From Myxococcota bacterium (GTDB taxonomy: Bacteria; Myxococcota; XYA12-FULL-58-9; JALHOP01): a stretch of 64,000 nucleotides of DNA. The notes beneath the pieces are model-generated. The model saw only the letters and a program-made list of their open reading frames with translations, had not been told where the DNA came from and did not search any database. Made by a program: the position numbers and the translations under genes. Location: assembly GCA_022842935.1 (NCBI GenBank), contig JALHOP010000006.1, forward strand, positions 186,001-250,000, read 5' to 3'. Below, one piece after another: positions 1-64,000 of the stretch. Every line of letters begins with the position of its first letter. The stretch's first letter is position 1.

Positions 1-1332
1 GGGTGTATGCAATGGCTCAATGAGGGTGGAGCGCTTGGCGTCTTCCCGGCGGGCGAGGTGTCTCACCTCAGACCTTCGCTGCGCGTCGAGGATCCGCCGT
101 GGAGCCCTACGATCGCGCGCATCGCCAGAAGGCGCGCCGTTCCGGTGCTGCCCGTCCATTTCGAAGGAGGAAACGGCCCCCTTTTCCAGCTCGCGGGGCT
201 CGTGCATCCGCGGCTGCGGACGGTGCTATTGCCGCGCGAGCTTGCGCGGTTCACGAACCGTGCGGTGCGCGTGCGGATCGGCAAGGTGATTCCGCCCTCG
301 AGCTTCGCGGCTTACGCGAGCGACGCCGAGCTCGTCGACTACCTGCGGCTGCGCACCTACGTGCTCAAGAGTCGACCCGCAAGCGACGGTCCAAAAACGA
401 TCGCGCCAGCCGCGGATGTTCGGCTGATGTGTGAAGAGCTCGCGCGGCTCAACAGCGCGCGCCTTCTCAGCTCCGGTGATCTCGCAGTCTACGCCGCCCG
501 AGCCCAGGCCATCCCCAACGTACTTCACGAGATCGGTCGTCTTCGCGAGATCACCTTCCGCCAAGCACGCGAGGGCACAGGCAAGGCCTTGGACCTCGAT
601 CGCTTCGACGCGCACTACGTCCATCTCTTCGTCTGGAATCATGCGACGAGCGAGGTGGTTGGCGCCTATCGTATCGGGCACTCCGACGACATTCTCGAAC
701 GCCATGGCGTGCATGGTCTCTATACGCACACGTTGTTTTCCTACGGCGAAGAGTTGCTTCGACGTATCGGACCGTCGCTCGAGCTAGGTCGCTCGTTCGT
801 GCGGCCCGAGTACCAGCGTGCCTATGCGCCGCTCTTGCTGCTGTGGCGCGGCATCGGACAATACGTGGCTCGCCATCCGCGATACCGGACGCTTTTCGGC
901 CCGGTGTCGATCAACAACGACTACACCTCGGTGTCGCGCGACCTCATCGCCACCTTCTTGACCGAAAACGCGTCCATTCCGGAGTTGGCCCGCTTGGTGC
1001 GCCCACGCACACCCATGAAAGCCCGCCGATCGGAGCTCGATGTGCGCAAGACCAGCAGGGTCCTACGGGATATCGATCATGTTTCCGAGCTTGTCTCGGA
1101 GCTCGAGGCCGATGCCAAGGGCGTTCCTGTCCTGCTCAAGCAATACATGAAGCTCGGCGGCAAGCTCCTGGCCTTCAACGTCGATCCCGGCTTCGGCGAC
1201 GTACTCGACGGGCTCATCGTGGTGAACCTCGATCAGACCGAGAGCCGAATCCTCGAGAAATACATGGGGCGCGACCAAGCTGCGGCGTTCTCAGGCAGGG
1301 CGGAGTGCGAATCTCTAGCCCTTGTAGGTTAA
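1..1332 (+). CDS. Partial bifunctional lysophospholipid acyltransferase / GNAT acyltransferase (OlsF-like)
   Basis: The reading frame is open from base 1, so the N-terminus lies outside the window; about 443 residues are visible. The first 100 residues carry the second half of a PlsC acyltransferase, including the FPAGE block that corresponds to FPEGT. From about residue 180 the protein reads as a GNAT/hemolysin-type N-acyltransferase: a DRFDAHYVHL segment, VVGAYRIG, then LGRSFVRPEYQ. This PlsC-then-OlsB order is known from OlsF, which makes ornithine lipids by N- and then O-acylation. The C-terminus overlaps the convergent HAD gene by 18 bp. The ornithine-lipid role is inferred from domain order; another acyl acceptor is possible. 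Confidence 0.8.
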   Translation, partial: GCMQWLNEGGALGVFPAGEVSHLRPSLRVEDPPWSPTIARIARRRAVPVLPVHFEGGNGPLFQLAGLVHPRLRTVLLPRELARFTNRAVRVRIGKVIPPSSFAAYASDAELVDYLRLRTYVLKSRPASDGPKTIAPAADVRLMCEELARLNSARLLSSGDLAVYAARAQAIPNVLHEIGRLREITFRQAREGTGKALDLDRFDAHYVHLFVWNHATSEVVGAYRIGHSDDILERHGVHGLYTHTLFSYGEELLRRIGPSLELGRSFVRPEYQRAYAPLLLLWRGIGQYVARHPRYRTLFGPVSINNDYTSVSRDLIATFLTENASIPELARLVRPRTPMKARRSELDVRKTSRVLRDIDHVSELVSELEADAKGVPVLLKQYMKLGGKLLAFNVDPGFGDVLDGLIVVNLDQTESRILEKYMGRDQAAAFSGRAECESLALVG

Positions 1333-2403
1333 GACGGTCACATCCGCGCTGTTCCTCTTGATGTGATCGAGGAACTCCTGGTCCGGGTCGACCGCGAAGG
1401 CCCGCACGGTCGCGCGCGACAACATCGGCGTGTCGCTCCCTGCGGAGTCGCCCGAAGCGAAAAGCGGCTGTGGCGACACCAAGAGGTCGGCTACACGGTG
1501 CTTGCCGAGCAGACGCGCATCAACCGCGCGACCGGTGCAGATGCCATTGACGACCTCGAGCTCGAAGCCGTGAACGCGTTGCGGGGGGATGCCGAGGATC
1601 TTGGCACCCTGGCGGGCGACCGTCGGCAAGCCGAGCGTGATGATGTGCGACTCGACGCCCTTCTGAGCGAGTGTCCGCACCAGCGTATCGACGTTCGCGC
1701 CCGGCCGGCCATGGCCGAAGAACTTCGTACGGTACGGTGGTTTGCCTGGCACGCCCTTGTTGAACAGTTCGTCAGCCACGGCGGTCAGTTTGCTCTCGTG
1801 GACCCCGGTCAGTGCGCCGATCACCACGAAGAACACGTGCGCGAGGGACATGGAGTCGGTCTCGACCATCTGTAGGGCACGCGCGACGATGTCGTTGGTG
1901 GTGAAACCTTCGAGGGCGCACAGGGCTAATTTGCCATTGCTCACATCCACGAGCAGCTTCGCGACGCGGTGGGCGTTGGCGTTCGGCAGGACGGCGCGCT
2001 GCAGTAGCAGAGCGACGAAGTCACGGAAGACGTCGCCTCCGATGATCGTGTTGTCGAAGTCGAAGATGGCGGTCGGCGTAATGCCCGCGCGGACCACGCC
2101 ACTCACGTCGATTCGACGGACCGCCGCGATGAGCTGCTGCGGTGTGACCTTGGCATGGGGCAAGAAGAAGCCAATGGAGCTGGCGGTCGTCGGACCCCCC
2201 GCACGCGCGCGCAAGGCCGTGCCGGCGCGCGTCATGGCATCGACATCGAAGCGCGGCAGACCGGCGCGCATCGAAGCGATCATCTGCTCAGGGGTCGAAA
2301 ACGGCAGACCCGCGACGCGCCGAGAGCTTGTGACGCTATGCGTCGCGAACGTGGCAAGCCCGGGGCCGCTATGAAGGACCGCGCGCAGGCTGGGCGAAAG
2401 CAT
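1315..2403 (-). CDS. HAD-IB family phosphatase
   Basis: A 362-residue haloacid-dehalogenase hydrolase of the phosphoserine-phosphatase-like IB group. The nucleophile motif DFDNT is near residue 115, a conserved Lys lies in GKHRVADLL, and the metal-binding motif GDSAGSD is near residue 315. The first 90 residues show no known domain. The ATG start is well supported by GGAAGG six bases upstream. It lies 72 bp downstream of the DsbD-type gene on the same strand and overlaps the OlsF-like gene tail to tail. HAD-IB proteins beside acyltransferases often act on phosphorylated lipid precursors, but the substrate cannot be read from the sequence. Confidence 0.8.
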   Translation of the reverse strand: MLSPSLRAVLHSGPGLATFATHSVTSSRRVAGLPFSTPEQMIASMRAGLPRFDVDAMTRAGTALRARAGGPTTASSIGFFLPHAKVTPQQLIAAVRRIDVSGVVRAGITPTAIFDFDNTIIGGDVFRDFVALLLQRAVLPNANAHRVAKLLVDVSNGKLALCALEGFTTNDIVARALQMVETDSMSLAHVFFVVIGALTGVHESKLTAVADELFNKGVPGKPPYRTKFFGHGRPGANVDTLVRTLAQKGVESHIITLGLPTVARQGAKILGIPPQRVHGFELEVVNGICTGRAVDARLLGKHRVADLLVSPQPLFASGDSAGSDTPMLSRATVRAFAVDPDQEFLDHIKRNSADVTVLTYKG

Positions 2404-2475
2404 ACAAACCCTTCCAGCTGACTTCAGGAAAGTCGCCGAAAGCGTTATCGCATCGAGCCCACGTAGGGTGCTTGA

Positions 2476-4758
2476 TCAGCCGCCGTGGGCCTGCTCGAGG
2501 GCGGTGACAACGACGTCGGTGGTCAAAAGCTCGGGCAAGACGGTCGGCTCCTTTGGGCGTTGCGGGCTGTAGACCAGATACATCGGCACGCCAGCCTTAC
2601 CGTAACGCGCAAGCTCGGTCCGGATACGCTCGTCGCGGCGGGTCCAGTCCGCCTTGAGCATGACGACTTCGAGCCTCTTGGTGAGGTCGGCGACACGGCT
2701 GCTTGCCAGGACGGCGCGCTCGTTGACCTTGCAGGTGATGCACCAGTCCGCAGTGAAGTCGACGAAGACCACCTTGCCGCGCGCAAGCTCTGCCGTGACT
2801 GTCTCGGGCGCGAAGGGCTGCCAGCCGACCTCGCTCGGTGAGGCTGTCTCCATCTGCGCGCCTTCGCCGGTGCGCAAGCTCACGATCGCGCCCGCGGCGA
2901 TGACCACGAGGGCACCGGCGCGTGCAAGCCAGCGCGTCTTGCCTCGGGCGCCGGCGGCCAGCCAGGTCGCGAGTGCAGCTGTCAGTGCGAAGCCGATGAC
3001 GGCTGCCATGCCGTCGACGCCACCAACTTTGCCGACGACCCACGCGAGCCAAAGCACCGTCGCAAGCAAGGCGAAGCCCATGACCTGTTTCAACCGAACC
3101 ATCCACATCCCGGGCTTGGGCACGAACGACAGAGCGCGGGGTATCGAGGTCAAGACGACGAAGGGCGCCGCGAGGCCAAGGCCGATGACGAGGAAGACAA
3201 CCACGATAAGCCAAGCCTCGCCCGCCAGCGCGAAGCCTACGGCTGTTCCGAGAAAAGGCGCCGAGCATGGCGTCGCGACCGCGACCGCGAGCACACCTTC
3301 TAGCGCGCTCTTCAGAGGACCGTGCGTCTTGTGGACGACCTCGCCCAGGGTCGTGACTCCGCCAGCGCCGATGTCGAAGACACCGAACATGCTGAGCGCG
3401 AAGATCGTTAGCACACCAGCCACCAGAGTGACGAAAAGCGGCTCTTGAAACTGGAACCCCCAGCCTACCGCGTGTCCGCCCGCGCGGAGCAACACGACGG
3501 TTCCGGCAAGAGCCGCCATCGAGGCGAGAATGCCGCCGGTGTAGGCGAGGCTATGTCCAAAGACGACCGCGCGCCCGTGTCTGTCCGAGGTTCCGGCGAG
3601 CTGCGTGTAGCCGGTCACCTTGATCGCGAGCACCGGCAGCACGCACGGCATGAGATTCAAGACGAGACCACCGAGCAGCGCGAGGAGCAGCATGTGCCAC
3701 ACCCCCACGGGCGACGTCGCTTGCGGAGCCGCCGTCGGCAGGGCGGTCGTCGGCAGCAGAGCGTGCGCCTGCGGCGTGGCGATGGCGTTGCTCGTGGCCC
3801 GCGCGAGCGGTACGGCGAACCGTACCAGCGCCGGACTGCCGTCCACGCGCTCGAGCTCGAGAACTCCGGCGAAGGTCGTATCGCCATCCGGCTCGTCGGG
3901 TCCGCTCTTGCCAACGAGATCCACCACGAGACCGCTGTAAGCGCTGGGATGTTCACGGACGGCAATGGCTTTCCACTCGACCCCCGGGGTGCGCTCGGGT
4001 GCAAAGACATCGTCGATGGCGTCGCCTGGTACCTGATAGCTCGGGCAATCCGAGCCGGGCGCCGGAGGACCCGCACAAGCAACGATGCCGAGGCTTGCCG
4101 CGAAGCGACTATTGGGTTTAACGGCCGACACGTCGTAAGCGACATCCACGCTTAGTCCGAAGTCAGAGGCGTTTCTCGGCACGCGTGCCGCGTGGCGGTC
4201 GAATAGCTCGACGATGCCAGGAGGCGCGGGGGTCGACTCGCCGCGCAACGGAATGGTCCTCGATAGCGACGCCTCGCCTGGGGTGCAATCGACCTTGCAA
4301 GCGAGATAGTCGGCCCTAACCTGCACGGTGAGGTCGCCGCGCGCGTTTTCGGTTACGGTTGCCTTGGTGAAGAGCAGTACTTCGTTTGCGTACCCGTACG
4401 TCGTGATGAAACCGTCGGCTTGTTTGAATATGGCCGGTGCTGGCCATCGCAGCTCGTCGAAACCGAGTCCTTGTCCGTTAAAGCGAACATCGGTGGCGAG
4501 TGCGGCCTGGCCGGGGTTCTTCCAGTAGATGTGGTAGTGCTCGTCGATGAGGAACAGGACACCGACCCGGAAGCTCTCGCCCGGTGTCACCGCGGCCACA
4601 TCGGTCATCAGATAGGCGTGAACTCGTGGCTCCCCGTTGTCGTCGGCGCCTGCTTGGTGGGCGCCTTTGGGGACCTCGAGGGGGAGTCGCGGCGTCGCGG
4701 CGAGGGCGGTGGGTGCCGCGATGAGAGCTGCGGCGAGTGTCGAGAAGGCGAATTTCAC
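2476..4758 (-). CDS. Cytochrome c-type biogenesis / thiol:disulfide interchange protein, DsbD family
   Basis: A 760-residue inner-membrane electron relay that passes reducing power from cytoplasmic thioredoxin to the periplasm. The start is taken as GTG at 4758 because the frame then opens with a clean signal peptide (MKFAFSTLAAAL-type, with an Ala-rich cleavage region); the frame upstream of it looks non-coding. The periplasmic N-terminal domain carries a Cys pair in ACKVDC. The membrane domain has the paired cysteines LMPCVLPV and TPCSAPFLG. The C-terminal thioredoxin domain has WCITCK. All three redox centres expected of DsbD/ScsB-type proteins are therefore present. It is divergent from the LOG gene across only 51 bp. 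Confidence 0.88.
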   Translation of the reverse strand: MKFAFSTLAAALIAAPTALAATPRLPLEVPKGAHQAGADDNGEPRVHAYLMTDVAAVTPGESFRVGVLFLIDEHYHIYWKNPGQAALATDVRFNGQGLGFDELRWPAPAIFKQADGFITTYGYANEVLLFTKATVTENARGDLTVQVRADYLACKVDCTPGEASLSRTIPLRGESTPAPPGIVELFDRHAARVPRNASDFGLSVDVAYDVSAVKPNSRFAASLGIVACAGPPAPGSDCPSYQVPGDAIDDVFAPERTPGVEWKAIAVREHPSAYSGLVVDLVGKSGPDEPDGDTTFAGVLELERVDGSPALVRFAVPLARATSNAIATPQAHALLPTTALPTAAPQATSPVGVWHMLLLALLGGLVLNLMPCVLPVLAIKVTGYTQLAGTSDRHGRAVVFGHSLAYTGGILASMAALAGTVVLLRAGGHAVGWGFQFQEPLFVTLVAGVLTIFALSMFGVFDIGAGGVTTLGEVVHKTHGPLKSALEGVLAVAVATPCSAPFLGTAVGFALAGEAWLIVVVFLVIGLGLAAPFVVLTSIPRALSFVPKPGMWMVRLKQVMGFALLATVLWLAWVVGKVGGVDGMAAVIGFALTAALATWLAAGARGKTRWLARAGALVVIAAGAIVSLRTGEGAQMETASPSEVGWQPFAPETVTAELARGKVVFVDFTADWCITCKVNERAVLASSRVADLTKRLEVVMLKADWTRRDERIRTELARYGKAGVPMYLVYSPQRPKEPTVLPELLTTDVVVTALEQAHGG

Positions 4759-4809
4759 TGCGTCTCCGTCTACCTTAAACCCGCGACCGCATCCTGATAT
4801 TCGCTTGCC

Positions 4810-5577
4810 ATGACATCCGCTAACCTCCCGAACGACCCCAAGAATTGGGGCAAGACGTCGCCTGATCAGGAAGAGCGCAAGTTCTTCGAAGGGCCCAAGC
4901 GTCCACACAACGACGGCGCTCGCTTGCTACGCATCATGGCGGAGTTCGCCAAGGGTTTTCATACGCTCTGGCGGGTTGGCCCATGCGTGACGGTGTTCGG
5001 CTCGGCCCGCTTTCAGGAGGGGCACCGCTACTACACCATGGCGCGCGAGATGGGGCGGGAGCTTGCGAGCGTGGGTTTCACGACCATGACCGGCGGCGGT
5101 CCCGGCATCATGGAGGCCGCCAACCGCGGCGCCAAGGAGGCCGGTGGCGCCTCGTGGGGCTGCAACATCAAGCTGCCGCGCGAGCAGCATGAAAATCCCT
5201 ACGTCGACAGGTTCATCACCTTTCGCTACTTCTTCGTCCGCAAGGTGATGCTGGTGAAGTACAGTTACGCGTTCGTTTGTCTTCCTGGAGGCTTCGGGAC
5301 CCTCGATGAGCTGTTCGAGATCGCGGTTTTGGTACAGACCGGCAAGGTTCGGAACTTCCCGATCGTCCTCATGGGACGCGCGTATTGGCAGCCGCTGCTC
5401 GACTACATCAAGGGCACCTTCGTCGCGGAGAAGACCATCGACCCCCTGGACTTCGACCGCTTCTACGTGACTGACTCTGCGTCCGAGGCGGCCAAACACA
5501 TCGTCGATGTGGCTACGCGCGATCTCGGGCTCGGATATCGCAAGGCGCTCGCCAAGGCGGCCACGGGCAAACCCTGA
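4810..5577 (+). CDS. LOG-family Rossmann protein (TIGR00730-type)
   Basis: A 255-residue protein with the LOG (lysine decarboxylase-like) signatures: GGGPGIMEAANRGA near residue 95 and PGGFGTLDELFE near residue 160. Characterised LOG proteins are phosphoribohydrolases acting on nucleoside 5'-monophosphates, cytokinin ribotides in plants. In bacteria such as this one they are usually housekeeping enzymes of nucleotide turnover. The ATG start follows the divergent intergenic region. It is followed 62 bp later by a coiled-coil membrane protein. The family call is firm; the physiological substrate is unknown. Confidence 0.85.
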   Translation: MTSANLPNDPKNWGKTSPDQEERKFFEGPKRPHNDGARLLRIMAEFAKGFHTLWRVGPCVTVFGSARFQEGHRYYTMAREMGRELASVGFTTMTGGGPGIMEAANRGAKEAGGASWGCNIKLPREQHENPYVDRFITFRYFFVRKVMLVKYSYAFVCLPGGFGTLDELFEIAVLVQTGKVRNFPIVLMGRAYWQPLLDYIKGTFVAEKTIDPLDFDRFYVTDSASEAAKHIVDVATRDLGLGYRKALAKAATGKP

Positions 5578-5639
5578 CGGCCACGCATTGTTTCCTGTAG
5601 ACGCAGCCGCTCCAATTGGACGAAAATTCTCCCCGACCC

Positions 5640-6215
5640 ATGCCAACCGACTTCGAAGCCAGCGAGCGTGAGGATCGCCTCGCGAGTGTGTCCGAGTCGG
5701 GAGTCTCGCTGGTCAGCAAGGAACGCCTCGCAGAGCTGAAAGCTCAGCTCGATGAAGAGCGGCAGCTGCTCGATCAAGAGCGCGCCATTCAGATCCGAAA
5801 TCGCGCGGCCTTCGACAGAGATCGTGCGAACCTCGACGAGAAGGCAGAGAGCCTCGCCATCGAAGCGGAGCGTCTGCGCGAGCGGAGTCGCGATCTCGAA
5901 CAGCGCGAGGCCGCCATCCGTCAGCGCGAGGCCAGCTTGTCTCGGCGGTCCGACGAGGGCACCAATCCCCGCCTCGATGAGGGCCAAGGCAACGACTGGA
6001 ATCTTCCAACGGTCGCGGCGTCAGTCGAAGAGGCGCGCGCTCTCGTGAGCAAAGCCGCGCAGTGGAAGCCGCAGGCCGAGCAACCGCAGCGCCGTCCCTC
6101 GGCCGTCCAAGACGGGCCGCTGCGGCAGATCTTGCTTGCCAATCCAGTCGCGACCTTTGCTTTCGGTTTCGCCGCCGCGACAATCGCCATGATCATCTTG
6201 TGGAGCTGGTTGTAG
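5640..6215 (+). CDS. Hypothetical coiled-coil protein with C-terminal membrane anchor
   Basis: About 191 residues from the ATG at 5640; a TTG at 5616 would add eight residues, and neither has a clear Shine-Dalgarno. Residues about 25 to 105 are strongly charged with a Leu/Arg/Glu heptad character (ERLAELKAQLDEERQLLDQ-like), which indicates a long coiled coil. A less ordered linker follows, then a single hydrophobic segment at the extreme C-terminus ending in ILWSWL. The topology suggests a tail-anchored inner-membrane protein. It ends nine bases before the GMC oxidoreductase and is probably co-transcribed. No family is recognised. Confidence 0.7.
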   Translation: MPTDFEASEREDRLASVSESGVSLVSKERLAELKAQLDEERQLLDQERAIQIRNRAAFDRDRANLDEKAESLAIEAERLRERSRDLEQREAAIRQREASLSRRSDEGTNPRLDEGQGNDWNLPTVAASVEEARALVSKAAQWKPQAEQPQRRPSAVQDGPLRQILLANPVATFAFGFAAATIAMIILWSWL

Positions 6216-6223
6216 GACGTCGC

Positions 6224-7768
6224 GTGAGCACCGCGTACGACTTCGTCATCATCGGCTCCGGGTTTGGAGGCAGCGTCAGCGCGCTGCGTCTGGCGGAGAA
6301 AGGTTACCGCGTGCTCGTGCTCGAGAAGGGAAGGCGCCTCGGCCCGGCGGACTTCCCTCGCAGCAACTGGCAGCTCAAGCGCTGGCTTTGGTTGCCAGCG
6401 CTGGGGTTTCGCGGCCTCTTCAAGATGACCTTCATGCGCCACGTCACGGTGGTCAGCGGTGTCGGCGTTGGCGGGGGCTCGCTCGTCTACGCCAACACGC
6501 TCCCGATCCCAGAGGACGACTTCTTTGCTGCCCCGCAATGGGCGACCCTCGCGCCCTGGAAGGAGGAGCTGGCGCCTCATTACCGCGAAGCGCGACGCAT
6601 GCTTGGCGCGGTGCAGAACCCGAACGTGACGCGTCCCGACGAAGTCCTGCGTGACCTTGCTCGCGAAAACGGACAACCACAAACATGGATGCCTTCGACG
6701 GTGGCTGTCTATTTCGGCGAGCCCGGACGTGAAGTGGAGGACCCCTATTTTGGAGGTGCCGGTCCTCGGCGTAGCGGCTGCACCGGCTGCGGTGCTTGCA
6801 TGCTCGGCTGCCGCTATGGCGCCAAGAACACCCTCGACAAAAACTACCTCTATTTCGCCGAGAAGCGTGGCGTAACCGTCGAAGCGGACAGCGAAGCCGT
6901 GTGGGTGAGGCCTAGAGATGGCGGTTACGAAGTCGAGGTGTTGTCCATCGAGGATGGTGGTCGGCGACGTGTGCAGACCGCGAACGTCGTGTTCGCGGGC
7001 GGCGTGCTCGGCACGGTCGAGCTTCTCTTGCGCTTGAAGGCAAGCCCAGATGGTCTGCCTGACTTGTCGGACCGGGTTGGCGACTTCGTGCGCACCAACT
7101 CCGAGACTCTCATTGGTGTTACGAGCAGTCGGCGCGACGTCGACCTGTCGCGCGGAATCGCCATCGGCTCTATCGTAGCGACCGACGCACACTCGCACCT
7201 CGAGCCCGTTCGCTATCCTGCGGGTTCCGGCTTCTTTCGCTTGCTCATGGCGCCGCATGTCGCCGGCGATACCGTCGGCACACGCTTACTGGGGCTCGCG
7301 CGCTCACTAGCGCGTCACCCCTTGAGGTTTCTGCGCGCCTTGCTCGTTCCTGACTGGGCGAAGTTCACGATGATCCTCCTCTACATGCGGAGCCTGGAAG
7401 GGCACTTACGCCTTAGGCTCGGCCGCTTCGGACTGACCACCGCAGTCCAAGACGGTGCGAGACCGCGCGCCTCGATCCCCGAAGCGTCCGCTCTGGCGGA
7501 GCGAGTAGCAATCAAGCTCGATGGCGCGGCCACGAGCCTCGCTAACGAGACGCTCTTCGATGTTCCAACCACGGCGCATATCCTCGGTGGTGCATGCATG
7601 GGGGAGAGCGCCGCCACGGGTGTCATCGACGCGCGCCATCGCGTCTTTGGCTATGATGGTTTGTTCGTCGTGGATGGCTCGGCAATATCGGCGAACCCGG
7701 GTGTGAATCCTTCGCTCACCATCACCGCGCTTGCCGAACGGGCAATGACGTTCATTCCTCCGAAATGA
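6224..7768 (+). CDS. GMC-type FAD-dependent oxidoreductase (cholesterol-oxidase ChoD-like)
   Basis: A 514-residue flavoprotein. The GTG at 6224 is chosen because the dinucleotide-binding motif (GSGFGG) then sits at residues 10 to 15; the upstream extension in this frame overlaps the preceding gene. A cysteine-rich block with GCTGCGAC and MLGCRYGAKN near residue 190 is typical of the ChoD-like branch of GMC oxidoreductases rather than of classical glucose or choline oxidases. The C-terminal motif around NPGVNPSLTITALAERA completes the FAD site. Its stop overlaps the dipeptidase start (ATGA), so the two are translationally coupled. The substrate may be a sterol or hydroxylated lipid, but this is inference. 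Confidence 0.82.
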   Translation: MSTAYDFVIIGSGFGGSVSALRLAEKGYRVLVLEKGRRLGPADFPRSNWQLKRWLWLPALGFRGLFKMTFMRHVTVVSGVGVGGGSLVYANTLPIPEDDFFAAPQWATLAPWKEELAPHYREARRMLGAVQNPNVTRPDEVLRDLARENGQPQTWMPSTVAVYFGEPGREVEDPYFGGAGPRRSGCTGCGACMLGCRYGAKNTLDKNYLYFAEKRGVTVEADSEAVWVRPRDGGYEVEVLSIEDGGRRRVQTANVVFAGGVLGTVELLLRLKASPDGLPDLSDRVGDFVRTNSETLIGVTSSRRDVDLSRGIAIGSIVATDAHSHLEPVRYPAGSGFFRLLMAPHVAGDTVGTRLLGLARSLARHPLRFLRALLVPDWAKFTMILLYMRSLEGHLRLRLGRFGLTTAVQDGARPRASIPEASALAERVAIKLDGAATSLANETLFDVPTTAHILGGACMGESAATGVIDARHRVFGYDGLFVVDGSAISANPGVNPSLTITALAERAMTFIPPK

Positions 7769-8838
7769 GTATCGTCTTCACCGACCATCGTCGCGATACC
7801 GCGCGCTGGGCGCAGTTGCTCCACGTACCGCGCGCAGCCGTCGAGCTCTATCTCGATTGTGAGGTCATCGACCTGCACGTCGACACCTTCACCTGGCCAC
7901 GCGTGTTCAAGCGTTACGACATTGCGAAGCGTCATCGTCCTTGGCTTCCAGCTTCGGCATTCTTGAACCAGGTCGACTTGCCCCGCACGCGCGAGGCGCA
8001 CATGGCGGGCGTCGTTTGGGACATCGTCACGAATCCGCGACGCCCACCCATGGAGCGCGCCAGGGAGACCCTCGAGCACGTCGCGTTCATCGAGCGCACG
8101 CTCGCGGCTCATCCGAACGACTTCGCCGTGGTGCGCACCGCGAGCGAGTATCGTGCCGTTCGACAGCTCGGGCTGACCGCGTCGTTCATCTCCCTGCAGG
8201 GTGGCCAGGCGGTCGACGTGTCGCTCGACGCGGTGATGGCGCTGCCCGACACCGTCCACCGCATCACCATCGTTCACATGACCGAGTCGCGGATCGGCGT
8301 ACCCAACACGCAGCCGTCGCGCGCGGACGTGGGGCTCTCTGACTTTGGTCGCGACTTCGTGCGCTGCCTCGTCGACAAGCGCATCTTGGTCGACCTCTCG
8401 CACATCAATCGCGCAGGCTTCTTCGATGCGCTGTCGGTGATGCCGCCTCACGTCACCCCTATCGTCACGCATACTGGCGTTACCGGCGTCCGCCCTCTCT
8501 GGCGCAATATCGACGATGCCCAGCTGCGAGCGATCGCCAACCGCGGCGGCACTGTCGGCATCGTCTTCCACCCACATTTCTTGTCCGAAGTGGTGATGAC
8601 CTGTCCGCTCGCGCGCATCGTCGACCACATGGAGCACGTCTGCAAAGTCGTCGGCGACGACTTTGTTTCCATCGGCTCGGACTACGATGGCCTCATCACC
8701 TTGCCGCGCGACTTGCCGGATATCACCTATCAGCCGCGACTCGTCGCCGAGATGCTCGAGCGGGGCTGGAGTGAGACGCGCATTCGTAAAGTTCTTGGCG
8801 GCAACGCCCTGCGCGTGATCGCGGCGATTCGTCCCTAA
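7765..8838 (+). CDS. Membrane dipeptidase-type amidohydrolase (peptidase M19)
   Basis: A 357-residue member of the M19 renal-dipeptidase family of zinc hydrolases. Metal-ligand motifs are visible: DLHVDT near residue 34 (the HxD pair), the THTGVTG segment near residue 235, FHPHF near 270 and GSDYDG near 305. The start ATG overlaps the stop of the GMC oxidoreductase by four bases. A TetR regulator follows after about 60 bp, suggesting a three-gene unit. Family members cleave dipeptides, including D-residue dipeptides, or beta-lactams; the natural substrate here is not known. Confidence 0.83.
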   Translation: MSIVFTDHRRDTARWAQLLHVPRAAVELYLDCEVIDLHVDTFTWPRVFKRYDIAKRHRPWLPASAFLNQVDLPRTREAHMAGVVWDIVTNPRRPPMERARETLEHVAFIERTLAAHPNDFAVVRTASEYRAVRQLGLTASFISLQGGQAVDVSLDAVMALPDTVHRITIVHMTESRIGVPNTQPSRADVGLSDFGRDFVRCLVDKRILVDLSHINRAGFFDALSVMPPHVTPIVTHTGVTGVRPLWRNIDDAQLRAIANRGGTVGIVFHPHFLSEVVMTCPLARIVDHMEHVCKVVGDDFVSIGSDYDGLITLPRDLPDITYQPRLVAEMLERGWSETRIRKVLGGNALRVIAAIRP

Positions 8839-8900
8839 CCCTTTTTGCGGTCGCCTTGATTGCTCCGGCGCTCTGGCCTTTGTTGGCCCGGGTCGGATAC

Positions 8901-9548
8901 ATGGCCCTGCCTATGGCCAGGAAATCGACCGCGAAGGTGAGTAACTACCACCACGGCGATCTGCGCAACGCGCTGGTCACCGCGGGCCGCACTGTCCTCG
9001 AGCGTGACGGTGTTGCCAAGCTCAGCCTGCGCGAGGTCGCCCGTGTCATCGGTGTCTCGCACGGCGCTCCTCTGCACCACTTTCCCTCGAAAGAGGCGCT
9101 GCTGATTGCCATCGCGGCCGACGGCTTCCGGCAGCTATGCGGCGTCATGCGTGATGCCACTCAGGTGCACTTGGAAGACCCGCTCGACCAGTTTCGCGCG
9201 AGCGCCATCGCCTACGTGCGCTTCATGCACGACCACCCCCACCTCATGCGGCTGATGCTAGGGGGGCTCATCCCGAGCTCGTTCGCCGACCCTGAGCTCA
9301 AGCAAGCTTCGCGCGATGCGTTCAACGTACTCGTCGAAACCGTAAAGGCCGCCCAGGCCGCCAACCACGTCATCCACGGCGATCCGATGCGTCTCGCGTT
9401 CGCGGCTTGGGCGAACGTCCACGGCACCAGCGTGCTCGTCCTTGAGGGGCATTACGTGGCCGAGCCCCGCGCTAACCTCGACATCGAGGCGGTAGCGCGG
9501 CGCGCGGTCGAGTTCTTCTACGATGGCGTTCGCCGTCGCTACGAATAG
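8901..9548 (+). CDS. TetR-family transcriptional regulator
   Basis: About 215 residues. The N-terminal helix-turn-helix is clear: LREVARVIGVSHGAPLHHFPSKEAL spans roughly residues 41 to 66, and the following C-terminal region is the ligand-binding and dimerisation domain of the WHG/TetR_C type. Two ATGs (8901 and 8913) are possible; 8901 is listed. It is the last gene of the GMC/M19 run and probably regulates it or itself. It runs tail to tail with mlaC, with 12 bp between the stops. Confidence 0.87.
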   Translation: MALPMARKSTAKVSNYHHGDLRNALVTAGRTVLERDGVAKLSLREVARVIGVSHGAPLHHFPSKEALLIAIAADGFRQLCGVMRDATQVHLEDPLDQFRASAIAYVRFMHDHPHLMRLMLGGLIPSSFADPELKQASRDAFNVLVETVKAAQAANHVIHGDPMRLAFAAWANVHGTSVLVLEGHYVAEPRANLDIEAVARRAVEFFYDGVRRRYE

Positions 9549-9560
9549 GTCATCGAGGCG

Positions 9561-10160
9561 CTACAGACGCGCTGACTCTTCGTTGGTCCCCACCAAGCGC
9601 TTGTCGAGGCGCGCGATGAGCGCATCGACGCCGTCCCGCTTGATGATGCGACCGAACTGATTGCTGTAGTCGCGCACGAGCGACCCACCATCGATCGACA
9701 GGTCGACGATTTTCCAATCGTCGCCCTTTTTGGTCCAGGTGAAGACGACGCTGGTTTGGGTGTCATCTTTCGGCATCTTGGCGTCCACCGTCACAGTCGC
9801 TTTGGCGCCCTCGATCTTGGCTTCGCCCACCGTGTACTTGGTGTCTGCCAAAGCAGACCCAGCTTGTCGGTGCACCGTCTTTTTCAACAACGCCTCGAAG
9901 ACCTGGTGATACTTGGCCGTCTGCTGCGCGTTGAGCTGCGTCGCGTGGGTCTTGATGGCCTCGGTGGCGAACGATGCGTAGTCGAAGCTGTTGACGACGT
10001 CGGCCGGCAGCGCGCCTGCGTTGCTCTTGGCGGTCCACTGCTGGAGCAAGCGCGACGTCTGGGTCTTCAGCTCGCCAGAGCCCGCCGCGAAGGCCGGTGA
10101 CGCTGCGATGCCGAGGGCAATCAACAGGGGGGCGAGAAGGGTAGTGATGGGCTTACTCAT
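9561..10160 (-). CDS. MlaC/Ttg2D-type phospholipid-binding ABC transport protein
   Basis: A 199-residue periplasmic protein of the MlaC (toluene tolerance Ttg2D) family, which shuttles phospholipid between outer- and inner-membrane Mla complexes. The start ATG at 10160 is preceded by GGAGAG, and it opens a signal peptide (MSKPITTLLAPLLIAL, cleavage after AFA). The family core is visible in SFDYASFATEA, YHQVFEALLKKT and IDGGSLVRDYSNQFGRII. No mlaA, mlaD, mlaE or mlaF gene lies nearby, so this is an orphan copy in this window. It is divergent from the glycosyltransferase. Confidence 0.88.
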   Translation of the reverse strand: MSKPITTLLAPLLIALGIAASPAFAAGSGELKTQTSRLLQQWTAKSNAGALPADVVNSFDYASFATEAIKTHATQLNAQQTAKYHQVFEALLKKTVHRQAGSALADTKYTVGEAKIEGAKATVTVDAKMPKDDTQTSVVFTWTKKGDDWKIVDLSIDGGSLVRDYSNQFGRIIKRDGVDALIARLDKRLVGTNEESARL

Positions 10161-10527
10161 GACGTTCTCTCCAAGTCGCACTTTCTGCGCGAGCCTTCTG
10201 CCGGCTCGGCATGCATTCGTCTATTCAAGAAGGCTGCCAATTATCGGTCCCGTGCCCAGGGCGACCCAAAATATTGCGACAATCCGGCTACTTTCCCCGT
10301 TTCGTCGAGAATACAGGGGGTTATACGCGCGGGCCGTCGTAGCCTAAGCAAGTGTCCGCCAAGCCTTGCAGAGCGGACAGTTGTGACCGGCAAGCGGACA
10401 CGTGTGCTGTCCGCGGCATACCTGTCCGGTACTCAATGTGCGATCTAGGTCACGCTTGCGCCAGTATCGTCATGCACACGTCGCAAGAACTTCTCTTCAT
10501 CCGCATTTTCGCGGACAAGCCTGCCCT
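10161..10527. promoter_or_regulatory. Intergenic region with clustered GCGGACA/TGTCCGC half-sites
   Basis: This 367-bp gap between divergent mlaC and the glycosyltransferase has no convincing gene. Exact copies of TGTCCGC lie at 10353-10359 and 10408-10414, and exact copies of its complement GCGGACA at 10373-10379, 10394-10400 and 10511-10517; TGTCCGG is at 10423-10429. The first two form a 7-bp inverted repeat with a 13-nt gap, the next two a 7-bp inverted repeat with a 7-nt gap. The cluster could be a multi-site operator for the glycosyltransferase/pterin genes, or two leader hairpins. Confidence 0.5.
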
Positions 10528-11556
10528 ATGTTGTTCTTGACGGGTGCCATGGCGCGCGGGGACGTCGATGCCCGAACGTACGAGGAGCGGGCCACCGACG
10601 GTCTGGGGGCAGAAATACGCCGTTTCGCTCTCGGGAGCCCAGCCGAGAACGCCGTCACCCATACTCACCTGGCCGCGACTCTCGCAGCCTTACCAGAGGC
10701 GAGCTGTGTGCTTGCATCGAGCACCATCTTGCCGCTCGTGGGACCGGCGTTCCGCGCTCAGAGCCGCAGGCTGCGCATCGTCGTCCTTGCCCATCGCCCC
10801 AGTCATCGCGACCCCCGATTCGTTGGGATGGATGAACGCGAGCTTGCCAATGTCGACGCCGGGACCCTGCCATACGCCCGGCGGGTCGTTGCACCTAGCT
10901 TACATACGGCGATGAGCCTCGGAGCCATCGGTGTTCTACCCGATCAGCTCGCGGTCATCATGCCGGCAGCCGATCGGGCTCCCCTCGCCGAAGGGTCGCG
11001 CACGCGAGGCGAGGGCTTGTCGCTGGTTTGTGCCGCACCTCTCACCATCGCAGCGGGTCACGACGTGCTCATCGATGCGCTCGGGCCTCTCGCGGGCCGT
11101 GGCTGGCGACTGACGTGTGTTGCGCCCGAGGCCGACCCCGAGTGGCTCGCACAAATGCAGGCTAAAGCGGACCGTTTCGGGCTCGCGCGGCAAGTACACT
11201 GGAAGGTTGGCGCTAGCGCCAGCGACGTGAAGAGCGCCTATCATGCCGCCGATCTCGTCGTTTTGCCCGCCCGCTATGACCCCCACGGGACGGGGGTTCT
11301 CGAGGCGCTTGCCCGTGGTGTACCGGTGCTCGCGACGAGCGCGGGTGCGGCGGGACGGTTACTACCCGAGGGCGCCGGCGTTCTGGTGCGCGCCGGAGAA
11401 TCCTCCGAAATGACTCGCGCACTCGCCGTAGTCTGCGACAATGACGAAGTGCTGGCACGACTCACGCAGGGAGCCGAGCGGGCACGCGCCGAGGTTCGGG
11501 TTTGGAGTCGGGTCGCGGCGGAACTGAAGCGTGAGGTCGACGTCGCATGCCGGTGA
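10528..11556 (+). CDS. GT4-family glycosyltransferase
   Basis: About 342 residues from the ATG at 10528; the frame upstream of it lies in the repeat-bearing intergenic region and does not look coding. The C-terminal half has the GT4 nucleotide-sugar site: ADLVVLPARYDPHGTGVLEAL near residue 265, where the usual E-x7-E pair appears as D-x7-E, followed by ARGVPVLATSAG. The gene overlaps the downstream pterin-synthase gene by 10 bp, so the two are very likely translated together. GT4-like enzymes glucosylate pterins in cyanobacteria, which makes a pterin acceptor worth considering; that is inference, not shown by the sequence. Confidence 0.78.
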   Translation: MLFLTGAMARGDVDARTYEERATDGLGAEIRRFALGSPAENAVTHTHLAATLAALPEASCVLASSTILPLVGPAFRAQSRRLRIVVLAHRPSHRDPRFVGMDERELANVDAGTLPYARRVVAPSLHTAMSLGAIGVLPDQLAVIMPAADRAPLAEGSRTRGEGLSLVCAAPLTIAAGHDVLIDALGPLAGRGWRLTCVAPEADPEWLAQMQAKADRFGLARQVHWKVGASASDVKSAYHAADLVVLPARYDPHGTGVLEALARGVPVLATSAGAAGRLLPEGAGVLVRAGESSEMTRALAVVCDNDEVLARLTQGAERARAEVRVWSRVAAELKREVDVACR

Positions 11557-12389
11557 CCCTATTTGTCGAAAACGTCACCGTGCTCGACTACGCCTATTTG
11601 CGCCCCGATGTGCGCTTCGCCGGTGACAGCTTGATCCTAACCATCGAGTTGCGCGGTGACCTCGACCAGCGGGGGTTCATCGTCGACTTCGGCAAGCTCA
11701 AGCCGATGGTCAAGCACTTCGTCGACAGCGAGCTCGATCACCGGCTACTCCTCCCCTCCCGCGATCGCGAGCTCATTGTCGAAGAGATCGGCGGCCGCGT
11801 CATTGTCCGCTATGGCAACCTAACCTACGAGGCTCCCCCAACCGGAGTCGCGACGCTCGACGCGATTGCGATTACTCACGACACCATCTCACGACGCATC
11901 GAGCAGCTGGTCGCGCCGCATCTGCCGTCGAACGTGAGCGCGTTGCGCTGCCACCTGGCCCGGGACGCGCGAGCCGAGCAACAGGCAAGCTTTGCCTACA
12001 CACACGGGCTGCGTCACCACGACGGCAACTGCCAGCGGCTTCTGCACGGCCACCGCGGAGTTTTCGTGGTGATCTGGGACGGGATTCGTGACCCGGAGCT
12101 CGAGGCTATGCTGGTGACGCGCTTCGACGGCGCGCATTTCGCCTCTGCACGTGACGTCAGCGGTGACGCGGTCGCTTATCGCGCCGCCCAGGGCGACTTT
12201 ACTGCGCTTTTGCCCGGCGGGCGCATCGTGCCGCTGTCGGTCGAGCCCACTATCGAGAACATCGCCCACTTTGCCTTCGACGAGCTCGTACGTGCGAACA
12301 ACCTCGATGGTCGTCGGCTGATGGTGCGGGCCTACGAAGGCCCCAACAAAGGCGCCATGTTTTCGCTTCCGTCCGCTACGGCGGAGTAA
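11547..12389 (+). CDS. Two-module 6-pyruvoyl-tetrahydropterin synthase / QueD-like protein
   Basis: A 280-residue protein, about twice the length of QueD, made of two T-fold modules. The N-terminal module retains DFGKLK and DHRLLLP but lacks the zinc histidines. The C-terminal module has the zinc and catalytic motif HDGNCQRLLHGHRG near residues 160 to 173 and the VEPTIENIAHF motif that binds the pterin. The active-site motifs are thus shared between the halves. QueD and PTPS enzymes turn dihydroneopterin triphosphate into carboxy- or pyruvoyl-tetrahydropterin. No other queuosine gene is nearby. The start overlaps the glycosyltransferase by 10 bp, and the end overlaps cytidine deaminase by 14 bp. 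Confidence 0.82.
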   Translation: MPVTLFVENVTVLDYAYLRPDVRFAGDSLILTIELRGDLDQRGFIVDFGKLKPMVKHFVDSELDHRLLLPSRDRELIVEEIGGRVIVRYGNLTYEAPPTGVATLDAIAITHDTISRRIEQLVAPHLPSNVSALRCHLARDARAEQQASFAYTHGLRHHDGNCQRLLHGHRGVFVVIWDGIRDPELEAMLVTRFDGAHFASARDVSGDAVAYRAAQGDFTALLPGGRIVPLSVEPTIENIAHFAFDELVRANNLDGRRLMVRAYEGPNKGAMFSLPSATAE

Positions 12390-12789
12390 ACGACCCCGGC
12401 CCGAACGGACGAGGCAGCAACGCGCCGAACGTGGTGCGCTCCTGGACCGCGGTCATGTCGGCGAGGACCACCGGAGTCGATGGCCCGCAAAACTCAGCCA
12501 TCACCTGCAAGCAAAGCGCACAAGGCGCGACGGGTTCGTCGCTCTCGGCAACGACGATGATCGCGTCTACGTCGCGCTCCCCATGGGTCGCAACAGCGGT
12601 CCAAAGAGCGGTCCGTTCCGCGCATACGGTCCCGCCATAGCTCGCGTTTTCGACATTGCAGCCGGCAACGATGCGTCCACTTTTCAGGATGACGGCGGCG
12701 CCGACGCGGAACTTGGAATAGGGTGCGTAAGCGCGGCGACGTGCGTCGCGCGCGACTTCCAAGGCCTCGTTCTCTAAGGGATGCGTCAT
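12376..12789 (-). CDS. cdd: Cytidine deaminase
   Basis: A 137-residue homotetrameric-type cytidine deaminase, which converts cytidine and deoxycytidine to the uridine forms in pyrimidine salvage. The catalytic zinc motif appears as VCAERTA (Cys-Ala-Glu) near residue 56, and the second motif as PCALCLQ near residue 90, together giving three Cys ligands plus the catalytic Glu. The substrate segment NVENASYGG precedes it. Length and motif spacing are those of a complete enzyme. The 3' end overlaps the PTPS-like gene, and the gene is divergent from the CAP lipoprotein. Confidence 0.93.
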   Translation of the reverse strand: MTHPLENEALEVARDARRRAYAPYSKFRVGAAVILKSGRIVAGCNVENASYGGTVCAERTALWTAVATHGERDVDAIIVVAESDEPVAPCALCLQVMAEFCGPSTPVVLADMTAVQERTTFGALLPRPFGPGSFTPP

Positions 12790-12853
12790 CGGTAGCCTGC
12801 AGACTACGGGAAGCAGTTGCTCACGGCAATTTGCGCGCTATCCTCAACGCGCG

Positions 12854-14500
12854 ATGGTCGTTCGGACCCCCTATGCGTTGCTTGCGGCAGCGGCCCTCTC
12901 GGCTTGCGGCCATGGCCGCCTCGCCGACGCGACCTCCGGCACCGCGACCGTCGTCACGCCCGAACAGGTCTCACCAGCGGTGGTGTATGCCCCGCGCAGC
13001 CGCGCCTCGCTGCAGTACAACGCCGAGTTGGGGGCGTCGCCCGAGCCCGTAAGCGACCTCGTCAATGCGTTGACTGGCATGGTGCAGCGCCACGCCACGG
13101 TGCTGGCCCAGCCGTTGCCGGTCCTGGATGCGCGCCTCTGCACGGTCGCCGAAGACATGGCGCGCCTGTCGAGCACGGGCCGACCGCCGCCATATCGGGC
13201 CATTGAGTTCGCGCTGGCGCGGTACGGCATCGTCGAGCCTTCGCCGCAGCTCGTGATCCTGCGTACGCGTGAGGGTGAGAGCCTCGAGCATGTCGTCGCT
13301 GAGCTCGAGCGGCAAATCGACGCACCGTTGCGGTCGATGCCGCCTCGGCGGCTCGGAGCCGGGTCCGTCAGTATTGGTGACGGCTCGATGGTGGTCGTGC
13401 TGGTACTGCAGCAAAGCTTCATCGACCTCGAACCGGTTCCGCGCGAGCTGGCAATGGGCGCGCGAGTCCGCTTGCGCGGACGCGTCTTGGCGCCCTACGA
13501 TGGGCCAGAGCTCTTCGTTACGCGGCCAGACGGCTCCACCGTGAAACACACGTTGTCGGCGCGGTCAGGCCGTGCGTTCAACGGCACCGTCGATTGCCCG
13601 GCGGAAGGGCGTCAGCAGGTGGAGCTCATCGGGACCGGGACCCGTGGTCCCCAGGTGTTGGCTAACTTTCCCGTATGGTGTGGCATCGACGCGCCGGCGA
13701 GCGTCCGCATCGAGATGCCCAATGCCGGCGACGTTGGAGTTGCAGAAACCGAGCAGCAGATTTTCGACCTCGTCAACCGAGAGCGTCGTGAGTTCGGTTT
13801 GCCTCCTGTGGCTTGGGACGAGCGCGCCGCGCAGGTCGCGCGAGCGCACAGTCAGGACATGAGAGAGAACGATTTCGTGGGACACGTTTCGCCCACGACC
13901 GGCGGGCCGAGCGAACGCGCGCGTGCCGCTGGGCTTGCGTCGCCGCTTCTTCTCGAGAACGTGGCGTTTGCTCACTCAGCCGACGAGGCGCACGCTGGAC
14001 TGATGAATAGCCCAGGTCACCGTGCCAACATCCTCAACTCCGAGGTCACGCACGTAGGCATTGGGGTCGTCATGGCTGCTGGTGGCGCCAATCCGGAGCT
14101 CTATGCGACCGAGCTGTTCACTCGGGTGGTTGGCCCGGTCGACCTCGGCAGCGCTCGCGTGGCGGTACAACATGCCTTGGAGGCGCAGCGCGCCCGGTCG
14201 AAGCTCGCGCCGCTCGCCCCGGACAAGGCGCTTGACGGCGTCGCGCAAGCCTTCGCTCAGGCCCTTGCCCGCTCGGGCGGCGAAGCGAAACCGCCGTCCC
14301 TCGAACGCGCGGCAAGGCGCTATGCGACCGTGACCACCGAGATCGTCGTGGTGGCCGACGCCGAGCGGGTATCTTCGGAGCGGCTGCTTCGCCACGGCGC
14401 CGCGGGCATTGGGATTGGGGTCGCCCAGGGACGCCACGCTCAGTTAGGCGAAAACGCCGTCTACGTCGTCATCATGATTGGTCACAAGGGCGCGAGCTAG
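12854..14500 (+). CDS. Lipoprotein with CAP (SCP/PR1) domain
   Basis: A 548-residue protein with a lipoprotein signal (hydrophobic stretch then LSAC at residues 15 to 18). Residues about 300 to 425 form a CAP domain, recognisable by VNRERREFGLPP, AHSQDM, the HVSP block with its conserved His and NSPGHRANIL. Roughly 280 residues ahead of it and 120 behind it match nothing I recognise; residues 90 to 230 may be a family-specific domain. Bacterial CAP proteins are secreted and of mostly unknown activity. It is convergent with the lytic transglycosylase, the two stops overlapping by four bases. Confidence 0.82.
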   Translation: MVVRTPYALLAAAALSACGHGRLADATSGTATVVTPEQVSPAVVYAPRSRASLQYNAELGASPEPVSDLVNALTGMVQRHATVLAQPLPVLDARLCTVAEDMARLSSTGRPPPYRAIEFALARYGIVEPSPQLVILRTREGESLEHVVAELERQIDAPLRSMPPRRLGAGSVSIGDGSMVVVLVLQQSFIDLEPVPRELAMGARVRLRGRVLAPYDGPELFVTRPDGSTVKHTLSARSGRAFNGTVDCPAEGRQQVELIGTGTRGPQVLANFPVWCGIDAPASVRIEMPNAGDVGVAETEQQIFDLVNRERREFGLPPVAWDERAAQVARAHSQDMRENDFVGHVSPTTGGPSERARAAGLASPLLLENVAFAHSADEAHAGLMNSPGHRANILNSEVTHVGIGVVMAAGGANPELYATELFTRVVGPVDLGSARVAVQHALEAQRARSKLAPLAPDKALDGVAQAFAQALARSGGEAKPPSLERAARRYATVTTEIVVVADAERVSSERLLRHGAAGIGIGVAQGRHAQLGENAVYVVIMIGHKGAS

Positions 14501-16695
14501 AGTTGCTTGTTCTCGACTTTGAGGAGCGTTCCTCCCGGGTGTCCGTAGAGCAGTCGATACATCCCATAAGACGCGATGACCTTCTGCACGTAGCGGCGCG
14601 TGCTCGCGTAGGGGATCTCCTCGATGAACTCATCGAGCGCGAGGTCTCCAAGGCGATTGCGCCAGCGCGACACAGCTGTCTCGCCGGCATGGTAGGACGC
14701 CGCGACCGCCGCGACGTCGCCATCGAACATCTCGAGGAGGCTCGAAAGATAGTGTGTGCCGAAGCGGATCGAGATCGGCGGGTCGAAGAGCTGTCGGGCC
14801 TGGAAGCCGCGCTCCTTGAGGTCCTTCGCAATGCGCATCGCAGTCGGGCGCATCATCTGCATGAGGCCGCGGGCGGCGCGAGGCGACAGGGCTCGCACAT
14901 CGAACGAGCTCTCTTCGCGAATCACCGCGTAGACGAGCTCCGGAGGCAGGTCGTAGCTCTCCGCGGTTTTGTCGACGATCTCCTTGTGTGGTCGTGGGTA
15001 CGCTAGAGCGATCACGAGCGGATCTGAGAGCTGAGCGAGTGGTCCAGTCACCAGCTTGCGGGTCGCCATGGCGCTGTGTCGGACGTCTCCGTCGCGTGCG
15101 TGCAACCAGGCGATGACGAGCTTGTCCGCGCCTTCGAGTGAGCTCTGCGGGACGAGCCGCGCTAGCTTCTCCGCTTCGCGTGTCAGGCCCGCCATCTGCA
15201 AGGTAACGACGCCGACGAAGGCGCGACTGGGCTTCTGCGGAGGTGGCGCGAGATCACCCGGCACGCGTGCCGCTTCGGTGATCGTGAGCCGGCCCGGGCA
15301 GACAGGGTCGGGACCGCAGGTGAGGTCGGCCGCGGCAAGCGCGTAATACGACGTGGGCGCGACTTCGAGCAAAGTCGTCGCGAAGTGTCGGGCCCGCTCG
15401 TCGTCTTTCTGGTCGAGCGCGTAGCGCAGCCTCCAGTAGAGCGCGGCAGGCCCCATCGAGCCGCGGACATCGATGGCGCCGAGCAGGGTATCGATGAGCT
15501 CGCGCGGGGCGCCTTTGCGTCTTTCCGTCCATGCGGCGTACCAGCTCGCCGCGTCCACGAGCTCGCTCGTCGTGTGTCCCGGACCGATAGCGCCGTCTTC
15601 TGTGATGAGCGCCGGCGCTCGCTCTGCGGGAGCGGCCTTGATGAGCCAATCCGTGAACCAGGCGGCACGCGTGAGGTCGCGACTGACGTACGCGATCCGT
15701 GCTCCCATGAGCGCACCTTCGCGGCTATAGGGCTCGGCAGGCTGCTCGGTACATGCGGTCGCGAAATCATCCAGGGCCGCCGAGAGCTTGCCGTTGCGCG
15801 CGTGTACATCGCCGCGCAAGAACAGCGCATGCGCGCGGATCTCTGGATGCCGCGCATCCGCCAGCAAACTGTCGAGCGATGTCATTGCCCGCCAGTAGTA
15901 CTTGTCGACGATGTCCAGCTCGATCTGCCCGAGCCGGGCGCGCCCGCGAATGAGGGGCGGGGCCTTGGGAAACGCGAGGGCGGCGCGGTACGTGCGACGT
16001 GCCAACCATTTCGCCTGGATTCGCTCGAGGTCAGCGCGCTCTACCATATCCTCCGCTGTCGCCGCTGGAGCGCGCGCCCCCATGCCTTCGAGCTGTGTCC
16101 GCGCTGCGCGACCGGCTGCGGTGAGCGGGTAGCTCGCCGCTGTACGCCGCAACATCGTCACCGCCGCCTTGCGATCACCCGTGGCAAGGGCGAGCCTCGC
16201 TCGCGTCACCTCGATTTCCGCCACTTGTCCGTCGTTGCGAGCAAGAGAGCTCGCTTTCGTCGCGGCGGAGTTGGCTCGCGCGATATCTCGGGCTCGCAGC
16301 CAGCAGGCGGCGACGCGTGACCATCCGGCGGCCGCGAAGGGCGAGCCTTCTCCGACCTGCTCGGCCTTCGCCTCAGCAGCCGCGCAATCGCGCAGACCCA
16401 TCTGGGCGTTGACTTCGAGGAGGGCGGCGTAGTCGCCGAGCTCGGCGCCAGTGAGGGTCACTTGCTGCAGCTCGGCGATGACCGTCGCATGGTCGCCGCG
16501 ACGCACCGCCGCGAACAGACGCACTAGTGCGGCGCTCTTTAACGCGTCTGGGGGACTCGCCGGGTCCTCGGCGATGGTCGCGGCGAGGCGCACCGCTCTG
16601 CCGACCTCGCCGCGCTCGAAAGCGGCGGTCATCTGCTCGGGCGGCGATTGTTTCGCCAATGTCACGAGGAGCGCAAAGAGCCCCAAGCTTACCAT
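14497..16695 (-). CDS. Soluble lytic murein transglycosylase (Slt70-like)
   Basis: A 732-residue periplasmic peptidoglycan lyase. A short signal segment opens the protein, followed by about 500 residues of alpha-helical, Ala/Arg-rich repeats like the Slt70 doughnut. The catalytic SLT domain lies at about residues 570 to 720: the glutamate in VIREESSFD, then SPRAARGLMQMM, the SYHAGE block and the PYASTRRYVQKV segment near the end. All GEWL-fold landmarks are present. It is divergent from the PlsC acyltransferase, with about 50 bp between the starts. Confidence 0.88.
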   Translation of the reverse strand: MVSLGLFALLVTLAKQSPPEQMTAAFERGEVGRAVRLAATIAEDPASPPDALKSAALVRLFAAVRRGDHATVIAELQQVTLTGAELGDYAALLEVNAQMGLRDCAAAEAKAEQVGEGSPFAAAGWSRVAACWLRARDIARANSAATKASSLARNDGQVAEIEVTRARLALATGDRKAAVTMLRRTAASYPLTAAGRAARTQLEGMGARAPAATAEDMVERADLERIQAKWLARRTYRAALAFPKAPPLIRGRARLGQIELDIVDKYYWRAMTSLDSLLADARHPEIRAHALFLRGDVHARNGKLSAALDDFATACTEQPAEPYSREGALMGARIAYVSRDLTRAAWFTDWLIKAAPAERAPALITEDGAIGPGHTTSELVDAASWYAAWTERRKGAPRELIDTLLGAIDVRGSMGPAALYWRLRYALDQKDDERARHFATTLLEVAPTSYYALAAADLTCGPDPVCPGRLTITEAARVPGDLAPPPQKPSRAFVGVVTLQMAGLTREAEKLARLVPQSSLEGADKLVIAWLHARDGDVRHSAMATRKLVTGPLAQLSDPLVIALAYPRPHKEIVDKTAESYDLPPELVYAVIREESSFDVRALSPRAARGLMQMMRPTAMRIAKDLKERGFQARQLFDPPISIRFGTHYLSSLLEMFDGDVAAVAASYHAGETAVSRWRNRLGDLALDEFIEEIPYASTRRYVQKVIASYGMYRLLYGHPGGTLLKVENKQL

Positions 16696-16742
16696 CTTCG
16701 CGACTGTACTCTGGCCGCGCTGCCGACGTAATGTTTCGGCCG

Positions 16743-17735
16743 ATGCTCGACCTGAAACGTCTCACGAAGCTGCGCCTCCATCGCCGTCCGTTCGGCCAGA
16801 TCGCCCTGGCGGACACCGTGATGCGCCTCGACTACAGCTGGCCACGCCCGACCGAGATCATCCTCGAGGGAGTGGGCAACATACCAGTTGACCGGCCCGT
16901 GTTTTTCGCCATGAACCACACCGACCGCTACAACTACTGGCCGTTTCAGTATCAGATGTATCGCCAGGGGCTGCCTCGCTTCACCGCGACCTGGGTGAAG
17001 GGCAAGTACTACGAGAACGCGATCATGGCGCGGTTCTTCGATGCTACCAACAACATCCCCGTTCCATCGCGGGGCTACGTCATCACGACCGAGTTCCGCA
17101 AGCTCATGAAGCGGCCGCCGAGCGACTCGGTGTATCGAACCCTTCGCGACATCGTGGACGGAAAAGGGCTGCCATCCATCGAGTCCCTCGAGCCCGAGGC
17201 GCGCGAGATGGTCGAACGTTTCGGTGAGGGCGGGCAGGCTCGCGACACCGCGACCTTCCGCGAGCGCTTCGACGCTCTTTTCGACGCGATGATGCGCGAG
17301 GTCGTGCGTTTGAATCGCGCCGCCCTGTTCACCCAGGAATGTAACGTGCTCGTCTTCCCGGAGGGGACGCGCTCCCTGCGGTTGCAGAGAGGTTTCACCG
17401 GCTTGATGCAAATGGCCCAACACGTCGGCGTCGATATCGTCTGTGTGGGTAGCAATGGCGCCGACAAAGCTTATCCGGGCAACAGTCCGCTCTCAAAAGG
17501 CGGGCGCATCGTTTATCGTATTGCCCCGCCGCTCTCGCTCGACGGTCCCGAGCTCCGCCAATATCGCGTGCGTGAGGAGTTCACTCCGTTCACGCGGCAA
17601 GCGACCGAAAAACACGGCGACGCCTTCGAGGGTGCAACCCGGGTCATGATGGCGCGCATTAGCGAGCTGCTCGACCCAGAATACCGGGCCGACGGGAGCA
17701 TCGGTGGAACGCAGGGGGCCGCGCGCTTCATGTAA
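16743..17735 (+). CDS. PlsC-family lysophospholipid/glycerolipid acyltransferase
   Basis: About 330 residues; ATGs at 16743 and 16731 are both possible, and the frame further upstream overlaps the divergent gene. The acyltransferase block I reads MNHTDRYNYW, so the usual H-x4-D dyad is H-x4-N with an Asp two residues after the His instead. Block III FPEGTRSLR near residue 205 is standard, with GLMQMAQHVGVDIV after it. Such enzymes acylate lysophosphatidate or related lipids at the inner membrane. The changed dyad makes the exact chemistry uncertain. Confidence 0.75.
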   Translation: MLDLKRLTKLRLHRRPFGQIALADTVMRLDYSWPRPTEIILEGVGNIPVDRPVFFAMNHTDRYNYWPFQYQMYRQGLPRFTATWVKGKYYENAIMARFFDATNNIPVPSRGYVITTEFRKLMKRPPSDSVYRTLRDIVDGKGLPSIESLEPEAREMVERFGEGGQARDTATFRERFDALFDAMMREVVRLNRAALFTQECNVLVFPEGTRSLRLQRGFTGLMQMAQHVGVDIVCVGSNGADKAYPGNSPLSKGGRIVYRIAPPLSLDGPELRQYRVREEFTPFTRQATEKHGDAFEGATRVMMARISELLDPEYRADGSIGGTQGAARFM

Positions 17736-17764
17736 GCGCGGCAAGGACCTTTTGGCTCGTCCGC

Positions 17765-17782
17765 CGCGGCTCGTTAGCCGCG
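17765..17782. terminator. Hairpin between convergent acyltransferase and LysR genes
   Basis: A perfect 7-bp inverted repeat (CGCGGCT and AGCCGCG) with a CGTT tetraloop spans the LysR stop codon. The position between two converging genes suggests a shared terminator. No T-run follows on either strand, so it may act through pausing or not at all. Confidence 0.35.
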
Positions 17783-18757
17783 CTTGCGTGGACGCACTGG
17801 CTTTCGCGCTGGCCTCGGGCAGCGCCCACTTTCGATCTCTTGCTCGACCTCGACTGCCAGAGCCGCGACCTGGTCGCGGAACCACTTGTGCGCTGGGTCG
17901 TAGTGGGTGCGCTCGTGCCAAAGCTGGAACCAAGAGCCTTTGGCGAACTCGAGGGGTGGTTCGTGGAAAACGAGGGGCAAGAGCGCGCCTAGCGGCCGTG
18001 CGACGTATTCCGAGATGGTGACGATGAAGTCGGTCTGTGCCACGAGGAAAGGCGCCATCATGAAGTGGGGCACGACGACCGCGACGCGCCGTGAGAGACC
18101 ACGCGCGTCCAGCGCGTCGTCGACGATGCCGCGCCGCCCGCCACGCGGGGACACCAGGATGTGCGAGAGGGCGCAGTACGTCGCGAGATCGAGCTCCTCG
18201 CCCACACCTGGATGCCCTTCGCGCACCAAGCACACGAAGCGGTCTCCGAAGAGACGACGCCGGTAGATGCCTGCTGGCGCTTCAGAGAAGCTGCCGACGC
18301 TCAAAAGCAAGTCGATCTCGCCAGCCTGGAGCTCGCGGTAGTTGAGGTCATCGCCGCGCCACGCCACCGCCTCCACGCTCATGTTTGGCGCGACAGCAGC
18401 CAGACGCTTGACGATGCGTGGCATGAAAACGAAGGCGCTGTGGTCGAGCAACGCGATACGAAAGTTGCCCGTTGCGCGCTCCGGCACAAAGCTTCCGTGT
18501 TCGCTGATTGCGCGCGATAGCAGAGCCAGCGCCTGCCGTACTGGCTCGGCGAGCTCGAGCGCACGTGGGGTCGGCAACATTCCCTCGGGGCTACGCACGA
18601 GCAGCTGGTCGCCGGTGACCTGCCGAAGTCGCGTGAGCGCGTTGCTCATCGCGGGTTGCGACAGGCCGAGGGCGCGACCAGCACGTGTCACGTTCCGCTC
18701 GCGCACCAGCACGTCGAGTGCGCGCAGCAGGTTCAGGTCCATATCGTTTATATTCAT
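17774..18757 (-). CDS. LysR-family transcriptional regulator
   Basis: A 327-residue regulator. The winged helix-turn-helix is at residues 6 to 65 (DLNLLRALDVLVRE, then ALGLSQPAMSNALTRLR). The substrate-binding domain follows, including the ELQAGEIDLLLSVG segment typical of NodD/PcpR-like LysR proteins. The ATG at 18757 is preferred; 18766 and 18742 are in-frame alternatives. The C-terminal 20 residues are basic (Arg/Pro/Lys). It is divergent from yceI across about 66 bp with palindromic elements, which fits LysR control of that neighbour. Confidence 0.87.
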   Translation of the reverse strand: MNINDMDLNLLRALDVLVRERNVTRAGRALGLSQPAMSNALTRLRQVTGDQLLVRSPEGMLPTPRALELAEPVRQALALLSRAISEHGSFVPERATGNFRIALLDHSAFVFMPRIVKRLAAVAPNMSVEAVAWRGDDLNYRELQAGEIDLLLSVGSFSEAPAGIYRRRLFGDRFVCLVREGHPGVGEELDLATYCALSHILVSPRGGRRGIVDDALDARGLSRRVAVVVPHFMMAPFLVAQTDFIVTISEYVARPLGALLPLVFHEPPLEFAKGSWFQLWHERTHYDPAHKWFRDQVAALAVEVEQEIESGRCPRPARKPVRPRKRG

Positions 18758-18823
18758 GAAACCCATGCATAATGTCCGGACTATCGATTTTGCAAATATC
18801 AACGACGCGGGCATGGTGGGGAC
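18758..18823. promoter_or_regulatory. Divergent LysR/YceI control region
   Basis: The short gap contains a perfect GTCCGGAC palindrome at 18774-18781 and a near-palindromic, A/T-rich ATTTTGCAAAT at 18787-18797, the latter close to a LysR T-N11-A box in style. A TTCATGAA palindrome at 18753-18760 overlaps the LysR start. These are candidate operator sites for the LysR protein; no single one is certain. Confidence 0.4.
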
Positions 18824-19351
18824 ATGAAGACCACTTACAAAATCGATCCCTCCCATACCCATGCCCAGTTCTCGGTTCGCCACATGATGGTGAGCAACGT
18901 CCGCGGTGAGTTCACGAAGCTCGAAGGCGAGGCCGTCATTGATGATGCGGATCTCGAGAGCTCGCGGGTCAGCGTCACCATCGACGCCGCGAGCATCAGC
19001 TCCCGTGACGAAAAGCGCGATGCGCACCTGAGGAGCGCCGACTTCTTCGACGTAGCCCGGTTTCCCACACTGACCTTCACGTCGACGGCTGTCCGCAAGA
19101 ACGGCAACAGGCTCGAGATTGTCGGCGACCTCACCATGCATGGCGTCACACGCGAGGTGAAGCTCGACGTCGAAGAGCTCACAGAGGCCATCACGGACCC
19201 CTATGGAGCTGTACGGCGCGGTGCGCGCGCGAGCACGAGCGTCGATCGCAAGGACTATGGGCTGGTGTGGAACGCCGCACTCGACAAAGGTGGTGTGGCC
19301 GTGGGGGACAAAGTGTCCATCAATCTCGAAGCTGAATTCATACGCATTTAA
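18824..19351 (+). CDS. YceI-family lipid-binding protein
   Basis: A 175-residue lipocalin-like YceI protein: IDPSHTHAQFSVRHMMV at the start, HLRSADFFDVARFPTLTF in the middle and GDLTMHGVTREVKL near residue 110. Members bind polyisoprenoid or other long-chain lipids in a beta-barrel. Unlike E. coli YceI there is no signal peptide, so this copy is probably cytoplasmic. It is divergent from the LysR gene. A tandem-receiver protein follows after 46 bp. Confidence 0.9.
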   Translation: MKTTYKIDPSHTHAQFSVRHMMVSNVRGEFTKLEGEAVIDDADLESSRVSVTIDAASISSRDEKRDAHLRSADFFDVARFPTLTFTSTAVRKNGNRLEIVGDLTMHGVTREVKLDVEELTEAITDPYGAVRRGARASTSVDRKDYGLVWNAALDKGGVAVGDKVSINLEAEFIRI

Positions 19352-19397
19352 TCTACAATGCGATCGTGTCGATGCCTTAAAGCAGGAGCGTCGTCCG

Positions 19398-20174
19398 ATG
19401 CGTCGCAAGATCTTGGTCGTCGATGATAGCGACATCGTGATTGCCTGGTTGCGCTCTCAGCTCGAGCGGGCGGGTTACGAGGTCGTCGCTGCAAGCAGCC
19501 CCGCCGAGGCAGCGGAGCTCGTCGCGCGCGAGCATCCGACCGCTATCGTGGTCGATATCGTGATGCCCAACGTCGATGGCGGTGAGGTCATCCGCGTCGT
19601 CCGCGGTCGCGACCCGAACCACCTCGTTCCGGTCGTCATCTATTCGGGGCTGCCACTGCGCCGCTTGCATGAGGCCGTCGCTCGCTATGGCGTAAGCGGT
19701 TGCGCCCCCAAGAAGCGTGATGTCACCGAACTGCTCGCGGAGCTCGAGCGATGTATCGGCGGCGACGGAGCCGGTATCATCACCCCGAAACTCCCCGGCC
19801 TCACGACGCAGGCCTCGAGCCAGTGCCTGTTCGTCGACGACGATGCGAGTGTCTTGCGTAGCTACCAGCGCTGGTTTGCCAACAAGATCGACGCCGCCTT
19901 CGTGACCTCGCCACTCGACGCGCTTGGACGTCTGCACGCTGGCAATCCTCCAAGTCTTGTGGTCGCCGATATCGTCATGCCTGGGATGTCTGGGCTCGAC
20001 CTTTACGCGCGGGCGGTGAGCTTGAGCGACGGTTGGCGTGGACGCTTCGTCTTCGTGACTGGCAGCGACCGTTTTGCCGGAGCTGGTGAGTCCTGGAATG
20101 TCCCGGTGCTGCAGAAACCGATCAGCGTTGAACGCTTGCACGCCATTATTGCCGAACGGTCGTTCGCGGCCTGA
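19398..20174 (+). CDS. Response regulator with two tandem receiver domains and no output domain
   Basis: About 258 residues; the ATG at 19398 is supported by AGGAG about ten bases upstream. The first receiver (residues 1 to 125) has DD near residue 9, the phospho-acceptor in VVDIVMPNVDG, Ser in IYSG and Lys in PKKRD. The second (residues 138 to 255) has VDDD, VADIVMPGMSG, VTGSD and QKPIS. Both therefore look phosphorylatable. With no DNA-binding or enzymatic domain, it probably acts as a phosphorelay shuttle or adaptor. No histidine kinase is adjacent. Confidence 0.87.
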   Translation: MRRKILVVDDSDIVIAWLRSQLERAGYEVVAASSPAEAAELVAREHPTAIVVDIVMPNVDGGEVIRVVRGRDPNHLVPVVIYSGLPLRRLHEAVARYGVSGCAPKKRDVTELLAELERCIGGDGAGIITPKLPGLTTQASSQCLFVDDDASVLRSYQRWFANKIDAAFVTSPLDALGRLHAGNPPSLVVADIVMPGMSGLDLYARAVSLSDGWRGRFVFVTGSDRFAGAGESWNVPVLQKPISVERLHAIIAERSFAA

Positions 20175-20261
20175 CCGCCGTCCCCCTCAGCGCTACCCAG
20201 TCGACCCATCATGAGGGAGCATACTCGCCAAAACGCTTCGGCTCGGGCATAGGCAGAGAGC

Positions 20262-21614
20262 ATGGAGTGGACTCCCGATAGCTGGGCCGCGAAAGCGGCA
20301 ACCACCCTCTATCCCGACACCGAGGCACTGGCAGTCGCCAAGGCTAAGTTGGCAAGCCTTCCGCCTCTCGTCACCTCTTGGGAGGTCGAACGATTGCGCG
20401 AGCTCATCGCCGAGGCCCAGGACGGCAAACGCTTGTGGCTCCAGGGCGGCGACTGCGCCGAGTCACTCGTCGATTGTACGAGCGACATCGTCACCAGCAA
20501 GCTGAAGATCCTGCTGCAGATGTCGCTGGTGTTGCTCGATGCCACCAAGAAGCCGGTGATCCGCGTTGGCAGACTCGCTGGGCAATACGCCAAACCGCGG
20601 AGCAATCCCTTCGAGACCGTGAAAGGCAGCGACGGAACCCCCGTGGAGTTGCACAGCTACCAAGGCGACCTCGTGAACCGGCACGAAGCCAATGCGGCGG
20701 CACGCAGGCCCGACCCGATGCGCTTGGTCGAAGGCTATCACCACGCCGCCATGACCTTGAACTTCGTGCGCTCCCTCGTGCACGGCGGATTCGCCGATCC
20801 TCACCACCCCGAGAATTGGGAGCTCGGTGATCGCGCGCAAGAGCTCGCTACCGAGCTGCGCAACGCGTACGGTCGAGCGCGCGAGAGCCTGCGCCGCGTC
20901 CTCGACCTCGCGGCGGCTCTCGACGTCCGCGATGCCGCACTGACAGGCGTCGAGTTCTTCATCAGTCACGAGGGGCTGAACCTTCACTACGAGGAGGCGC
21001 AGACCCGGCGCGTCCCGCGACGTCAGGGCTACTACGACCTGACCACCCACTTCCCTTGGATAGGCGAGCGTACGCGCGCCCTCGATGGTCCTCACATCGA
21101 GTACTTCCGCGGCATCGTGAACCCGGTCGGCGTGAAGCTGGGACCGAAGGCAACCGCTGACGAGGTGCTGCGTCTCATCGAGGTGCTCAACCCGTCGAAT
21201 GCCGCCGGCAAGATCGTGCTTATTGCTCGCATCGGCGCGTCGAAGGTGCGTGAGGTTCTGCCCGGTTGGGTACGGGCCATCGAGCATGCCAAGAAGCGCG
21301 TGCTCTGGGTTTGCGACCCAATGCACGCGAATACCCGAGGCACAGCGGCTGGAATCAAGACGCGCGACGTTGGCGATGTCGTCAGCGAGGTTTCCGCGTC
21401 GATCGCGGTCCATCGCGAGCTCGGCTCTGTATTCGGCGGCGTACACGTCGAGCTTACTGGCGAAAACGTGACCGAGTGTGTCGGCGGCGCCATGGGACTC
21501 GCGGACGACGACCTTACCCGCAACTACGCCACATTGTGCGACCCTCGGTTGAACTACGCCCAGTCCATCGAGCTTGCAGTCTCCATGGCGCGTGCGCTAA
21601 CCGCGGCGGAATGA
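20262..21614 (+). CDS. 3-deoxy-7-phosphoheptulonate (DAHP) synthase, class II
   Basis: A 450-residue plant-type class II DAHP synthase, which joins phosphoenolpyruvate and erythrose 4-phosphate in the first step of aromatic amino acid synthesis. Signatures include WLQGGDCAES near residue 63, the KPVIRVGRLAGQYAKPRS block near residue 100, HEGLNLHYEEAQTR near residue 240 and CDPMHANT near residue 350. Length fits the bacterial members. Its stop overlaps the next ATG by four bases, coupling it to an M20 peptidase with no obvious role in the pathway. Confidence 0.93.
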   Translation: MEWTPDSWAAKAATTLYPDTEALAVAKAKLASLPPLVTSWEVERLRELIAEAQDGKRLWLQGGDCAESLVDCTSDIVTSKLKILLQMSLVLLDATKKPVIRVGRLAGQYAKPRSNPFETVKGSDGTPVELHSYQGDLVNRHEANAAARRPDPMRLVEGYHHAAMTLNFVRSLVHGGFADPHHPENWELGDRAQELATELRNAYGRARESLRRVLDLAAALDVRDAALTGVEFFISHEGLNLHYEEAQTRRVPRRQGYYDLTTHFPWIGERTRALDGPHIEYFRGIVNPVGVKLGPKATADEVLRLIEVLNPSNAAGKIVLIARIGASKVREVLPGWVRAIEHAKKRVLWVCDPMHANTRGTAAGIKTRDVGDVVSEVSASIAVHRELGSVFGGVHVELTGENVTECVGGAMGLADDDLTRNYATLCDPRLNYAQSIELAVSMARALTAAE

Positions 21615-22981
21615 TCGCGACAGTTCTCGTGGTAGCGGCTTTGGCAGCGCCAGACTTCGCCGCGGTAGAGGCCTCATATCGTAACGTGCTGGCTGCTCTG
21701 GTTGCTGCCGACACTACGAATCCGCCTGGCAACGAGGCGCGCGCGGTGTCCATCATTGCGGCGCGCCTCAAGAAAGAAGGTATTGCCTTCGAGATCACGG
21801 ACTTCGGTCCGAATCGCAAGAACCTCGTTGCTCGGCTGGCTGGTTCTGGCTCCGAGAAGCCAGTGTTGTTGCTCGCGCACACTGATGTGGTTGGCACCGA
21901 AGGCCAACGATGGTCGACCCCTCCACACACCATGACAGAGGTCGGCGGCTATCTGCAGGGCCGGGGCGTGCGCGACGATCTCTCGATGGTGGCGGCAAAC
22001 CTCGAGACCATCGTTATGCTAAAGCGGACGGGTGTGAAGCTGCGGCGTGACGTGATAGTGGCGTTCACAGGCGATGAGGAATCCGGCGGGCTCGGTGTGA
22101 GAACGCTCCTCGAACAGAAGCCCGAGCTCGCGCAGGTCGGGTTGGTCATCAACGAAGGCGCTTGGCCGGTCCTGCGTGAGGTCGGCGCGCAGCCGTCATT
22201 CGTGGCTTACGAAGCGGCGCAGAAGACCTACCAGGATTTCAAGATCAGCACCTCTGGCGCTACCGGTCACGCTTCGGTGCCGCGCGATGACAACGCAATT
22301 TACAAGCTGGCGCGAGCGCTGGCTCGGCTTCAGGGAGCAGAGCCACCGGCGCGGCTGATTCCAGCGACGCGGGCCTATTTCAAGGCGCGAGCCGCTCTCG
22401 AGACACCGCAGATCGCCGCTGCCATGAATGCTATAGCGGATGCAGGTGAAAACCTGCCCCGCGACGCCGTGAAGCTGATCGAGAAGACCCCTTTGTTCGC
22501 GGCGCTCATGCGCACCACCTGTGTCCCGACCTTGTTGTCCGCGGGCAGCAAGGTGAACTCTCTGGCAGCGTCCGCTGAGGCGAGCCTAAACTGCCGAATT
22601 CTCCCCGACGAAACGATCGCTGCAACCGAGGAGCGATTGCGGGCCATCATCGCCGACCCAGCCGTCACGGTGGAGCGCATCGGTGACGTGCAACACGGTC
22701 CGCCGTCGGACCTGGAGGGTGAGTTGCTCACCGCGCTGACCACGGTCGTCGGTGACCTCTATCCCGGCGTGCCGGTGATGCCGGTCTTTGCGACCGGGAT
22801 GACGGACTCCCGCTTCTTTCGGCAGAAGGGGGTGCCAGCCTACGGCTTCACTCCGTTTGCAGTAACCGACCAAGACGTCGTCCGGGCGCACGGCATCGAC
22901 GAGCGAGTTCACGTGTCGAGTATTCGTCCAGGCCTCGAGCTCTACTGGAAACTCATTTTGGAGCTTTGCCAGTCCAAGTAG
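21611..22981 (+). CDS. M20-family metallopeptidase, probably secreted
   Basis: A 456-residue zinc amidohydrolase. Zinc-site motifs are LLLAHTDVV near residue 82, the GRGVRDDLSM block near residue 115 and FTGDEESGG near residue 150; a C-terminal His lies in RAHGIDERV near residue 435. A hydrophobic Ala-rich N-terminus (MIATVLVVAALAAPDF) resembles a signal peptide, suggesting periplasmic action. The start overlaps the DAHP synthase stop. Members cleave peptides or N-acyl amino acids; the substrate here is unknown. Confidence 0.85.
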   Translation: MIATVLVVAALAAPDFAAVEASYRNVLAALVAADTTNPPGNEARAVSIIAARLKKEGIAFEITDFGPNRKNLVARLAGSGSEKPVLLLAHTDVVGTEGQRWSTPPHTMTEVGGYLQGRGVRDDLSMVAANLETIVMLKRTGVKLRRDVIVAFTGDEESGGLGVRTLLEQKPELAQVGLVINEGAWPVLREVGAQPSFVAYEAAQKTYQDFKISTSGATGHASVPRDDNAIYKLARALARLQGAEPPARLIPATRAYFKARAALETPQIAAAMNAIADAGENLPRDAVKLIEKTPLFAALMRTTCVPTLLSAGSKVNSLAASAEASLNCRILPDETIAATEERLRAIIADPAVTVERIGDVQHGPPSDLEGELLTALTTVVGDLYPGVPVMPVFATGMTDSRFFRQKGVPAYGFTPFAVTDQDVVRAHGIDERVHVSSIRPGLELYWKLILELCQSK

Positions 22982-23085
22982 CTTTCGCGGGGTCTAATTG
23001 ACCCTGGTCGGAGGCAACCCGAGGGGCTCGCGCCGCTGCCCGCTGATATTCGCCTTGTTCTGGCCGTTCTGGACCTCCGGTCGAC

Positions 23086-23101
23086 TGGCACGTGTTCTGC
23101 T
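23086..23101 (+). promoter_or_regulatory. Candidate sigma54 (-24/-12) promoter
   Basis: The element TGGCACGTGTTCTGCT matches the sigma54 consensus TGGCACGN4TTGCW at all fixed positions but one, with correct spacing between GG and GC. It would start transcription near 23112, about 19 nt before the REC-EAL ATG, leaving room for its ribosome-binding site. Confidence 0.6.
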
Positions 23102-23130
23102 TCGGTCATGGTCGAACAGGGAAGCAGGTC

Positions 23131-24318
23131 ATGATGACGGTTGGAAGTCCACAGGCCGACGGCGGGACAGCACGCCACGTGACCCACATCCTCGCAGCGT
23201 CGCGTCGCATCCTGGTCGTCGACGACGACCCGACGTATTCGCGCGCGATTCGTCGTTTGCTCGAGATCGATGGCTGGGATGTGACCGTCGCCGCCGGTCC
23301 AAACGAGGCTCTGACTCTCCTTGGCCACCGCGACTTCGCGATCGTCCTATCCGACTATGAGATGGGTACGGTCGACGGTGTACGATTCCTCCGCCTTGTC
23401 CGCCTGAGCGCACCAGCGACGGTTCGCGTACTCCTCACCGGCAACTCCGACTTCCAAGTCGCAGTGAACGCAGTGAACGAAGGCAACATATTTCGTTTCG
23501 TCACCAAGGTCGCCGGTCCCGAGAGCATCGTCGCCACTGTTCGTGAGGCAGGCGAAGAGTTTCTCGCCCGCCAACGCGAGCGCAATCATGGAGCCGAGCT
23601 GCGGGCGAGCGAGCTGCGCGCTCTCGAGTCGCAGTTCGACATGGCGTTGTCGAACCTTTGGATGGCCTACCAACCCATCATCTCACACTCGCGCGGCGGT
23701 AACGTCATCGCGTACGAGGCTCTACTACGCTCTTCTTCGAAAGAGCTGTCGAACCCGCTCAAGATTCTCGACGCCGCGGAGCGCTTGAACGGCGTCGGCG
23801 AGCTCGGACGTACGGTTCGAAAGCGCGTCGCCGATGAGCTCACGCGCACCGCTGGCATCGATGTGTTCATCAACCTGCACGCCCTCGAGCTGATGGACGA
23901 CCAGCTTTATCACGAGAGTGCGCCGCTCACTCGTCATGCCCAACGTGTGGTCCTCGAGATCACCGAGCGCGTCGCCCTCGACGAGGTCTCCGACATGCGC
24001 GACCGCTTGAAGCGCCTGCGCGCGCTGGGCTTCCGCATCGCGGTTGACGACCTTGGCGCTGGCTATGCTGGGCTTGGCTCGCTCGTCGACCTCGAGCCCG
24101 AAGTCGTCAAGGTCGACATGGCACTGACGCGCGACATTCACGTAACCCCGACAAAGCAGAAGCTGGTGCAGGGAGTCGCCGCGTTGGGCCGCGAGCTGGA
24201 GTGGATGTTGGTCGTCGAAGGCGTCGAGAGTGCGGCTGAGCGCGACTGCCTGGTCGATCTGGGCTGCGACATTTTCCAGGGCTACTTCTACGGTAAGCCC
24301 GCCAAACTCGCAGTGTAG
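23131..24318 (+). CDS. Response regulator with receiver and EAL (c-di-GMP phosphodiesterase) domains
   Basis: About 395 residues; the ATG at 23131 has GGAAGCAGG upstream. The receiver (residues 25 to 145) has VDDDPT, the acceptor Asp in LSDYEMG, the TGN motif and Lys in FVTKV. The EAL domain follows from about residue 175: YEALLR, EITERV, VDDLGAGYAGL, VVEGVE and GYFYGKP. All catalytic metal and general-base positions look intact, so it should degrade cyclic di-GMP when phosphorylated or released. It sits alone behind a good sigma54-type promoter. Confidence 0.9.
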   Translation: MMTVGSPQADGGTARHVTHILAASRRILVVDDDPTYSRAIRRLLEIDGWDVTVAAGPNEALTLLGHRDFAIVLSDYEMGTVDGVRFLRLVRLSAPATVRVLLTGNSDFQVAVNAVNEGNIFRFVTKVAGPESIVATVREAGEEFLARQRERNHGAELRASELRALESQFDMALSNLWMAYQPIISHSRGGNVIAYEALLRSSSKELSNPLKILDAAERLNGVGELGRTVRKRVADELTRTAGIDVFINLHALELMDDQLYHESAPLTRHAQRVVLEITERVALDEVSDMRDRLKRLRALGFRIAVDDLGAGYAGLGSLVDLEPEVVKVDMALTRDIHVTPTKQKLVQGVAALGRELEWMLVVEGVESAAERDCLVDLGCDIFQGYFYGKPAKLAV

Positions 24319-24406
24319 AACTGGGTGCGCGTGCGATGGCTCAGGTGACGAACACTTCGAAAAATACAGTGCGTGGGTGGCGCCAAAGCATGCTTATCTT
24401 CCCCGC

Positions 24407-26107
24407 ATGACAGCGAACTCAGAACAGCCATCGTCGTTCAGCAAGTCACTGTTTCTCGGCGAGATCCACGATGAGCTCGTCTTTCCTTTCCCGGTGATGC
24501 CGAAGGACGAAAACGCGCGGGTGCGCGATCTGGTTCAGCAGGCGAGGGAGTTTGGCAAAGGATACGATGCGCGCAAGGTCGAGGCCGATGGCTGGGTTGG
24601 CGACGACAAGATCCGTGAGCTCGGCGAACGTGGTTTGATGGGCCTTTACGTGCCGCGCGAGCTTGGCGGCGCTGGCCTTACGCAGACCGGCTACTGCCGC
24701 GTCTCCGAAGAGTTCGGTCGTATCGACGCGACGCTCGCGGTCATCATGGGTGTCCACCAATCCATCGGCATGAAGGGCATCCATCTCTTCGGGACCAAAG
24801 AGCAGAAACAGCGTCTCTTGCCAGACCTTGCAGCCGGCAAGAAGCTCGCCGGTTTCGCGCTGACAGAGCCAAACGCCGGCTCGGACGCCTACAACATCGA
24901 GACCTGGGCCGAAGAGAAGCCCGACGGTAGCTGGGTCGTGAACGGCGAGAAGCGATGGATCGGTAACGGCAACAAGGACGTGCTCGTCACCTTCGCACGT
25001 TCGGCCAAAGGGCACGTCGCGTTCATCCTCGAGAAGGGTACACAAGGCTTCGAGTTCGTGAAGCGCTACGAGACGATGGGTTTGCACGGCAACAACCTTT
25101 GTCATCTCCGCTATCGCGACATGAAGGTTCCCAAAGCGAACGTGCTCGGAGAGCCCGGCGATGGCTTTCGGATCGCGGTGCAGGTCTTGAACAATGGGCG
25201 CATGTCGCTGGGCACCGGCTGCGTCGGCGCGACCAAGCTTCTGCTCAACATGGTCATCAAGCACATCCACGAGCGTCGGCAGTTCGGGCACAAGCTCGCC
25301 GATTTCGAGCTCGTGCAAGACAAGATCGGCTGGCTGGTCAGTCAGCTCTACGGGCTCGAATCGATGTCATATCTGACCACCGGAATGGTCGACCGGGGCG
25401 TCGCCGACTACTCCATCGAGTCCGCGATGGTGAAAGTCGCCGCCACCGAATTCATCTGGTACGCGGCGAATCGCGTGTTCCAACTCGTTGGCGGCTTGGC
25501 CTACATGAAGGACCAGCCCTACGAGAAGCTGCTGCGCGATCTGCGCATCTTCCCGATCTTCGAAGGCTCGAACGATGTCATGCGCTGCTTCATCGCGCTC
25601 ACGGGTTTGAAGCCGCTGGCCGACGAGCTCAAAGATCTCGCGAGCGTCGAGCTCAACGATCCCATCCGCTCCATCGGAGTCGTTGCCGACTACTTGCGTG
25701 GCCGCATCGTACGCGAGTTGCGACCGGACGCCATTCGCATGGCTCACCCCAGGGTGGCTTCCCTGGCCGATCCGATCGCTGGACAAGTCAAAGGCCTGCG
25801 TGACGCGTCGGAATCGATGCTGCGAAAACACGGCAAGAAGGTGCAAGACCGCCAGTGGCAGCAGAGACGTCTCGCCCACGCCGCCATGGACATCTTCGCC
25901 CAGATCGCGACGGTGTCGCGCGCCTCGGTGGAAGGAGACAAGCTCTCATCTCGCGCGCACCACGTCGCGGAGACGTTCTGCACCCGGGCGGCGCGGCGCG
26001 TCGCTGGCAACTTCAAGACCATCGACAACAACGACGACGCTCGGATGGGAGTTATCGCGCCTGAGGCTTACGCGGTAGGAGGTTACGAACATCCGCTCTA
26101 CGACTAG
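24407..26107 (+). CDS. Acyl-CoA dehydrogenase, very-long-chain / ACAD9-like
   Basis: About 566 residues from the ATG at 24407, longer than short- and medium-chain dehydrogenases because of a C-terminal helical extension like that of VLCAD/ACAD9. Signatures: the YVPRELGGAGL block near residue 84, GFALTEPNAGSDA near residue 155 for FAD binding, and the catalytic Glu in FPIFEGSNDVMR near residue 385. It would catalyse the first step of beta-oxidation of long acyl-CoAs. It is convergent with the last gene of the kdp operon across about 75 bp. Confidence 0.9.
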   Translation: MTANSEQPSSFSKSLFLGEIHDELVFPFPVMPKDENARVRDLVQQAREFGKGYDARKVEADGWVGDDKIRELGERGLMGLYVPRELGGAGLTQTGYCRVSEEFGRIDATLAVIMGVHQSIGMKGIHLFGTKEQKQRLLPDLAAGKKLAGFALTEPNAGSDAYNIETWAEEKPDGSWVVNGEKRWIGNGNKDVLVTFARSAKGHVAFILEKGTQGFEFVKRYETMGLHGNNLCHLRYRDMKVPKANVLGEPGDGFRIAVQVLNNGRMSLGTGCVGATKLLLNMVIKHIHERRQFGHKLADFELVQDKIGWLVSQLYGLESMSYLTTGMVDRGVADYSIESAMVKVAATEFIWYAANRVFQLVGGLAYMKDQPYEKLLRDLRIFPIFEGSNDVMRCFIALTGLKPLADELKDLASVELNDPIRSIGVVADYLRGRIVRELRPDAIRMAHPRVASLADPIAGQVKGLRDASESMLRKHGKKVQDRQWQQRRLAHAAMDIFAQIATVSRASVEGDKLSSRAHHVAETFCTRAARRVAGNFKTIDNNDDARMGVIAPEAYAVGGYEHPLYD

Positions 26108-26182
26108 ATGGTATTTCACGACCCGCGCTGAGACAGCTCGAGACACGTCCGCCAAAGAGGACGCAATGTCCGCGCGAACTAT

Positions 26183-27451
26183 CTAGATTTTCACCAGTAG
26201 TGCTAGCGTCAGGCGGTTTTCGGCGTTGTCGAGATCGGGAACCCAGCCCACTACCGTGGACCCAGGCGAACCCTGGTTGCCGCCGGGAGGGGTCACGCCA
26301 CCATGGCCGGTGAAGTAGGGTACGTTCGCTTGCCGGTGGTTGTACTCGAAGCGAAACGTGACCTGGTCGCGGGGCATGAAGTCGAGCGTGAGCTGTGCGT
26401 CCCACGCCTTGAAGGTGTCACCTGGCTGCGTCGTGAAATAGGGCGTGCCGGAAAACGCCGTCGCCCCATTCACCGGAGGTAGGAGTACTAGATAGCGTCC
26501 AGGATTGGTGAGCGCGCCGCCGCCTACGGTTACCGCGAACAGGTCGGCTAGAAACCACCAGCGCGTGTAGAGCATGAAGGCAAGAAAGTACTGCTCGCTG
26601 CAGCGGACACCACCGCCATCTTCGCAACCTGCGTCAACGGTCAGCGACACAGCTCCCTTGCTCAGCAGGGCGCCCGGTGCATCGTAGACCTTCGCCATGG
26701 CGCTGTTGTCCGTGTGGAAGCGACGCCGTCCCTTGACCCCCAAAGTGTCTTTGCCAGCGTAGTCGTTGGTGACGAGAGAGAGCCAGCCAGTTGGCCGCCA
26801 CAAAATCTGCGCGCCACCACCCGGAGCGTCGTTGAAGCGGCCGTACGATTGCCAACCGTTGACCAACCACGGCTCGATCTTCAGGTGCTCGTTGACGAAT
26901 ATCTGTAGCCGTGCGCCGGTGAAGAACCAGGGAGTGTTCGATGACACCAGAGACGGTTGGTACGTCCAGTTGTCCGCCTGGTAGTAGCTCCACAGGCCGA
27001 TATACGACATGAAGATGCCGGCCTGGATGTTGATGCCGGAGAGCACATCGAGGTGGTAGCCGCCGTAGGCTTCCGAGATGTAGCGATAGGCGTCGTCGAG
27101 CTGCCACTGCCCGCGTGCGGTGCTTGCGTCGTTGCGTGGCGTAGTCTGCGAGTACAGCCCAAACTGAGTCATCAACCGGGCGTGCACGCCCTGGTAGTGG
27201 AAGTCTCCGCCGACACCTAGATAAGTCAGGTGGAGCTCACCATGCCGGAACACCTCGCTCGAACCAGAGATGGTGTCGTCGACGGGGCGCGCGAAGCTGT
27301 AGTGATACGACGTGTCGACGCGGAGCTCGCCAGTGAAGAATTCGCTCGCCAGGGGTGACTCGTGGGTGCGGCTATTGCCCGGAAGCCAGGTGAAGTCCGC
27401 GAAAGCAAACGGCTCGGACAAGACACAGGCAGTGATGACAGCGGCAATCAT
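26183..27451 (-). CDS. Outer-membrane beta-barrel protein, kdp-associated, copy 2
   Basis: A 422-residue exported protein with a short signal (MIAAVITACVLSEPF) and many alternating amphipathic, aromatic-rich strands ending in LTLALLVKI, as expected for a porin-type barrel. It starts six bases after kdpE and is the last gene of the operon. By eye it is identical at most positions to the barrel encoded at 30838, from FADFTW to the C-terminus, but lacks that copy's Pro-rich N-terminal extension. It is similar in style to Pfam BBP2/OmpL-like putative porins. A role in potassium entry through the outer membrane is inferred only from context. Confidence 0.78.
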   Translation of the reverse strand: MIAAVITACVLSEPFAFADFTWLPGNSRTHESPLASEFFTGELRVDTSYHYSFARPVDDTISGSSEVFRHGELHLTYLGVGGDFHYQGVHARLMTQFGLYSQTTPRNDASTARGQWQLDDAYRYISEAYGGYHLDVLSGINIQAGIFMSYIGLWSYYQADNWTYQPSLVSSNTPWFFTGARLQIFVNEHLKIEPWLVNGWQSYGRFNDAPGGGAQILWRPTGWLSLVTNDYAGKDTLGVKGRRRFHTDNSAMAKVYDAPGALLSKGAVSLTVDAGCEDGGGVRCSEQYFLAFMLYTRWWFLADLFAVTVGGGALTNPGRYLVLLPPVNGATAFSGTPYFTTQPGDTFKAWDAQLTLDFMPRDQVTFRFEYNHRQANVPYFTGHGGVTPPGGNQGSPGSTVVGWVPDLDNAENRLTLALLVKI

Positions 27452-27457
27452 GAGACC

Positions 27458-28156
27458 TCAGCTTTCCGGAGCGCGGAAGCGGTAGCCGACGCCCGACTCG
27501 GTCAGGAGATTCTTCGGCTGGGCGGCGTCGACCTCGATTTTGCGGCGCAGCTGCGCGGTGTAGACGCGCAGGTAGTGCGTCTGATTGGCGTAGGCCGCTC
27601 CCCAGACTTCGACGAGCAACTGGCGGTGAGTCAGGACCTTTCCCGCGTTTTTCACGAGCATGACGAGCAAGCGATATTCTATCGGTGTGAGCTTGACGTC
27701 GTTGCCACGGGCTTTGACTTCACGGCGCGCGAGGTCAATGACGACATCGCCCGCGCTGATGAGTTGCTTGACCTCTCCTACCGCTTCGCCGCGGTGACGC
27801 ATTGCCACCCGCATGCGTGCCAGGAGCTCGCCAACGCCGAACGGCTTCGTCACGTAGTCATCCGCTCCAGCGTCCAAGGCTTGAACCTTGTCGCTCTCGA
27901 GTCCTCGAGCCGACAAGACGATGATCGGCACCTTGCTCCACTCCCGTAGCTTCTTGGTGATCTCGATCCCGTCTCCATCCGGCAATCCCAAGTCGAGCAA
28001 CACGATATCCGGTGGCTGGGTGGTGATTCGCTCCATCGCTTCGCTGGCGGTTTCCGCCTCGTAGACCTCGAAGTCGTGTGTAGAAAGCGCGGTTCGCAGG
28101 AACTTGCGCATGGGCGCTTCGTCTTCGACCACGAGCACGCGCGTGCGACTGTTCAT
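27458..28156 (-). CDS. kdpE: KdpE, response regulator of potassium transport
   Basis: A 232-residue OmpR/PhoB-type regulator. The receiver has VEDE at residues 10 to 13, the acceptor Asp in LLDLGLPDGDG near residue 56, and the conserved SAR and KPF motifs. The C-terminal winged helix includes LTPIEYRLLVMLVKNAGKVLT and ends in VGYRFR. Its start overlaps the kdpD stop by four bases. With KdpD it senses potassium limitation and switches on the kdp genes; direct repeats at 36797-36847 are candidate binding sites. Confidence 0.94.
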   Translation of the reverse strand: MNSRTRVLVVEDEAPMRKFLRTALSTHDFEVYEAETASEAMERITTQPPDIVLLDLGLPDGDGIEITKKLREWSKVPIIVLSARGLESDKVQALDAGADDYVTKPFGVGELLARMRVAMRHRGEAVGEVKQLISAGDVVIDLARREVKARGNDVKLTPIEYRLLVMLVKNAGKVLTHRQLLVEVWGAAYANQTHYLRVYTAQLRRKIEVDAAQPKNLLTESGVGYRFRAPES

Positions 28157-30825
28157 GACAGCCGTTCCTCCGGCTGCACGGTAGGCGCCTCACCGACGAT
28201 TGGGATCGAAAAGCGCAGCACGGCACCACCCTCGCGCCTGTTCTCGGCGTTCAGCTCCCCGCCGTGTGCCTGGACGATGCCACGGACGATGGCGAGCCCC
28301 AACCCGACACCCGTACGATCGCGCTGTCCGCCGCGCACGAACTTCTCGAACAGCTTGCGCGGGTCGTCTACCGAGAAGCCTGGTCCGCGGTCCGCGACCT
28401 CGACCACGACCGCGTGGGCGCCGAGCTTCGCATCGATACTTATGGTTGCCTCGCGTGGCGTGTATTTGATGGCGTTGTCGATCAAGTTGACAAACACCTG
28501 GGGGAACAACACGGCGTCGACCGCGATCATGGGAACGTCTTCGGCGATGTGGACGTCGACACGTCGGCCAGAAAGCTGACGCTCGAGCTGTGCAGTTGCT
28601 GCGCCGATGATGTCCTCGAGCATCACCCAGTCGCGCTTGACCTCGATGCCGGCCTCGAGTCGCGTCATGTCGAGCAGATTCGCGACGAGACGCTCCATCC
28701 TCCCCGCTTCCTCACACACTGCGTGGATGAGCTCACGCCGGTCGTCGGCGCTCACTGCATCACCGCCATCACGAAGCGTCGTTGCCGACCCCGTAATGAT
28801 GGCGAGGGGGGTACGAAGGTCGTGGGAGACCGTCGAGAGAAGAGCGCTGCGAAGCTCCTCGGTGCGAGCACGTACCGCCGCCGTACGCGCCTCCTCGGCA
28901 AGTCGGTTGCGCTCGACCGCGATGGCGGCCTGCCGAGCCATGACCTCTAGGAAGTGACGCTGGTCAGAGCTCAGTGAGCCCTCGGGTTCGAGCGCTAGGG
29001 CTCCAACGACGCGGGTCGATGCGAGCGGAATGCACACCACGCGCGCGCAAGGGAGAGTATCGGTGCCACGGCCAGCAGGGCGGCCGTGATCAATGGTCCA
29101 ACGAGCAACCGCCAGTTCCTGTGCGCCCATGACAATCGACCGGGTTTGCGCAGCGACGCGCACAGCGCCTTCGGTTGGATAAAGCACCGCGGTCGGGCTC
29201 TCGAAGATAGTGCTCAACTGCGCGGTTACGATGCGTGCGGCGTCGTCTGCGTCCGTCGCGCCACCGAGCTCACGGGCGAGCACGTACAGAGAGGCGTTCC
29301 GCTCTTCGCGCGCGCGCGCGTCTAGCGCTTGTCGGCGGATGCGCTGAGTCAGGGTGCTGATCATCGCACCGACTCCGAACAGCATCGCAAAGGTGAGCCA
29401 GTGCCTCGCATCCGCGACTGCGAAGGTCAACAGCGGTGGCACGAAGAAGAAGTCGTAACCGATGACCGCCAGGGCGGCCGTGACGAGTGATGCTCGTCGC
29501 GAGAAGCGCGTCGCCGTGATGACGACTGCGAGAAGGTACAACATCACGACGTCGACCGCGTCGAAAAACGCCGGCCCGAGCCAACCGAGCGCCGTCGCCG
29601 TCGCTACGAGGATGAGACCCGTGAAGACCCCAAGCCATTGCCCGGGTTCCCTCGGGCGCTTGTCATCGCGTGGAGCTGCCGTGCCCTCTTCCCCGGAGAT
29701 GATGAGGACGTCGATGTCACCGCTTCCGCGGACGACTTCGTCGAGCAGAGAGCCGCGATAGAGGTCGCGCCAACGCGAGTGCGTTGGCTTGCCCAAGATA
29801 ATGCGCGTGATGTCGTGCCGGCGCGCATAGTCGAGCATCGCGTCGCTGACGCGCGTTCCCGTGAGACGGACGATCTCGGCTCCGAGGCTCTCCGCCAAGC
29901 GAAGCTGGGCTTCGAGTCGCTGACGGTCTGCTTCGGCGAGTGGACGCGCGGCTGGCAATTCGACGTAGACAGCGAGCCAATGCGCCTTCAGACGCGTGGC
30001 CATCCGTTTGGTGGCGCGGATGAGGCGGGCGGAGCTGGGGCTGGGACCAACCGCGACGAGTAGCCGCTCGTTGGTTGCCCAAGCATTGGTGATTGCGTGG
30101 GTCTCGCGATAGCTGCGCACCTCCGCGTCCACGCGATCGGCGGTGCGTCGTAAAGCCAGCTCGCGCAGCGCCAGTAGATTGCCGTAGTTGAAGAAGTTGC
30201 TGGCAGCCCGATTCGCCTGTTCGGGGACGTAGACCTTGCCGTCGCGCAGGCGCGCCAGCAGGTCCTCGAGCGAGATGTCGACGAGCTCGATTTCGTCGGC
30301 ACGTTCGAGCACTGCGTCTGGCACCGTTTCGCGCACCGGAACGCCGGTGATGCGCGCGACGACGTCGTTCAGGCTCTCGATATGTTGCACGTTGAGCGTG
30401 GTGTGGACGTCGATGCCGGCGTCGAGGAGATCGAACACGTCTTGCCAGCGTTTTGCGTGCCTACCTTCGGGAGCGTTCGTGTGTGGCAGCTCGTCGACGA
30501 GCAGCACTTTCGGCCGCCGAACCAGTGCTGCCTCGAGGTCGAAGTCCTCGAGCCGGGTACCGCGATAATGGACAGCTCGGCGTGGCAAGACCTCCATACC
30601 ATCGAGCAACGCGGATGTTTCGGCGCGCCCGTGTGTCTCGACATACCCGACTACGACGTCGACCCCTTCGTCGCGCAGCCGGCGCGCCGACTGAAGCATC
30701 GTGTAAGTCTTGCCCACGCCTGGCGCGAACCCGAAGTAGACCTTCAGCGTTGCGCGATTGCTCTTCTCCTCATCGCGTTGTAGGCGCGTGAGCAGACGAT
30801 CGGGGTCGGGACGTTCTTCATCCAC
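28153..30825 (-). CDS. kdpD: KdpD, osmosensitive potassium-channel sensor kinase
   Basis: An 890-residue sensor kinase of standard KdpD design. The cytoplasmic N-terminal KdpD domain holds a Walker A motif (GFAPGVGKT) near residue 32. It is followed by a Usp-like domain (about 250 to 375), four hydrophobic segments (about 395 to 495), a GAF-like region, then the kinase core with the phospho-acceptor His in STVSHDLRTPLAI near residue 670 and HATPase motifs (FVNLIDNAIKYTP, DRGPGF, GVGLGLAI). It lies 12 bp downstream of a barrel-protein gene that separates it from kdpC. Confidence 0.94.
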   Translation of the reverse strand: MDEERPDPDRLLTRLQRDEEKSNRATLKVYFGFAPGVGKTYTMLQSARRLRDEGVDVVVGYVETHGRAETSALLDGMEVLPRRAVHYRGTRLEDFDLEAALVRRPKVLLVDELPHTNAPEGRHAKRWQDVFDLLDAGIDVHTTLNVQHIESLNDVVARITGVPVRETVPDAVLERADEIELVDISLEDLLARLRDGKVYVPEQANRAASNFFNYGNLLALRELALRRTADRVDAEVRSYRETHAITNAWATNERLLVAVGPSPSSARLIRATKRMATRLKAHWLAVYVELPAARPLAEADRQRLEAQLRLAESLGAEIVRLTGTRVSDAMLDYARRHDITRIILGKPTHSRWRDLYRGSLLDEVVRGSGDIDVLIISGEEGTAAPRDDKRPREPGQWLGVFTGLILVATATALGWLGPAFFDAVDVVMLYLLAVVITATRFSRRASLVTAALAVIGYDFFFVPPLLTFAVADARHWLTFAMLFGVGAMISTLTQRIRRQALDARAREERNASLYVLARELGGATDADDAARIVTAQLSTIFESPTAVLYPTEGAVRVAAQTRSIVMGAQELAVARWTIDHGRPAGRGTDTLPCARVVCIPLASTRVVGALALEPEGSLSSDQRHFLEVMARQAAIAVERNRLAEEARTAAVRARTEELRSALLSTVSHDLRTPLAIITGSATTLRDGGDAVSADDRRELIHAVCEEAGRMERLVANLLDMTRLEAGIEVKRDWVMLEDIIGAATAQLERQLSGRRVDVHIAEDVPMIAVDAVLFPQVFVNLIDNAIKYTPREATISIDAKLGAHAVVVEVADRGPGFSVDDPRKLFEKFVRGGQRDRTGVGLGLAIVRGIVQAHGGELNAENRREGGAVLRFSIPIVGEAPTVQPEERLS

Positions 30826-30837
30826 GTGTCTGGCTTT

Positions 30838-32211
30838 TCAGATCTTGACCAGCAGCGCCAGCGTGAGTCGGTTCTCTGCTTTGTCGAGGTCGGGTGCCCA
30901 ACCGTCGACGAACGTGCCAGGTGAGCCTTGGTTACCACCGGGCGGAGTGACGCCACCGCGCCCCGCGAAGTACGGCACGTTGGCCTCGCGATGGTTGTAC
31001 TCAAGGCGGAACGTGATCTGTTCTTGCGGCACAAAGTCGAACGTCAGCTGCGTGTCCCACGCCTTGAAGCGGTCGCCCGGGGCCGCTGTGAAATAGGGCG
31101 TGCCGGAGAAGGCCGTGGCCCCGTTGATGGGCGGAATGAGCACGAGGTAGCGGCCTGGGTTGGTGATGGCACCGCCGCCCACCGTGACCGCGAAGAGCTC
31201 GTCGAGGAACCACCAGCGGGTGTAGGCCATGAAGCCCAAGAAGTACTGTTCGCCGCACCTCACGCCTCCGCCGTCCTCGCAGCCGGCGTCCACGGTAAGT
31301 GAGACAGCGCCGCGGGTCACGAAGTCCCCAGGCAGACCCTCGTAGACCTTGACGACGATGCTGTCGTCCGTGTGGTAACGCACGCGCCCTTTGACGCCCA
31401 GCGTGTCCTTGCCGATGTACTGATTGCCGATGATCGACAGCGAACCATTCGGTCGCCAGAGAACCTGGCCGCCTACCCCGGGCGCGTCGTTGAAGCGCCC
31501 GTACGATTGCCAACCGTTGACGATCCAAGGCTCGATCTTGAGGTGCTCGTTGATGAAGATCTGGACGCGCATGCCGTTGAAGAACCAAGGCGTATTCGAC
31601 GAGACGTACGAGGGTTGGTAGGTCCAATTGTCGGCCTGGTAGTAACTCCATAGCCCGATGTACGACATGAAGATTCCGGCTTGGATATTGATGCCGTGCA
31701 GCACATCGAGGTGGTAGCCGCCGTACGCCTCGGAAATGTACCGATAGGCGTTGTCGAGGTTCCACTGCCCGCGCGCGGGACTCGCGTCGTTGCGTGGTGT
31801 GGTCTGCGAATACATACCGAACTGCGTCATGACCCGGGCGTGCACGTTCTGATAGTGAAAGTCGCCGCCGACGCCCAGCTGTGTGACTTGTAGCTCGCCG
31901 TGTCGGAAGACCTCACTCGAGCCTGAAATCGTGTCGTCGGTTGGGCGCGCAAAGCTGTAGTGGTAAGCCGCGTCGACGCGCAGCTCGCCCGTGAAGTACT
32001 CGAACGTGAGCGGTGAACTGCGCGTGCGGCTGTTCGCGGGCACCCAGGTGAAGTCCGCGAAAGAGAACGGTTCTCGCTTGGCTTCCTTCACCGGCGCGCT
32101 CACTGGGGGTGGCGGCGTGTCTGCGTTCGCGGATTCGTCGTCCTGCGACTGTGCCGCAACAGCGCCAGGCATGAAAACGAACGCAACGATCACTGGTGCC
32201 AAGGGCCTCAT
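30838..32211 (-). CDS. Outer-membrane beta-barrel protein, kdp-associated, copy 1
   Basis: A 457-residue exported protein. The signal peptide ([21 protein letters not shown]) is followed by an acidic then Pro-rich segment (residues 22 to 45) and a long barrel with repeated Tyr/Trp/Phe strands, including SEAYGGYHLD, IEPWIVNGWQSYGRF and the terminal LTLALLVKI. The C-terminus ends in Ile rather than the common Phe. Its ATG overlaps the kdpC stop (ATGA), so it is co-translated with the transporter. It is a close paralogue of the operon's last gene. Outer-membrane potassium passage is a contextual inference. Confidence 0.8.
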   Translation of the reverse strand: MRPLAPVIVAFVFMPGAVAAQSQDDESANADTPPPPVSAPVKEAKREPFSFADFTWVPANSRTRSSPLTFEYFTGELRVDAAYHYSFARPTDDTISGSSEVFRHGELQVTQLGVGGDFHYQNVHARVMTQFGMYSQTTPRNDASPARGQWNLDNAYRYISEAYGGYHLDVLHGINIQAGIFMSYIGLWSYYQADNWTYQPSYVSSNTPWFFNGMRVQIFINEHLKIEPWIVNGWQSYGRFNDAPGVGGQVLWRPNGSLSIIGNQYIGKDTLGVKGRVRYHTDDSIVVKVYEGLPGDFVTRGAVSLTVDAGCEDGGGVRCGEQYFLGFMAYTRWWFLDELFAVTVGGGAITNPGRYLVLIPPINGATAFSGTPYFTAAPGDRFKAWDTQLTFDFVPQEQITFRLEYNHREANVPYFAGRGGVTPPGGNQGSPGTFVDGWAPDLDKAENRLTLALLVKI

Positions 32212-32750
32212 TTTTCTGCTTCTCCGTTGTCCAAACTCTCGTTGAGCGTGAGCACGTGAACGCGTGACGCGCCAAAGATCGCGAGCGTCGGCGTCTCGGT
32301 TGCGCGTGCGATCAGGGCCTCGAGCCGCGCGAGTGGAAGACCCCGCAGGTTCGCGATACGCGGTGCCTGATAGTACGCCGCTGCGGGGGATATGTGGGGG
32401 TCGAGGCCGCTCGCGCTCGCGGTGACCAAGTCAGTCGGCGGTGGGCCCCTGTCACCTGCGGCGTGCAGCGCAGCGACACGGTCCCTTACGGCGCTCGCCA
32501 GAGCTTCCGATAGAGGCCCGAGGTTCGAGCCAGAGGATGCGAGGGCGTTGTACGGGGAATCCGCCGTAGCGGAAGGCCGACCCCAGAAATACCGCGGGTC
32601 GCTATAGCGGCGGCCGATGAGTCTCGGGTCTCCCATGGACTCGTTTGGTGCGACGATGTTTGCTATGGCGGTTATGATAAATGGATAGAAAACGCCCGTG
32701 ATCAGGGTCATGGTCAGCAAAAGCATGGCCGCCTGTCTGACGATCTTCAT
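32208..32750 (-). CDS. kdpC: KdpC, potassium-transporting ATPase subunit C
   Basis: A 180-residue subunit with a single N-terminal membrane segment ([21 protein letters not shown]) and the KdpC landmarks [24 protein letters not shown] and [12 protein letters not shown]. The ATG at 32750 overlaps the kdpB stop by four bases. KdpC stabilises the KdpFAB complex and assists ATP binding. Everything expected of the family is present. Confidence 0.95.
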
Positions 32751-34828
32751 ACGCTCACCAGATGAAACGCATTGAGGGCGAGGTCGACTAGCTTGATGCA
32801 CGGGAAGGGCAGGAGCACACCGCCGAGTCCGTAGACGAGCAAGTTGTGGGACAATAGCTTCGCGGCTGGCGCGGGTCGGTAGCGAATACCGCGCAGCGCT
32901 AGCGGAATGAGCCCAATGATGATCAGTGCGTTGAAGATGACCGCCGACATGACGGCGCTGTTTGGCGATCCCAAACGCATGATGTCGAGGGCACCGAGTT
33001 GCGGATAGGTCGCCGCGAAAGCTGCGGGAATGATCGCGAAGTACTTGGCGACGTCGTTGGCGATGCTGAACGTTGTCAGCGCGCCTCGCGTCATTAGCAT
33101 CTGCTTGCCGATTTCGACGATCGACAAAAGCTTGGTCGGATTCGAGTCGAGGTCCACCATGTTTCCGGCTTCTTTCGCGGCTTGCGTCCCGCTGTTCATG
33201 GCGACGGCGACGTCTGCTTGAGCGAGTGCTGGGGCGTCGTTGGTCCCATCGCCGGTCATGGCAACCAGGTGTCCCTTCGCCTGGTAGTCCCGGATCATGG
33301 CGAGTTTCGCCTCGGGAGTCGCTTCGGCGAGGAAGTCATCGACTCCCGCCTCCGCAGCGATCGCTGCCGCGGTCAGTGGATTGTCGCCGGTGATCATGAC
33401 GGTTCGAATGCCGACGCGACGCATCTCGGCGAAGCGCTCTCGGATGCCGCCCTTTATGATGTCTTTGAGCTGAACGACGCCAAGCACCTGAACGCGCTCG
33501 GCAGCAAGCTGCGCGACCACCAGTGGAGTTCCCCCAGCGCGCGCGACCGCTTCAGCCTGCTCGCGGACTTCAGTGGGTAGGTCCTGGCCGCTATTGCGGC
33601 AGTAGGCCGTGATGGCGTCTAGGGCGCCCTTGCGAATCTTTCGGTCCGGCAGGTCGACGCCGCTCATGCGAGTCTGCGCTGTGAACGGTACGAAGGAAAC
33701 TCCAGTGCCTTCGAGCTCGCGACCACGCATGTTGTGTTGCGTCTTCGCCAAGACGACGATACTGCGACCTTCGGGAGTTTCGTCGGCTAGCGATGCAAGT
33801 TGAGCTGCTTCCGCAAGCTCGACTTCGCTGACGCCGCGCGCCGGCAGAAAAGCGGTGGCCTGACGATTCCCGAGCGTGATGGTGCCGGTCTTGTCCAAGA
33901 GCAAGACGTCGACGTCACCAGCGGCTTCGACAGCACGTCCCGAGGTCGCGATCACGTTCGCCTGGATCATGCGGTCCATGCCCGCGATACCGATCGCCGA
34001 CAGCAGACCACCGATAGTCGTTGGAATGAGGCACACGAGAAGCGCGACGAGTGTGGTCATCGAAACCAGGCTCCCGGCGCCGGCGCTCGCCACCGCGTAG
34101 CGGGAGAACGGGGCCAAGGTCACGCACACGAGAAGGAATACGATGGTGAGGGCAGCCAGGAGGATGTCGAGCGCGATCTCGTTCGGTGTCTTGACGCGCT
34201 TGGCTCCCTCGACCATGGCGATCATGCGATCGAGGAAGGTCTCGCCGGGGTTGACGGTGATGCGTATCACCAGCCAGTCAGACAATACGCGCGTGCCGCC
34301 AGTGACGGCATCACGGTCGCCTCCACTTTCGCGGATGACGGGAGCGCTTTCACCCGTTATGGCGCTCTCGTCGACCGATGCGATGCCCTCGACGACTTCG
34401 CCGTCGCCGGGGACCAGCATACCCGCCTCGACGAGGACGTAGTCGCCTGCGCGCAGCTGCGCGGAAGCAGTGGTTGTTTGCTCGGCGTCGCGTCGCGGTG
34501 CGACGAGGCGCTTTGCGATGATGTCCTTACGCGACTTGCGTAGCGTCTCGGCCTGAGCTTTGCCGCGGCCTTCGGCCATTGCTTCCGCGAAGCTCGCGAA
34601 GAGCACGGTGAACCACAACCATACGCTCACTGCGCCGATGAAGGCTGGCGACGCTTCGCCGTGCTCGCTCACCAAGGCGTGTACGAATAGCGCTGTCGTG
34701 AGAGTGCTTCCGACTTCGACTACGAACATCACAGGGTTCTTGACCATGTGGCGCGGGTCGAGCTTGAGGAAGGCGTCACGGACGGCGCGCCGCACGATAG
34801 CCGGCTCGAAGAGGGGACGCTGGCTCAT
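32747..34828 (-). CDS. kdpB: KdpB, potassium-transporting P-type ATPase catalytic subunit
   Basis: A 693-residue P-type ATPase. It has the actuator TGES motif near residue 138, the phosphorylation motif DKTGTIT near residue 313, the hinge motif [11 protein letters not shown] near residue 525 and family-specific [11 protein letters not shown]. Hydrophobic segments are placed as in characterised KdpB. It hydrolyses ATP to drive potassium import through KdpA. Both ends overlap its neighbours by four bases (kdpA upstream, kdpC downstream). Confidence 0.96.
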
Positions 34829-36492
34829 GGCGTGGCGCCCACCAGTTGCAGGTGCTCGACGACTGGTCCGAGCGCGAGTGCCGGAATGAAGGTCAAGGCG
34901 CCTACGAGGACGACTGTACCGACGAGCAAGACGGCGAAGAGCGGCGTGTCGGTCGGCAGGGTGCCGCTGGTCGCGGGAACAGTCTTCTTCTTGGCGATGC
35001 TGCCTGCGATAGCGAGCACGGGGATGATGACCCAGAAGCGTCCGACGAGCATCGCGAACGCGATAGCGACAGCGTAGAACGTCCCGCTTGCCGTCAGTCC
35101 GGCGAAGGCGGAGCCGTTGTTGTTCGCACCCGAGGAGAACGCATAGAGTATCTCGCTGAAGCCGTGCGCTCCCCCGTTACCCAGGGGAGCCGTGCCGGAA
35201 GTGGTCACGCAGGCGATCGCGGTCCCGGCCAAGGCCGCCAAGGCGGGCAAGATGATGACGAGCGCTGCCATCTTCATCTCGAACGCTTCGATCTTCTTCT
35301 CCAAATACTCCGGGGTGCGACCCACCATGAGCCCCGCGATGAATACGGCGATGATGGCGAAGATCAGCATGCCGTAGAGCCCGGATCCGACGCCGCCGAA
35401 CACGACCTCGCCGAGCTGCATGAGCCACATCGGTCCGAGGCCCCCCAGCGGCATGAAGCTGTCGTGCATGGCGTTGACCGAGCCGTTCGAGGCGGCGGTT
35501 GTCGCGGTCGCCCAGAGAGCCGCTTCGTCGATGGAGAACCGCGTCTCTTTGCCCTCGGTGTTGCCTGAAGCCGTGTCGACACCCAGCTCTTCGAGACGCG
35601 GGTTGCCCTGGCGCTCAGCGTGTACCGTAAGGACGAGTAGCGGTACGAAGATAGCGAGCATCGCCGCGAAGATGACTACGCCCTGTCTGCGATTGCCGAC
35701 TAGATCTCCGAAGGTGAAGCATAGCGCGGCTGGGACGAGAAGAATCGCGAGGCACTCGATGAAATTCGACACAGGCGTTGGGTTTTCGAATGGGTGTGCC
35801 GAGTTGACATTGAAAAATCCGCCGCCGTTCGTGCCCAGTTGTTTGATGGCGACCTGTGACGCGACCGGGCCGCGTGCGATGGCGTCGACCGCTCCCGAGA
35901 AAGTCTGCGGTACACCAGTGAACACCAGGATGATCGCTACGATGACCGCGAGTGGTAACAACACGTAGAGCGCGTTGCGCGTCAGGTCGACCCAGAAGTT
36001 TCCGATGCCGTCGGCGCCGCGCCGCTTGAAGGCTCGAACGAGCGCAACCAACACGGCCATGCCCACTGCTGCAGAGACGAAGTTTTGGACTGTGAGCGCC
36101 GTCATTTGGCAGGCGTAGGACATCGTGGTTTCGCCGCCGTAGGCCTGCCAATTGGTATTGGTGACGAAGCTGACCGCTGTGTTGAATGCAACGGCCGGAC
36201 CGACGGGGGGCAGGTTGTCGGGATTCAGCGGCAGTAGGGCTTGTACGCGTTGAACGCCATACGTGAAGACGAACCCGACCATGCTGAAGGCGAGGACCGC
36301 GAAAGCATACGTTGGCCAGCTCATGTCTTCGCTGGGGTCGATTCCGCAAAGGCGGTAGATGAACCGCTCTAGCGGACGGAGTAGACGCTGGGCTAGCCCG
36401 GCGGAGTCCTGGTTGACCCTTGCAATGTAACTCCCGAGGGGGACCGCGAGCGCCGTCAACAGAAGCACGTAGACCACGCAGACCGTGCTCAT
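34825..36492 (-). CDS. kdpA: KdpA, potassium-binding channel subunit
   Basis: A 555-residue polytopic membrane protein of normal KdpA length. Filter-like segments are visible: [57 protein letters not shown] and [14 protein letters not shown]. The ATG at 36492 has GGAGAAG about seven bases upstream, inside the end of kdpF. KdpA is related to the SKT potassium channels and selects the ion. It overlaps kdpF and kdpB by a few bases each. Confidence 0.96.
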
Positions 36493-36581
36493 TGCAGCTT
36501 CTCCGGTCGTAGCAGCGCGAACGTCAGGTAGGCGACGAGCGCCGCCGCGACGACTCCGCCGATGAGCTCGAACGTTTGCAT
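36489..36581 (-). CDS. kdpF: KdpF, small membrane subunit of the Kdp ATPase
   Basis: A 30-codon gene too short for ordinary gene finding. It starts MQTFELIGG, has one hydrophobic span and ends ALLRPEKLQ; the LLRPEK tail is a KdpF hallmark. GAAGG lies upstream of its ATG. Its stop overlaps the kdpA start (ATGA), and it begins one base after the stop of the next upstream micro-ORF. KdpF is a lipid-like stabiliser of the KdpABC complex. Confidence 0.88.
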   Translation of the reverse strand: MQTFELIGGVVAAALVAYLTFALLRPEKLQ

Positions 36582-36582
36582 G

Positions 36583-36666
36583 TCAGACCTTCGTGCACAG
36601 CCGCACGAACGCGCAGCTGAGGGCAAAGAAGGCGAGGGCGGATGTGATGAACGCGACGTCAGTCAT
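36583..36666 (-). CDS. Micro-ORF, single-span membrane peptide upstream of kdpF
   Basis: A 27-codon ORF starting MTDVAFITS, with a continuous hydrophobic segment and a basic end (VRLCTKV). It ends one base before the kdpF ATG, so it is placed as an operon member. Short peptides of this layout, ending in an Arg/Cys-containing tail, occur upstream of kdpF in other genomes as far as I recall. Its ribosome-binding site is weak. It may be a further small subunit or a translation-coupling leader. Confidence 0.6.
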   Translation of the reverse strand: MTDVAFITSALAFFALSCAFVRLCTKV

Positions 36667-36679
36667 GGCGGCGTCGCTT

Positions 36680-36772
36680 TCAGGACTCGTTCCGGGTGAC
36701 GAGCACGTAGCCCAGATAGAGGATCAGTACGCCGCCAAGGATGGCCAAGGTGATGTCGAGAACGTCAGTCAC
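36680..36772 (-). CDS. Micro-ORF, KdpF-like membrane peptide
   Basis: A 30-codon ORF with a GTG start, opening MTDVLDITLA and ending YLGYVLVTRNES. It has one hydrophobic span, and its tail aligns loosely with KdpF's YLTFALLRPEK. It precedes the MTDVAFITS micro-ORF by 13 bp. No clear Shine-Dalgarno is visible, so the start is uncertain. It is a possible second KdpF-like subunit. Confidence 0.5.
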   Translation of the reverse strand: MTDVLDITLAILGGVLILYLGYVLVTRNES

Positions 36773-36796
36773 GCTGGGGAATGTGCCCCGGCTCGG

Positions 36797-36847
36797 CATC
36801 AAGACGTGGTCAAACACGTGACCTGGGTCATCAAGATTTCATCAAGA
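36797..36847. promoter_or_regulatory. Candidate KdpE operator: phased direct repeats
   Basis: On the minus strand TCTTGATGA occurs twice with 11-bp spacing (36839-36847 and 36828-36836), and TCTTGATG once more at 36797-36804, about three helical turns away. OmpR-family regulators such as KdpE bind direct repeats with 11-bp phasing. The sites sit 25 to 75 bp upstream of the first micro-ORF. A GGTCA/TGACC inverted repeat lies between them. Confidence 0.5.
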
Positions 36848-36867
36848 CCGCAGTCATCCGGTGCTTG

Positions 36868-36882
36868 GCGTCGCTTCGACGC
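36868..36882. terminator. Hairpin downstream of apt
   Basis: GCGTCG and CGACGC form a perfect 6-bp stem with a CTT loop between the end of apt and the kdp control region. There is no T-tract, so termination of apt transcription here is only possible, not shown. Confidence 0.3.
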
Positions 36883-36921
36883 GCGCTACCTAGCCACGCC
36901 GCTTGATGGCGCGCACCGGGG

Positions 36922-37437
36922 TTAGTAGGCAATCAGCGCGTGCACGGGGAGGGGAGCGAGCAGGTCGCGTCCCTTCAGAGCCGTGAGCTCGATGACTGCG
37001 GCGACCTCGGTGACGTGGGCACCGCAGTCGGCCAGCAGCTTTGCCGCCGCAGCTGCCGTGCCGCCAGTGGCGATGAGGTCGTCGACCAAGATGACGCGGT
37101 CAGTCGGGCCGACGGCGTCAGCGTGCACGTGGAGCGTACCTTCTCCGTACTCGAGCGCGTAAGCGATGCTCTTCGTGGCGCGCGGTAGCTTACCCGGCTT
37201 GCGGACAATCACGAGCCCGCAGCCGAGCCTATACGCCAAAGCGGCCGCGAAGATGAATCCGCGGCTCTCGATGCCCGCGACCTTGGTCAACTTCTGTCCC
37301 ACATAGCGCTGGGCCAAGGTGTCGATGACCTGCGCGAATGCCTGGCCATCCTCGAGGACCGGCGTGATGTCACGAAACATGATGCCCGGCTCGGGAAAGT
37401 TCGGGACATCGCGGATGAGCTGGCGCACGCGCTGCAT
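36922..37437 (-). CDS. apt: Adenine phosphoribosyltransferase
   Basis: A 171-residue purine-salvage enzyme making AMP from adenine and PRPP. The N-terminal PNFPEPGIMFRDITP segment, ESRGFIFAAALA and the PRPP loop VILVDDLIATGGT near residue 117 are all diagnostic for Apt. Length is typical. It lies upstream of the kdp genes on the same strand, separated by about 150 bp with a hairpin and the putative KdpE sites. Confidence 0.95.
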   Translation of the reverse strand: MQRVRQLIRDVPNFPEPGIMFRDITPVLEDGQAFAQVIDTLAQRYVGQKLTKVAGIESRGFIFAAALAYRLGCGLVIVRKPGKLPRATKSIAYALEYGEGTLHVHADAVGPTDRVILVDDLIATGGTAAAAAKLLADCGAHVTEVAAVIELTALKGRDLLAPLPVHALIAY

Positions 37438-37487
37438 GACGCAACGCTACGTGAAAGACGGGACTGACGCCAACGCTGCGTTCGGGG

Positions 37488-37745
37488 CTACTTGCCCTTG
37501 GTTACGAGACTCGCCCCACCGGGGCCAGTCAAATTGATGCCAGTGTTCCTACGCTGCTCACGGGTCACTTCGCGACGCTGCGAACGGCTCATCTCGGAAT
37601 CAACGGGGTGAGCCAGATGAAGCCATTCGCGCTCTTCAGCAGCAAGGCCATTGGGGGTTGGGGCTGCAGTCATGGCCGGGGACGTCGTGGCACATGACGC
37701 GGTGACGAGGCAGCCCAATGCAAACACGACACTCAACGCTTTCAT
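37488..37745 (-). CDS. Small putative lipoprotein
   Basis: An 85-residue protein with a lipoprotein signal (MKALSVVFALGCLVTASC, Cys at residue 18) and a short polar mature part rich in Arg and Glu. The segment LAAEEREWLHLAHP resembles LTHEEQEWLALGKP in the neighbouring lipoprotein at 37977, so the two look like diverged paralogues. No function is recognised. Its order upstream of apt on the same strand (50 bp) may reflect co-transcription. Confidence 0.6.
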   Translation of the reverse strand: MKALSVVFALGCLVTASCATTSPAMTAAPTPNGLAAEEREWLHLAHPVDSEMSRSQRREVTREQRRNTGINLTGPGGASLVTKGK

Positions 37746-37976
37746 TGAGCCGCGGGTACGCCTGTCGCACTGCGTTGTAAAGGCTAAAACGTAGTGGCGT
37801 GTGGGCGTCTGTGGTTTACACTGCCTAGATTTAGCGATTTCCGCCGTTTACGCGACCGGCTCGGGTTCGCGAGACGCCCGCTTTGGGCTGCCCTGGGTTT
37901 GCCGGCCGGTTGGGGGCGAGACCAAGAGGGAGCTGCAACGTCCGCTTTCGAAGCGCGGTCGCCGCGAGAGCCAGCT

Positions 37977-38345
37977 CTAGTTGGTGAACCAGTCCAGCAG
38001 GTCGTCGTCAGGTGTCGTGCAGTCGACGCCCTGGCGTGCACAGTTGCCAATGCTCTGCTGACTCATATTGGTCGTGTGATCGTTGATGCCGGGCGCCCGT
38101 GGTCCAAAGTCGAGGTCATCCTGGATGATTGCGGCGGCGGTTGGCTGACCGAGACCGAGGTGATCGACATTGAGCTGGTCTTCCGGCTTCCCAAGGGCAA
38201 GCCACTCTTGCTCTTCATGGGTGAGGCCGGCCCCGTGGTGGTTCACAAGGGTTTCGTGGTCGAAATGACGACTCGCGCTCGGGGTCGCGCAAGCGGCGAG
38301 CGATGCAGTAGCGAGCACAACGACTGAAAGGGTGTGACGCAGCAT
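37977..38345 (-). CDS. Small putative lipoprotein, paralogue of the previous one
   Basis: A 122-residue protein from the ATG at 38345 (38363 is an alternative); the much longer frame upstream is antisense to icmF and is not used. It has a lipoprotein signal (MLRHTLSVVVLATASLAAC, Cys at residue 19) and the shared EEQEWLALGKPEDQ motif. The C-terminal part has two Cys (NCARQGVDC) and an acidic end (DDDLLDW). No family is recognised. It is divergent from icmF. Confidence 0.6.
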   Translation of the reverse strand: MLRHTLSVVVLATASLAACATPSASRHFDHETLVNHHGAGLTHEEQEWLALGKPEDQLNVDHLGLGQPTAAAIIQDDLDFGPRAPGINDHTTNMSQQSIGNCARQGVDCTTPDDDLLDWFTN

Positions 38346-38438
38346 GGGCAGTGTTGTAACCATGGTTGTAGGGCTCTGCAACGGGGATCGTAGCGGTCTC
38401 GTCAAGCCCGCGTTCTTGCTGCTAGACGTTACGGCACG

Positions 38439-41400
38439 ATGACAGAGCCGCAACACTATCGCCCCAAGAACGCCGTCCGCATCGTCAGCGCCGCTGCTTT
38501 GTTCGACGGTCACGACGCCGCCATCAACGTCATGCGGCGCATCATGCAGGCCTCCGGGGCCGAGGTCATCCACCTGGGCCACAACCGCGCCGTCGAGGAG
38601 GTCGCCAACGCAGCGGTTCAAGAAGACGCGCAGGGGGTGGCGCTGACCAGCTACCAAGGTGGCCACATGGAGTACTTCACGTATCTCCGTGAGCGCCTCG
38701 ATGCGCTTGGCGCCAAACACACGCGCATCTACGGCGGCGGCGGGGGCGTCATTGTGCAAAGCGAGATCGACGAGCTCCACAAGCGCGGCATCGACCGCGT
38801 CTTTTCGCCCGAAGACGGCCGCAACATGGGGCTGCAGGGCATGATCGACGAGGTCATCAAGGGGTGCGACTTTGCCGCCGACAAGCCGCTCGCTGGCCAA
38901 GGATGGATGCCTCTCGCGCGTCGCATCTCCATGGTCGAGGCGGGACAGCTCGATTCAGCCAGCCTCAATGGCCCGCCAACCACGGGCGCGCGGGCCGCCA
39001 CCGGCGCAGCCTCGCGATACATTGCCAACGGCAGCGGCAAGCCCGTGCCAGTCATCGGCCTCACGGGCACCGGCGGAGCTGGAAAGAGCTCCCTTACCGA
39101 CGAGCTCGTACGCCGCTTCGTCGCCGACGACGCCAAGACGCGGGTCGGCGTCCTCTGTATCGACCCCACCAAGAAGAAGACCGGCGGTGCCTTGCTCGGT
39201 GACCGCATTCGCATGAACTCGCTGAAGTCACCCCGCGTTTTCATGCGCTCGATGGCGACACGCGGCTCCGGTAGCGAGATCAGCGCGCATGCCTACGCGG
39301 TGCTCCAGCTCATGGCCCGCGAGGGTAACTTCGACGTCATTTTCGTCGAGACCGCGGGCATCGGGCAGGGTGACTCCGCTGTAACCGAGCTCGCCGACAT
39401 CTCGATGTACGTCATGACCGCGGAGTACGGCGCGCAGTCGCAGCTCGAGAAAATCGACATGCTCGATCAAGCCGACTTCGTGGTCATCAACAAGTTCACG
39501 CGGCGCGGCTCGGCTGATGCGCTGCGCGATGTGCGACGGCAAGTGGCGCGCTCGCGCGGTAAGCCAGGCATCGAGCTCGAGAAGCTCCCTGTCTTCGGTA
39601 CGAGCGCCGCGCACTTCAATGACGATGGGGTCAACGCTCTCTACGCGCATCTGGTGCAGGCAGTGAGCACCAAGTATGGCGTCAAGCTCGTCTCCGGCTA
39701 CGAGGCGAGCGCGACACGCCAGAGCTCGCCCAAGTCCCATGTCGTGCCCGCTGGTCGTGAGCGCTACCTCTCGGAGATCTCCGACACCTGCCGCGACTAT
39801 CGCGCCTGGGCGCGCGACCAGGCCGATCTCGCCGACGACATCCACGCCATCAATCGCGCGGCTACCATCGTAGGAGAGCCCGCATCGGCGGATCTTTTGC
39901 GCGAGCGCGACGGACTGGCCGAGCGTCTGGCTCCCGAGTGTCGCGCCATCCTCGCCGAGTGGCCGGCTTGGGCCGCTCGCTATGACGGTCAGGTGTTCTC
40001 CTACGACGTGCGTGGCAAGACAGTGCAGGTGGAGAATTATCGCGAGTCTCTCTCTGGGCTGAACGTGCGGAAGGTGGCTCGACCCCGTTATCGCGGTGCC
40101 GGCGATCGGCTCTACTGGCGCCTTACGGAGAACGTGCCGGGCGAGTTTCCCTATACGTCGGGAACTTTTCCGTTCAAGCGGACAGCGGAAGACCCCACTC
40201 GCATGTTCGCGGGAGAAGGTGGCGCTGACCGCACCAACAAGCGTTTCCACTACCTGGCCGACGGCCAGCCGGCCAAACGCTTGTCGACGGCGTTCGACTC
40301 GATCACGCTCTATGGCGAAGATCCGGGTCTACGCGCCGACATCTACGGCAAGATCGGCGAAAGCGGCGTGTCCATCGCCACTGTCGAAGAGGCCGAGCAA
40401 CTCTACGCCGGCTTCGACCTTTGCGATCCGACCACCAGCGTGTCGATGACCATCAACGGTCCCGCCCCCACGGTACTGGCCTTCTTCGTCAACACGGCCA
40501 TTCGCCAGCAGTGCCGTCGTTGGTTGCGCACCCAGGGTCGTTTGCAGATCACTCCCGAACAAGATCTGCAACCCGATCGTTTGCGCGGGTCGTCATGGGC
40601 TGAGGTTCGTAAGCTCCTCACCGACGAGGAGCTCGACCAGCTCAAGGCAAGCACACTCAAGCAAGTCCGTGGCACCGTTCAAGCGGACATCCTCAAGGAA
40701 GATCAGGGACAGAACACCTGCATCTTCTCGACCGAGTTCGCGCTGAAGGCCATGGGCGACGTTCAGCAGTACTTCATCGACAACCTGGTGCGTAACTTCT
40801 ATTCGGTGTCGATCAGCGGCTACCACATCGCAGAAGCCGGGGCGAACCCCATCCACCAGCTTGCTTACACGCTCGCCAACGGGTTCACCTACGTCGAGTA
40901 CTACCGCTCGCGCGGTATGGACGTGTCCGCTTTCGCGCCCAATCTGTCATTCTTCTTCTCGAACGGGATGGACCCCGAATACACGGTCATCGGCCGCGTC
41001 GCCCGCCGTATCTGGGCAGTGGCCATGAAGCGTCTCTACGGCGCCGACGCCCGCTCGCAGATGCTCAAGTATCACATCCAGACGAGTGGCCGGTCGCTGC
41101 ACGCAATGGAGATCGAGTTCAACGACGTGCGCACCACGCTGCAGGCGCTGCTCGCGACCTTCGACAACGCGCAGTCTCTCCACACCAACGCATATGACGA
41201 AGCGATCACGACGCCCACCGAGCAGAGCGTGCGGCGCGCCATGGCGATTCAGCTCATCATCAACAAAGAGTTTGGTCTGGTTGGCTGTGAGAACGCCAGT
41301 CAAGGCTCGTTCATCGTCGAGGAACTCACCGATCTGGTCGAAGAGGCTGTTTTAGCGGAATTCGACCGTCTCACTGAGCGAGGCGGCGTCCTCGGAGCCA

Positions 41401-41774
41401 TGGAACGCCAATACCAGCGCGGCCAAATTCAGGACGACTCGATGAAGTACGAGATGCTCAAGCACTCGGGAGAGCTCCCGATCATCGGCGTGAACACGTT
41501 CTTGCCGAGAAACCAGAGCGCCGCGTCGATACCGCGCGACGTCCAGCTCTCTCGCGCCAGCGCCGAGGAGAAGAAGGCAGCGATCGCGAGGCTCGAGCAA
41601 TTCCAGCGCGAACATGCGAGCGCTTCGGCAAAGGCACTGGCTACGCTCAAAGACGTCGCTAGGAAGGACGGCAACCTCTTCGCCGCGCTCCTCGACGCGA
41701 CCGAATGTTCCAGCTTGGGGCAGGTGACCAACGCGCTATACGAGGTCGGGGGCGAATATCGGCGCAACCTCTGA
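38439..41774 (+). CDS. icmF: IcmF, fused isobutyryl-CoA mutase with G-protein chaperone
   Basis: A 1111-residue adenosylcobalamin enzyme. Residues 1 to 140 are the B12-binding domain (LFDGHDAAIN, with His25 as the presumed cobalt ligand). Residues about 200 to 420 are the MeaI-type GTPase chaperone with Walker A GTGGAGKSS at about 209 to 217. The remainder is the mutase barrel. The positions that separate isobutyryl- from methylmalonyl-CoA mutases read Phe (GTFPFKR) and Gln (DQGQNTCIF), which supports isobutyryl-CoA/n-butyryl-CoA interconversion. Its three-domain fusion is complete and normal in length. Confidence 0.93.
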   Translation: MTEPQHYRPKNAVRIVSAAALFDGHDAAINVMRRIMQASGAEVIHLGHNRAVEEVANAAVQEDAQGVALTSYQGGHMEYFTYLRERLDALGAKHTRIYGGGGGVIVQSEIDELHKRGIDRVFSPEDGRNMGLQGMIDEVIKGCDFAADKPLAGQGWMPLARRISMVEAGQLDSASLNGPPTTGARAATGAASRYIANGSGKPVPVIGLTGTGGAGKSSLTDELVRRFVADDAKTRVGVLCIDPTKKKTGGALLGDRIRMNSLKSPRVFMRSMATRGSGSEISAHAYAVLQLMAREGNFDVIFVETAGIGQGDSAVTELADISMYVMTAEYGAQSQLEKIDMLDQADFVVINKFTRRGSADALRDVRRQVARSRGKPGIELEKLPVFGTSAAHFNDDGVNALYAHLVQAVSTKYGVKLVSGYEASATRQSSPKSHVVPAGRERYLSEISDTCRDYRAWARDQADLADDIHAINRAATIVGEPASADLLRERDGLAERLAPECRAILAEWPAWAARYDGQVFSYDVRGKTVQVENYRESLSGLNVRKVARPRYRGAGDRLYWRLTENVPGEFPYTSGTFPFKRTAEDPTRMFAGEGGADRTNKRFHYLADGQPAKRLSTAFDSITLYGEDPGLRADIYGKIGESGVSIATVEEAEQLYAGFDLCDPTTSVSMTINGPAPTVLAFFVNTAIRQQCRRWLRTQGRLQITPEQDLQPDRLRGSSWAEVRKLLTDEELDQLKASTLKQVRGTVQADILKEDQGQNTCIFSTEFALKAMGDVQQYFIDNLVRNFYSVSISGYHIAEAGANPIHQLAYTLANGFTYVEYYRSRGMDVSAFAPNLSFFFSNGMDPEYTVIGRVARRIWAVAMKRLYGADARSQMLKYHIQTSGRSLHAMEIEFNDVRTTLQALLATFDNAQSLHTNAYDEAITTPTEQSVRRAMAIQLIINKEFGLVGCENASQGSFIVEELTDLVEEAVLAEFDRLTERGGVLGAMERQYQRGQIQDDSMKYEMLKHSGELPIIGVNTFLPRNQSAASIPRDVQLSRASAEEKKAAIARLEQFQREHASASAKALATLKDVARKDGNLFAALLDATECSSLGQVTNALYEVGGEYRRNL

Positions 41775-41839
41775 GGGACCGGCTTCATTACCGTCTTCAG
41801 GTTCTCTGCATCGAGCACCAAGAGCTCCGAGCCACGGTT

Positions 41840-41852
41840 CGGTTGCCAACCG
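41840..41852. promoter_or_regulatory. Palindrome upstream of the esterase lipoprotein
   Basis: CGGTTGCCAACCG is a perfect inverted repeat of 6-bp arms around one base, about 50 bp before the esterase start and 66 bp after icmF. It could be an operator or part of the icmF 3' end. Confidence 0.3.
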
Positions 41853-41902
41853 TCGCACCGATCTGTAGAAGTAGCGCGAAGTTTGAGCGGTAGGTTGTTG
41901 AA

Positions 41903-42826
41903 GTGCTGAAGTACAGCTGTTTGGTTGCCGTCGTGGTTGCGGCTGCTTGTGGTGCAACCCCAGATGGTGGTGGCCCCGATGTCGGCTCGAACCCCGCTCA
42001 GGGCGGCGACGGCGACCGCAGCGAGAGTCCCGGTGCTGGCAATGCTGACACCGACTCACCCGCCCCAAGTGACGGCGGCCCACTGCCGGGTGACGGCGGC
42101 CAGCTGCCGGGTGACGGCGGCCCACTGCCGGGTGACGGGGGAAATCCGGCCGACAGCGTGCCAGCGAACCCCGTGCCATTTGTGAAGGGCGAAGCGCTTC
42201 GGCTGGGCGGCGACCGGCCGTATTATGTCCTCGCGCCTCTGGCGTACGACGAGACCCATCAGACACCGACTATGCTGTTCGTCTATTTGCATGGCTGTGG
42301 TGGCGCAAGCAGCGACGACGTTTACGCTGCGAGTAACTATTGGGACGCGACATGGCTCGGCATGGCTCCAGGCGACTCGCCTCTGTGCTGGCAAGAGCAA
42401 GAGAATCCCGAACGAATCGTCATGGACGCTATCGCGGACATGAAGACGCACTTCAACGTCGACCCAAAGCGCATCCACATTGGCGGCTACTCGTCTGGCG
42501 GTGATCTGAGCTACGCGACGGCGTTGGCGAACGCAGGCACCTTCGCGGCGATCCTGTCGTACAACTCGATTCCGACTTACGAAAATGCTGATCTTCCAGC
42601 GCTTGCGGCAGCGGCGACGTGGAAGCTCAACGTGGTCCATCTCTCGCAGACTGAAGACCTGGTCTATCCCATCGCCGACGTGCGCATCCAAATGCAGATG
42701 CTGCGCGATGCCGGCTTCCCAGTGGTTCATATCGAGCGGCCGGGGCCACATATCGACGAGAACACCACCATGTACCGCAACACCCTGGTGTATCCCTACT
42801 TGAGCAGCGGCTTTCGAGCGCCCTAG
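41903..42826 (+). CDS. Lipoprotein alpha/beta-hydrolase (PHB-depolymerase / feruloyl-esterase-like)
   Basis: A 307-residue protein with a GTG start and a lipoprotein signal (VAVVVAAAC, Cys at residue 16). A Gly/Asp/Pro-rich linker (residues 20 to 90) contains three in-frame copies of a GDGGxLP unit encoded by a 21-bp tandem repeat. The hydrolase domain has an oxyanion-type VYLHGCGG near residue 130 and the nucleophile elbow GGYSSGG near residue 195; the late GPHIDE may hold the catalytic His. Members of this esterase group cleave polyester or feruloyl esters; the substrate is not known. Confidence 0.78.
   Translation: MLKYSCLVAVVVAAACGATPDGGGPDVGSNPAQGGDGDRSESPGAGNADTDSPAPSDGGPLPGDGGQLPGDGGPLPGDGGNPADSVPANPVPFVKGEALRLGGDRPYYVLAPLAYDETHQTPTMLFVYLHGCGGASSDDVYAASNYWDATWLGMAPGDSPLCWQEQENPERIVMDAIADMKTHFNVDPKRIHIGGYSSGGDLSYATALANAGTFAAILSYNSIPTYENADLPALAAAATWKLNVVHLSQTEDLVYPIADVRIQMQMLRDAGFPVVHIERPGPHIDENTTMYRNTLVYPYLSSGFRAP
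42070..42138 (+). repeat. 21-bp in-frame tandem repeat in esterase linker
   Basis: Three nearly identical 21-bp units encode DGGPLPG, DGGQLPG and DGGPLPG, with a partial fourth. The unit is a multiple of three, so copy number can vary without breaking the frame. Confidence 0.8.
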
Positions 42827-42947
42827 CGGTCCTACCCGCACGCGGTTTCGACAAGCCGTATGGCGCGCCTCGCTCGCGCCGGTCGCAATGGCCTTCTACC
42901 TGTCCCGTCTTACGCATTGTCGGACACATCAGCTACCTAGAGGGGCG

Positions 42948-43238
42948 ATGAGCAAAAAATACGATGTCAAAGTCGACGAAGCGATTGGTGCCCTCACCCA
43001 GTTCACCACTGCGTTCTGCCACCTCTCGACGGCGTGGCTTGCAGCCATGGAAAACAGCCGCACGGAGCCCAATCAGGATGACCGCAACGCCGCGCACGCC
43101 GTGCTCAAGACCCTCGCGGAGTCGCTGCAAGCAGAGGGCGCCAATGTTGGCGGCTACGACATGATCCTCGGCATGCTCGAGTCGGCCAACAAGGCGCCAA
43201 CGCGGCCCATGTTGCGCCTTATTCGCGACGACAACTGA
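42948..43238 (+). CDS. Hypothetical small protein
   Basis: A 96-residue soluble protein; the ATG at 42948 has AGGGG upstream. It is mostly helical by appearance (DEAIGALTQFTTAFCHLSTAWLAAM) with no signal peptide or membrane span and no family that I recognise. It is followed by a CIA30-like gene. The good ribosome-binding site and coding-like composition support a real gene. Confidence 0.6.
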   Translation: MSKKYDVKVDEAIGALTQFTTAFCHLSTAWLAAMENSRTEPNQDDRNAAHAVLKTLAESLQAEGANVGGYDMILGMLESANKAPTRPMLRLIRDDN

Positions 43239-43322
43239 AAAGCTCGGCGTGCAGAGCGCGACGCTCGAAGCGAAAGGCCAAACGGATCGAGCCGAGTGAA
43301 GAGCGCTCAAAGGCATCCCGCA

Positions 43323-43817
43323 ATGTTGCTCGCCGACTTTCGCGACGTTAACGAGTCTGCCTGCTGGAGGCCGACAGACGATGTGGTCATGGGGGGCCAA
43401 TCGTCGAGTGCCATGCTTGCGGGCGCGGGCGTCGGAGTTTTTGCCGGCGAGCTCTCGCTCCGAGGCGGGGGCGGTTTCGCGTCGGTGCGTCGCCAGGAGC
43501 AGATCATGGATCTCTCCCTTTGCGATGTCATCGAGCTTTACGTGCGCGGCGACGGGAAGACTTACAAGCTCAATTTGCGGACATCGTCTCGGTTCGATGG
43601 CGTCGTTTACCAAGCCCCTTTCGCGACCGAGTCTGGCACGTGGTTGACCGCGCGGCTCCCCCTCGCTGCGTTCGAGCCCCGTTTTCGCGGACGCCGCGCC
43701 GCTGGGACCCTCGAACCTGCGAACGTGTCGAGTCTTGGCTTGCTCATTTCGGACAAACAGGCCGGACCATTTCGGCTCGAGCTGTCGACCATCGTTGCGA
43801 CGTTGCGTCCTCGATAG
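43323..43817 (+). CDS. CIA30-family (complex I intermediate-associated protein 30) protein
   Basis: About 164 residues from the ATG at 43323; AAAGG lies upstream, and a GTG at 43296 would add nine residues. CIA30 landmarks are ADFRDVNESACWRPTDDVVMGG at the start, GGGGFASVR near residue 50 and the YKLNLRT segment near residue 85. CIA30 proteins are carbohydrate-binding-like beta-sandwiches; in mitochondria one helps assemble complex I, but the bacterial role is not established. It converges on a membrane-protein gene. Confidence 0.78.
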   Translation: MLLADFRDVNESACWRPTDDVVMGGQSSSAMLAGAGVGVFAGELSLRGGGGFASVRRQEQIMDLSLCDVIELYVRGDGKTYKLNLRTSSRFDGVVYQAPFATESGTWLTARLPLAAFEPRFRGRRAAGTLEPANVSSLGLLISDKQAGPFRLELSTIVATLRPR

Positions 43818-43856
43818 TCTTCTCCGAGCCGACCCGGTTTCGCCCGTGCGCTGGTG

Positions 43857-44276
43857 CTATTTCGTGCGGCGAGCTGTGAATGCTCCGCAGGCGACTGCGC
43901 CAATGGCTGTTAACGCAGCGATACCTGCCGAGGCCGGCGACTCGTAAACCAGGGCTTGGCTTGCAAGTACACCCGACACAAGCGCAAAGCAGGTGCCGGT
44001 GGTGAGGATCGTGCGCTGGAGAAGACCATCCACCTTGAGAGCTTTAGCCGCGCGCACCGCGCTTCGGCCGGTGGCTGCGGCTACGGCCAAACACGAGCCA
44101 GACATGGCGGTGAGGATACCCAGCCGTACGAGTGCCGGGCCGTCGAGAGTCATCCCCTCGAGTGCTGCGTGGACCGTCGGCAGGGCGCGATGGGCTGCGA
44201 TGATGGTTGCGCCCAGCCCAAGACCTGAGAAGGCGGCGTTCGCGATCGAGGCGGCAACGGCTTCGCCGCGGGGCAT
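43857..44276 (-). CDS. Hypothetical polytopic membrane protein
   Basis: About 139 residues from the ATG at 44276; an in-frame ATG at 44318 is possible, while the frame further upstream looks non-coding. At least three hydrophobic segments are visible (ANAAFSGLGLGATIIAA, GILTAMSGSCLAVAAA, TILTTGTCFALVSGVLA) plus a C-terminal Ala-rich one, ending in ARRTK. No family is recognised. No good ribosome-binding site is seen, so confidence is moderate. Confidence 0.5.
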   Translation of the reverse strand: MPRGEAVAASIANAAFSGLGLGATIIAAHRALPTVHAALEGMTLDGPALVRLGILTAMSGSCLAVAAATGRSAVRAAKALKVDGLLQRTILTTGTCFALVSGVLASQALVYESPASAGIAALTAIGAVACGAFTARRTK

Positions 44277-44626
44277 GACAGCGCGTGGCCGACTGTCGAT
44301 GCAGCCTTGCGACGGCATGCTACGTACGTCGGTTTGGCATCGCGTCGGTTGGAACGTGGGGCGCAAGCTTAGCTCCAATTGTGAGCGTGCAGAGGGTCCA
44401 AAACAGCCGAAGCGCGCCGACATGTCGGAACCCCGCGCACGCACCCAGGCCATTTTTCCGCTGGCTACCTTATCGACCGGAGCCTCGGGTCGGTTGTGCT
44501 GGTCGCCCCCTGACGCACCTTCATGGCACCATGGAAAGCGGTTCCCACCGTTCCTGACCCGTGCCCACGGAGGCCATCCCCAAACCGGTTGCGTCATGGC
44601 GTCAGCGCAGCGATCATCCCGCTAGC
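44277..44626. other. 350-bp gap upstream of proB
   Basis: Open frames across this stretch read as low-quality translation on both strands and no RNA gene or clear promoter was recognised. It presumably holds the divergent promoters for proB and the membrane protein. Confidence 0.4.
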
Positions 44627-45760
44627 ATGAGTGAGAGCGAGCGGCAGGGGCTCAAAGGAGCTCGACGAGTCGTCGTCAAGGTTGGAACGCGGGTCCTGAC
44701 TCAGCCGGAGGGCGCCATTTCTCTCTCGCGCCTGGCCGGGATCGTGGAAGAGATCGTCCGCCTAAAATCGACGGGAGGCGAAGTCATCCTCGTTTCGTCG
44801 GGCGCCGTGGGCCTTGGGCGCCGTCAGCTCGGCTACACCTCGACCCCGAACGCTTTGGGGCTGCGCCAGGCGTTCGCGGCGGTCGGACAGAGCCGCCTCA
44901 TGAGCCTCTATCAGGACGCATTCGCGGTCGGTGGGGTCACCTGCGCCCAGGTGCTCCTGACGGAAGACGACTTCCACGAGCGTACCCGGTACTTGAACTT
45001 GCGCCGTACGCTCGCGACCTTGCTCGAGCATGGCGTGGTGCCTGTCATCAACGAAAACGACGTGGTTTCCGTGCAAGAGCTCGCGGTCCACGAGAGCCAC
45101 GGCAAGCCAGTATTCGGTGACAACGACCGCCTGTCTGCCCTCGTCGCAAGCGAGATCGGCTGCGACTTGCTGGTCATTCTCACGGATGTCGCCGGACTCT
45201 TCGACCGTGACCCCCGCAACGATCCAGCGGCCAAACGTATCTCGCGCGTCGACGATCTCGACGCTGTTGCCGCCAACATCGGGGGCAGCGTCTCGGGCGT
45301 GGGGCGCGGCGGCATGCGCACCAAGGTCGACGCAGCGGTGGTAGCGGCGCGCTCAGGATGCCATGCGGTGATCGCAAGCGGGCTCAACCAGGGAGCGCTG
45401 GCCAGGGTGCTCGCGGCCGAAGATGAAGGCACGTGGTTTCCGCGCAGCCAGGCCCTCTCCGCGCGGCACCGCTGGATCGCTTTTGCGACCCGCTCGAGCG
45501 GAGCGCTGCACTTGGATGCTGGCGCGGTGAAGGCGTTGATCGAGCGTGGAGCGTCGTTACTGGCCGCTGGCATCACCGGTGTCGACGGCGAGTTCGAAGC
45601 GGGCGCCGTCGTCGAGCTGCGTGGACCCGACAAAGCGCTCGTCGGTCGCGGCGTCTCCGAAGTCGACTCTGCTTGGGTTGCACGGTGGCTCGGGGGTGAA
45701 CGAACGACCTCGCGCAAACATCTCGTCGTGCATCGTAATGACATGGTGGTCGAGCCATGA
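44627..45760 (+). CDS. proB: Glutamate 5-kinase
   Basis: A 377-residue enzyme phosphorylating glutamate in the first step of proline synthesis. The kinase domain has VVKVGTRVLT at residues 15 to 24, VSSGAVGLGRRQLG near residue 60, NENDVVS near 145 and GGMRTKVDAA near 225. The C-terminal PUA domain (from about residue 280) is present. The ATG at 44627 is chosen because the kinase motif then follows immediately. Its stop overlaps proA by four bases. Confidence 0.95.
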   Translation: MSESERQGLKGARRVVVKVGTRVLTQPEGAISLSRLAGIVEEIVRLKSTGGEVILVSSGAVGLGRRQLGYTSTPNALGLRQAFAAVGQSRLMSLYQDAFAVGGVTCAQVLLTEDDFHERTRYLNLRRTLATLLEHGVVPVINENDVVSVQELAVHESHGKPVFGDNDRLSALVASEIGCDLLVILTDVAGLFDRDPRNDPAAKRISRVDDLDAVAANIGGSVSGVGRGGMRTKVDAAVVAARSGCHAVIASGLNQGALARVLAAEDEGTWFPRSQALSARHRWIAFATRSSGALHLDAGAVKALIERGASLLAAGITGVDGEFEAGAVVELRGPDKALVGRGVSEVDSAWVARWLGGERTTSRKHLVVHRNDMVVEP

Positions 45761-47022
45761 TTGATCTTGCTCGCGTCAGAGCCGCGCAACGTAAGCTCGC
45801 CACCGCCAAGGCCTCCGAGCGCACGGCTGCTTTGTCGTCTTTAGCGGACATCATGCGGGAGCAGGACGCAGCCATCGCCACTGCGAATCACCAGGACCTG
45901 GCGGCTGGCGCGAGCCTCGAGCCCCAACTCAAGAGTCGCCTCGCGCTCGATGCCAAGAAACGCGCTGGCCTCATCGATGGTCTCATGCAGCTTGCTGCAA
46001 GCAGCGACCCCATCGACGTCGAAGTGAGCCGTACCAAGCTCGACGATGGGCTCGTCCTCGCCAAGGTCCAGAGCCCGATCGGGGTCATCCTGGTGATCTT
46101 CGAGAGCCGCCCAGATGCCGTCATCCAAATCGCGAGTCTCGCGATCCGTTCGGGAAACGCAGTGGTGCTCAAGGGCGGCAGCGAGGCGACCCACAGCAAC
46201 CGCGTCCTGGTTGACTGTGTGCGCCAGAGCCTCGAGCGGGTCAGTCTCGATCCAGACGCGGTCATGTTGGTCGAGGGGCGCGCGGCGGTGCAAGAGCTGC
46301 TCTCACGCGGCGACGTCATCGACCTGGTCATCCCGCGCGGCTCTGGCCAGCTGGTGCGCTCGATTCAGGAGGGCACCCGCATTCCCGTTCTTGGCCACGC
46401 GGAGGGGGTCTGCCACCTCTACATCGACGCTCGTGCCGACGCTGCCATGGCGGTGCGTCTCGCCGTCGACGGCAAGTGCGACTATCCGTCGGCATGTAAC
46501 GCCACCGAGACAATCTTGGTTCACGAAGCGTTCGTGCCGCATATTGGCCGGGTCGCGGACGCTCTCACCGAGCGGGGTGTCGAGCTACGCGTTGGCGAAC
46601 GTTTGCAGTCGGTCCTGCCGCGTGCGAAGGCTGCTAGTGACGATGACTTCCACACCGAACACGGGGCCTTGATCGTCAACATGCAAATGGTTGGTGACAT
46701 CGGCGAAGCCATCTCCCACATCGCCCGATATGGCAGCGCCCACACCGATGCCATCTGCACGCAGGACCCCGCGGCAGCCGAGCGCTTTCTGCGTGAGGTC
46801 GACAGCGCCTCTGTCTTCCACAACGCGAGCACCCGATTCGCCGACGGCTTTCGCTACGGTCTCGGTGCCGAAGTTGGGGTCAGCACGTCGCGCATCCACG
46901 CCCGCGGCCCGGTGGGCGTCGAAGGACTCCTAACGACGCGGTGGCTGTTGCGAGGCGACGGACATATCGTGGGCGACTACTCGAGTGGTGCCAAGCGCTT
47001 CAAGCACGAGCGAATGAAGTGA
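45757..47022 (+). CDS. proA: Gamma-glutamyl phosphate reductase
   Basis: A 421-residue NADPH-dependent reductase acting on the ProB product in proline synthesis. Family segments include IGVILVIFESRPDAVIQIAS near residue 110, LKGGSEATHSN near 140 and the catalytic cysteine in GKCDYPSACNATET near 250, then FHNASTRFADGFRYGLGAEVG. The start overlaps the proB stop, so the two are translationally coupled. The transhydrogenase sthA follows after 16 bp, which may help supply NADPH. Confidence 0.95.
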   Translation: MIDLARVRAAQRKLATAKASERTAALSSLADIMREQDAAIATANHQDLAAGASLEPQLKSRLALDAKKRAGLIDGLMQLAASSDPIDVEVSRTKLDDGLVLAKVQSPIGVILVIFESRPDAVIQIASLAIRSGNAVVLKGGSEATHSNRVLVDCVRQSLERVSLDPDAVMLVEGRAAVQELLSRGDVIDLVIPRGSGQLVRSIQEGTRIPVLGHAEGVCHLYIDARADAAMAVRLAVDGKCDYPSACNATETILVHEAFVPHIGRVADALTERGVELRVGERLQSVLPRAKAASDDDFHTEHGALIVNMQMVGDIGEAISHIARYGSAHTDAICTQDPAAAERFLREVDSASVFHNASTRFADGFRYGLGAEVGVSTSRIHARGPVGVEGLLTTRWLLRGDGHIVGDYSSGAKRFKHERMK

Positions 47023-47038
47023 GGAGCTCGGATCCCTG

Positions 47039-48454
47039 ATGACCAAGCTGGACATGATCGTCATCGGCAGCGGACCAGGTGGTCAGCGAGCCGCAGTGCA
47101 GGCCGCCAAGATTGGCAAAAACGTCATGCTCGTCGAGAAGGCGAAAGACGTAGGCGGCGTCTCTATCAACACCGGCACCTTGCCTTCGAAGACCTTGCGC
47201 GAGGCCGTGGTCGACCTGTCGGGCGCGCGCGAGCGGCAGCTGTACGGCATGATGTACCGCGACAACACGGTCACGCCCGACTCGCTGCTATCGCGCACGC
47301 GACGTGTCATGGCTGCCGAACGCGACGTCATTCGCGCGCAGCTGCACCGCAATCGCGTCAGGCTCGTGCATGGGATGGCGCGCTTCGAGTCGGCCAATAC
47401 GGTCGCCGTCGGCAGCGATGTTTACGAAGCGGACTACATCGTCATCGCGGTCGGTACATTTCCCGCCGTCACGCCGGGGATCGCCATCGATCACGAGACG
47501 GTGCTGACGAGCGATGACATTCTCCAGCTCAAGCGTATTCCGAAGAACCTCATCGTTGCCGGCGCGGGGGTGATCGGCACCGAATACGCCACCATGTTCA
47601 TGGAGCTAGGCTGCGAGATCACGCTCGTCGACAAGCGCAGCGTTTATCTCGACATGATCGACGACGAGATCCGCGACGCCTTCCAGGCGCACCTGCGCGA
47701 GCGCAACGTCACGTTCCGAATGAACGAAGAGGTGACCCGCGTCGAGAAGATCGGACCCGAGCGCGTAATTGTCCATGTGAAGAGTGGCAAGCGCATCGCG
47801 GGCGACATGCTGCTGGTCTCGTCTGGGCGCCAAGGCGCCGTCGACGGTCTGCAACTCGAGAAAGCAGGCATCACCGCCGACCCGCGCGGCAAGATCACCG
47901 TCGACGCCAACTACCGCACCACCGTCTCGAACATCTACGCGGTTGGAGACGTCATCGGAGCGCCGCAGCTCGCCTCGACCAGCGCCGAACAAGGTCGTAT
48001 CGCCGCTTGTCACGCCTTCGGTATCAAGGCTCAATCGGTCCCGGACCTCTTCCCCTACGGCATCTACTCGATTCCCGAGATTGCCTGGGTCGGCCCCACC
48101 GAAGAAGACCTGACCCGCCGCGGCATCGGCTACGAAACAGGGCGTGCCCGCTATCGCGAAATCGCGCGCGGCCAGATCTTGGGCGACGACGATGGCATGC
48201 TGAAGATCGTCTTCGAGCTTCATACACGCAAGCTCCTCGCCGTCTGGGCGATGGGTACGCAAGCCACCGAGGTCGTGCACGTCGGCCAGGCCGTCATGGC
48301 ACACGGCGGAACGCTCGACTACTTCCTCTCCAACGTCTTCAACTATCCGACGCTTGCCGAATGCTACAAAGTCGCGGCTCTGAATGGCTACAACAAGCTG
48401 CGTGGACTAGTTGACCTCGCCCAGGGTCAGACCTCCACGGACGGCGCCGAGTAG
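47039..48454 (+). CDS. sthA: Soluble pyridine nucleotide transhydrogenase
   Basis: A 471-residue FAD enzyme that equilibrates NADH and NADPH. The FAD motif GSGPGGQRAAVQAA is at residues 10 to 23. The redox-disulfide position reads GGVSINTGTLPSKTLRE, so the CxxxxC of lipoamide dehydrogenases is absent, as is normal for SthA. A second Rossmann motif (GAGVIGTEYA) is near residue 180 and the C-terminal dimer domain is complete. It follows proBA closely and runs convergent to dus, with a hairpin between. Confidence 0.9.
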   Translation: MTKLDMIVIGSGPGGQRAAVQAAKIGKNVMLVEKAKDVGGVSINTGTLPSKTLREAVVDLSGARERQLYGMMYRDNTVTPDSLLSRTRRVMAAERDVIRAQLHRNRVRLVHGMARFESANTVAVGSDVYEADYIVIAVGTFPAVTPGIAIDHETVLTSDDILQLKRIPKNLIVAGAGVIGTEYATMFMELGCEITLVDKRSVYLDMIDDEIRDAFQAHLRERNVTFRMNEEVTRVEKIGPERVIVHVKSGKRIAGDMLLVSSGRQGAVDGLQLEKAGITADPRGKITVDANYRTTVSNIYAVGDVIGAPQLASTSAEQGRIAACHAFGIKAQSVPDLFPYGIYSIPEIAWVGPTEEDLTRRGIGYETGRARYREIARGQILGDDDGMLKIVFELHTRKLLAVWAMGTQATEVVHVGQAVMAHGGTLDYFLSNVFNYPTLAECYKVAALNGYNKLRGLVDLAQGQTSTDGAE

Positions 48455-48484
48455 GTCGTCGAGCAGGCCCCTCTGGGGCACGAC
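48455..48484. terminator. Hairpin between convergent sthA and dus
   Basis: A GCCCC/GGGGC stem with a TCT loop is flanked by a GTCGT/ACGAC outer pairing across a small bulge. Lying between two converging stop codons, it could terminate both transcripts. No T-run follows. Confidence 0.4.
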
Positions 48485-48490
48485 GCCACA

Positions 48491-49519
48491 CTACGCAGCA
48501 GCTACTGCTGGACTCCTGGCGAATCCGGATGACTCTCGCGTTCCACTTGGGCCGAGATCGATCGCGTCGCAGCTCAAGTGCGCCATGCGGCGCCGAGCTT
48601 CGCTGAGCAAGGCCTCGAGAGTCGCGCTACGAAGTAGCTCTCGGACCGTGAGCCTGTCGTCCGCGATACCGCGTGCGCAATAGCGAACCATTTCCTTGAG
48701 CATGCCAAGGGTTCGTCCGGAAAAGACAGGAAGGTACTCCGCCGCAGTGTGCTCGAGGAAAACGACGAGGTCCTCTCCATTGGGACGAAAGGGCTCGCGG
48801 CCTGCCTCGAGATCGGCGATTTGCGCGAAGATCCAAGGGTTGCGAATCGCTGGACGGCCGATCATCACACCGTCACAGCCGGTCTCGGCGCGCATGCGTA
48901 AAGCGTCGGCGGCGTACCAGCAGTCGCCGTTACCGATCACTGGGATGCGGAGGACGTCTTTGATGCTCGCGATCACGCGCCAATCGGCGACGCCTTCGTA
49001 TTGGTCGCGTCGCAAGCGTGGGTGAACGGAGAGAAAGTCCGCTCCGGCGTCCTCGATCGCGCGCGCCAGGGTAAGCACGTGGGCGGCATCGTCGAAGCCA
49101 GCGCGCATTTTTACCGAGACGAGCCCTGGTACCGCTGCGCGGATCGCCGAGACAACGCGGGATACCAACGCGGGATCTTTGAGCATCGCTGCGCCGACGC
49201 CGTTGTTGCTCGCCCGCTTGGTCGGGCAGCCCATGTTGACGTCGACGACATCGGCGCCAGCTTCGGCGAGAACCCGGGCAGCGTCCGCCATGTCGTCGGC
49301 TTCGTTGCCCATGAGCTGAACCAAGAGCGGTACCTCGCCGGTCTTGACGACGTGGGCGCGTACCTGCGCGGGACCGATCGGCGCTCGCGAGATACGCACG
49401 AACTCGGTGCACACGACGCCCAGACCACCACGTGACGCCATTGATGCGCGAAAGAGCGGGTGGCTTACCCCCTCCATGGGCGCGAGCAAGGTCGCGGGAG
49501 TGAAGGGAAAGCGGCTCAC
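48491..49519 (-). CDS. tRNA-dihydrouridine synthase
   Basis: A 342-residue flavoenzyme that reduces specific uridines in tRNA; the GTG start is used. Dus landmarks are LLAPMEGVSHPLFR at the N-terminus, the catalytic cysteine in DVNMGCPTKRASNNGVGAAM near residue 97, SVKMRAGFDD near 137 and VIGNGDC near 197, with GCDGVMIGRPAIRNPWIF near 217. Which uridine it modifies (DusA, B or C type) cannot be assigned here. Confidence 0.92.
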   Translation of the reverse strand: MSRFPFTPATLLAPMEGVSHPLFRASMASRGGLGVVCTEFVRISRAPIGPAQVRAHVVKTGEVPLLVQLMGNEADDMADAARVLAEAGADVVDVNMGCPTKRASNNGVGAAMLKDPALVSRVVSAIRAAVPGLVSVKMRAGFDDAAHVLTLARAIEDAGADFLSVHPRLRRDQYEGVADWRVIASIKDVLRIPVIGNGDCWYAADALRMRAETGCDGVMIGRPAIRNPWIFAQIADLEAGREPFRPNGEDLVVFLEHTAAEYLPVFSGRTLGMLKEMVRYCARGIADDRLTVRELLRSATLEALLSEARRRMAHLSCDAIDLGPSGTRESSGFARSPAVAAA

Positions 49520-49733
49520 GCGGCTTTACATAGCCAGGCCGCGCCCGCAGTCGTCAACGTCATGAGCCTCGCTATGCGCGGGGACGTCCGTCGGTCGGGT
49601 CTCGTGTTACGTCTGGATACTTGCAAAAGCAACGCGCGTGGCCACAGATCGACCCTGCCGTAGCCAGCCGACAGGCTCCGCTCGAACGCGGACAATCGCG
49701 GCGCGCTCTAGAACCACGTGTCACGAGGCAAGC

Positions 49734-50009
49734 ATGTGTCGCAGCATCAAGATCCTCTTTAACTTCGACCCGCCCGCCACCGACGCGGAAGTCCACGCCG
49801 CGTCATTGCAGTTCGTCCGCAAGCTTTCTGGCTTCACCGCACCATCGAAGGGCAACGAAGAGGCCTTCAACGCGGCGGTCGAAGACGTTACGCGCGTCGC
49901 GCGCAAGCTCGTCGATTCTCTGAAGACCAACGCCGCTCCCAAGAATCGCGCGACCGAGGCAGCCAAGGCAAAGGCTCGCGCTGCCGTTCGTTTCGGCGGA
50001 CGACCATGA
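49734..50009 (+). CDS. DUF2277 family protein
   Basis: A 91-residue protein opening MCRSIKILFNFDPPATD, the usual start of DUF2277 proteins, with LQFVRKLSGFTAPSKGNEEAF following. The ATG at 49734 has GAGG about eight bases upstream. Its stop overlaps the YeeE/YedE start by four bases. The family has no known function; a link to sulfur transport is suggested only by the overlap. Confidence 0.85.
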   Translation: MCRSIKILFNFDPPATDAEVHAASLQFVRKLSGFTAPSKGNEEAFNAAVEDVTRVARKLVDSLKTNAAPKNRATEAAKAKARAAVRFGGRP

Positions 50010-50428
50010 GCTTTTTGACTTCGCTCGCGGGTGGTGTCGTCATCGGGCTCGCCTCGGCTCTGCTCCTGCTCGTTCATGGGCGCGTCGCTGGTGTCAGCGG
50101 TATCGTTGGCAGGCTCGTCGATGGTCGCCGCGACACCGTCGCTATCGACCTCGCTTTCGTCGCAGGGCTCATCGGCGCGGGCGTCACCTTCGGTATGGTC
50201 GCGGGCGATGCGATCGGCCCGGCCATCATGACGCGCTGGTCGTCGGTCATCGCGGCGGGATTGTTGGTGGGATTCGGCACCCGAGTCGGCAATGGCTGCA
50301 CCAGTGGACACGGCGTATGTGGGATTGGACGGGGTTCGCCGCGTTCGCTTGTCGCCACGCTAGTTTTCATGGTCACCGCCGGTGTCACCGTCTTCGTCGT
50401 GCGACACGTCCTGGCGGTGACTCCGTGA
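50006..50428 (+). CDS. YeeE/YedE-family sulfur-transport protein, N-terminal half
   Basis: A 140-residue membrane protein with four hydrophobic segments and the motif GNGCTSGHGVCG near residue 98, which in the thiosulfate importer TsuA-type family holds functional cysteines. It corresponds to one half of a full-length YeeE/YedE protein. It is encoded as a separate gene whose stop overlaps the second half's GTG. Two-gene arrangements of this family are known. Confidence 0.85.
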   Translation: MSFLTSLAGGVVIGLASALLLLVHGRVAGVSGIVGRLVDGRRDTVAIDLAFVAGLIGAGVTFGMVAGDAIGPAIMTRWSSVIAAGLLVGFGTRVGNGCTSGHGVCGIGRGSPRSLVATLVFMVTAGVTVFVVRHVLAVTP

Positions 50429-50829
50429 AGGCCGTCAGCGCCATGATGGCCGGGCTGCTCTTCGGTGCGGGTCTGTGTATCTCGGGAATGACTTGGCCAT
50501 CGCGGGTCGTCGGCTTCCTCGACGTCGCCGGTGCCTGGGACCCGAGTCTTGCCTTCGTCATGCTCGGCGCGGTCGGCACCTACGCTGCGAGCGGGTATTG
50601 GATCCGGCGGCGCGGAGCACCACTTCTGGCGAGCTCCTTCGAGCGGCCTGCGGCCTCGACGCTGGACCTGCGCTTGCTCGGCGGCTCTGCCATCTTTGGC
50701 GTCGGGTGGGGGCTGTCGGGATATTGCCCGGGCCCAGCCATCGTTAGCATCGCGGCGCTGGCTCCGGTCACGCTCGTGTTCATGGTGGCCGTCATCGTCG
50801 GCATGCTTGCCGCGAAGCGCATCGTGTAA
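50425..50829 (+). CDS. YeeE/YedE-family sulfur-transport protein, C-terminal half
   Basis: About 134 residues from a GTG at 50425 that overlaps the previous stop (GTGA). It has four hydrophobic segments with cysteines in GAGLCISGM near residue 18 and SGYCPGPA near residue 104. Together with its partner it would form the sulfur-compound pore. It completes a three-gene overlapping unit with the DUF2277 gene. Confidence 0.85.
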   Translation: MKAVSAMMAGLLFGAGLCISGMTWPSRVVGFLDVAGAWDPSLAFVMLGAVGTYAASGYWIRRRGAPLLASSFERPAASTLDLRLLGGSAIFGVGWGLSGYCPGPAIVSIAALAPVTLVFMVAVIVGMLAAKRIV

Positions 50830-50927
50830 CGAATCGGCATCGGGTGACCGGCGTCACAGTCCATCGGGCTCGATGGCGCTAATTACGGTCGCGAAGTGAA
50901 TGGACGCATGGGTTCGTCCGTCGTGCA

Positions 50928-50956
50928 TTGACACGATGGGGTCACAGCACTATTCG
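50928..50956 (+). promoter_or_regulatory. Candidate sigma70-type promoter for lipoprotein array
   Basis: A perfect TTGACA at 50928-50933 and TATTCG at 50951-50956 are 17 bp apart. The -10 element is weak (3 of 6). The spacing and position, 40 bp before the first lipoprotein start, make it plausible. Confidence 0.4.
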
Positions 50957-50996
50957 CCGCGTGCTCGCTGTGTCTCGCGAGGAAACCGGGAGCCGA

Positions 50997-52703
50997 ATGA
51001 AGAGTGGTAGCGCTTGGTGGGCCATCTTCGCGGTCACGTGGGCCGGGCTTGCGGGCTGCGGCGACGACGTGCGCACCGGTGTCTTTGTGGGTGGGCCTGT
51101 CATTGGCCTCCGCTACGAAACACTCACGCGTTCGGGGCTAACCGACGAGCGTGGCAAGTTCGAGTACGCCGACACCGAGACGGTCACCTTCACAGTCGGT
51201 GGAGTCGTGCTCGGAACCGCACGGGGCGCGCAGCGGATCTCTCCGTTCGACCTTTTTGGAATCGTACCACCCACGGATCCGGCCGAGCTACGCGCTCTAC
51301 TTCGCGACAACGTCCTCACCGAATTCGACCGGGCCGCGAACGTCGCGCTCTTCCTGCAGGCCCTCGATGCCGACCGCGACCCGACCAACGGCGTTGACGT
51401 GACCAGCTCAGGAGCGACGCTCGCTGGAGTCTCCCTAGGGTTCGACGAGAGCTTCGCCTCCTTCGCGTTCGGCTCGTTCGCTCGCTTTGCCGCGATGCAT
51501 CCCGGAGTCGATCGGAACATCGACGTGGCTGCGGTTTTGCCCACCCTGTACGCGGCGCTAGCGATTGAAGTCGCGGGCCACGTTCCCGCGACGAACAGCA
51601 TCGACTACGGCGATGACGGACGTATCGATGCGAACACGACGTTCTCCGTCGATAGCCTTGGGCGTGTCGTCTTGTCGCGGAGCGATAGTAGCGGAAACGG
51701 CGTCGTCGATCGGGAGGAAAGCATCGTCTACGGCTCCCGTGGCCGCGCCATCAACCACGACTTCCGCAGCGACCCAAACGAGGATGGTGTCTTCGAGCGC
51801 ATCGAGTCAGAGGCAGTTGCCTTCGATAGCGATGGCTACAGGACGAGCAGGACTGTCCAGGACACCATGAACGGCGTCGTCGGCCTCAAGCAGGTCTTCA
51901 CCTTCACACACGACAGCCGTGGCAACGAGCTCACGTCTCTGCAGGAGAACGACAATGGCGGTAACGGCTCCATCGAGAGTCGGCGCTCCGAGGCACGCGT
52001 CTACGATCTCGCGGGTAGGCGTCTTAGTAATCGCGTCGAGACCGACACCAACGGGGACGGGGCGGCCGAGAGGATCAAAACCGAGACCTTGGTCTGGAGC
52101 GCCGATGGGTTCGTCGCCGAGGCGGTGACCGACGCCGACGACGATGCCGATGGCTCAATCGACTCTCGCCTGGTGGTCACCTACACGCGTGACCCAGCCG
52201 GTCGAGCTCTCGAGCAGAATGACGAAGCTCAGAACGGCGGCGTCGTGGTCAGCCGAGGTCACTCTGCTTTCACCTACGATGGTAACGGCAACAATCTGAC
52301 CAACGTCTACGAAGAAGATAGCAACGCCGATGGTACCATCGATTACCGCTCGACTTACACCGCGACCTACCGCGAGGACGGTCGTCGGCTCGACGAGATA
52401 TTCACCGTCGATAGCGACGCTGATGGCGCGCATGACTTTGTCGGTACGACCACGCGGGTCTACGACGAGCTCGCCAATCTGATTTCCGTGATCTCGGAGA
52501 ACGATAACGGTGGCGATGGCGTCATCGACACCCGCAGAACCGTCGAAAGCACGTACGATGCGTCGGGCAACGAGGTTTCTCGGTTGAGTCGCGCAGACGC
52601 CAACAACGACAGCACGTTCGATAGCCAAACGCGAGAAGTGACGACATACTCCGAGATCGCGGATGGCCTCTATCGGCTCGTCTTCGAGCTTGTGGGCAGT
52701 TGA
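50997..52703 (+). CDS. Repeat lipoprotein 1 of a tandem family of three
   Basis: A 568-residue lipoprotein; the ATG at 50997 has GGGAG upstream and opens a signal ending in LAGCGDD. Residues about 28 to 200 form a domain shared with the next two genes (TGVFVGGPVIGLRYE, RSGLTDERGKFEY, ISPFDLFGI, FDRAANVALFLQALDAD). The rest is about eleven repeats of roughly 30 residues, each with a Ca-loop-like DTNGDGAAE or DNGGDGVID and a YDxxG-type turn (RVYDLAGRRLS, STYDASGNEVS). It ends in EIADGLYRLVFELVGS, matched in gene 2. It is probably surface-anchored and Ca-stabilised; no function is known. Confidence 0.78.
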   Translation: MKSGSAWWAIFAVTWAGLAGCGDDVRTGVFVGGPVIGLRYETLTRSGLTDERGKFEYADTETVTFTVGGVVLGTARGAQRISPFDLFGIVPPTDPAELRALLRDNVLTEFDRAANVALFLQALDADRDPTNGVDVTSSGATLAGVSLGFDESFASFAFGSFARFAAMHPGVDRNIDVAAVLPTLYAALAIEVAGHVPATNSIDYGDDGRIDANTTFSVDSLGRVVLSRSDSSGNGVVDREESIVYGSRGRAINHDFRSDPNEDGVFERIESEAVAFDSDGYRTSRTVQDTMNGVVGLKQVFTFTHDSRGNELTSLQENDNGGNGSIESRRSEARVYDLAGRRLSNRVETDTNGDGAAERIKTETLVWSADGFVAEAVTDADDDADGSIDSRLVVTYTRDPAGRALEQNDEAQNGGVVVSRGHSAFTYDGNGNNLTNVYEEDSNADGTIDYRSTYTATYREDGRRLDEIFTVDSDADGAHDFVGTTTRVYDELANLISVISENDNGGDGVIDTRRTVESTYDASGNEVSRLSRADANNDSTFDSQTREVTTYSEIADGLYRLVFELVGS

Positions 52704-52757
52704 TTGACGAAGGTGCGGTGCGAGCGCGCAGCGCGACATTGAAAGGCGAGGTCCTCC

Positions 52758-54470
52758 ATGAACAACAAGCTTCTTGCGTTGCCACTCATCGTTGCTGCCG
52801 TGATCGGTTGCAGCGACGACAAGAAAGAAATCAAGACCGGCGTCTTCATCGATAGCGCCGTCCAGGGCCTCCACTACAACACGGCGTCGCGCTCGGGCCT
52901 GACTAGCGCAAAGGGCGAGTTCCAGTACGAACCTGGAGAGACAGTCACCTTTTCGCTCGGCGGTATCGAGCTTGGCTCGGCGCCTGGCGCCGACCGCATC
53001 ACTCCCTTCGACCTATTCGGGATCGCTCCCCCGTCCACTGAAGCGGATGCCCGAGCTGCCATGCGAGCCCGCGAAGTCGTCGACGGCTTCGACCGCGCCG
53101 CCAATATCATCTACTTTCTGGTTGCGCTCGACCGGGACGGCAATCCGGACAACGGCATCGACCTCGTTGGCTGGCACGAGACCCTGGCCGACGCGACCTT
53201 GAGCTTCGATGTGGACGCGAGCAACTTCGTCTACCGGAACTACGGACGCTTGAGCGCGCGTTACGAGGGCATGGCTCTCTGGTTGCCGGTAGAGCGCCCC
53301 CTCGCGCACTTCTATCGGACGGTTGGCATCGTCGTGCCTGCACAAGCCGTGGCGACTCTCACTGTCGACGAGGGCGACGACGGGACCATCGAGGAGCGCA
53401 CTTTTTATCAATACAATAGCCGCGGTCAGGAAACCGAGCGCGAGCGCGACGAAAATGGCGACGGCACGATCGAAGAGCGCAATGTCACCACCTACGACGC
53501 GGCAGGCAATGGGCTCAGCTACGTCTACCTGCGGGACAATGATGGCAACGGGACATTCGAAAGCCGAAACGAATATACCAACTCATATGGCACCGACGGC
53601 CGATTTCTCACGGATGGCTTTCAACAGTTCGCAAACGACCTGGTGACGTCGCGCTCCACGCGCACCTATACCTATAGCAGTCGAGGTCAGCTGGTCGTTG
53701 TCGAGTTCGAGAACGACACCAACGCAGATGGCATCGCCGACACGCGAACTCGAGAAGTGACGACGTATGACGAGCGTGGTTACCTCGCGACGATCCAGAC
53801 TGAGAGCGATGTGCTCGCGGACGGCACCGTCAACAGCGTGCAGCGACAGACATTTGTCTACGACGCGCAGGGGTATCAGGTCTCCGGCGCTTACGAGATT
53901 GATGCCGAAAACGACGGTGTCGTGAACACGCGCACGGTAGGTACCTATCGTCGCGACGATCAGGGACGCGAGCTGACGTATACGGCGGAGACATTCAACA
54001 ATCTCGGCGTTCTCACCCGTCGTGAAGTACGCACAACCGAATATAACGCCCGTGGCGACGACATCGCGTCGAGCTTCGAGTCCGACTCGAACGCTGACGG
54101 TGTCATCGACGCGAAGAACTCCAGCCAATACACCTACGACGATGCCGGGCGCACCATGGTGGGCGTGTTCTCCTTCGATTCGGACGGCGATGGCGTCGCG
54201 AACCAGCAAGGCACCGACACGTTTGCGCGCGCGCCCGACGGTCAGGTCGTCACGTCCATTCAGACTCGCGATGGCAACGGGGACGGCGTCATCGACCAGC
54301 GAACGACTCGAACGAATACCTACGATGCCGTAGGTCGCATGACGAGTACCTTTACCGAGCGCGACACGAACGGTGATGGCGTCACTGACGAGCGCCGTCG
54401 AACGAGCGTGACCTTCATTGAGATTGCTGACGGCATCGAGTATCTCGCTTACTCCATCATCGCGGACTGA
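52758..54470 (+). CDS. Repeat lipoprotein 2 of a tandem family of three
   Basis: A 570-residue lipoprotein with signal ending IGCSDDKKE; GGCGAGG lies upstream of the ATG. The N-terminal domain matches its neighbours (TGVFIDSAVQGLHYN, RITPFDLFGIAPPS, ALDRDGNPDNGIDL). From about residue 205 to the end there are about ten repeats with a near-constant 31-residue period, such as DENGDGTIEERN then TTYDAAGNGLS. Two units (near FANDLVTSRS and FNNLGVLTRR) have lost the Ca-type loop. It lies 54 bp after gene 1 and 8 bp before gene 3, so one operon is likely. Confidence 0.78.
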   Translation: MNNKLLALPLIVAAVIGCSDDKKEIKTGVFIDSAVQGLHYNTASRSGLTSAKGEFQYEPGETVTFSLGGIELGSAPGADRITPFDLFGIAPPSTEADARAAMRAREVVDGFDRAANIIYFLVALDRDGNPDNGIDLVGWHETLADATLSFDVDASNFVYRNYGRLSARYEGMALWLPVERPLAHFYRTVGIVVPAQAVATLTVDEGDDGTIEERTFYQYNSRGQETERERDENGDGTIEERNVTTYDAAGNGLSYVYLRDNDGNGTFESRNEYTNSYGTDGRFLTDGFQQFANDLVTSRSTRTYTYSSRGQLVVVEFENDTNADGIADTRTREVTTYDERGYLATIQTESDVLADGTVNSVQRQTFVYDAQGYQVSGAYEIDAENDGVVNTRTVGTYRRDDQGRELTYTAETFNNLGVLTRREVRTTEYNARGDDIASSFESDSNADGVIDAKNSSQYTYDDAGRTMVGVFSFDSDGDGVANQQGTDTFARAPDGQVVTSIQTRDGNGDGVIDQRTTRTNTYDAVGRMTSTFTERDTNGDGVTDERRRTSVTFIEIADGIEYLAYSIIAD

Positions 54471-54478
54471 GGCCCATC

Positions 54479-56203
54479 ATGAACCATCGCTTTTTTTCTG
54501 TTGCAGTCGTCGCGGTTGGGCTCGTCGCGTGCAGTGATGACGGCGACGACGGCGCTAATGTCCTTACTGGCGTCTTCGTCGACAGCCCAGTCGCCGGACT
54601 GCGCTTCACGACGCCAACCCGCTCGGGTCTCACCAACGCGGCCGGCGAGTTCAAGTACCTCGCAGACGAAACGGTAGCCTTCTCTGTTGGCGCCGTCGTC
54701 CTTGGCTCGGCTTCGGGCAAAGCTATCGTGTCACCCTTCGACTTGTTCGGGCTGACGCCGCCGTCGACGGAGCGCGACCTACGCACCGCGATCGCACAGC
54801 CCGGCGTCGACGACTTCGACAGGGTACTCAACGTCGCCATGTTTCTGCAGTCTCTCGACGGTGACGGCGATCCGGGCAACGGCATCGATCTGGGCACCTG
54901 GGACGAGAGGCTCGCGGCTGCGACCATCGACTTCGAGGTCGAACACTCCGTCTTCATCGAAGAGGTCTCTACGCTGTCCGGGCTCTACCCGGGGGTCAAC
55001 CGTCAGGTCCAAGCAACTCGCGTCTTGGGCAACCTCTATCGCGGTCTCGGGATCGGCTTTCCCGTGCACATGCCGGCGGTCATCCACGAAGACGAAGACG
55101 GCAACGGCTCAGTGGATTCGGTTCAACGTCGGACTTACGACGCCGTTGGGCGTGAGACGCAACGGGCGAGTGACTATCAGGCCAACGGCGTCGACGATGA
55201 CATCGAAGAGACCACCTACGACGCGCAAGGGCGTGCCGTAAGCTACGTCAACCGTTATGACGGAGACGACGATGGTTCCCTCGAGACGCGTGGGGTCACG
55301 ACGTACACCTTCGACGTGAGCGGCAACAGTGTCTCCAATGTCTTCGATCGCTACACCAATGAGGTGCTGACCCGGCGCGTCACCAACACGCAAACGTTCG
55401 ACGCGTTCGGCAATACACTGACGCGGGTCAGCACGACCGACGAGGATGCCGACGGCGTCATCGAGGTGAGGTCCACGCGGACTAGCACATACAACGATCT
55501 GGGCAAGGTGCTCACCTATCGCACGGAGACCGACAGTGACGCCGACGGTGTCACCGACGCGATCGATAGCGTGGTCACAACGTATGGTATCGACGGCTTC
55601 AGCGTTGGCGAAGTAAGTACGCGCGATAGCGACGCGGACGGGGTTGAAGACACGCGCTACACGTTCACCTTCACGCGAGACGCCAAAGGTCGAATCCTCA
55701 CCCGCACGACACAACGCGATGAGGGCGGCGTCACTCTCTCGCGCAGTCTGCAAACGTTTACCTACAATGTCGCCGGTCAAGAGCTCACGTCCGTCCTCCA
55801 GAACGACAGCAATGGCGACGGCGTCGTCAACAGCGTTCGCAGCAGCACCTACACGTACAACGCGAACGGCAACCTGCTCACCTACGTGAGCGAGTCCGAC
55901 AGCGACGGTAACGGCACCGTCAACAGTCGTCGCACGACTGTATGGACCTATACGAACGGCAAGCCACAGACCGAAACCGACACCGAAGACGGCAACGTCG
56001 ACGGGACGATCGACTATCGCCGTACCGTCCAGATGACCTACGACGACAGTGGCAACCTCATCGAAGAGTTCGCGAGCACCGATGACGATGGCGACGGTAC
56101 GCCGGATAGCGCGCGGCGAAGCTCGTATGAGTACACGACCGTCGACGATGTTGGCGCGGCACTCGAGTCCCTCGGCCTCAAGGGCGGGGCAATCCTGATC
56201 TAA
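54479..56203 (+). CDS. Repeat lipoprotein 3 of a tandem family of three
   Basis: A 574-residue lipoprotein with signal ending LVACSDDGDDG; a GAGG overlapping the upstream stop serves as ribosome-binding site. The N-terminal domain is again the shared one (TGVFVDSPVAGLRFT, VSPFDLFGLTPPS, SLDGDGDPGNGIDL). The repeats follow the same 30 to 31-residue plan (DSNGDGVVN, DSDGNGTVN, YNANGNLLT). The C-terminus (ALESLGLKGGAILI) differs from those of genes 1 and 2. A methyltransferase follows after 28 bp, but nothing links it functionally. Confidence 0.78.
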   Translation: MNHRFFSVAVVAVGLVACSDDGDDGANVLTGVFVDSPVAGLRFTTPTRSGLTNAAGEFKYLADETVAFSVGAVVLGSASGKAIVSPFDLFGLTPPSTERDLRTAIAQPGVDDFDRVLNVAMFLQSLDGDGDPGNGIDLGTWDERLAAATIDFEVEHSVFIEEVSTLSGLYPGVNRQVQATRVLGNLYRGLGIGFPVHMPAVIHEDEDGNGSVDSVQRRTYDAVGRETQRASDYQANGVDDDIEETTYDAQGRAVSYVNRYDGDDDGSLETRGVTTYTFDVSGNSVSNVFDRYTNEVLTRRVTNTQTFDAFGNTLTRVSTTDEDADGVIEVRSTRTSTYNDLGKVLTYRTETDSDADGVTDAIDSVVTTYGIDGFSVGEVSTRDSDADGVEDTRYTFTFTRDAKGRILTRTTQRDEGGVTLSRSLQTFTYNVAGQELTSVLQNDSNGDGVVNSVRSSTYTYNANGNLLTYVSESDSDGNGTVNSRRTTVWTYTNGKPQTETDTEDGNVDGTIDYRRTVQMTYDDSGNLIEEFASTDDDGDGTPDSARRSSYEYTTVDDVGAALESLGLKGGAILI

Positions 56204-56231
56204 GTCGTGGCCTGTCTGCTACGGTGATGCC

Positions 56232-57047
56232 GTGACCGAATACGAGACGCAGTCCGAACACTGGAACGGACCCAACGGCGAGACCTGGGCTCGGGAGAGT
56301 TGCGCCACTGACCCGCGACTCGAGCACTTCGGCCAGGCTGCTATCGCGACGCTCGCGCCTCGGCGTGGTGAACGGGTTCTCGACGTCGGCTGCGGGGCCG
56401 GCGCAACCAGCCGCGCGCTAGCAAGACTCGTGGAGCCTCGCGGACATGTGGTGGGCGTCGACATATCGAGGCCTCTGCTCGCCGTTGCGCGATCTCTGGG
56501 CGGTGGAGTTGAGTACGTTGAAGCGGACGCAGGTCGCGCCGGACTCGAAGGTGCCTTCGACGCTGTGTTCTCGCGTTTCGGCGTCATGTTCTTCGACGAT
56601 CCGCGCACGGCATTCGCAAATCTACGCCGCGCCGCACCGCGCGGGCGCCTTGTTTTCGTGTGCTGGCGCAGCCCTCAAGAGAATCCGGCCATGACCCGAC
56701 CATTGGCGTTGGCCAAGCACTTGTTGCCCGAGTCGGCGCCGTTTGACCCAGAGGCACCCGGTCCCTTCGCATTCGCCGACCGCAACAAAATCGAAAATGT
56801 CCTGCGTGCCGCTGGGTGGCATGGCATTGAAGTGGTCGGCCACGACTCCAGCTATCTGCTTGGCGAAAGCCCGCAGGCCGCGACCGACTACGTCATGACC
56901 ATTGGTCCGCTTGCGCGGGCCATACGCGAAGCGCCAGAGCGGACGTCCAAAGTGCGCGCCCTGCTCGAGACGACGTTCGCATCGGAAGCCAGCGGGGGCG
57001 TGGTCTCCGCTGCGGCCGCAACCTGGATCGTCAGCGCGTCAGCGTGA
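56232..57047 (+). CDS. Class I SAM-dependent methyltransferase
   Basis: A 271-residue methyltransferase (GTG start). Motif I is VLDVGCGAGATSRALA near residue 50, motif II VVGVDISRPLLAVAR near residue 75, and the post-motif FDAVFSRFGVMFFDDP near residue 110 is of the UbiE/MenG-like type. The opening SEHWNGPNGETWA is common in related small-molecule methyltransferases. The substrate is unknown. Its 3' end overlaps the convergent MAPEG gene by 17 bp. Confidence 0.85.
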   Translation: MTEYETQSEHWNGPNGETWARESCATDPRLEHFGQAAIATLAPRRGERVLDVGCGAGATSRALARLVEPRGHVVGVDISRPLLAVARSLGGGVEYVEADAGRAGLEGAFDAVFSRFGVMFFDDPRTAFANLRRAAPRGRLVFVCWRSPQENPAMTRPLALAKHLLPESAPFDPEAPGPFAFADRNKIENVLRAAGWHGIEVVGHDSSYLLGESPQAATDYVMTIGPLARAIREAPERTSKVRALLETTFASEASGGVVSAAAATWIVSASA

Positions 57048-57465
57048 CTACCAGCAGCTCGACGACGAACGCCGAAACGGCGAGGTAGCCAGTCACGGTC
57101 GCGAAGAGCAGGCGCATCGGTATGTTGCGGCCGAGTTGCCTGCCCATCATGATTGGATACGCCACTCGCGATACGACGTAAGCAGCGCCGTACGCGGCTG
57201 CACGTACGGGACTGACGAATACGGCCGTGAGCCAGAAGAGCAAGAGGAACAGAGGCATGTGCTCGAGCATATTGAGCTGGATGCGATCAGCGGCGAGCAT
57301 TCGAGGGTCGGGTGTGCGATAGCGGTCAAACTTGTCACCTTTGGCCTTGTATTCGCTGAAGAGCTTGTTCTTGACGGCCGCGACGTTGACCATGGTCAGG
57401 TAGTAGACGACCGCGTAGGCGATGGTTACGAGAAGCGGATAGCGAAGTGCTGCGACGGTGAGCAT
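57031..57465 (-). CDS. MAPEG-family membrane protein
   Basis: A 144-residue four-span membrane protein. The MAPEG pattern is seen in MVNVAAVKNKLFSEYK, then DRIQLNMLEHMPLFLLLFWL near residue 65, which holds the Glu and Asn used by eukaryotic members to bind glutathione or lipid. GAGG precedes the ATG. It starts six bases after the APC permease ends and is the last gene of the minus-strand cluster. Bacterial MAPEG proteins have glutathione-transferase-like or unknown roles. Confidence 0.82.
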   Translation of the reverse strand: MLTVAALRYPLLVTIAYAVVYYLTMVNVAAVKNKLFSEYKAKGDKFDRYRTPDPRMLAADRIQLNMLEHMPLFLLLFWLTAVFVSPVRAAAYGAAYVVSRVAYPIMMGRQLGRNIPMRLLFATVTGYLAVSAFVVELLVVTLTR

Positions 57466-57471
57466 GCGCGC

Positions 57472-58788
57472 TTATGCCTCGCGTCTACCGCGCCGCCAAT
57501 AGAAATAGGTCGGCGCGCCAAGGAGGACGAGGGCGACGCCGATGAGCGACTCGTAGGGGCTCTCGACGAGAGTGTTGAAGACGAGGGCCAGCATCGCCAC
57601 GATGAATAGCGCCGGAACGACCGGGTAACCCCAGACGCGGTAGGGCCGTGACGCGTCGGGCAGCTTCTTGCGAAGGACGAACAGCGCTGCGCCCGTCGCG
57701 ACGTGGAACCCGACACAGGCGAACGTCACATAGGTGTAGAGGCGCGCATATGAGCCCGAGAGCACGAGGATGGAGGCCCAGATGCTTTGCGCCCAGAGAC
57801 TTCGCACGGGGGTCCGGTAGCGCGGATGAATAACAGCGAGAGCACGAAAGAAGATGCCTGCTTGTGCCATGGGCGCGTAGACGCGTGAGCTGTAGAAGAT
57901 GGTGGCCGAGAGGCAGCCGAATGCAGACACCGCGATAGCCGCCGACATCAGTCTACCGGCACCCTCGCCGAGTAACTCCGCTGCAGCGGTCTCTGCGACC
58001 CGAGGCGCCGAAGCGATGACATCAACGGGCAAGACGCGCGCGTAGACCGCCATGGCAGCCGCGTAGATCGCGACCGTCAGCGCTACTCCGCCGACCATAC
58101 CACGCGGCAGACTGCGCGCGGGGTCCTCGAGCTCGCCTGCCGAAAACGTCATGGCGTACCAGCCGTCGTACGCCCAGAGTGCGGCGATCATCGCGACGCC
58201 GAAGGCACTCGCGAGGCCCGGTCCCGGCAGCGGGCTCGTCCAATCGGTTGCTTGCGCGGCTGGGGTAAGCCAGCCAAGCGCGATGAAGCCGGCGAGGGAG
58301 ACGACCTTGATGACAGTGAGGATGTTTTGGACCCAGGCGCCTTCTTGCACACCAAGCGAGTTCACCGCCGTCAGCACGATGATGGCTAGGACCGCCGCCG
58401 TTTGCTCGCCGCCGGGCACGGGTACGAAGCTGACGATGTAGTGACCAAAGCCGCTCGCGATCGCCGCGATGCCGCCCGACATGATGACGAGGAAACAGGT
58501 CCAGCCGTACAGAAAGCCCCAGAACGAGCCGTAGGCCTCGTGGAGAAAGTGGTAGATTCCTCCCGCCCTGGGGAAGAGGGCGCCAAGCTCGGCGTAGGTG
58601 AGCGCGCCGGCGACGATGACGAGGCCCGCGAGCACCCAGACGAGCACGAGCAGTCCAGGGTGAGGGAGTGTCTTCGCCATCTCACTTGGCGTCATGAAAA
58701 TGCCGGTGCCGACGATCGCGCCAATGGTGAGCATGACGCCGTCTCGAAGGCTCAGGCGTCGCGCGAGCTCCGCAACGGTTTCGCTCAA
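57472..58788 (-). CDS. APC-family amino acid permease
   Basis: A 438-residue transporter with about twelve hydrophobic segments. The signature TIGAIVGTGIFMTP near residue 21 is the substrate-binding unwound helix of APC carriers; TYAELGALFPRAGGIYHFLHEAYG is near residue 65. A TTG start is used because it overlaps the Rieske stop (TTGA), and the first hydrophobic segment begins soon after. It probably imports or exchanges the amino acid or amine used by the neighbouring enzymes. Confidence 0.86.
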   Translation of the reverse strand: MSETVAELARRLSLRDGVMLTIGAIVGTGIFMTPSEMAKTLPHPGLLVLVWVLAGLVIVAGALTYAELGALFPRAGGIYHFLHEAYGSFWGFLYGWTCFLVIMSGGIAAIASGFGHYIVSFVPVPGGEQTAAVLAIIVLTAVNSLGVQEGAWVQNILTVIKVVSLAGFIALGWLTPAAQATDWTSPLPGPGLASAFGVAMIAALWAYDGWYAMTFSAGELEDPARSLPRGMVGGVALTVAIYAAAMAVYARVLPVDVIASAPRVAETAAAELLGEGAGRLMSAAIAVSAFGCLSATIFYSSRVYAPMAQAGIFFRALAVIHPRYRTPVRSLWAQSIWASILVLSGSYARLYTYVTFACVGFHVATGAALFVLRKKLPDASRPYRVWGYPVVPALFIVAMLALVFNTLVESPYESLIGVALVLLGAPTYFYWRRGRREA

Positions 58789-59873
58789 GCGTTCAAGGAC
58801 AGCGTGAGCATGCGGTGGAAATGATGCAGGCCAGTCTCGCGCGATGGAGAATAACGGCCCCGATCGTAGAGCCGCGACCGCACTCCGTGTTGCACGCTCA
58901 CCACGACCTCTTGGTCTTCCTGCTCGAGGGCATCGAGGCCACGGCCGGCACCTTGATCGATGCGAGTCGTGTCCCAGACATAGATCAAGTATTCGACCGT
59001 CGTGCGGTCGACGGCGCGCGGTTTAACGCGGTTCACCGAGAGCCCCCACGGGTAGAAGTTCAGCATGGTGTTGGGGAACAACCAGAAGTAGTAGGCCGCG
59101 ATGAGCTGGCCGTGGTCTGGAGATGAACGCGGAAGCTCGAAAGCGTCCCGCGGATTCTTGGCGGTGCCTATTTGCAGGCTGCCACCTTCGAAGAGCTCGG
59201 TTCGGTAGTCGCCGTAGTCGATGACTCGATTCAGGCCCGCGTGGACGTAGGGGATATGGAAGCCCTCGAGGTAGTTGTCGCAGTAGAGCGCCCAGTTGGC
59301 AGCGATATCGTACGAGCGGCTTCGGTCTCGGTCCAAGACCGCGTTCTCGAGCGGTAACCAACCCACGCGCTCCTGCAGAAAGGCGGCAAGCTGCGCGAAC
59401 GGCTGCGCCGGTGCGAGTGACGCGAAGAGCAGCTTCTTCCATTGGCCAAACGCCACCTTGGGAAGATCGTCCTTGGGCGAAGGAAAACCCTGGACGCCCT
59501 CGAACTCGGGCATCGATACGAAGCTACCGTCATGCCGGAAGCGACGTCCGTGATAGCGGCATTTCAGTGACGGCTCCATACCCTCTTTTTCGCAGACGAG
59601 ATTGCCACGGTGGGTACACACGTTCGAAACGCAGTGCAGCCCGCCTTCGAGATCGCGCGCGAAGAGCAGCGGCTCCTCGATCCAGCCGTCGATGAAGCGG
59701 GTCGGGCAGACCGAGCCCGGGCGGCTCAGACGATCGAGGTCCGAGAGAAGTTGCCAGCTCGAGGCAAAGACCTTCTCGCGCGACAGTTCGAAGATCCGCG
59801 GATCGGTATAGGCCTTACCGGGCAGCGTTTCGGCCTTGGTGATGTCGGCGTCGATGCTCCAGGGAGTCTGCAT
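58785..59873 (-). CDS. Rieske non-heme iron oxygenase, alpha subunit type
   Basis: A 362-residue oxygenase. The 2Fe-2S Rieske motif CTHRGNLV and CRYHGRRF is at about residues 86 to 113. The catalytic domain has the non-heme iron motif NWALYCDNYLEGFHIPYVHAG near residue 195, with the bridging Asp and both His. The style is closest to choline/carnitine monooxygenase-like enzymes. No separate reductase gene is nearby. It lies 50 bp after the DAO-like gene and overlaps the permease. Confidence 0.87.
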   Translation of the reverse strand: MQTPWSIDADITKAETLPGKAYTDPRIFELSREKVFASSWQLLSDLDRLSRPGSVCPTRFIDGWIEEPLLFARDLEGGLHCVSNVCTHRGNLVCEKEGMEPSLKCRYHGRRFRHDGSFVSMPEFEGVQGFPSPKDDLPKVAFGQWKKLLFASLAPAQPFAQLAAFLQERVGWLPLENAVLDRDRSRSYDIAANWALYCDNYLEGFHIPYVHAGLNRVIDYGDYRTELFEGGSLQIGTAKNPRDAFELPRSSPDHGQLIAAYYFWLFPNTMLNFYPWGLSVNRVKPRAVDRTTVEYLIYVWDTTRIDQGAGRGLDALEQEDQEVVVSVQHGVRSRLYDRGRYSPSRETGLHHFHRMLTLSLNA

Positions 59874-59923
59874 GCGCCGGAAGCTAGCACCTTGGGGTGG
59901 GCTGCTGAAGAGTCGATCCGGCT

Positions 59924-61138
59924 CTACTCCGACTCGACGCTACCTGCGCGGGCATCGATTGCGGCGACGCATGCTTGCGTGTTGCCCGCGAAGAGCTCGC
60001 GACCGTTCGCGAGCAGACGCGCGAAGACCGCCTCATCGTCTGGAGTATGGGCTGGCGAGTCCATGTCCTTCTGAATGGTGCCGCCGATGACGATGTCGTC
60101 CTGACGGCAGAACGCGTAGGCGATCACCCAGTTGGCGCAGCCGCCACTAAAGAAGTAGTGCTGCTTCTCGTCAGTCTTCTTGAGCACGATGTTGTGACCG
60201 CGTTGAGCAACGAGGGTCGTATCGCCAAAGAGCTGTTTCGAGCCGTAACCGGTGCAGTTGACGATCACGCTAGCGGCCAACTGGGCGACGTCTGCGGTTG
60301 ACGCGAAGTTGCGTTCTTCGAAGCGGACGCCCGAGCTCTGCAATTCGCTGACAAGCTTCGGCATCAGGATCGCAGGCGTCATCAACCAGGTCTGGTACTC
60401 GCGTCCCGGCGCGTTGAGCCTCCTGAACGGCAGGCTCCCGCGCAGAGGCGCGGCGACTACATCGCGTGGCGTCGCGACGTCGAGGGCGGGCACCTTGCGG
60501 TCGAGCGTGTAGTTCTTGCGGACCGCAACGCCATAAGCATGGCGATTCCCAGAGTTTTGTAGGTCGACGATCCGATCGCGCGAGCGTCGCAGGTAGCCCG
60601 CTAGAACGGTCTTCTGGTCAGGCGTGGTGTAAAGCCGGTGCATGCCGGACGGTTCGAATTGTCCACCCGCGACCCACGAGACCGTCGTCGTGAGGTCGAG
60701 GCTCTTCGCATAGACCGTGATGGGCATATCTGGCCAGCGTCGACGCAGCTCCGACGCGGTCGTCAGACCTATGATACCGGTGCCGAGCACCGCGACGCTT
60801 GGGAGCGCTGCGCCGGCGACGACAAGCTCACGTGCGAGGTCGGTCACGACGGAAGCGCAACCCCACGAGAGCGTTACGCCGGCGCCTCCGTGCCCATAGT
60901 TGTGAATCACACGCTTACCGTTGAGCGGCTCGGGCACCAGCTCGAGTCGCACGCCAGCCGGCCGATACGGACGCACCCCGATGAGGTAGGGGTCTTTCTC
61001 GCGTAGAAGCGAGAAGTCGGGATCGGGCAGTATCTCGCCATCGCGCAATGGTTTGGCCCGTGCCGTCCCCGGCCACAACGAGGTGGTCGCGATAGCGGAC
61101 GCACCGACGAGTAGCTCACGACGGGTAAGGTCATTCAT
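59924..61138 (-). CDS. Tat-exported FAD oxidase of the D-amino-acid oxidase fold, permuted motif order
   Basis: A 404-residue protein. The N-terminus (TRRELLVGASAIATT, cleavage after ARA) is a Tat-type leader, suited to a folded flavoprotein. In D-amino-acid oxidases the substrate Arg segment and HNYGHGG come near the C-terminus; here GVRPYRPAGVRLE (about residue 53) and VIHNYGHGGAGVTLSWG (about 76) precede the dinucleotide motif VLGTGIIGLTTASEL (about 118). The order is that of a circular permutation. It would oxidise an amino acid or amine to an oxo acid in the periplasm; substrate and stereochemistry are unproved. The ATG overlaps the ThDP gene. Confidence 0.8.
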   Translation of the reverse strand: MNDLTRRELLVGASAIATTSLWPGTARAKPLRDGEILPDPDFSLLREKDPYLIGVRPYRPAGVRLELVPEPLNGKRVIHNYGHGGAGVTLSWGCASVVTDLARELVVAGAALPSVAVLGTGIIGLTTASELRRRWPDMPITVYAKSLDLTTTVSWVAGGQFEPSGMHRLYTTPDQKTVLAGYLRRSRDRIVDLQNSGNRHAYGVAVRKNYTLDRKVPALDVATPRDVVAAPLRGSLPFRRLNAPGREYQTWLMTPAILMPKLVSELQSSGVRFEERNFASTADVAQLAASVIVNCTGYGSKQLFGDTTLVAQRGHNIVLKKTDEKQHYFFSGGCANWVIAYAFCRQDDIVIGGTIQKDMDSPAHTPDDEAVFARLLANGRELFAGNTQACVAAIDARAGSVESE

Positions 61139-62922
61139 GCGGGCTCCTTGACGAGCTGCGCCGGCAGGTCGCGCTGCGGGATGGCTACGCTTACCAACAC
61201 AGGACCGTTAGCACTACGAGCTTTGTCGAGGGCGCCCTTCAGCTCAGCGATGCTCGCGACCGCCTCCGACTGTTTGAACCCCAAGGCTCGCGCCAGGTCG
61301 GGATAGCTCCAGCGGTTTAGTCCCACATACGAAAGATGACCGCCCCCCCCGCCGAAGAACTTCGGTTCGAGCAAGAACTGCTCGATGCCATAGATGCCAT
61401 TGTCGAGCACCACCACGATGCTCTTGAGCCCCGAACGCGCCATTGTCGACAAGGCCTGCGCGGTCATCTGGAATCCGCCGTCGCCGCAGATCACCAGGGG
61501 GCGCTTGCCACTCGCCAGCGCTACGCCCACCGCGGCGCCGACCGAGAAGCCGATGGCTTGCCAAACACTATTGCAGACGAAGGTTCCTTGGGGCGGGATG
61601 TTCAGGTCCGCCGCGGGGTACATGGAGAGGCTCGTGTCGGTGAGCACCGCGAACGAGTCATCGAGAAAGTCGCTGATGGTGCCGAGCACGGCATCGTAGG
61701 TCGCTCCATTCGACTCGCGCTTTGGGACTGACTTGCGGCGCGCTGTGTAGTCACGACCCGATAACGGATTCCGCGCGGCGTGCTCCGGTCGCGCGGTATA
61801 CGACTGGTCGTTCAGGGCATCGATCAGGGCGCCCAAGAAGGCCGGAGTCGACTCGCCACCCATGCGAAGCATGCCCCCACTCGCCGACACCAGAGCTTTC
61901 GCAGACCTGGTGGCGAGCTCGCGGTACTGCCGACCAAAGACGCAGCCCAAGGCGAGTACCGCGTCAGACTGATCGACGAGCTCCCTGACCGCCGGGACGG
62001 AATTGGCGCCGATGTATACTCCAGCGAAACCCGCGGTCGACTCCGGGATGACCGCTTTGGCGAGCATCGTCGTCGTGTATGGGATGCCTAGCTTTCTCAC
62101 GAGCGCGATAGCCTGTTTCGTGAGTCCGTAGCGTTGGATTTCGATACCGAGAAGCAAGAGAGGCCGTTTGGCGCTGCCTATGCGCTCGATGACTCGCGTA
62201 GCCACCGCGCCCTCGTGACCCGACGGCTGCGGAGCCACCGCAAGCGCTCCACCGCTCGAATTCACATCGGCGTCCCACATATCCTTCGGGATTTCGATGT
62301 AGACTGGGCGTCGCTCGCGGAGCGCAGTGGCCAGGGCCTCGTCAACGACACGCGGCACCCTCTCTCGCGATTCCGCGCGCTCCGCGTATGCTGTGACCTC
62401 GCGAAACATCGTGAGGTCCGAGCGCTCGCGTCCAGTCGAGTGCGAAAAGAGCGTCTGATGTTCGTTCTGTAGCTTCAAGTCGAGCCGCGTTGGCCCCCCA
62501 TTTACGATGACGATGGGGCTGCGCTCCGCGTACGCTCCAGCGACCACGCCAATGAGACTCATCGTGCCGACCCCGTAGGTCACCGAAAGAGCGCTGAGCC
62601 CGCGAATGCGCGCGAAGCCGTCAGCGGCGTATCCGGCTTCGAGGTCGCTGCTCGCAACGACCACCGACATGCCGTTCGTGCTTGCGGCGGCAGCGAACAG
62701 AGGGTCGCACGTGGCGCCAGGGACACCAAACAAGATGTCGGCCCCGTGTTGAGTCAGCCGATTTGCGACATAGCGTGCGGCTGATGCCGTGCCCTTCGTG
62801 GAGGCAGCTGTCTCGGCTAGGGCAACCCTCGTCTCGAGTGTCGCTTGAGCGGACAGGACAGCCGAGGCCGATGCTTGAAGGAACGCTCGGCGGGAGAAGA
62901 ACGCGTTGTCGTGGAAGGGCAT
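61135..62922 (-). CDS. ThDP-dependent 2-oxoacid decarboxylase-like enzyme with Tat-type leader
   Basis: About 595 residues from the ATG at 62922. The leader FFSRRAFLQASASAVLSAQ is Tat-like, unusual for this family. The N-terminal domain follows the pyruvate/indolepyruvate decarboxylase pattern (GYAADGFARIRG, GVGTMS, GAYAERSPIVIVNG), but the position of the conserved catalytic Glu (NELN in decarboxylases) reads SDLE, that is Asp. The usual HH pair reads HS (FSHSTG). The ThDP/Mg motif is GDGGFQMTAQAL near residue 455 with LDNGIYGIEQF. Downstream it overlaps the DAO-like gene, whose oxo-acid product it could use. The reaction is inferred. Confidence 0.8.
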   Translation of the reverse strand: MPFHDNAFFSRRAFLQASASAVLSAQATLETRVALAETAASTKGTASAARYVANRLTQHGADILFGVPGATCDPLFAAAASTNGMSVVVASSDLEAGYAADGFARIRGLSALSVTYGVGTMSLIGVVAGAYAERSPIVIVNGGPTRLDLKLQNEHQTLFSHSTGRERSDLTMFREVTAYAERAESRERVPRVVDEALATALRERRPVYIEIPKDMWDADVNSSGGALAVAPQPSGHEGAVATRVIERIGSAKRPLLLLGIEIQRYGLTKQAIALVRKLGIPYTTTMLAKAVIPESTAGFAGVYIGANSVPAVRELVDQSDAVLALGCVFGRQYRELATRSAKALVSASGGMLRMGGESTPAFLGALIDALNDQSYTARPEHAARNPLSGRDYTARRKSVPKRESNGATYDAVLGTISDFLDDSFAVLTDTSLSMYPAADLNIPPQGTFVCNSVWQAIGFSVGAAVGVALASGKRPLVICGDGGFQMTAQALSTMARSGLKSIVVVLDNGIYGIEQFLLEPKFFGGGGGHLSYVGLNRWSYPDLARALGFKQSEAVASIAELKGALDKARSANGPVLVSVAIPQRDLPAQLVKEPA

Positions 62923-62950
62923 GCGGATGCATGGTACTCGATTGTCGCGT

Positions 62951-63787
62951 CTAACGCCGAAATCGGGGCCGAGGGACCGAAGACGCGGACGATGGGACCC
63001 GCTTCGAGCGAAACAGATGGCTCTTGCGGCCAAAGGGCCAGAGCAGCAGGCCAACGTAGCTGGTGGCCGCTGGCTGATCGATGCCGAGCTCGCGCGGAGG
63101 CTCCGGTGGGCACGCGTGCGTACCGAACAACATGTCGGTCCATGGCGCGAGATTGCCGTAGTTCGGTGCTTTGCGATCCTTGGCGTGGTGCCAATGGTGA
63201 AGCTCCGGCGCGCCGAATAGGTGCTTTAGCGGACCCGTCGGCAGACGGGTGTTGCTGTGGATCAAGATTGCCCACATCCCGCGGAACGTGACGAGCCAGA
63301 ATATCGAGCTCATCCCGAACCCGAGCAACATGGCAGGCAGGTTGACCGCTAGCTGCGTGTAGATGCCGTCGAGCGGATGCTCGCGATGCGCGGCGAGCCA
63401 ATCGAGGTGCTCAGAGGTGTGATGAACGGCGTGGAAGCGCCAGAGGACGTCGAAATGGTGCTGCGCGCGATGGGCCCAGTACGCGCAGAGATCCCCCAGG
63501 CCAATCACCAGCGCGACCTGCACGATGGCCGGAGAGCGTGCGAACCAATCGGGCGACGGGACGCCGATGAGCGAACGGACTTGCGCCAACACGTAGGCCG
63601 CGGCGAATCCGAAGACCCAGTACTGTCCGAAGAAGAAGGCGAGGTCGGTCGACCAGCGAGGTCGGAACGTACCTTGCTCTCGCAAGCGCCAGACGCGCTC
63701 GATGGGGATGTACGCGAAAGCGAAGAGCAATAGAACGATGAAGCTCTGGACGAAAGCGAACCACCACTGGCCTTCGAGGCCGAGCAT
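62951..63787 (-). CDS. Fatty acid hydroxylase / sterol desaturase-family membrane protein
   Basis: About 278 residues from the ATG at 63787; the longer in-frame extension overlaps the preceding gene and is not used. Hydrophobic segments (FVQSFIVLLLFAFAYIPIE and others) surround the di-iron histidine motifs HRAQHH, HAVHH and HHWHH, with a further His in EHPLDG. Such enzymes hydroxylate or desaturate lipid chains or carotenoids. It lies 28 bp upstream of the ThDP gene on the same strand and may be the first gene of that run. Confidence 0.87.
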   Translation of the reverse strand: MLGLEGQWWFAFVQSFIVLLLFAFAYIPIERVWRLREQGTFRPRWSTDLAFFFGQYWVFGFAAAYVLAQVRSLIGVPSPDWFARSPAIVQVALVIGLGDLCAYWAHRAQHHFDVLWRFHAVHHTSEHLDWLAAHREHPLDGIYTQLAVNLPAMLLGFGMSSIFWLVTFRGMWAILIHSNTRLPTGPLKHLFGAPELHHWHHAKDRKAPNYGNLAPWTDMLFGTHACPPEPPRELGIDQPAATSYVGLLLWPFGRKSHLFRSKRVPSSASSVPRPRFRR

Positions 63788-63828
63788 CTCGGTCAGACGC
63801 AGCGTGCTGGCACCAAGCTCCAAGCGAC

Positions 63829-64000
63829 TCAGGCTTTCACGACAACGAACGACAGAACCACCCTGCCGTTGCTGCGAGCGGCCTTTTGCGTGGCGCTGGG
63901 CTTGGCCGGCGGCTTCCAGTCCGCGAGCCGACGCGTCAGACACTCGGTCAGCGCCGGTGGACCGTCAGTCTCGAGGTTCGACGCTCTCGACCCTGACACG
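63829..64000 (-). CDS. Partial gene, C-terminus of an AgmX/PglI-like protein
   Basis: Fifty-six codons are open from the window edge to a TGA at 63829. The segment PALTECLTRRLADWKPPAK followed by GRVVLSFVVV resembles the C-terminal domain of AgmX/PglI and other TonB-box-like myxobacterial proteins, in which a CxxxRL-W-P block precedes a V-S-phi strand. The rest lies outside the window. It ends 41 bp before the fatty-acid-hydroxylase-family start. Confidence 0.45.
   Translation of the reverse strand, partial: VSGSRASNLETDGPPALTECLTRRLADWKPPAKPSATQKAARSNGRVVLSFVVVKA

Follow-up and report, generated by a model that had tools for sequence, protein, structure and literature searches.

The locus analyzed here lies within a 64-kb stretch of DNA (the window) and consists of two overlapping genes. 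The upstream gene (10528-11556, + strand) encodes a GT4-family glycosyltransferase of 342 aa that is probably eroded, as judged from Pfam (PF00534/PF13692), GC3, tree position and motif losses. The downstream gene (11547-12389, +) encodes a two-module PTPS of 280 aa, a candidate for a bimodular QueD. Both frames share 10 bp (11547-11556, +). The longest mechanical ORF of the glycosyltransferase spans 10402-11556 (+). GC3 was 0.45 in 10402-10527 as compared to 0.70 in 10528-11556, and the GT4 profile match begins downstream of 10528. Because of this GC3 drop and the position of the profile match, the ATG at 10528 was preferred as start. In Pfam the first protein matched Glycos_transf_1 with 63 bits and the second matched PTPS with 68 bits over two stretches (cut-off 22.4), which places it in PF01242/COG0720. 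Sequence, GC3 and Pfam together confirmed that both ORFs are present and overlap as the earlier note had given it, and they favour its start.

The window ORFs scanned with Pfam (about 2.5-21.6 kb and one at 56 kb) contained no queuosine or folate genes, as had been claimed before. Neither Zur nor COG0523 nor FolE2 was found among the scanned neighbours of the gene pair, and Rfam gave no riboswitch match at the locus. Further ORFs of the window encode an MlaC-like protein divergent to the GT4 gene (9561-10181; PF05494, 81 bits) with weak likeness to HpnM, a GMC oxidoreductase (6167-7768) that scored 584 bits with the cholesterol oxidase model NF058674 and is under its cut-off of 850, and a class-II DAHP synthase (20262-21614; PF01474, 549 bits).

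The structural composition of the 280-aa protein was compared in an alignment of 31 two-module members, from which L083 was left out due to an in-frame stop. Module 1 (residues 1-125; 11547-11921, +) has a PTPS fold and keeps DFxxxK and DH, and it lacks HGH. Here, DFGKLK (residues 47-52; 11685-11702, +) and DHR (residues 64-66; 11736-11744, +) were located, with D47, F48, K52, D64 and H65 invariant in all 31 rows. Module 2 (residues 126-280; 11922-12386, +), again of PTPS fold, keeps the His, Cys, HGH and Glu positions. These are His153 as first metal-type ligand (12003-12005, +), Cys162 followed after four residues by HGH (167-169; 12030-12053, +), where canonical QueD has a spacing of three, PTIEN (residues 234-238; 12246-12260, +) and Glu264 (12336-12338, +), at the position of the pterin-anchoring glutamate known from QueD/PTPS biochemistry. 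H153, H158, C162, H167, G168, H169, E237 and E264 were invariant in 31 of 31 members. The losses in the tandem domains are complementary in every aligned homologue: DFxxxK and DH are restricted to module 1, and the metal-type histidines, Cys and Glu to module 2. The motif split described in the earlier note was exact to the residue.

Compared to canonical QueD, module 1 has the HGH position replaced (AGD in the window protein) with DF and DH kept (hhalign probability 93). Module 2 keeps Cys and HGH with one additional residue between them, in a weak sequence alignment (hhalign probability 9). The predicted structure of the whole protein reached a pLDDT of 93.2 and a pTM of 0.89. Its module 1 matched PTPS structures with Z 12.9 (2.4 A, 140 residues) and E. 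coli QueD with Z 10.9. Module 2 modelled alone (pLDDT 88.4) matched PTPS with Z 11.6 (2.8 A, 128 residues) and QueD with Z 9.2; proteasome-type rows followed at Z about 4 and below. Based on these structure matches and the motif split, both halves are PTPS domains among which the residues of one site are divided. We infer that the two modules make one composite active site. Single-module PTPS subunits build their active sites at subunit interfaces.

The cysteine spacing of the window protein, C-x4-HGH, fits none of the three PTPS signatures given in PMC5041015. Neither the PTPS-I (QueD) signature CxxxHGH nor the PTPS-II (biopterin) signature CxxxxxHGH is present, and at the position of the Glu in the PTPS-III (folate) signature ExxHGH the protein carries an Arg (residue 164). 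However, the PTPS-I residue set as such, i.e. the catalytic Cys, an Asp-His pair, the Glu and three histidines for the metal at any place in the sequence, was complete in 31 of 31 aligned rows. With the QueD equivalog model TIGR03367 the window protein scored 52.6 bits, under the cut-off of 89.25, as did three other two-module members (34.8 to 60.7 bits). In comparison with E. coli QueD/PTPS-I (PDB 4ntk), the fold of both modules and the genomic pathway context are alike, and Cys, HGH, DF, DH and Glu each occur once per protein. The window protein differs in the fusion of two modules, the split site, the one-residue-longer Cys-HGH spacing and the score below the TIGR03367 cut-off.

Only one PTPS-family locus was found in the window genome (6.28 Mb, 97% complete). 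QueC (244 bits), QueA (413 bits), Tgt (494 bits) and QueE (TIGR04349, 211 bits on a 166-aa piece) are encoded on other contigs. As the sole PTPS found, in a genome with QueC, QueE, QueA and Tgt elsewhere, the two-module protein is read as the QueD of this genome, and it is probably the only PTPS of the bacterium. All seven other genomes of the same order carried a single-module PTPS. For each of them the PTPS printed reads C-x3-HGH, as QueD does; five of these proteins have about 120 aa and two have 177-202 aa. The motif is missing from another PTPS of the order (L017). Most simply, the two-module protein would stand in for QueD in the window genome, although, the assembly being 97% complete, a canonical queD could sit in a gap.

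Two-module relatives of the window protein were present in 600 plasmid records, 561 of them Klebsiella, and in 51 phage records (62 when a phage member served as query). An alignment-based scan of gammaproteobacterial genomes confirmed 528 stretches; the best 80 were kept and all of these were gammaproteobacterial by title. A single-protein scan of genome contigs gave no match. In a class-level search the two-module form was detected in 21 of 369 gammaproteobacterial genomes. Within the window's phylum 13 of 195 genomes matched at E 1e-3; twelve of these matches were fragments of 20-25 bits, and only the window genome had the full length. For 37 of the best 80 loci (from 528) the genome was tested for further PTPS: the two-module form was the only one in 31 and was accompanied by another in six. 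Three loci on viral contigs grouped with Vibrio host genes and were left out of the phage evidence. In the PTPS tree a long branch leads to the window protein, which does not group within the 55 gammaproteobacterial rows; this placement shows neither transfer nor deep descent. L174 (G551), a gammaproteobacterial two-module PTPS split into two frames (225 and 86 aa), perhaps by a frameshift or sequencing error, was left out of this tree. A neighbour family of about 277 aa occurred near the two-module gene in 30 of 84 loci (L022, L025, L034, L051 and others), mostly directly downstream with slight overlap; its members look secreted. No description of the two-module architecture was found in the open-licence literature, which is weak evidence of absence.

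Three phages (6E35.1a, 1.081.O and nt-1) have the two-module gene in a group with QueC, a GTP cyclohydrolase and a Tgt/DpdA-like gene. Of these, Vibrio phage nt-1 has it adjoining GTP cyclohydrolase (folE), DpdA2 (YP_008125322) and QueC. A fourth phage stretch, D479, had no que cassette within 6 kb and a GTP cyclohydrolase at its edge. Hutinet et al. reported DpdA2, under the same accession, from phage nt-1, and according to the passages of PMC6884629 on this phage its DNA carries dPreQ0, dADG and dG+. The same passages state that the hosts of DpdA2 phages possess a Q pathway of their own, so that the modified nt-1 DNA is no proof of activity of the phage PTPS. The window protein shares with the nt-1/KVP40-like QueD (Hutinet et al. 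2019, PMC6884629) the two-module architecture, with full-length tblastn matches between the families. However, identity is only about 26%, the phage setting is DNA modification and not tRNA, and the passages on nt-1 make no mention of two modules.

Another kind of surroundings was found on a Klebsiella plasmid, where the two-module gene lies with FolE2, DksA, a transcriptional repressor, GTP-binding proteins including ZigA, HemB and dihydroorotase. The annotation of the two-module PTPS in Klebsiella plasmids varies: several records call it isocitrate dehydrogenase, and others hypothetical protein. A Zur cluster of this type is the setting in which Haas et al. (PMC2770081) place a QueD paralogue that conserves the zinc residues, with the pLVPK gene cluster marked; PMC9508795 is a further reference on this type of cluster and paralogue.

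The GT4 side of the pair gave a different picture. The earlier note mentioned long PTPS proteins beside glycosyltransferases in gammaproteobacteria. For the long form this did not hold: relatives of the window GT4 were absent from 85 two-module loci by tblastn, from 84 such loci by profile, and from a set of 20. The sets of 84 and 20 partly overlap (e.g. G195 = L018), and several loci were shorter than the wanted flank. By these three sets, the long PTPS has no conserved linkage to this GT4. What did hold is a linkage to short, single-module PTPS. Several of the best plasmid matches of the window GT4 fall into a recurrent cluster of a Zn-binding dehydrogenase, a short PTPS, a GT4, a methyltransferase, a RibD-family protein, RibA and a CDP-alcohol phosphatidyltransferase. 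This content was compiled from four plasmid contexts in alpha- and gammaproteobacteria, and not every gene occurred in each. Haloarcula had a similar arrangement without annotated PTPS. Two GT4 matches were without annotated PTPS, and a Streptomyces match was without PTPS as well.

With a profile of these GT4s, 37 loci were collected. PTPS adjoined GT4 in 18; the others comprised 17 generic GT4s and two cut or unclear loci. Within the stretch, a cluster-type dehydrogenase accompanied 17 of the 18 PTPS-adjacent loci and a RibD-type gene 14. One of the 18 is in G001, which shares its order with the window genome, and two more are in the phylum. The cluster loci (L122, L123, L125, L126, L128, L206-L220, L223-L225) come from proteobacteria, from Myxococcota-type genomes of the window's phylum and from a haloarchaeon; a RibD-family reductase belongs to their gene kinds, and RibA and the CDP-alcohol phosphatidyltransferase are often present. 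The open-licence literature held no description of this cluster that we could find, again weak evidence of absence. The gene-neighbourhood check proposed in the earlier note had a mixed outcome: PTPS-GT4 linkage does recur, but the partner is a single-module, Cys-less PTPS and not the 280-aa type. The cluster PTPS measures about 130 aa, has no catalytic Cys, reads DIG for DFG and, in its main group, HGA for HGH; it is 23-25% identical to the window protein. In G503, G510 and G596 a two-module PTPS and a cluster GT4 were both present and unlinked. Because the cluster PTPS differs and the two components are unlinked elsewhere, the window pair is read as joining a bimodular QueD to a worn member of another system.

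When the window GT4 served as single query (1e-15), no relative came up in any of the 192 other genomes among the 193 of the phylum; the profile did better. The window GT4 scored 152 bits with this profile. Scores of clade members start at 150 and those of the best generic GT4s reach 160, an overlap that makes the score alone not decisive. In a tree of 45 GT4s it fell among the PTPS-adjacent GT4s with support of 99/95 on a long branch; L222 (cut at a contig start) was left out and L217, fused to a methyltransferase, was trimmed to 360 aa. A tree joining it to 16 generic GT4s was rejected (p-AU 0.0036), the group having been named after the tree was seen. The branches of both window proteins are long, at 2.0 and 2.7 changes per column, so their placement may be pulled.

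In the alignment the window GT4 retained His89 (10792-10794, +), with the VHHP motif reading AHRP. Ala175-Ala176 (11050-11055, +) stand where relatives mostly have Arg-Lys, Asp251 (11278-11280, +) replaces the first Glu of the EX7E motif, and the SGGY loop is missing. The Lys of RK and the first Glu of EX7E, which all 26 clade members and all 17 generic GT4s keep, are both lost. We take this Lys to be the phosphate-binding one, which together with the EX7E Glu pair marks an active GT4; by this measure the window protein does not qualify as one. Erosion of the GT4 was deduced from the loss of the SGGY loop, RK and the first EX7E Glu, and by these motifs its sugar-donor binding would be impaired. 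The intact ORF with coding-like composition, which a mere relic would not need, speaks against plain decay. While the window GT4 lies inside the clade of PTPS-adjacent cluster GT4s, it differs from them in its lost catalytic-type residues, its different partner PTPS and the absence of the remaining cluster genes from the window. A defence-system reading, suggested by a match to Pfam GT4-conflict (27 bits), was rejected: PADLOC finds nothing in the pair, and a cluster GT4 matches GT4-conflict as well.

We consider it rather probable, as one joint reading, that the pair comprises a bimodular QueD serving queuosine synthesis and, overlapping it, a degenerate GT4 carried along as a passenger. According to this proposal the 280-aa protein would be a bimodular 6-carboxytetrahydropterin synthase supplying the tetrahydropterin precursor of queuosine, with CPH4 as its inferred product. 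Two PTPS domains would have been fused in tandem and half of the active site lost from each: DFxxxK and the catalytic Asp-His pair would come from module 1, and the metal ligands, the Cys nucleophile and the Glu that binds the pterin from module 2. The overlapping GT4 would belong to the Zn-dehydrogenase/PTPS/GT4 cluster family as a diverged member whose catalysis is probably impaired. The overlap itself would be a derived rearrangement and would not require a common product.

The main alternative is the pterin glycoside proposed in the earlier note. On this view the PTPS would form a 6-substituted tetrahydropterin and the GT4 would attach a sugar to it, the type of reaction known from the pteridine glycosyltransferases of cyanobacteria and Chlorobium. 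PMC5683033 reports glycosylated pterins together with a pteridine glycosyltransferase, and the overlapping frames, the PTPS-GT4 adjacency in 18 of 37 loci and on alpha- and gammaproteobacterial plasmids, and the Zn-dehydrogenase and RibD/RibA-type genes that accompany this GT4 family would all suit such a pathway. However, the PTPS of that cluster is of a different, Cys-less type, the 64-kb window has no match to the cluster-type dehydrogenase, RibD, RibA or CDP-alcohol transferase, and among the loci examined the GT4 stands beside no other two-module PTPS. Elsewhere the two-module form, without GT4, occurs in the context of preQ0 synthesis or of a zinc-limitation-type island. Together with a queuosine pathway in which it is the sole QueD candidate found, and with a GT4 that lacks RK, the first EX7E Glu and SGGY, this leaves a pterin glycoside weak for the window genome and, in our estimate, unlikely. 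It may be the product of the wider cluster. A variant keeps the two genes as a working unit, with a re-purposed GT4 of non-standard donor site glycosylating the product of the bimodular QueD or queuosine itself. Vertebrate queuosine glycosyltransferases include a GT4-type enzyme. Such a unit, which would yield a bacterial glycosylated pterin or glycosylated queuosine, seems to us very unlikely.

Alternatively, the protein could be a QueD2-type backup under scarce zinc and not the housekeeping QueD. The Klebsiella plasmid cluster, with its repressor, ZigA-type and further GTP-binding proteins, FolE2, DksA, HemB and dihydroorotase, holds a protein of the same architecture, and a Zur-regulated QueD paralogue is described in PMC2770081, where the pLVPK gene cluster is marked. 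The chain of the solved Acinetobacter QueD2 (7v0f) has about 200 residues. No zinc context was found among the scanned neighbours of the window pair. A backup is difficult to reconcile with the sole PTPS found in the genome, which keeps its metal-type histidines, and we regard this reading as distinctly unlikely. The functional diversity of COG0720 members, as outlined in PMC5041015, would allow for a folate or biopterin enzyme (PTPS-III or PTPS-II) in place of QueD. Against this stand the two missing signatures, ExxHGH and CxxxxxHGH, and the phage context of the two-module form, which is preQ0 synthesis; it is the least probable of the readings weighed here. We retain the bimodular QueD with a passenger GT4 as the most probable reading.

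A comparable organisation is found in the bimodular QueF, a tandem T-fold enzyme of the queuosine pathway with motifs divided between modules, although its reaction and family are different. The GT4 side of the locus points to a widespread PTPS-GT4 cluster, and this cluster is probably more novel than the gene pair of the window. The curated QueD model scores the two-module form under its cut-off, and in some annotations this form goes as hypothetical or even as isocitrate dehydrogenase. It would offer a clean test of how a catalytic site is divided between duplicated T-fold subunits. If the proposed reading is true, many marine gammaproteobacteria as well as KVP40-type phages and Klebsiella plasmids would rely on a split-site architecture for their QueD step.

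Follow-up and report, generated by a model that had tools for sequence, protein, structure and literature searches.

Three tandem lipoproteins of a Myxococcota bacterium combine a calcium-type loop and a YD turn in one repeat unit

The best-known YD repeats are those of teneurins and of closed shells that surround toxins. In RHS/YD proteins, these repeats form a closed hollow shell with an RHS-associated core (PMC6425310). Loops of the type Dx[DN]xDG are Ca2+ sites found in varied contexts, strand-loop-strand among them; homologues may differ in having either a short loop without the motif or a longer loop bearing the site, and sites arise by loop lengthening (PMC3123361). In the lipoprotein SslE, the NT2 region comprises residues 230–425 of the mature protein, and the N-terminal region was described as restricted to SslE and homologous proteins (PMC8881592). 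Among the papers searched, none joins the RHS repeat and the thrombospondin type 3 repeat.

In the window (the whole stretch of 64,000 nucleotides analysed from a Myxococcota genome), three co-directional genes with intergenic gaps of 54 and 8 bp were found to encode lipoproteins sharing an N-terminal domain of about 180 residues (N-domain; TGVF, PFDLFG, DGxPxNGI), as the preliminary description had reported. The features are as follows.

50997..52703, + strand: gene 1, lipoprotein of 568 aa with N-domain, 12 units and C-terminal cap
51069..51572, + strand: gene 1 N-domain, match to profile A3
51603..52688, + strand: gene 1 repeat region, 12 units starting at residue 203; no proper loop in units 4 and 8
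52758..54470, + strand: gene 2, lipoprotein of 570 aa with the architecture of gene 1; modelled (pLDDT 90.9, pTM 0.81)
52830..53336, + strand: gene 2 N-domain, match to profile A3; in the model a small beta-sandwich (26–76) and helices (95–189)
53367..54455, + strand: gene 2 repeat region, 12 units starting at residue 204; strands and loops placed on the model
54479..56203, + strand: gene 3, lipoprotein of 574 aa with the architecture of gene 1 and a divergent C-terminus
54560..55060, + strand: gene 3 N-domain, match to profile A3
55091..56173, + strand: gene 3 repeat region, 12 units starting at residue 205

The gene arrangement is compatible with a single transcript; promoter and terminator scans gave no match above chance. 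By sequence, all three proteins carry a signal peptide with a lipobox Cys, as expected of bacterial lipoproteins. The lipoboxes of genes 1, 2 and 3 read LAGC, VIGC and LVAC, and their Cys (residues 21, 18 and 18) is invariant in the alignment and the sole Cys of each protein. A contaminant contig was not favoured, since GC and GC3 of the three genes match those of their neighbours and a fourth copy lies on another contig. Nor was a phage origin: a scan of viral contigs gave no relative and the three genes had no PHROG match; a 27-residue-unit relative used as tblastn query gave four weak phage matches. Upstream (50006–50829), two overlapping genes encode a Sulf_transp-like (YeeE/YedE) half and a DUF6691 protein, which together probably make up a split transporter for sulphur compounds.

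Self-identity within the three repeat regions was maximal at a lag of 31 residues (0.19, 0.22, and 0.23), above the maximum of 0.15 obtained in 300 shuffles per region. The period of 30–31 residues proposed earlier was thus retained, whereas the proposed count of about ten repeats was not: by segmentation, every protein has 12 units and 11 YD-type turns. Unit length is 27–30 residues early in the array and mostly 31 later. The fusion of a DxNxDGxxD loop and a YDxxG turn in the same unit type was confirmed, with about 10 loop-bearing units per protein. The loss of the loop in some units, also seen before, was found to be non-random, as the same two units, 4 and 8, are without a proper loop in each of the three genes. 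The C-terminal cap is, as described, shared by gene 1 (EIADGLYRL) and gene 2 (EIADGIEYL) and not by gene 3 (YTTVDD); it recurs as LEIADGLRYL in gammaproteobacterial homologues and, weakly, as LIANGARHI in the fourth paralogue. Between genes, units at equal positions were 33% identical compared with 27% at unequal positions, which indicates that the array was built first and whole genes were duplicated afterwards. A higher-order duplication of four units was considered and rejected, as unit identity at offset 4 (0.294) hardly exceeds that at offsets 1 and 3 (0.290 and 0.291).

The AlphaFold2 model of gene 2, based on a 16-sequence alignment (pLDDT 90.9, pTM 0.81), showed the repeats as one continuous antiparallel beta-meander of 24 strands, preceded by the N-domain as a small beta-sandwich and helices. 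Eleven five-residue turns of the YDxxG type alternate with 10 DxNxDG loops, mostly of eight residues, and turns of two or five residues replace the loop exactly at the two loopless units. A ribbon of 24 strands at 4.8 Å would be about 115 Å long. Among PDB matches of this model (Foldseek), the 24 best were all YD proteins, i.e., Rhs effectors, TcB-TcC, teneurins and mosquito SGS1 (E about 1e-14), followed by two 'porin-like' Bacteroides proteins and OspA. The TM-scores of these 24 matches were only 0.08–0.21, so the likeness lies at the level of the hairpin and not of overall shape, and a closed shell is not indicated. The regular repeat fold that the preliminary description made a condition was obtained; a closed YD-shell was not supported. 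A separate relative, L024, which has 27-residue units, was modelled with the same meander plan and seven-residue strands, with lower confidence (pLDDT 73.7, pTM 0.48), and its best PDB matches were likewise RHS/YD proteins.

The preliminary description had allowed for an existing family model covering the whole architecture; none was found in Pfam or NCBIfam. The three proteins gave no match in hmmscan. Gene 3 is borderline: in a laxer search including neighbours it reached 22.6 bits with PF05593 RHS_repeat (cut-off 22), and its score with TIGR01643 was 15.1 (cut-off 15.8). The 27-residue relatives matched PF05593 above cut-off (1e-14 to 1e-20). Elsewhere in the same genome (G000:C16:4355-6169; L001–L007) there is an open frame of 2493 aa whose classical RHS repeats exceed the Pfam cut-off. 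The identity of the best structural matches would agree with membrane-anchored RHS-type toxin delivery, the YD repeats wrapping a C-terminal effector. We nevertheless regard such a cargo shell as highly improbable, because a short cap closes the sequences, neither an RHS-associated core nor a C-terminal effector was found after the repeats, and 12 units with a match confined to the hairpin are all that is present.

On balance we consider it probable that the three proteins are calcium-stiffened YD beta-ribbon lipoproteins of outer-membrane type, serving as stalk or adhesin. By sequence and model, one of the two turns of the RHS/YD hairpin meander is enlarged to a DxNxDGxxD loop in most hairpins. 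In the proposed mechanism, the loops would bind Ca2+ as do other strand-loop-strand Dx[DN]xDG sites, and about ten ions in a row might stiffen the open 24-strand ribbon, which the lipid anchor would hold to the outer membrane and from which it would project. The 31-residue unit may be read as the commoner 27-residue unit with two more residues per strand, which widens the ribbon and leaves its plan unchanged. Gain and loss of loops in a YD meander are in keeping with the loop-lengthening pattern described for calcium sites (PMC3123361). Another YD variant was observed in L081 (G002:C98, 687–2435, - strand), a lipoprotein-like protein of a member of the same order. Its second turn is lengthened to the type DGxxxxGGADGxxD, which suggests that loops are inserted preferentially at the second YD turn.

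The loops could instead be Asp-rich turns that either drift or persist because they aid solubility, in a ribbon that works without metal. Their loss at units 4 and 8, and for the most part in the fourth paralogue and some relatives, is in line with this. We consider it unlikely, since across deep divergence the loops keep the pattern of known sites (PMC3123361), with Asp at position 1 in 31/36 units, Asp or Asn at position 5 in 33/36 and Gly at position 6 in 33/36. The fourth paralogue, with about four loops, and relatives with only one or two show that calcium is not essential to the fold throughout the family.

The core of the N-domain (its first 60 residues or so) matched SslE structure 23px with an E-value of 9e-8 over about 60 residues, inside the NT2 range, and the helical half was unmatched. 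The three proteins thus contain an NT2-like module. They are not members of the SslE/AcfD family: no M60 metalloprotease domain was found and NF037974 gave at most 23.4 bits against a cut-off of 800. SslE NT2-like N-domains were also seen on several unrelated C-terminal parts (L027–L051), e.g., a CocE/S15 hydrolase in Streptomyces (L027). As judged from these sequences, the NT2-like N-domain is an unnamed mobile module that also occurs outside SslE.

This resemblance bears on the location of the proteins. A periplasmic calcium buffer, or a scaffold for envelope proteins, would suit the acidic repeats (net charge −36 to −38 per repeat region), and Gly or Ser at +2 of the lipobox agrees with sorting to the outer membrane but is silent on leaflet or side. 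SslE, however, is a surface-exposed lipoprotein secreted by a T2SS, and the annotation of a cyanobacterial relative reads putative surface protein, so that a periplasmic role appears improbable. The genome encodes a T2SS secretin, which makes export of the three proteins possible. Returning to the calcium-stiffened ribbon, we infer calcium binding from the loop sequences and adhesion by analogy, and surface exposure is likewise presumed.

The preliminary description had viewed the gene family as recently expanded, which did not hold. The three paralogues are 35–38% identical at the protein level and differ at 0.62, 0.52 and 0.62 of fourfold sites, compared with 0.66–0.67 expected at saturation; such low identity and near-saturated synonymous sites show the family to be old. 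The fourth paralogue (G000:C10:128990-130585) contains the N-domain and a repeat region. In an N-domain tree, one clade for the four copies was neither shown nor rejected (p-AU 0.385).

Nor is the fused unit peculiar to the three genes. It is sparse in the phylum (11/195 genomes), mostly in 27-residue lipoproteins with other N-termini, and the N-domain type of the three genes was found only in the four genes of the window genome among 58 genomes of the phylum. In the minus-strand frame of one relative with 27-residue units (L017), a long Gly-Asp dipeptide tract lies between the lipobox and the repeats. Fused 27-residue units were also found in an Alteromonadaceae MAG and in Gloeothece verrucosa WP_013334359.1, the cyanobacterial plasmid protein with the surface-protein annotation; 31-residue spacing was seen in a Tolypothrix plasmid protein. 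Loop spacings fall mostly into two classes, 27 and 31.

The whole architecture was recovered in gammaproteobacteria. A whole-protein profile matched 45 of 146 genomes centred on the Alteromonadaceae MAG, many through no more than the N-domain and several over the full length. The alignment covers L102, L103 and L106 from end to end (best profile match 26–561, E 4e-95), and all three keep the 12 units, the missing loop in unit 4, the EIADG cap and the 31-residue loop spacing. One genome (G280) has two homologue copies close together. In five gammaproteobacterial genomes (L122–L126), the homologue lies in a shared neighbourhood of SelD-related oxidoreductases, a CBS protein and a CitMHS transporter, and in 3/5 a convergent TonB-dependent receptor adjoins it. 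This neighbourhood was not found in the window, and therefore no function was drawn from it. Transfer between Myxococcota and gammaproteobacterial groups is likely; the N-domain tree gives neither donor nor direction.

Tentatively, and with considerable doubt, we suggest that these proteins may represent a so far undescribed class of anchored stalks, made as open calcium-laddered YD beta-ribbons, with about ten Ca2+ along one edge, width quantised by two residues per strand, stiffness tuned by loop gain and loss, and spread over distant phyla by gene transfer. If this is confirmed, the YD hairpin would also serve to build an open ribbon that is stiffened by metal and held by a lipid anchor. 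Loop-rich, loop-poor, 27-residue and 31-residue members would form a natural series on the origin and stabilising role of calcium loops in beta-sheets. In addition, the three genes place an SslE NT2-like module outside SslE.

Compared with known systems, the three proteins share with RHS/YD proteins (PF05593, TIGR01643; Rhs effectors, TcB-TcC, teneurins) tandem hairpins in which a YDxxG turn joins two strands within one long antiparallel sheet, as seen in the AlphaFold2 model and the Foldseek matches. They differ in the enlargement of the second turn to a calcium-type loop, in having only 12 units, and in lacking a core domain and a closed shell, the shape being judged from TM-scores only. With the Dx[DN]xDG sites of the integrin FG-GAP calcium blade, thrombospondin type 3 and EF-hand they share the loop consensus and the strand-loop-strand setting; they have no propeller, and with loops between strands and the lipobox Cys alone, neither the helix-loop-helix nor the disulphide-linked calcium core. 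With the SslE/AcfD lipoprotein metalloprotease (NF037974; PDB 23px) they share the NT2 core of about 60 residues. The 27-residue lipoproteins L013–L017 and WP_013334359.1 have the same fused unit, and L013–L017 also a lipobox, but the unit is 27 instead of 31 residues long and the N-termini are different; WP_013334359.1 has RTX-like and bluetail C-terminal parts besides. The gammaproteobacterial proteins L102, L103, L105, L106 and L108 share both N-domain and 31-residue loop spacing, at about 30% identity and with fewer loops, a longer C-terminal tail and a conserved neighbourhood. The architecture as a whole is uncatalogued, yet it belongs, as an unnamed variant, to the YD-repeat lipoproteins and occurs in distant phyla; it is neither a new kind nor recent.
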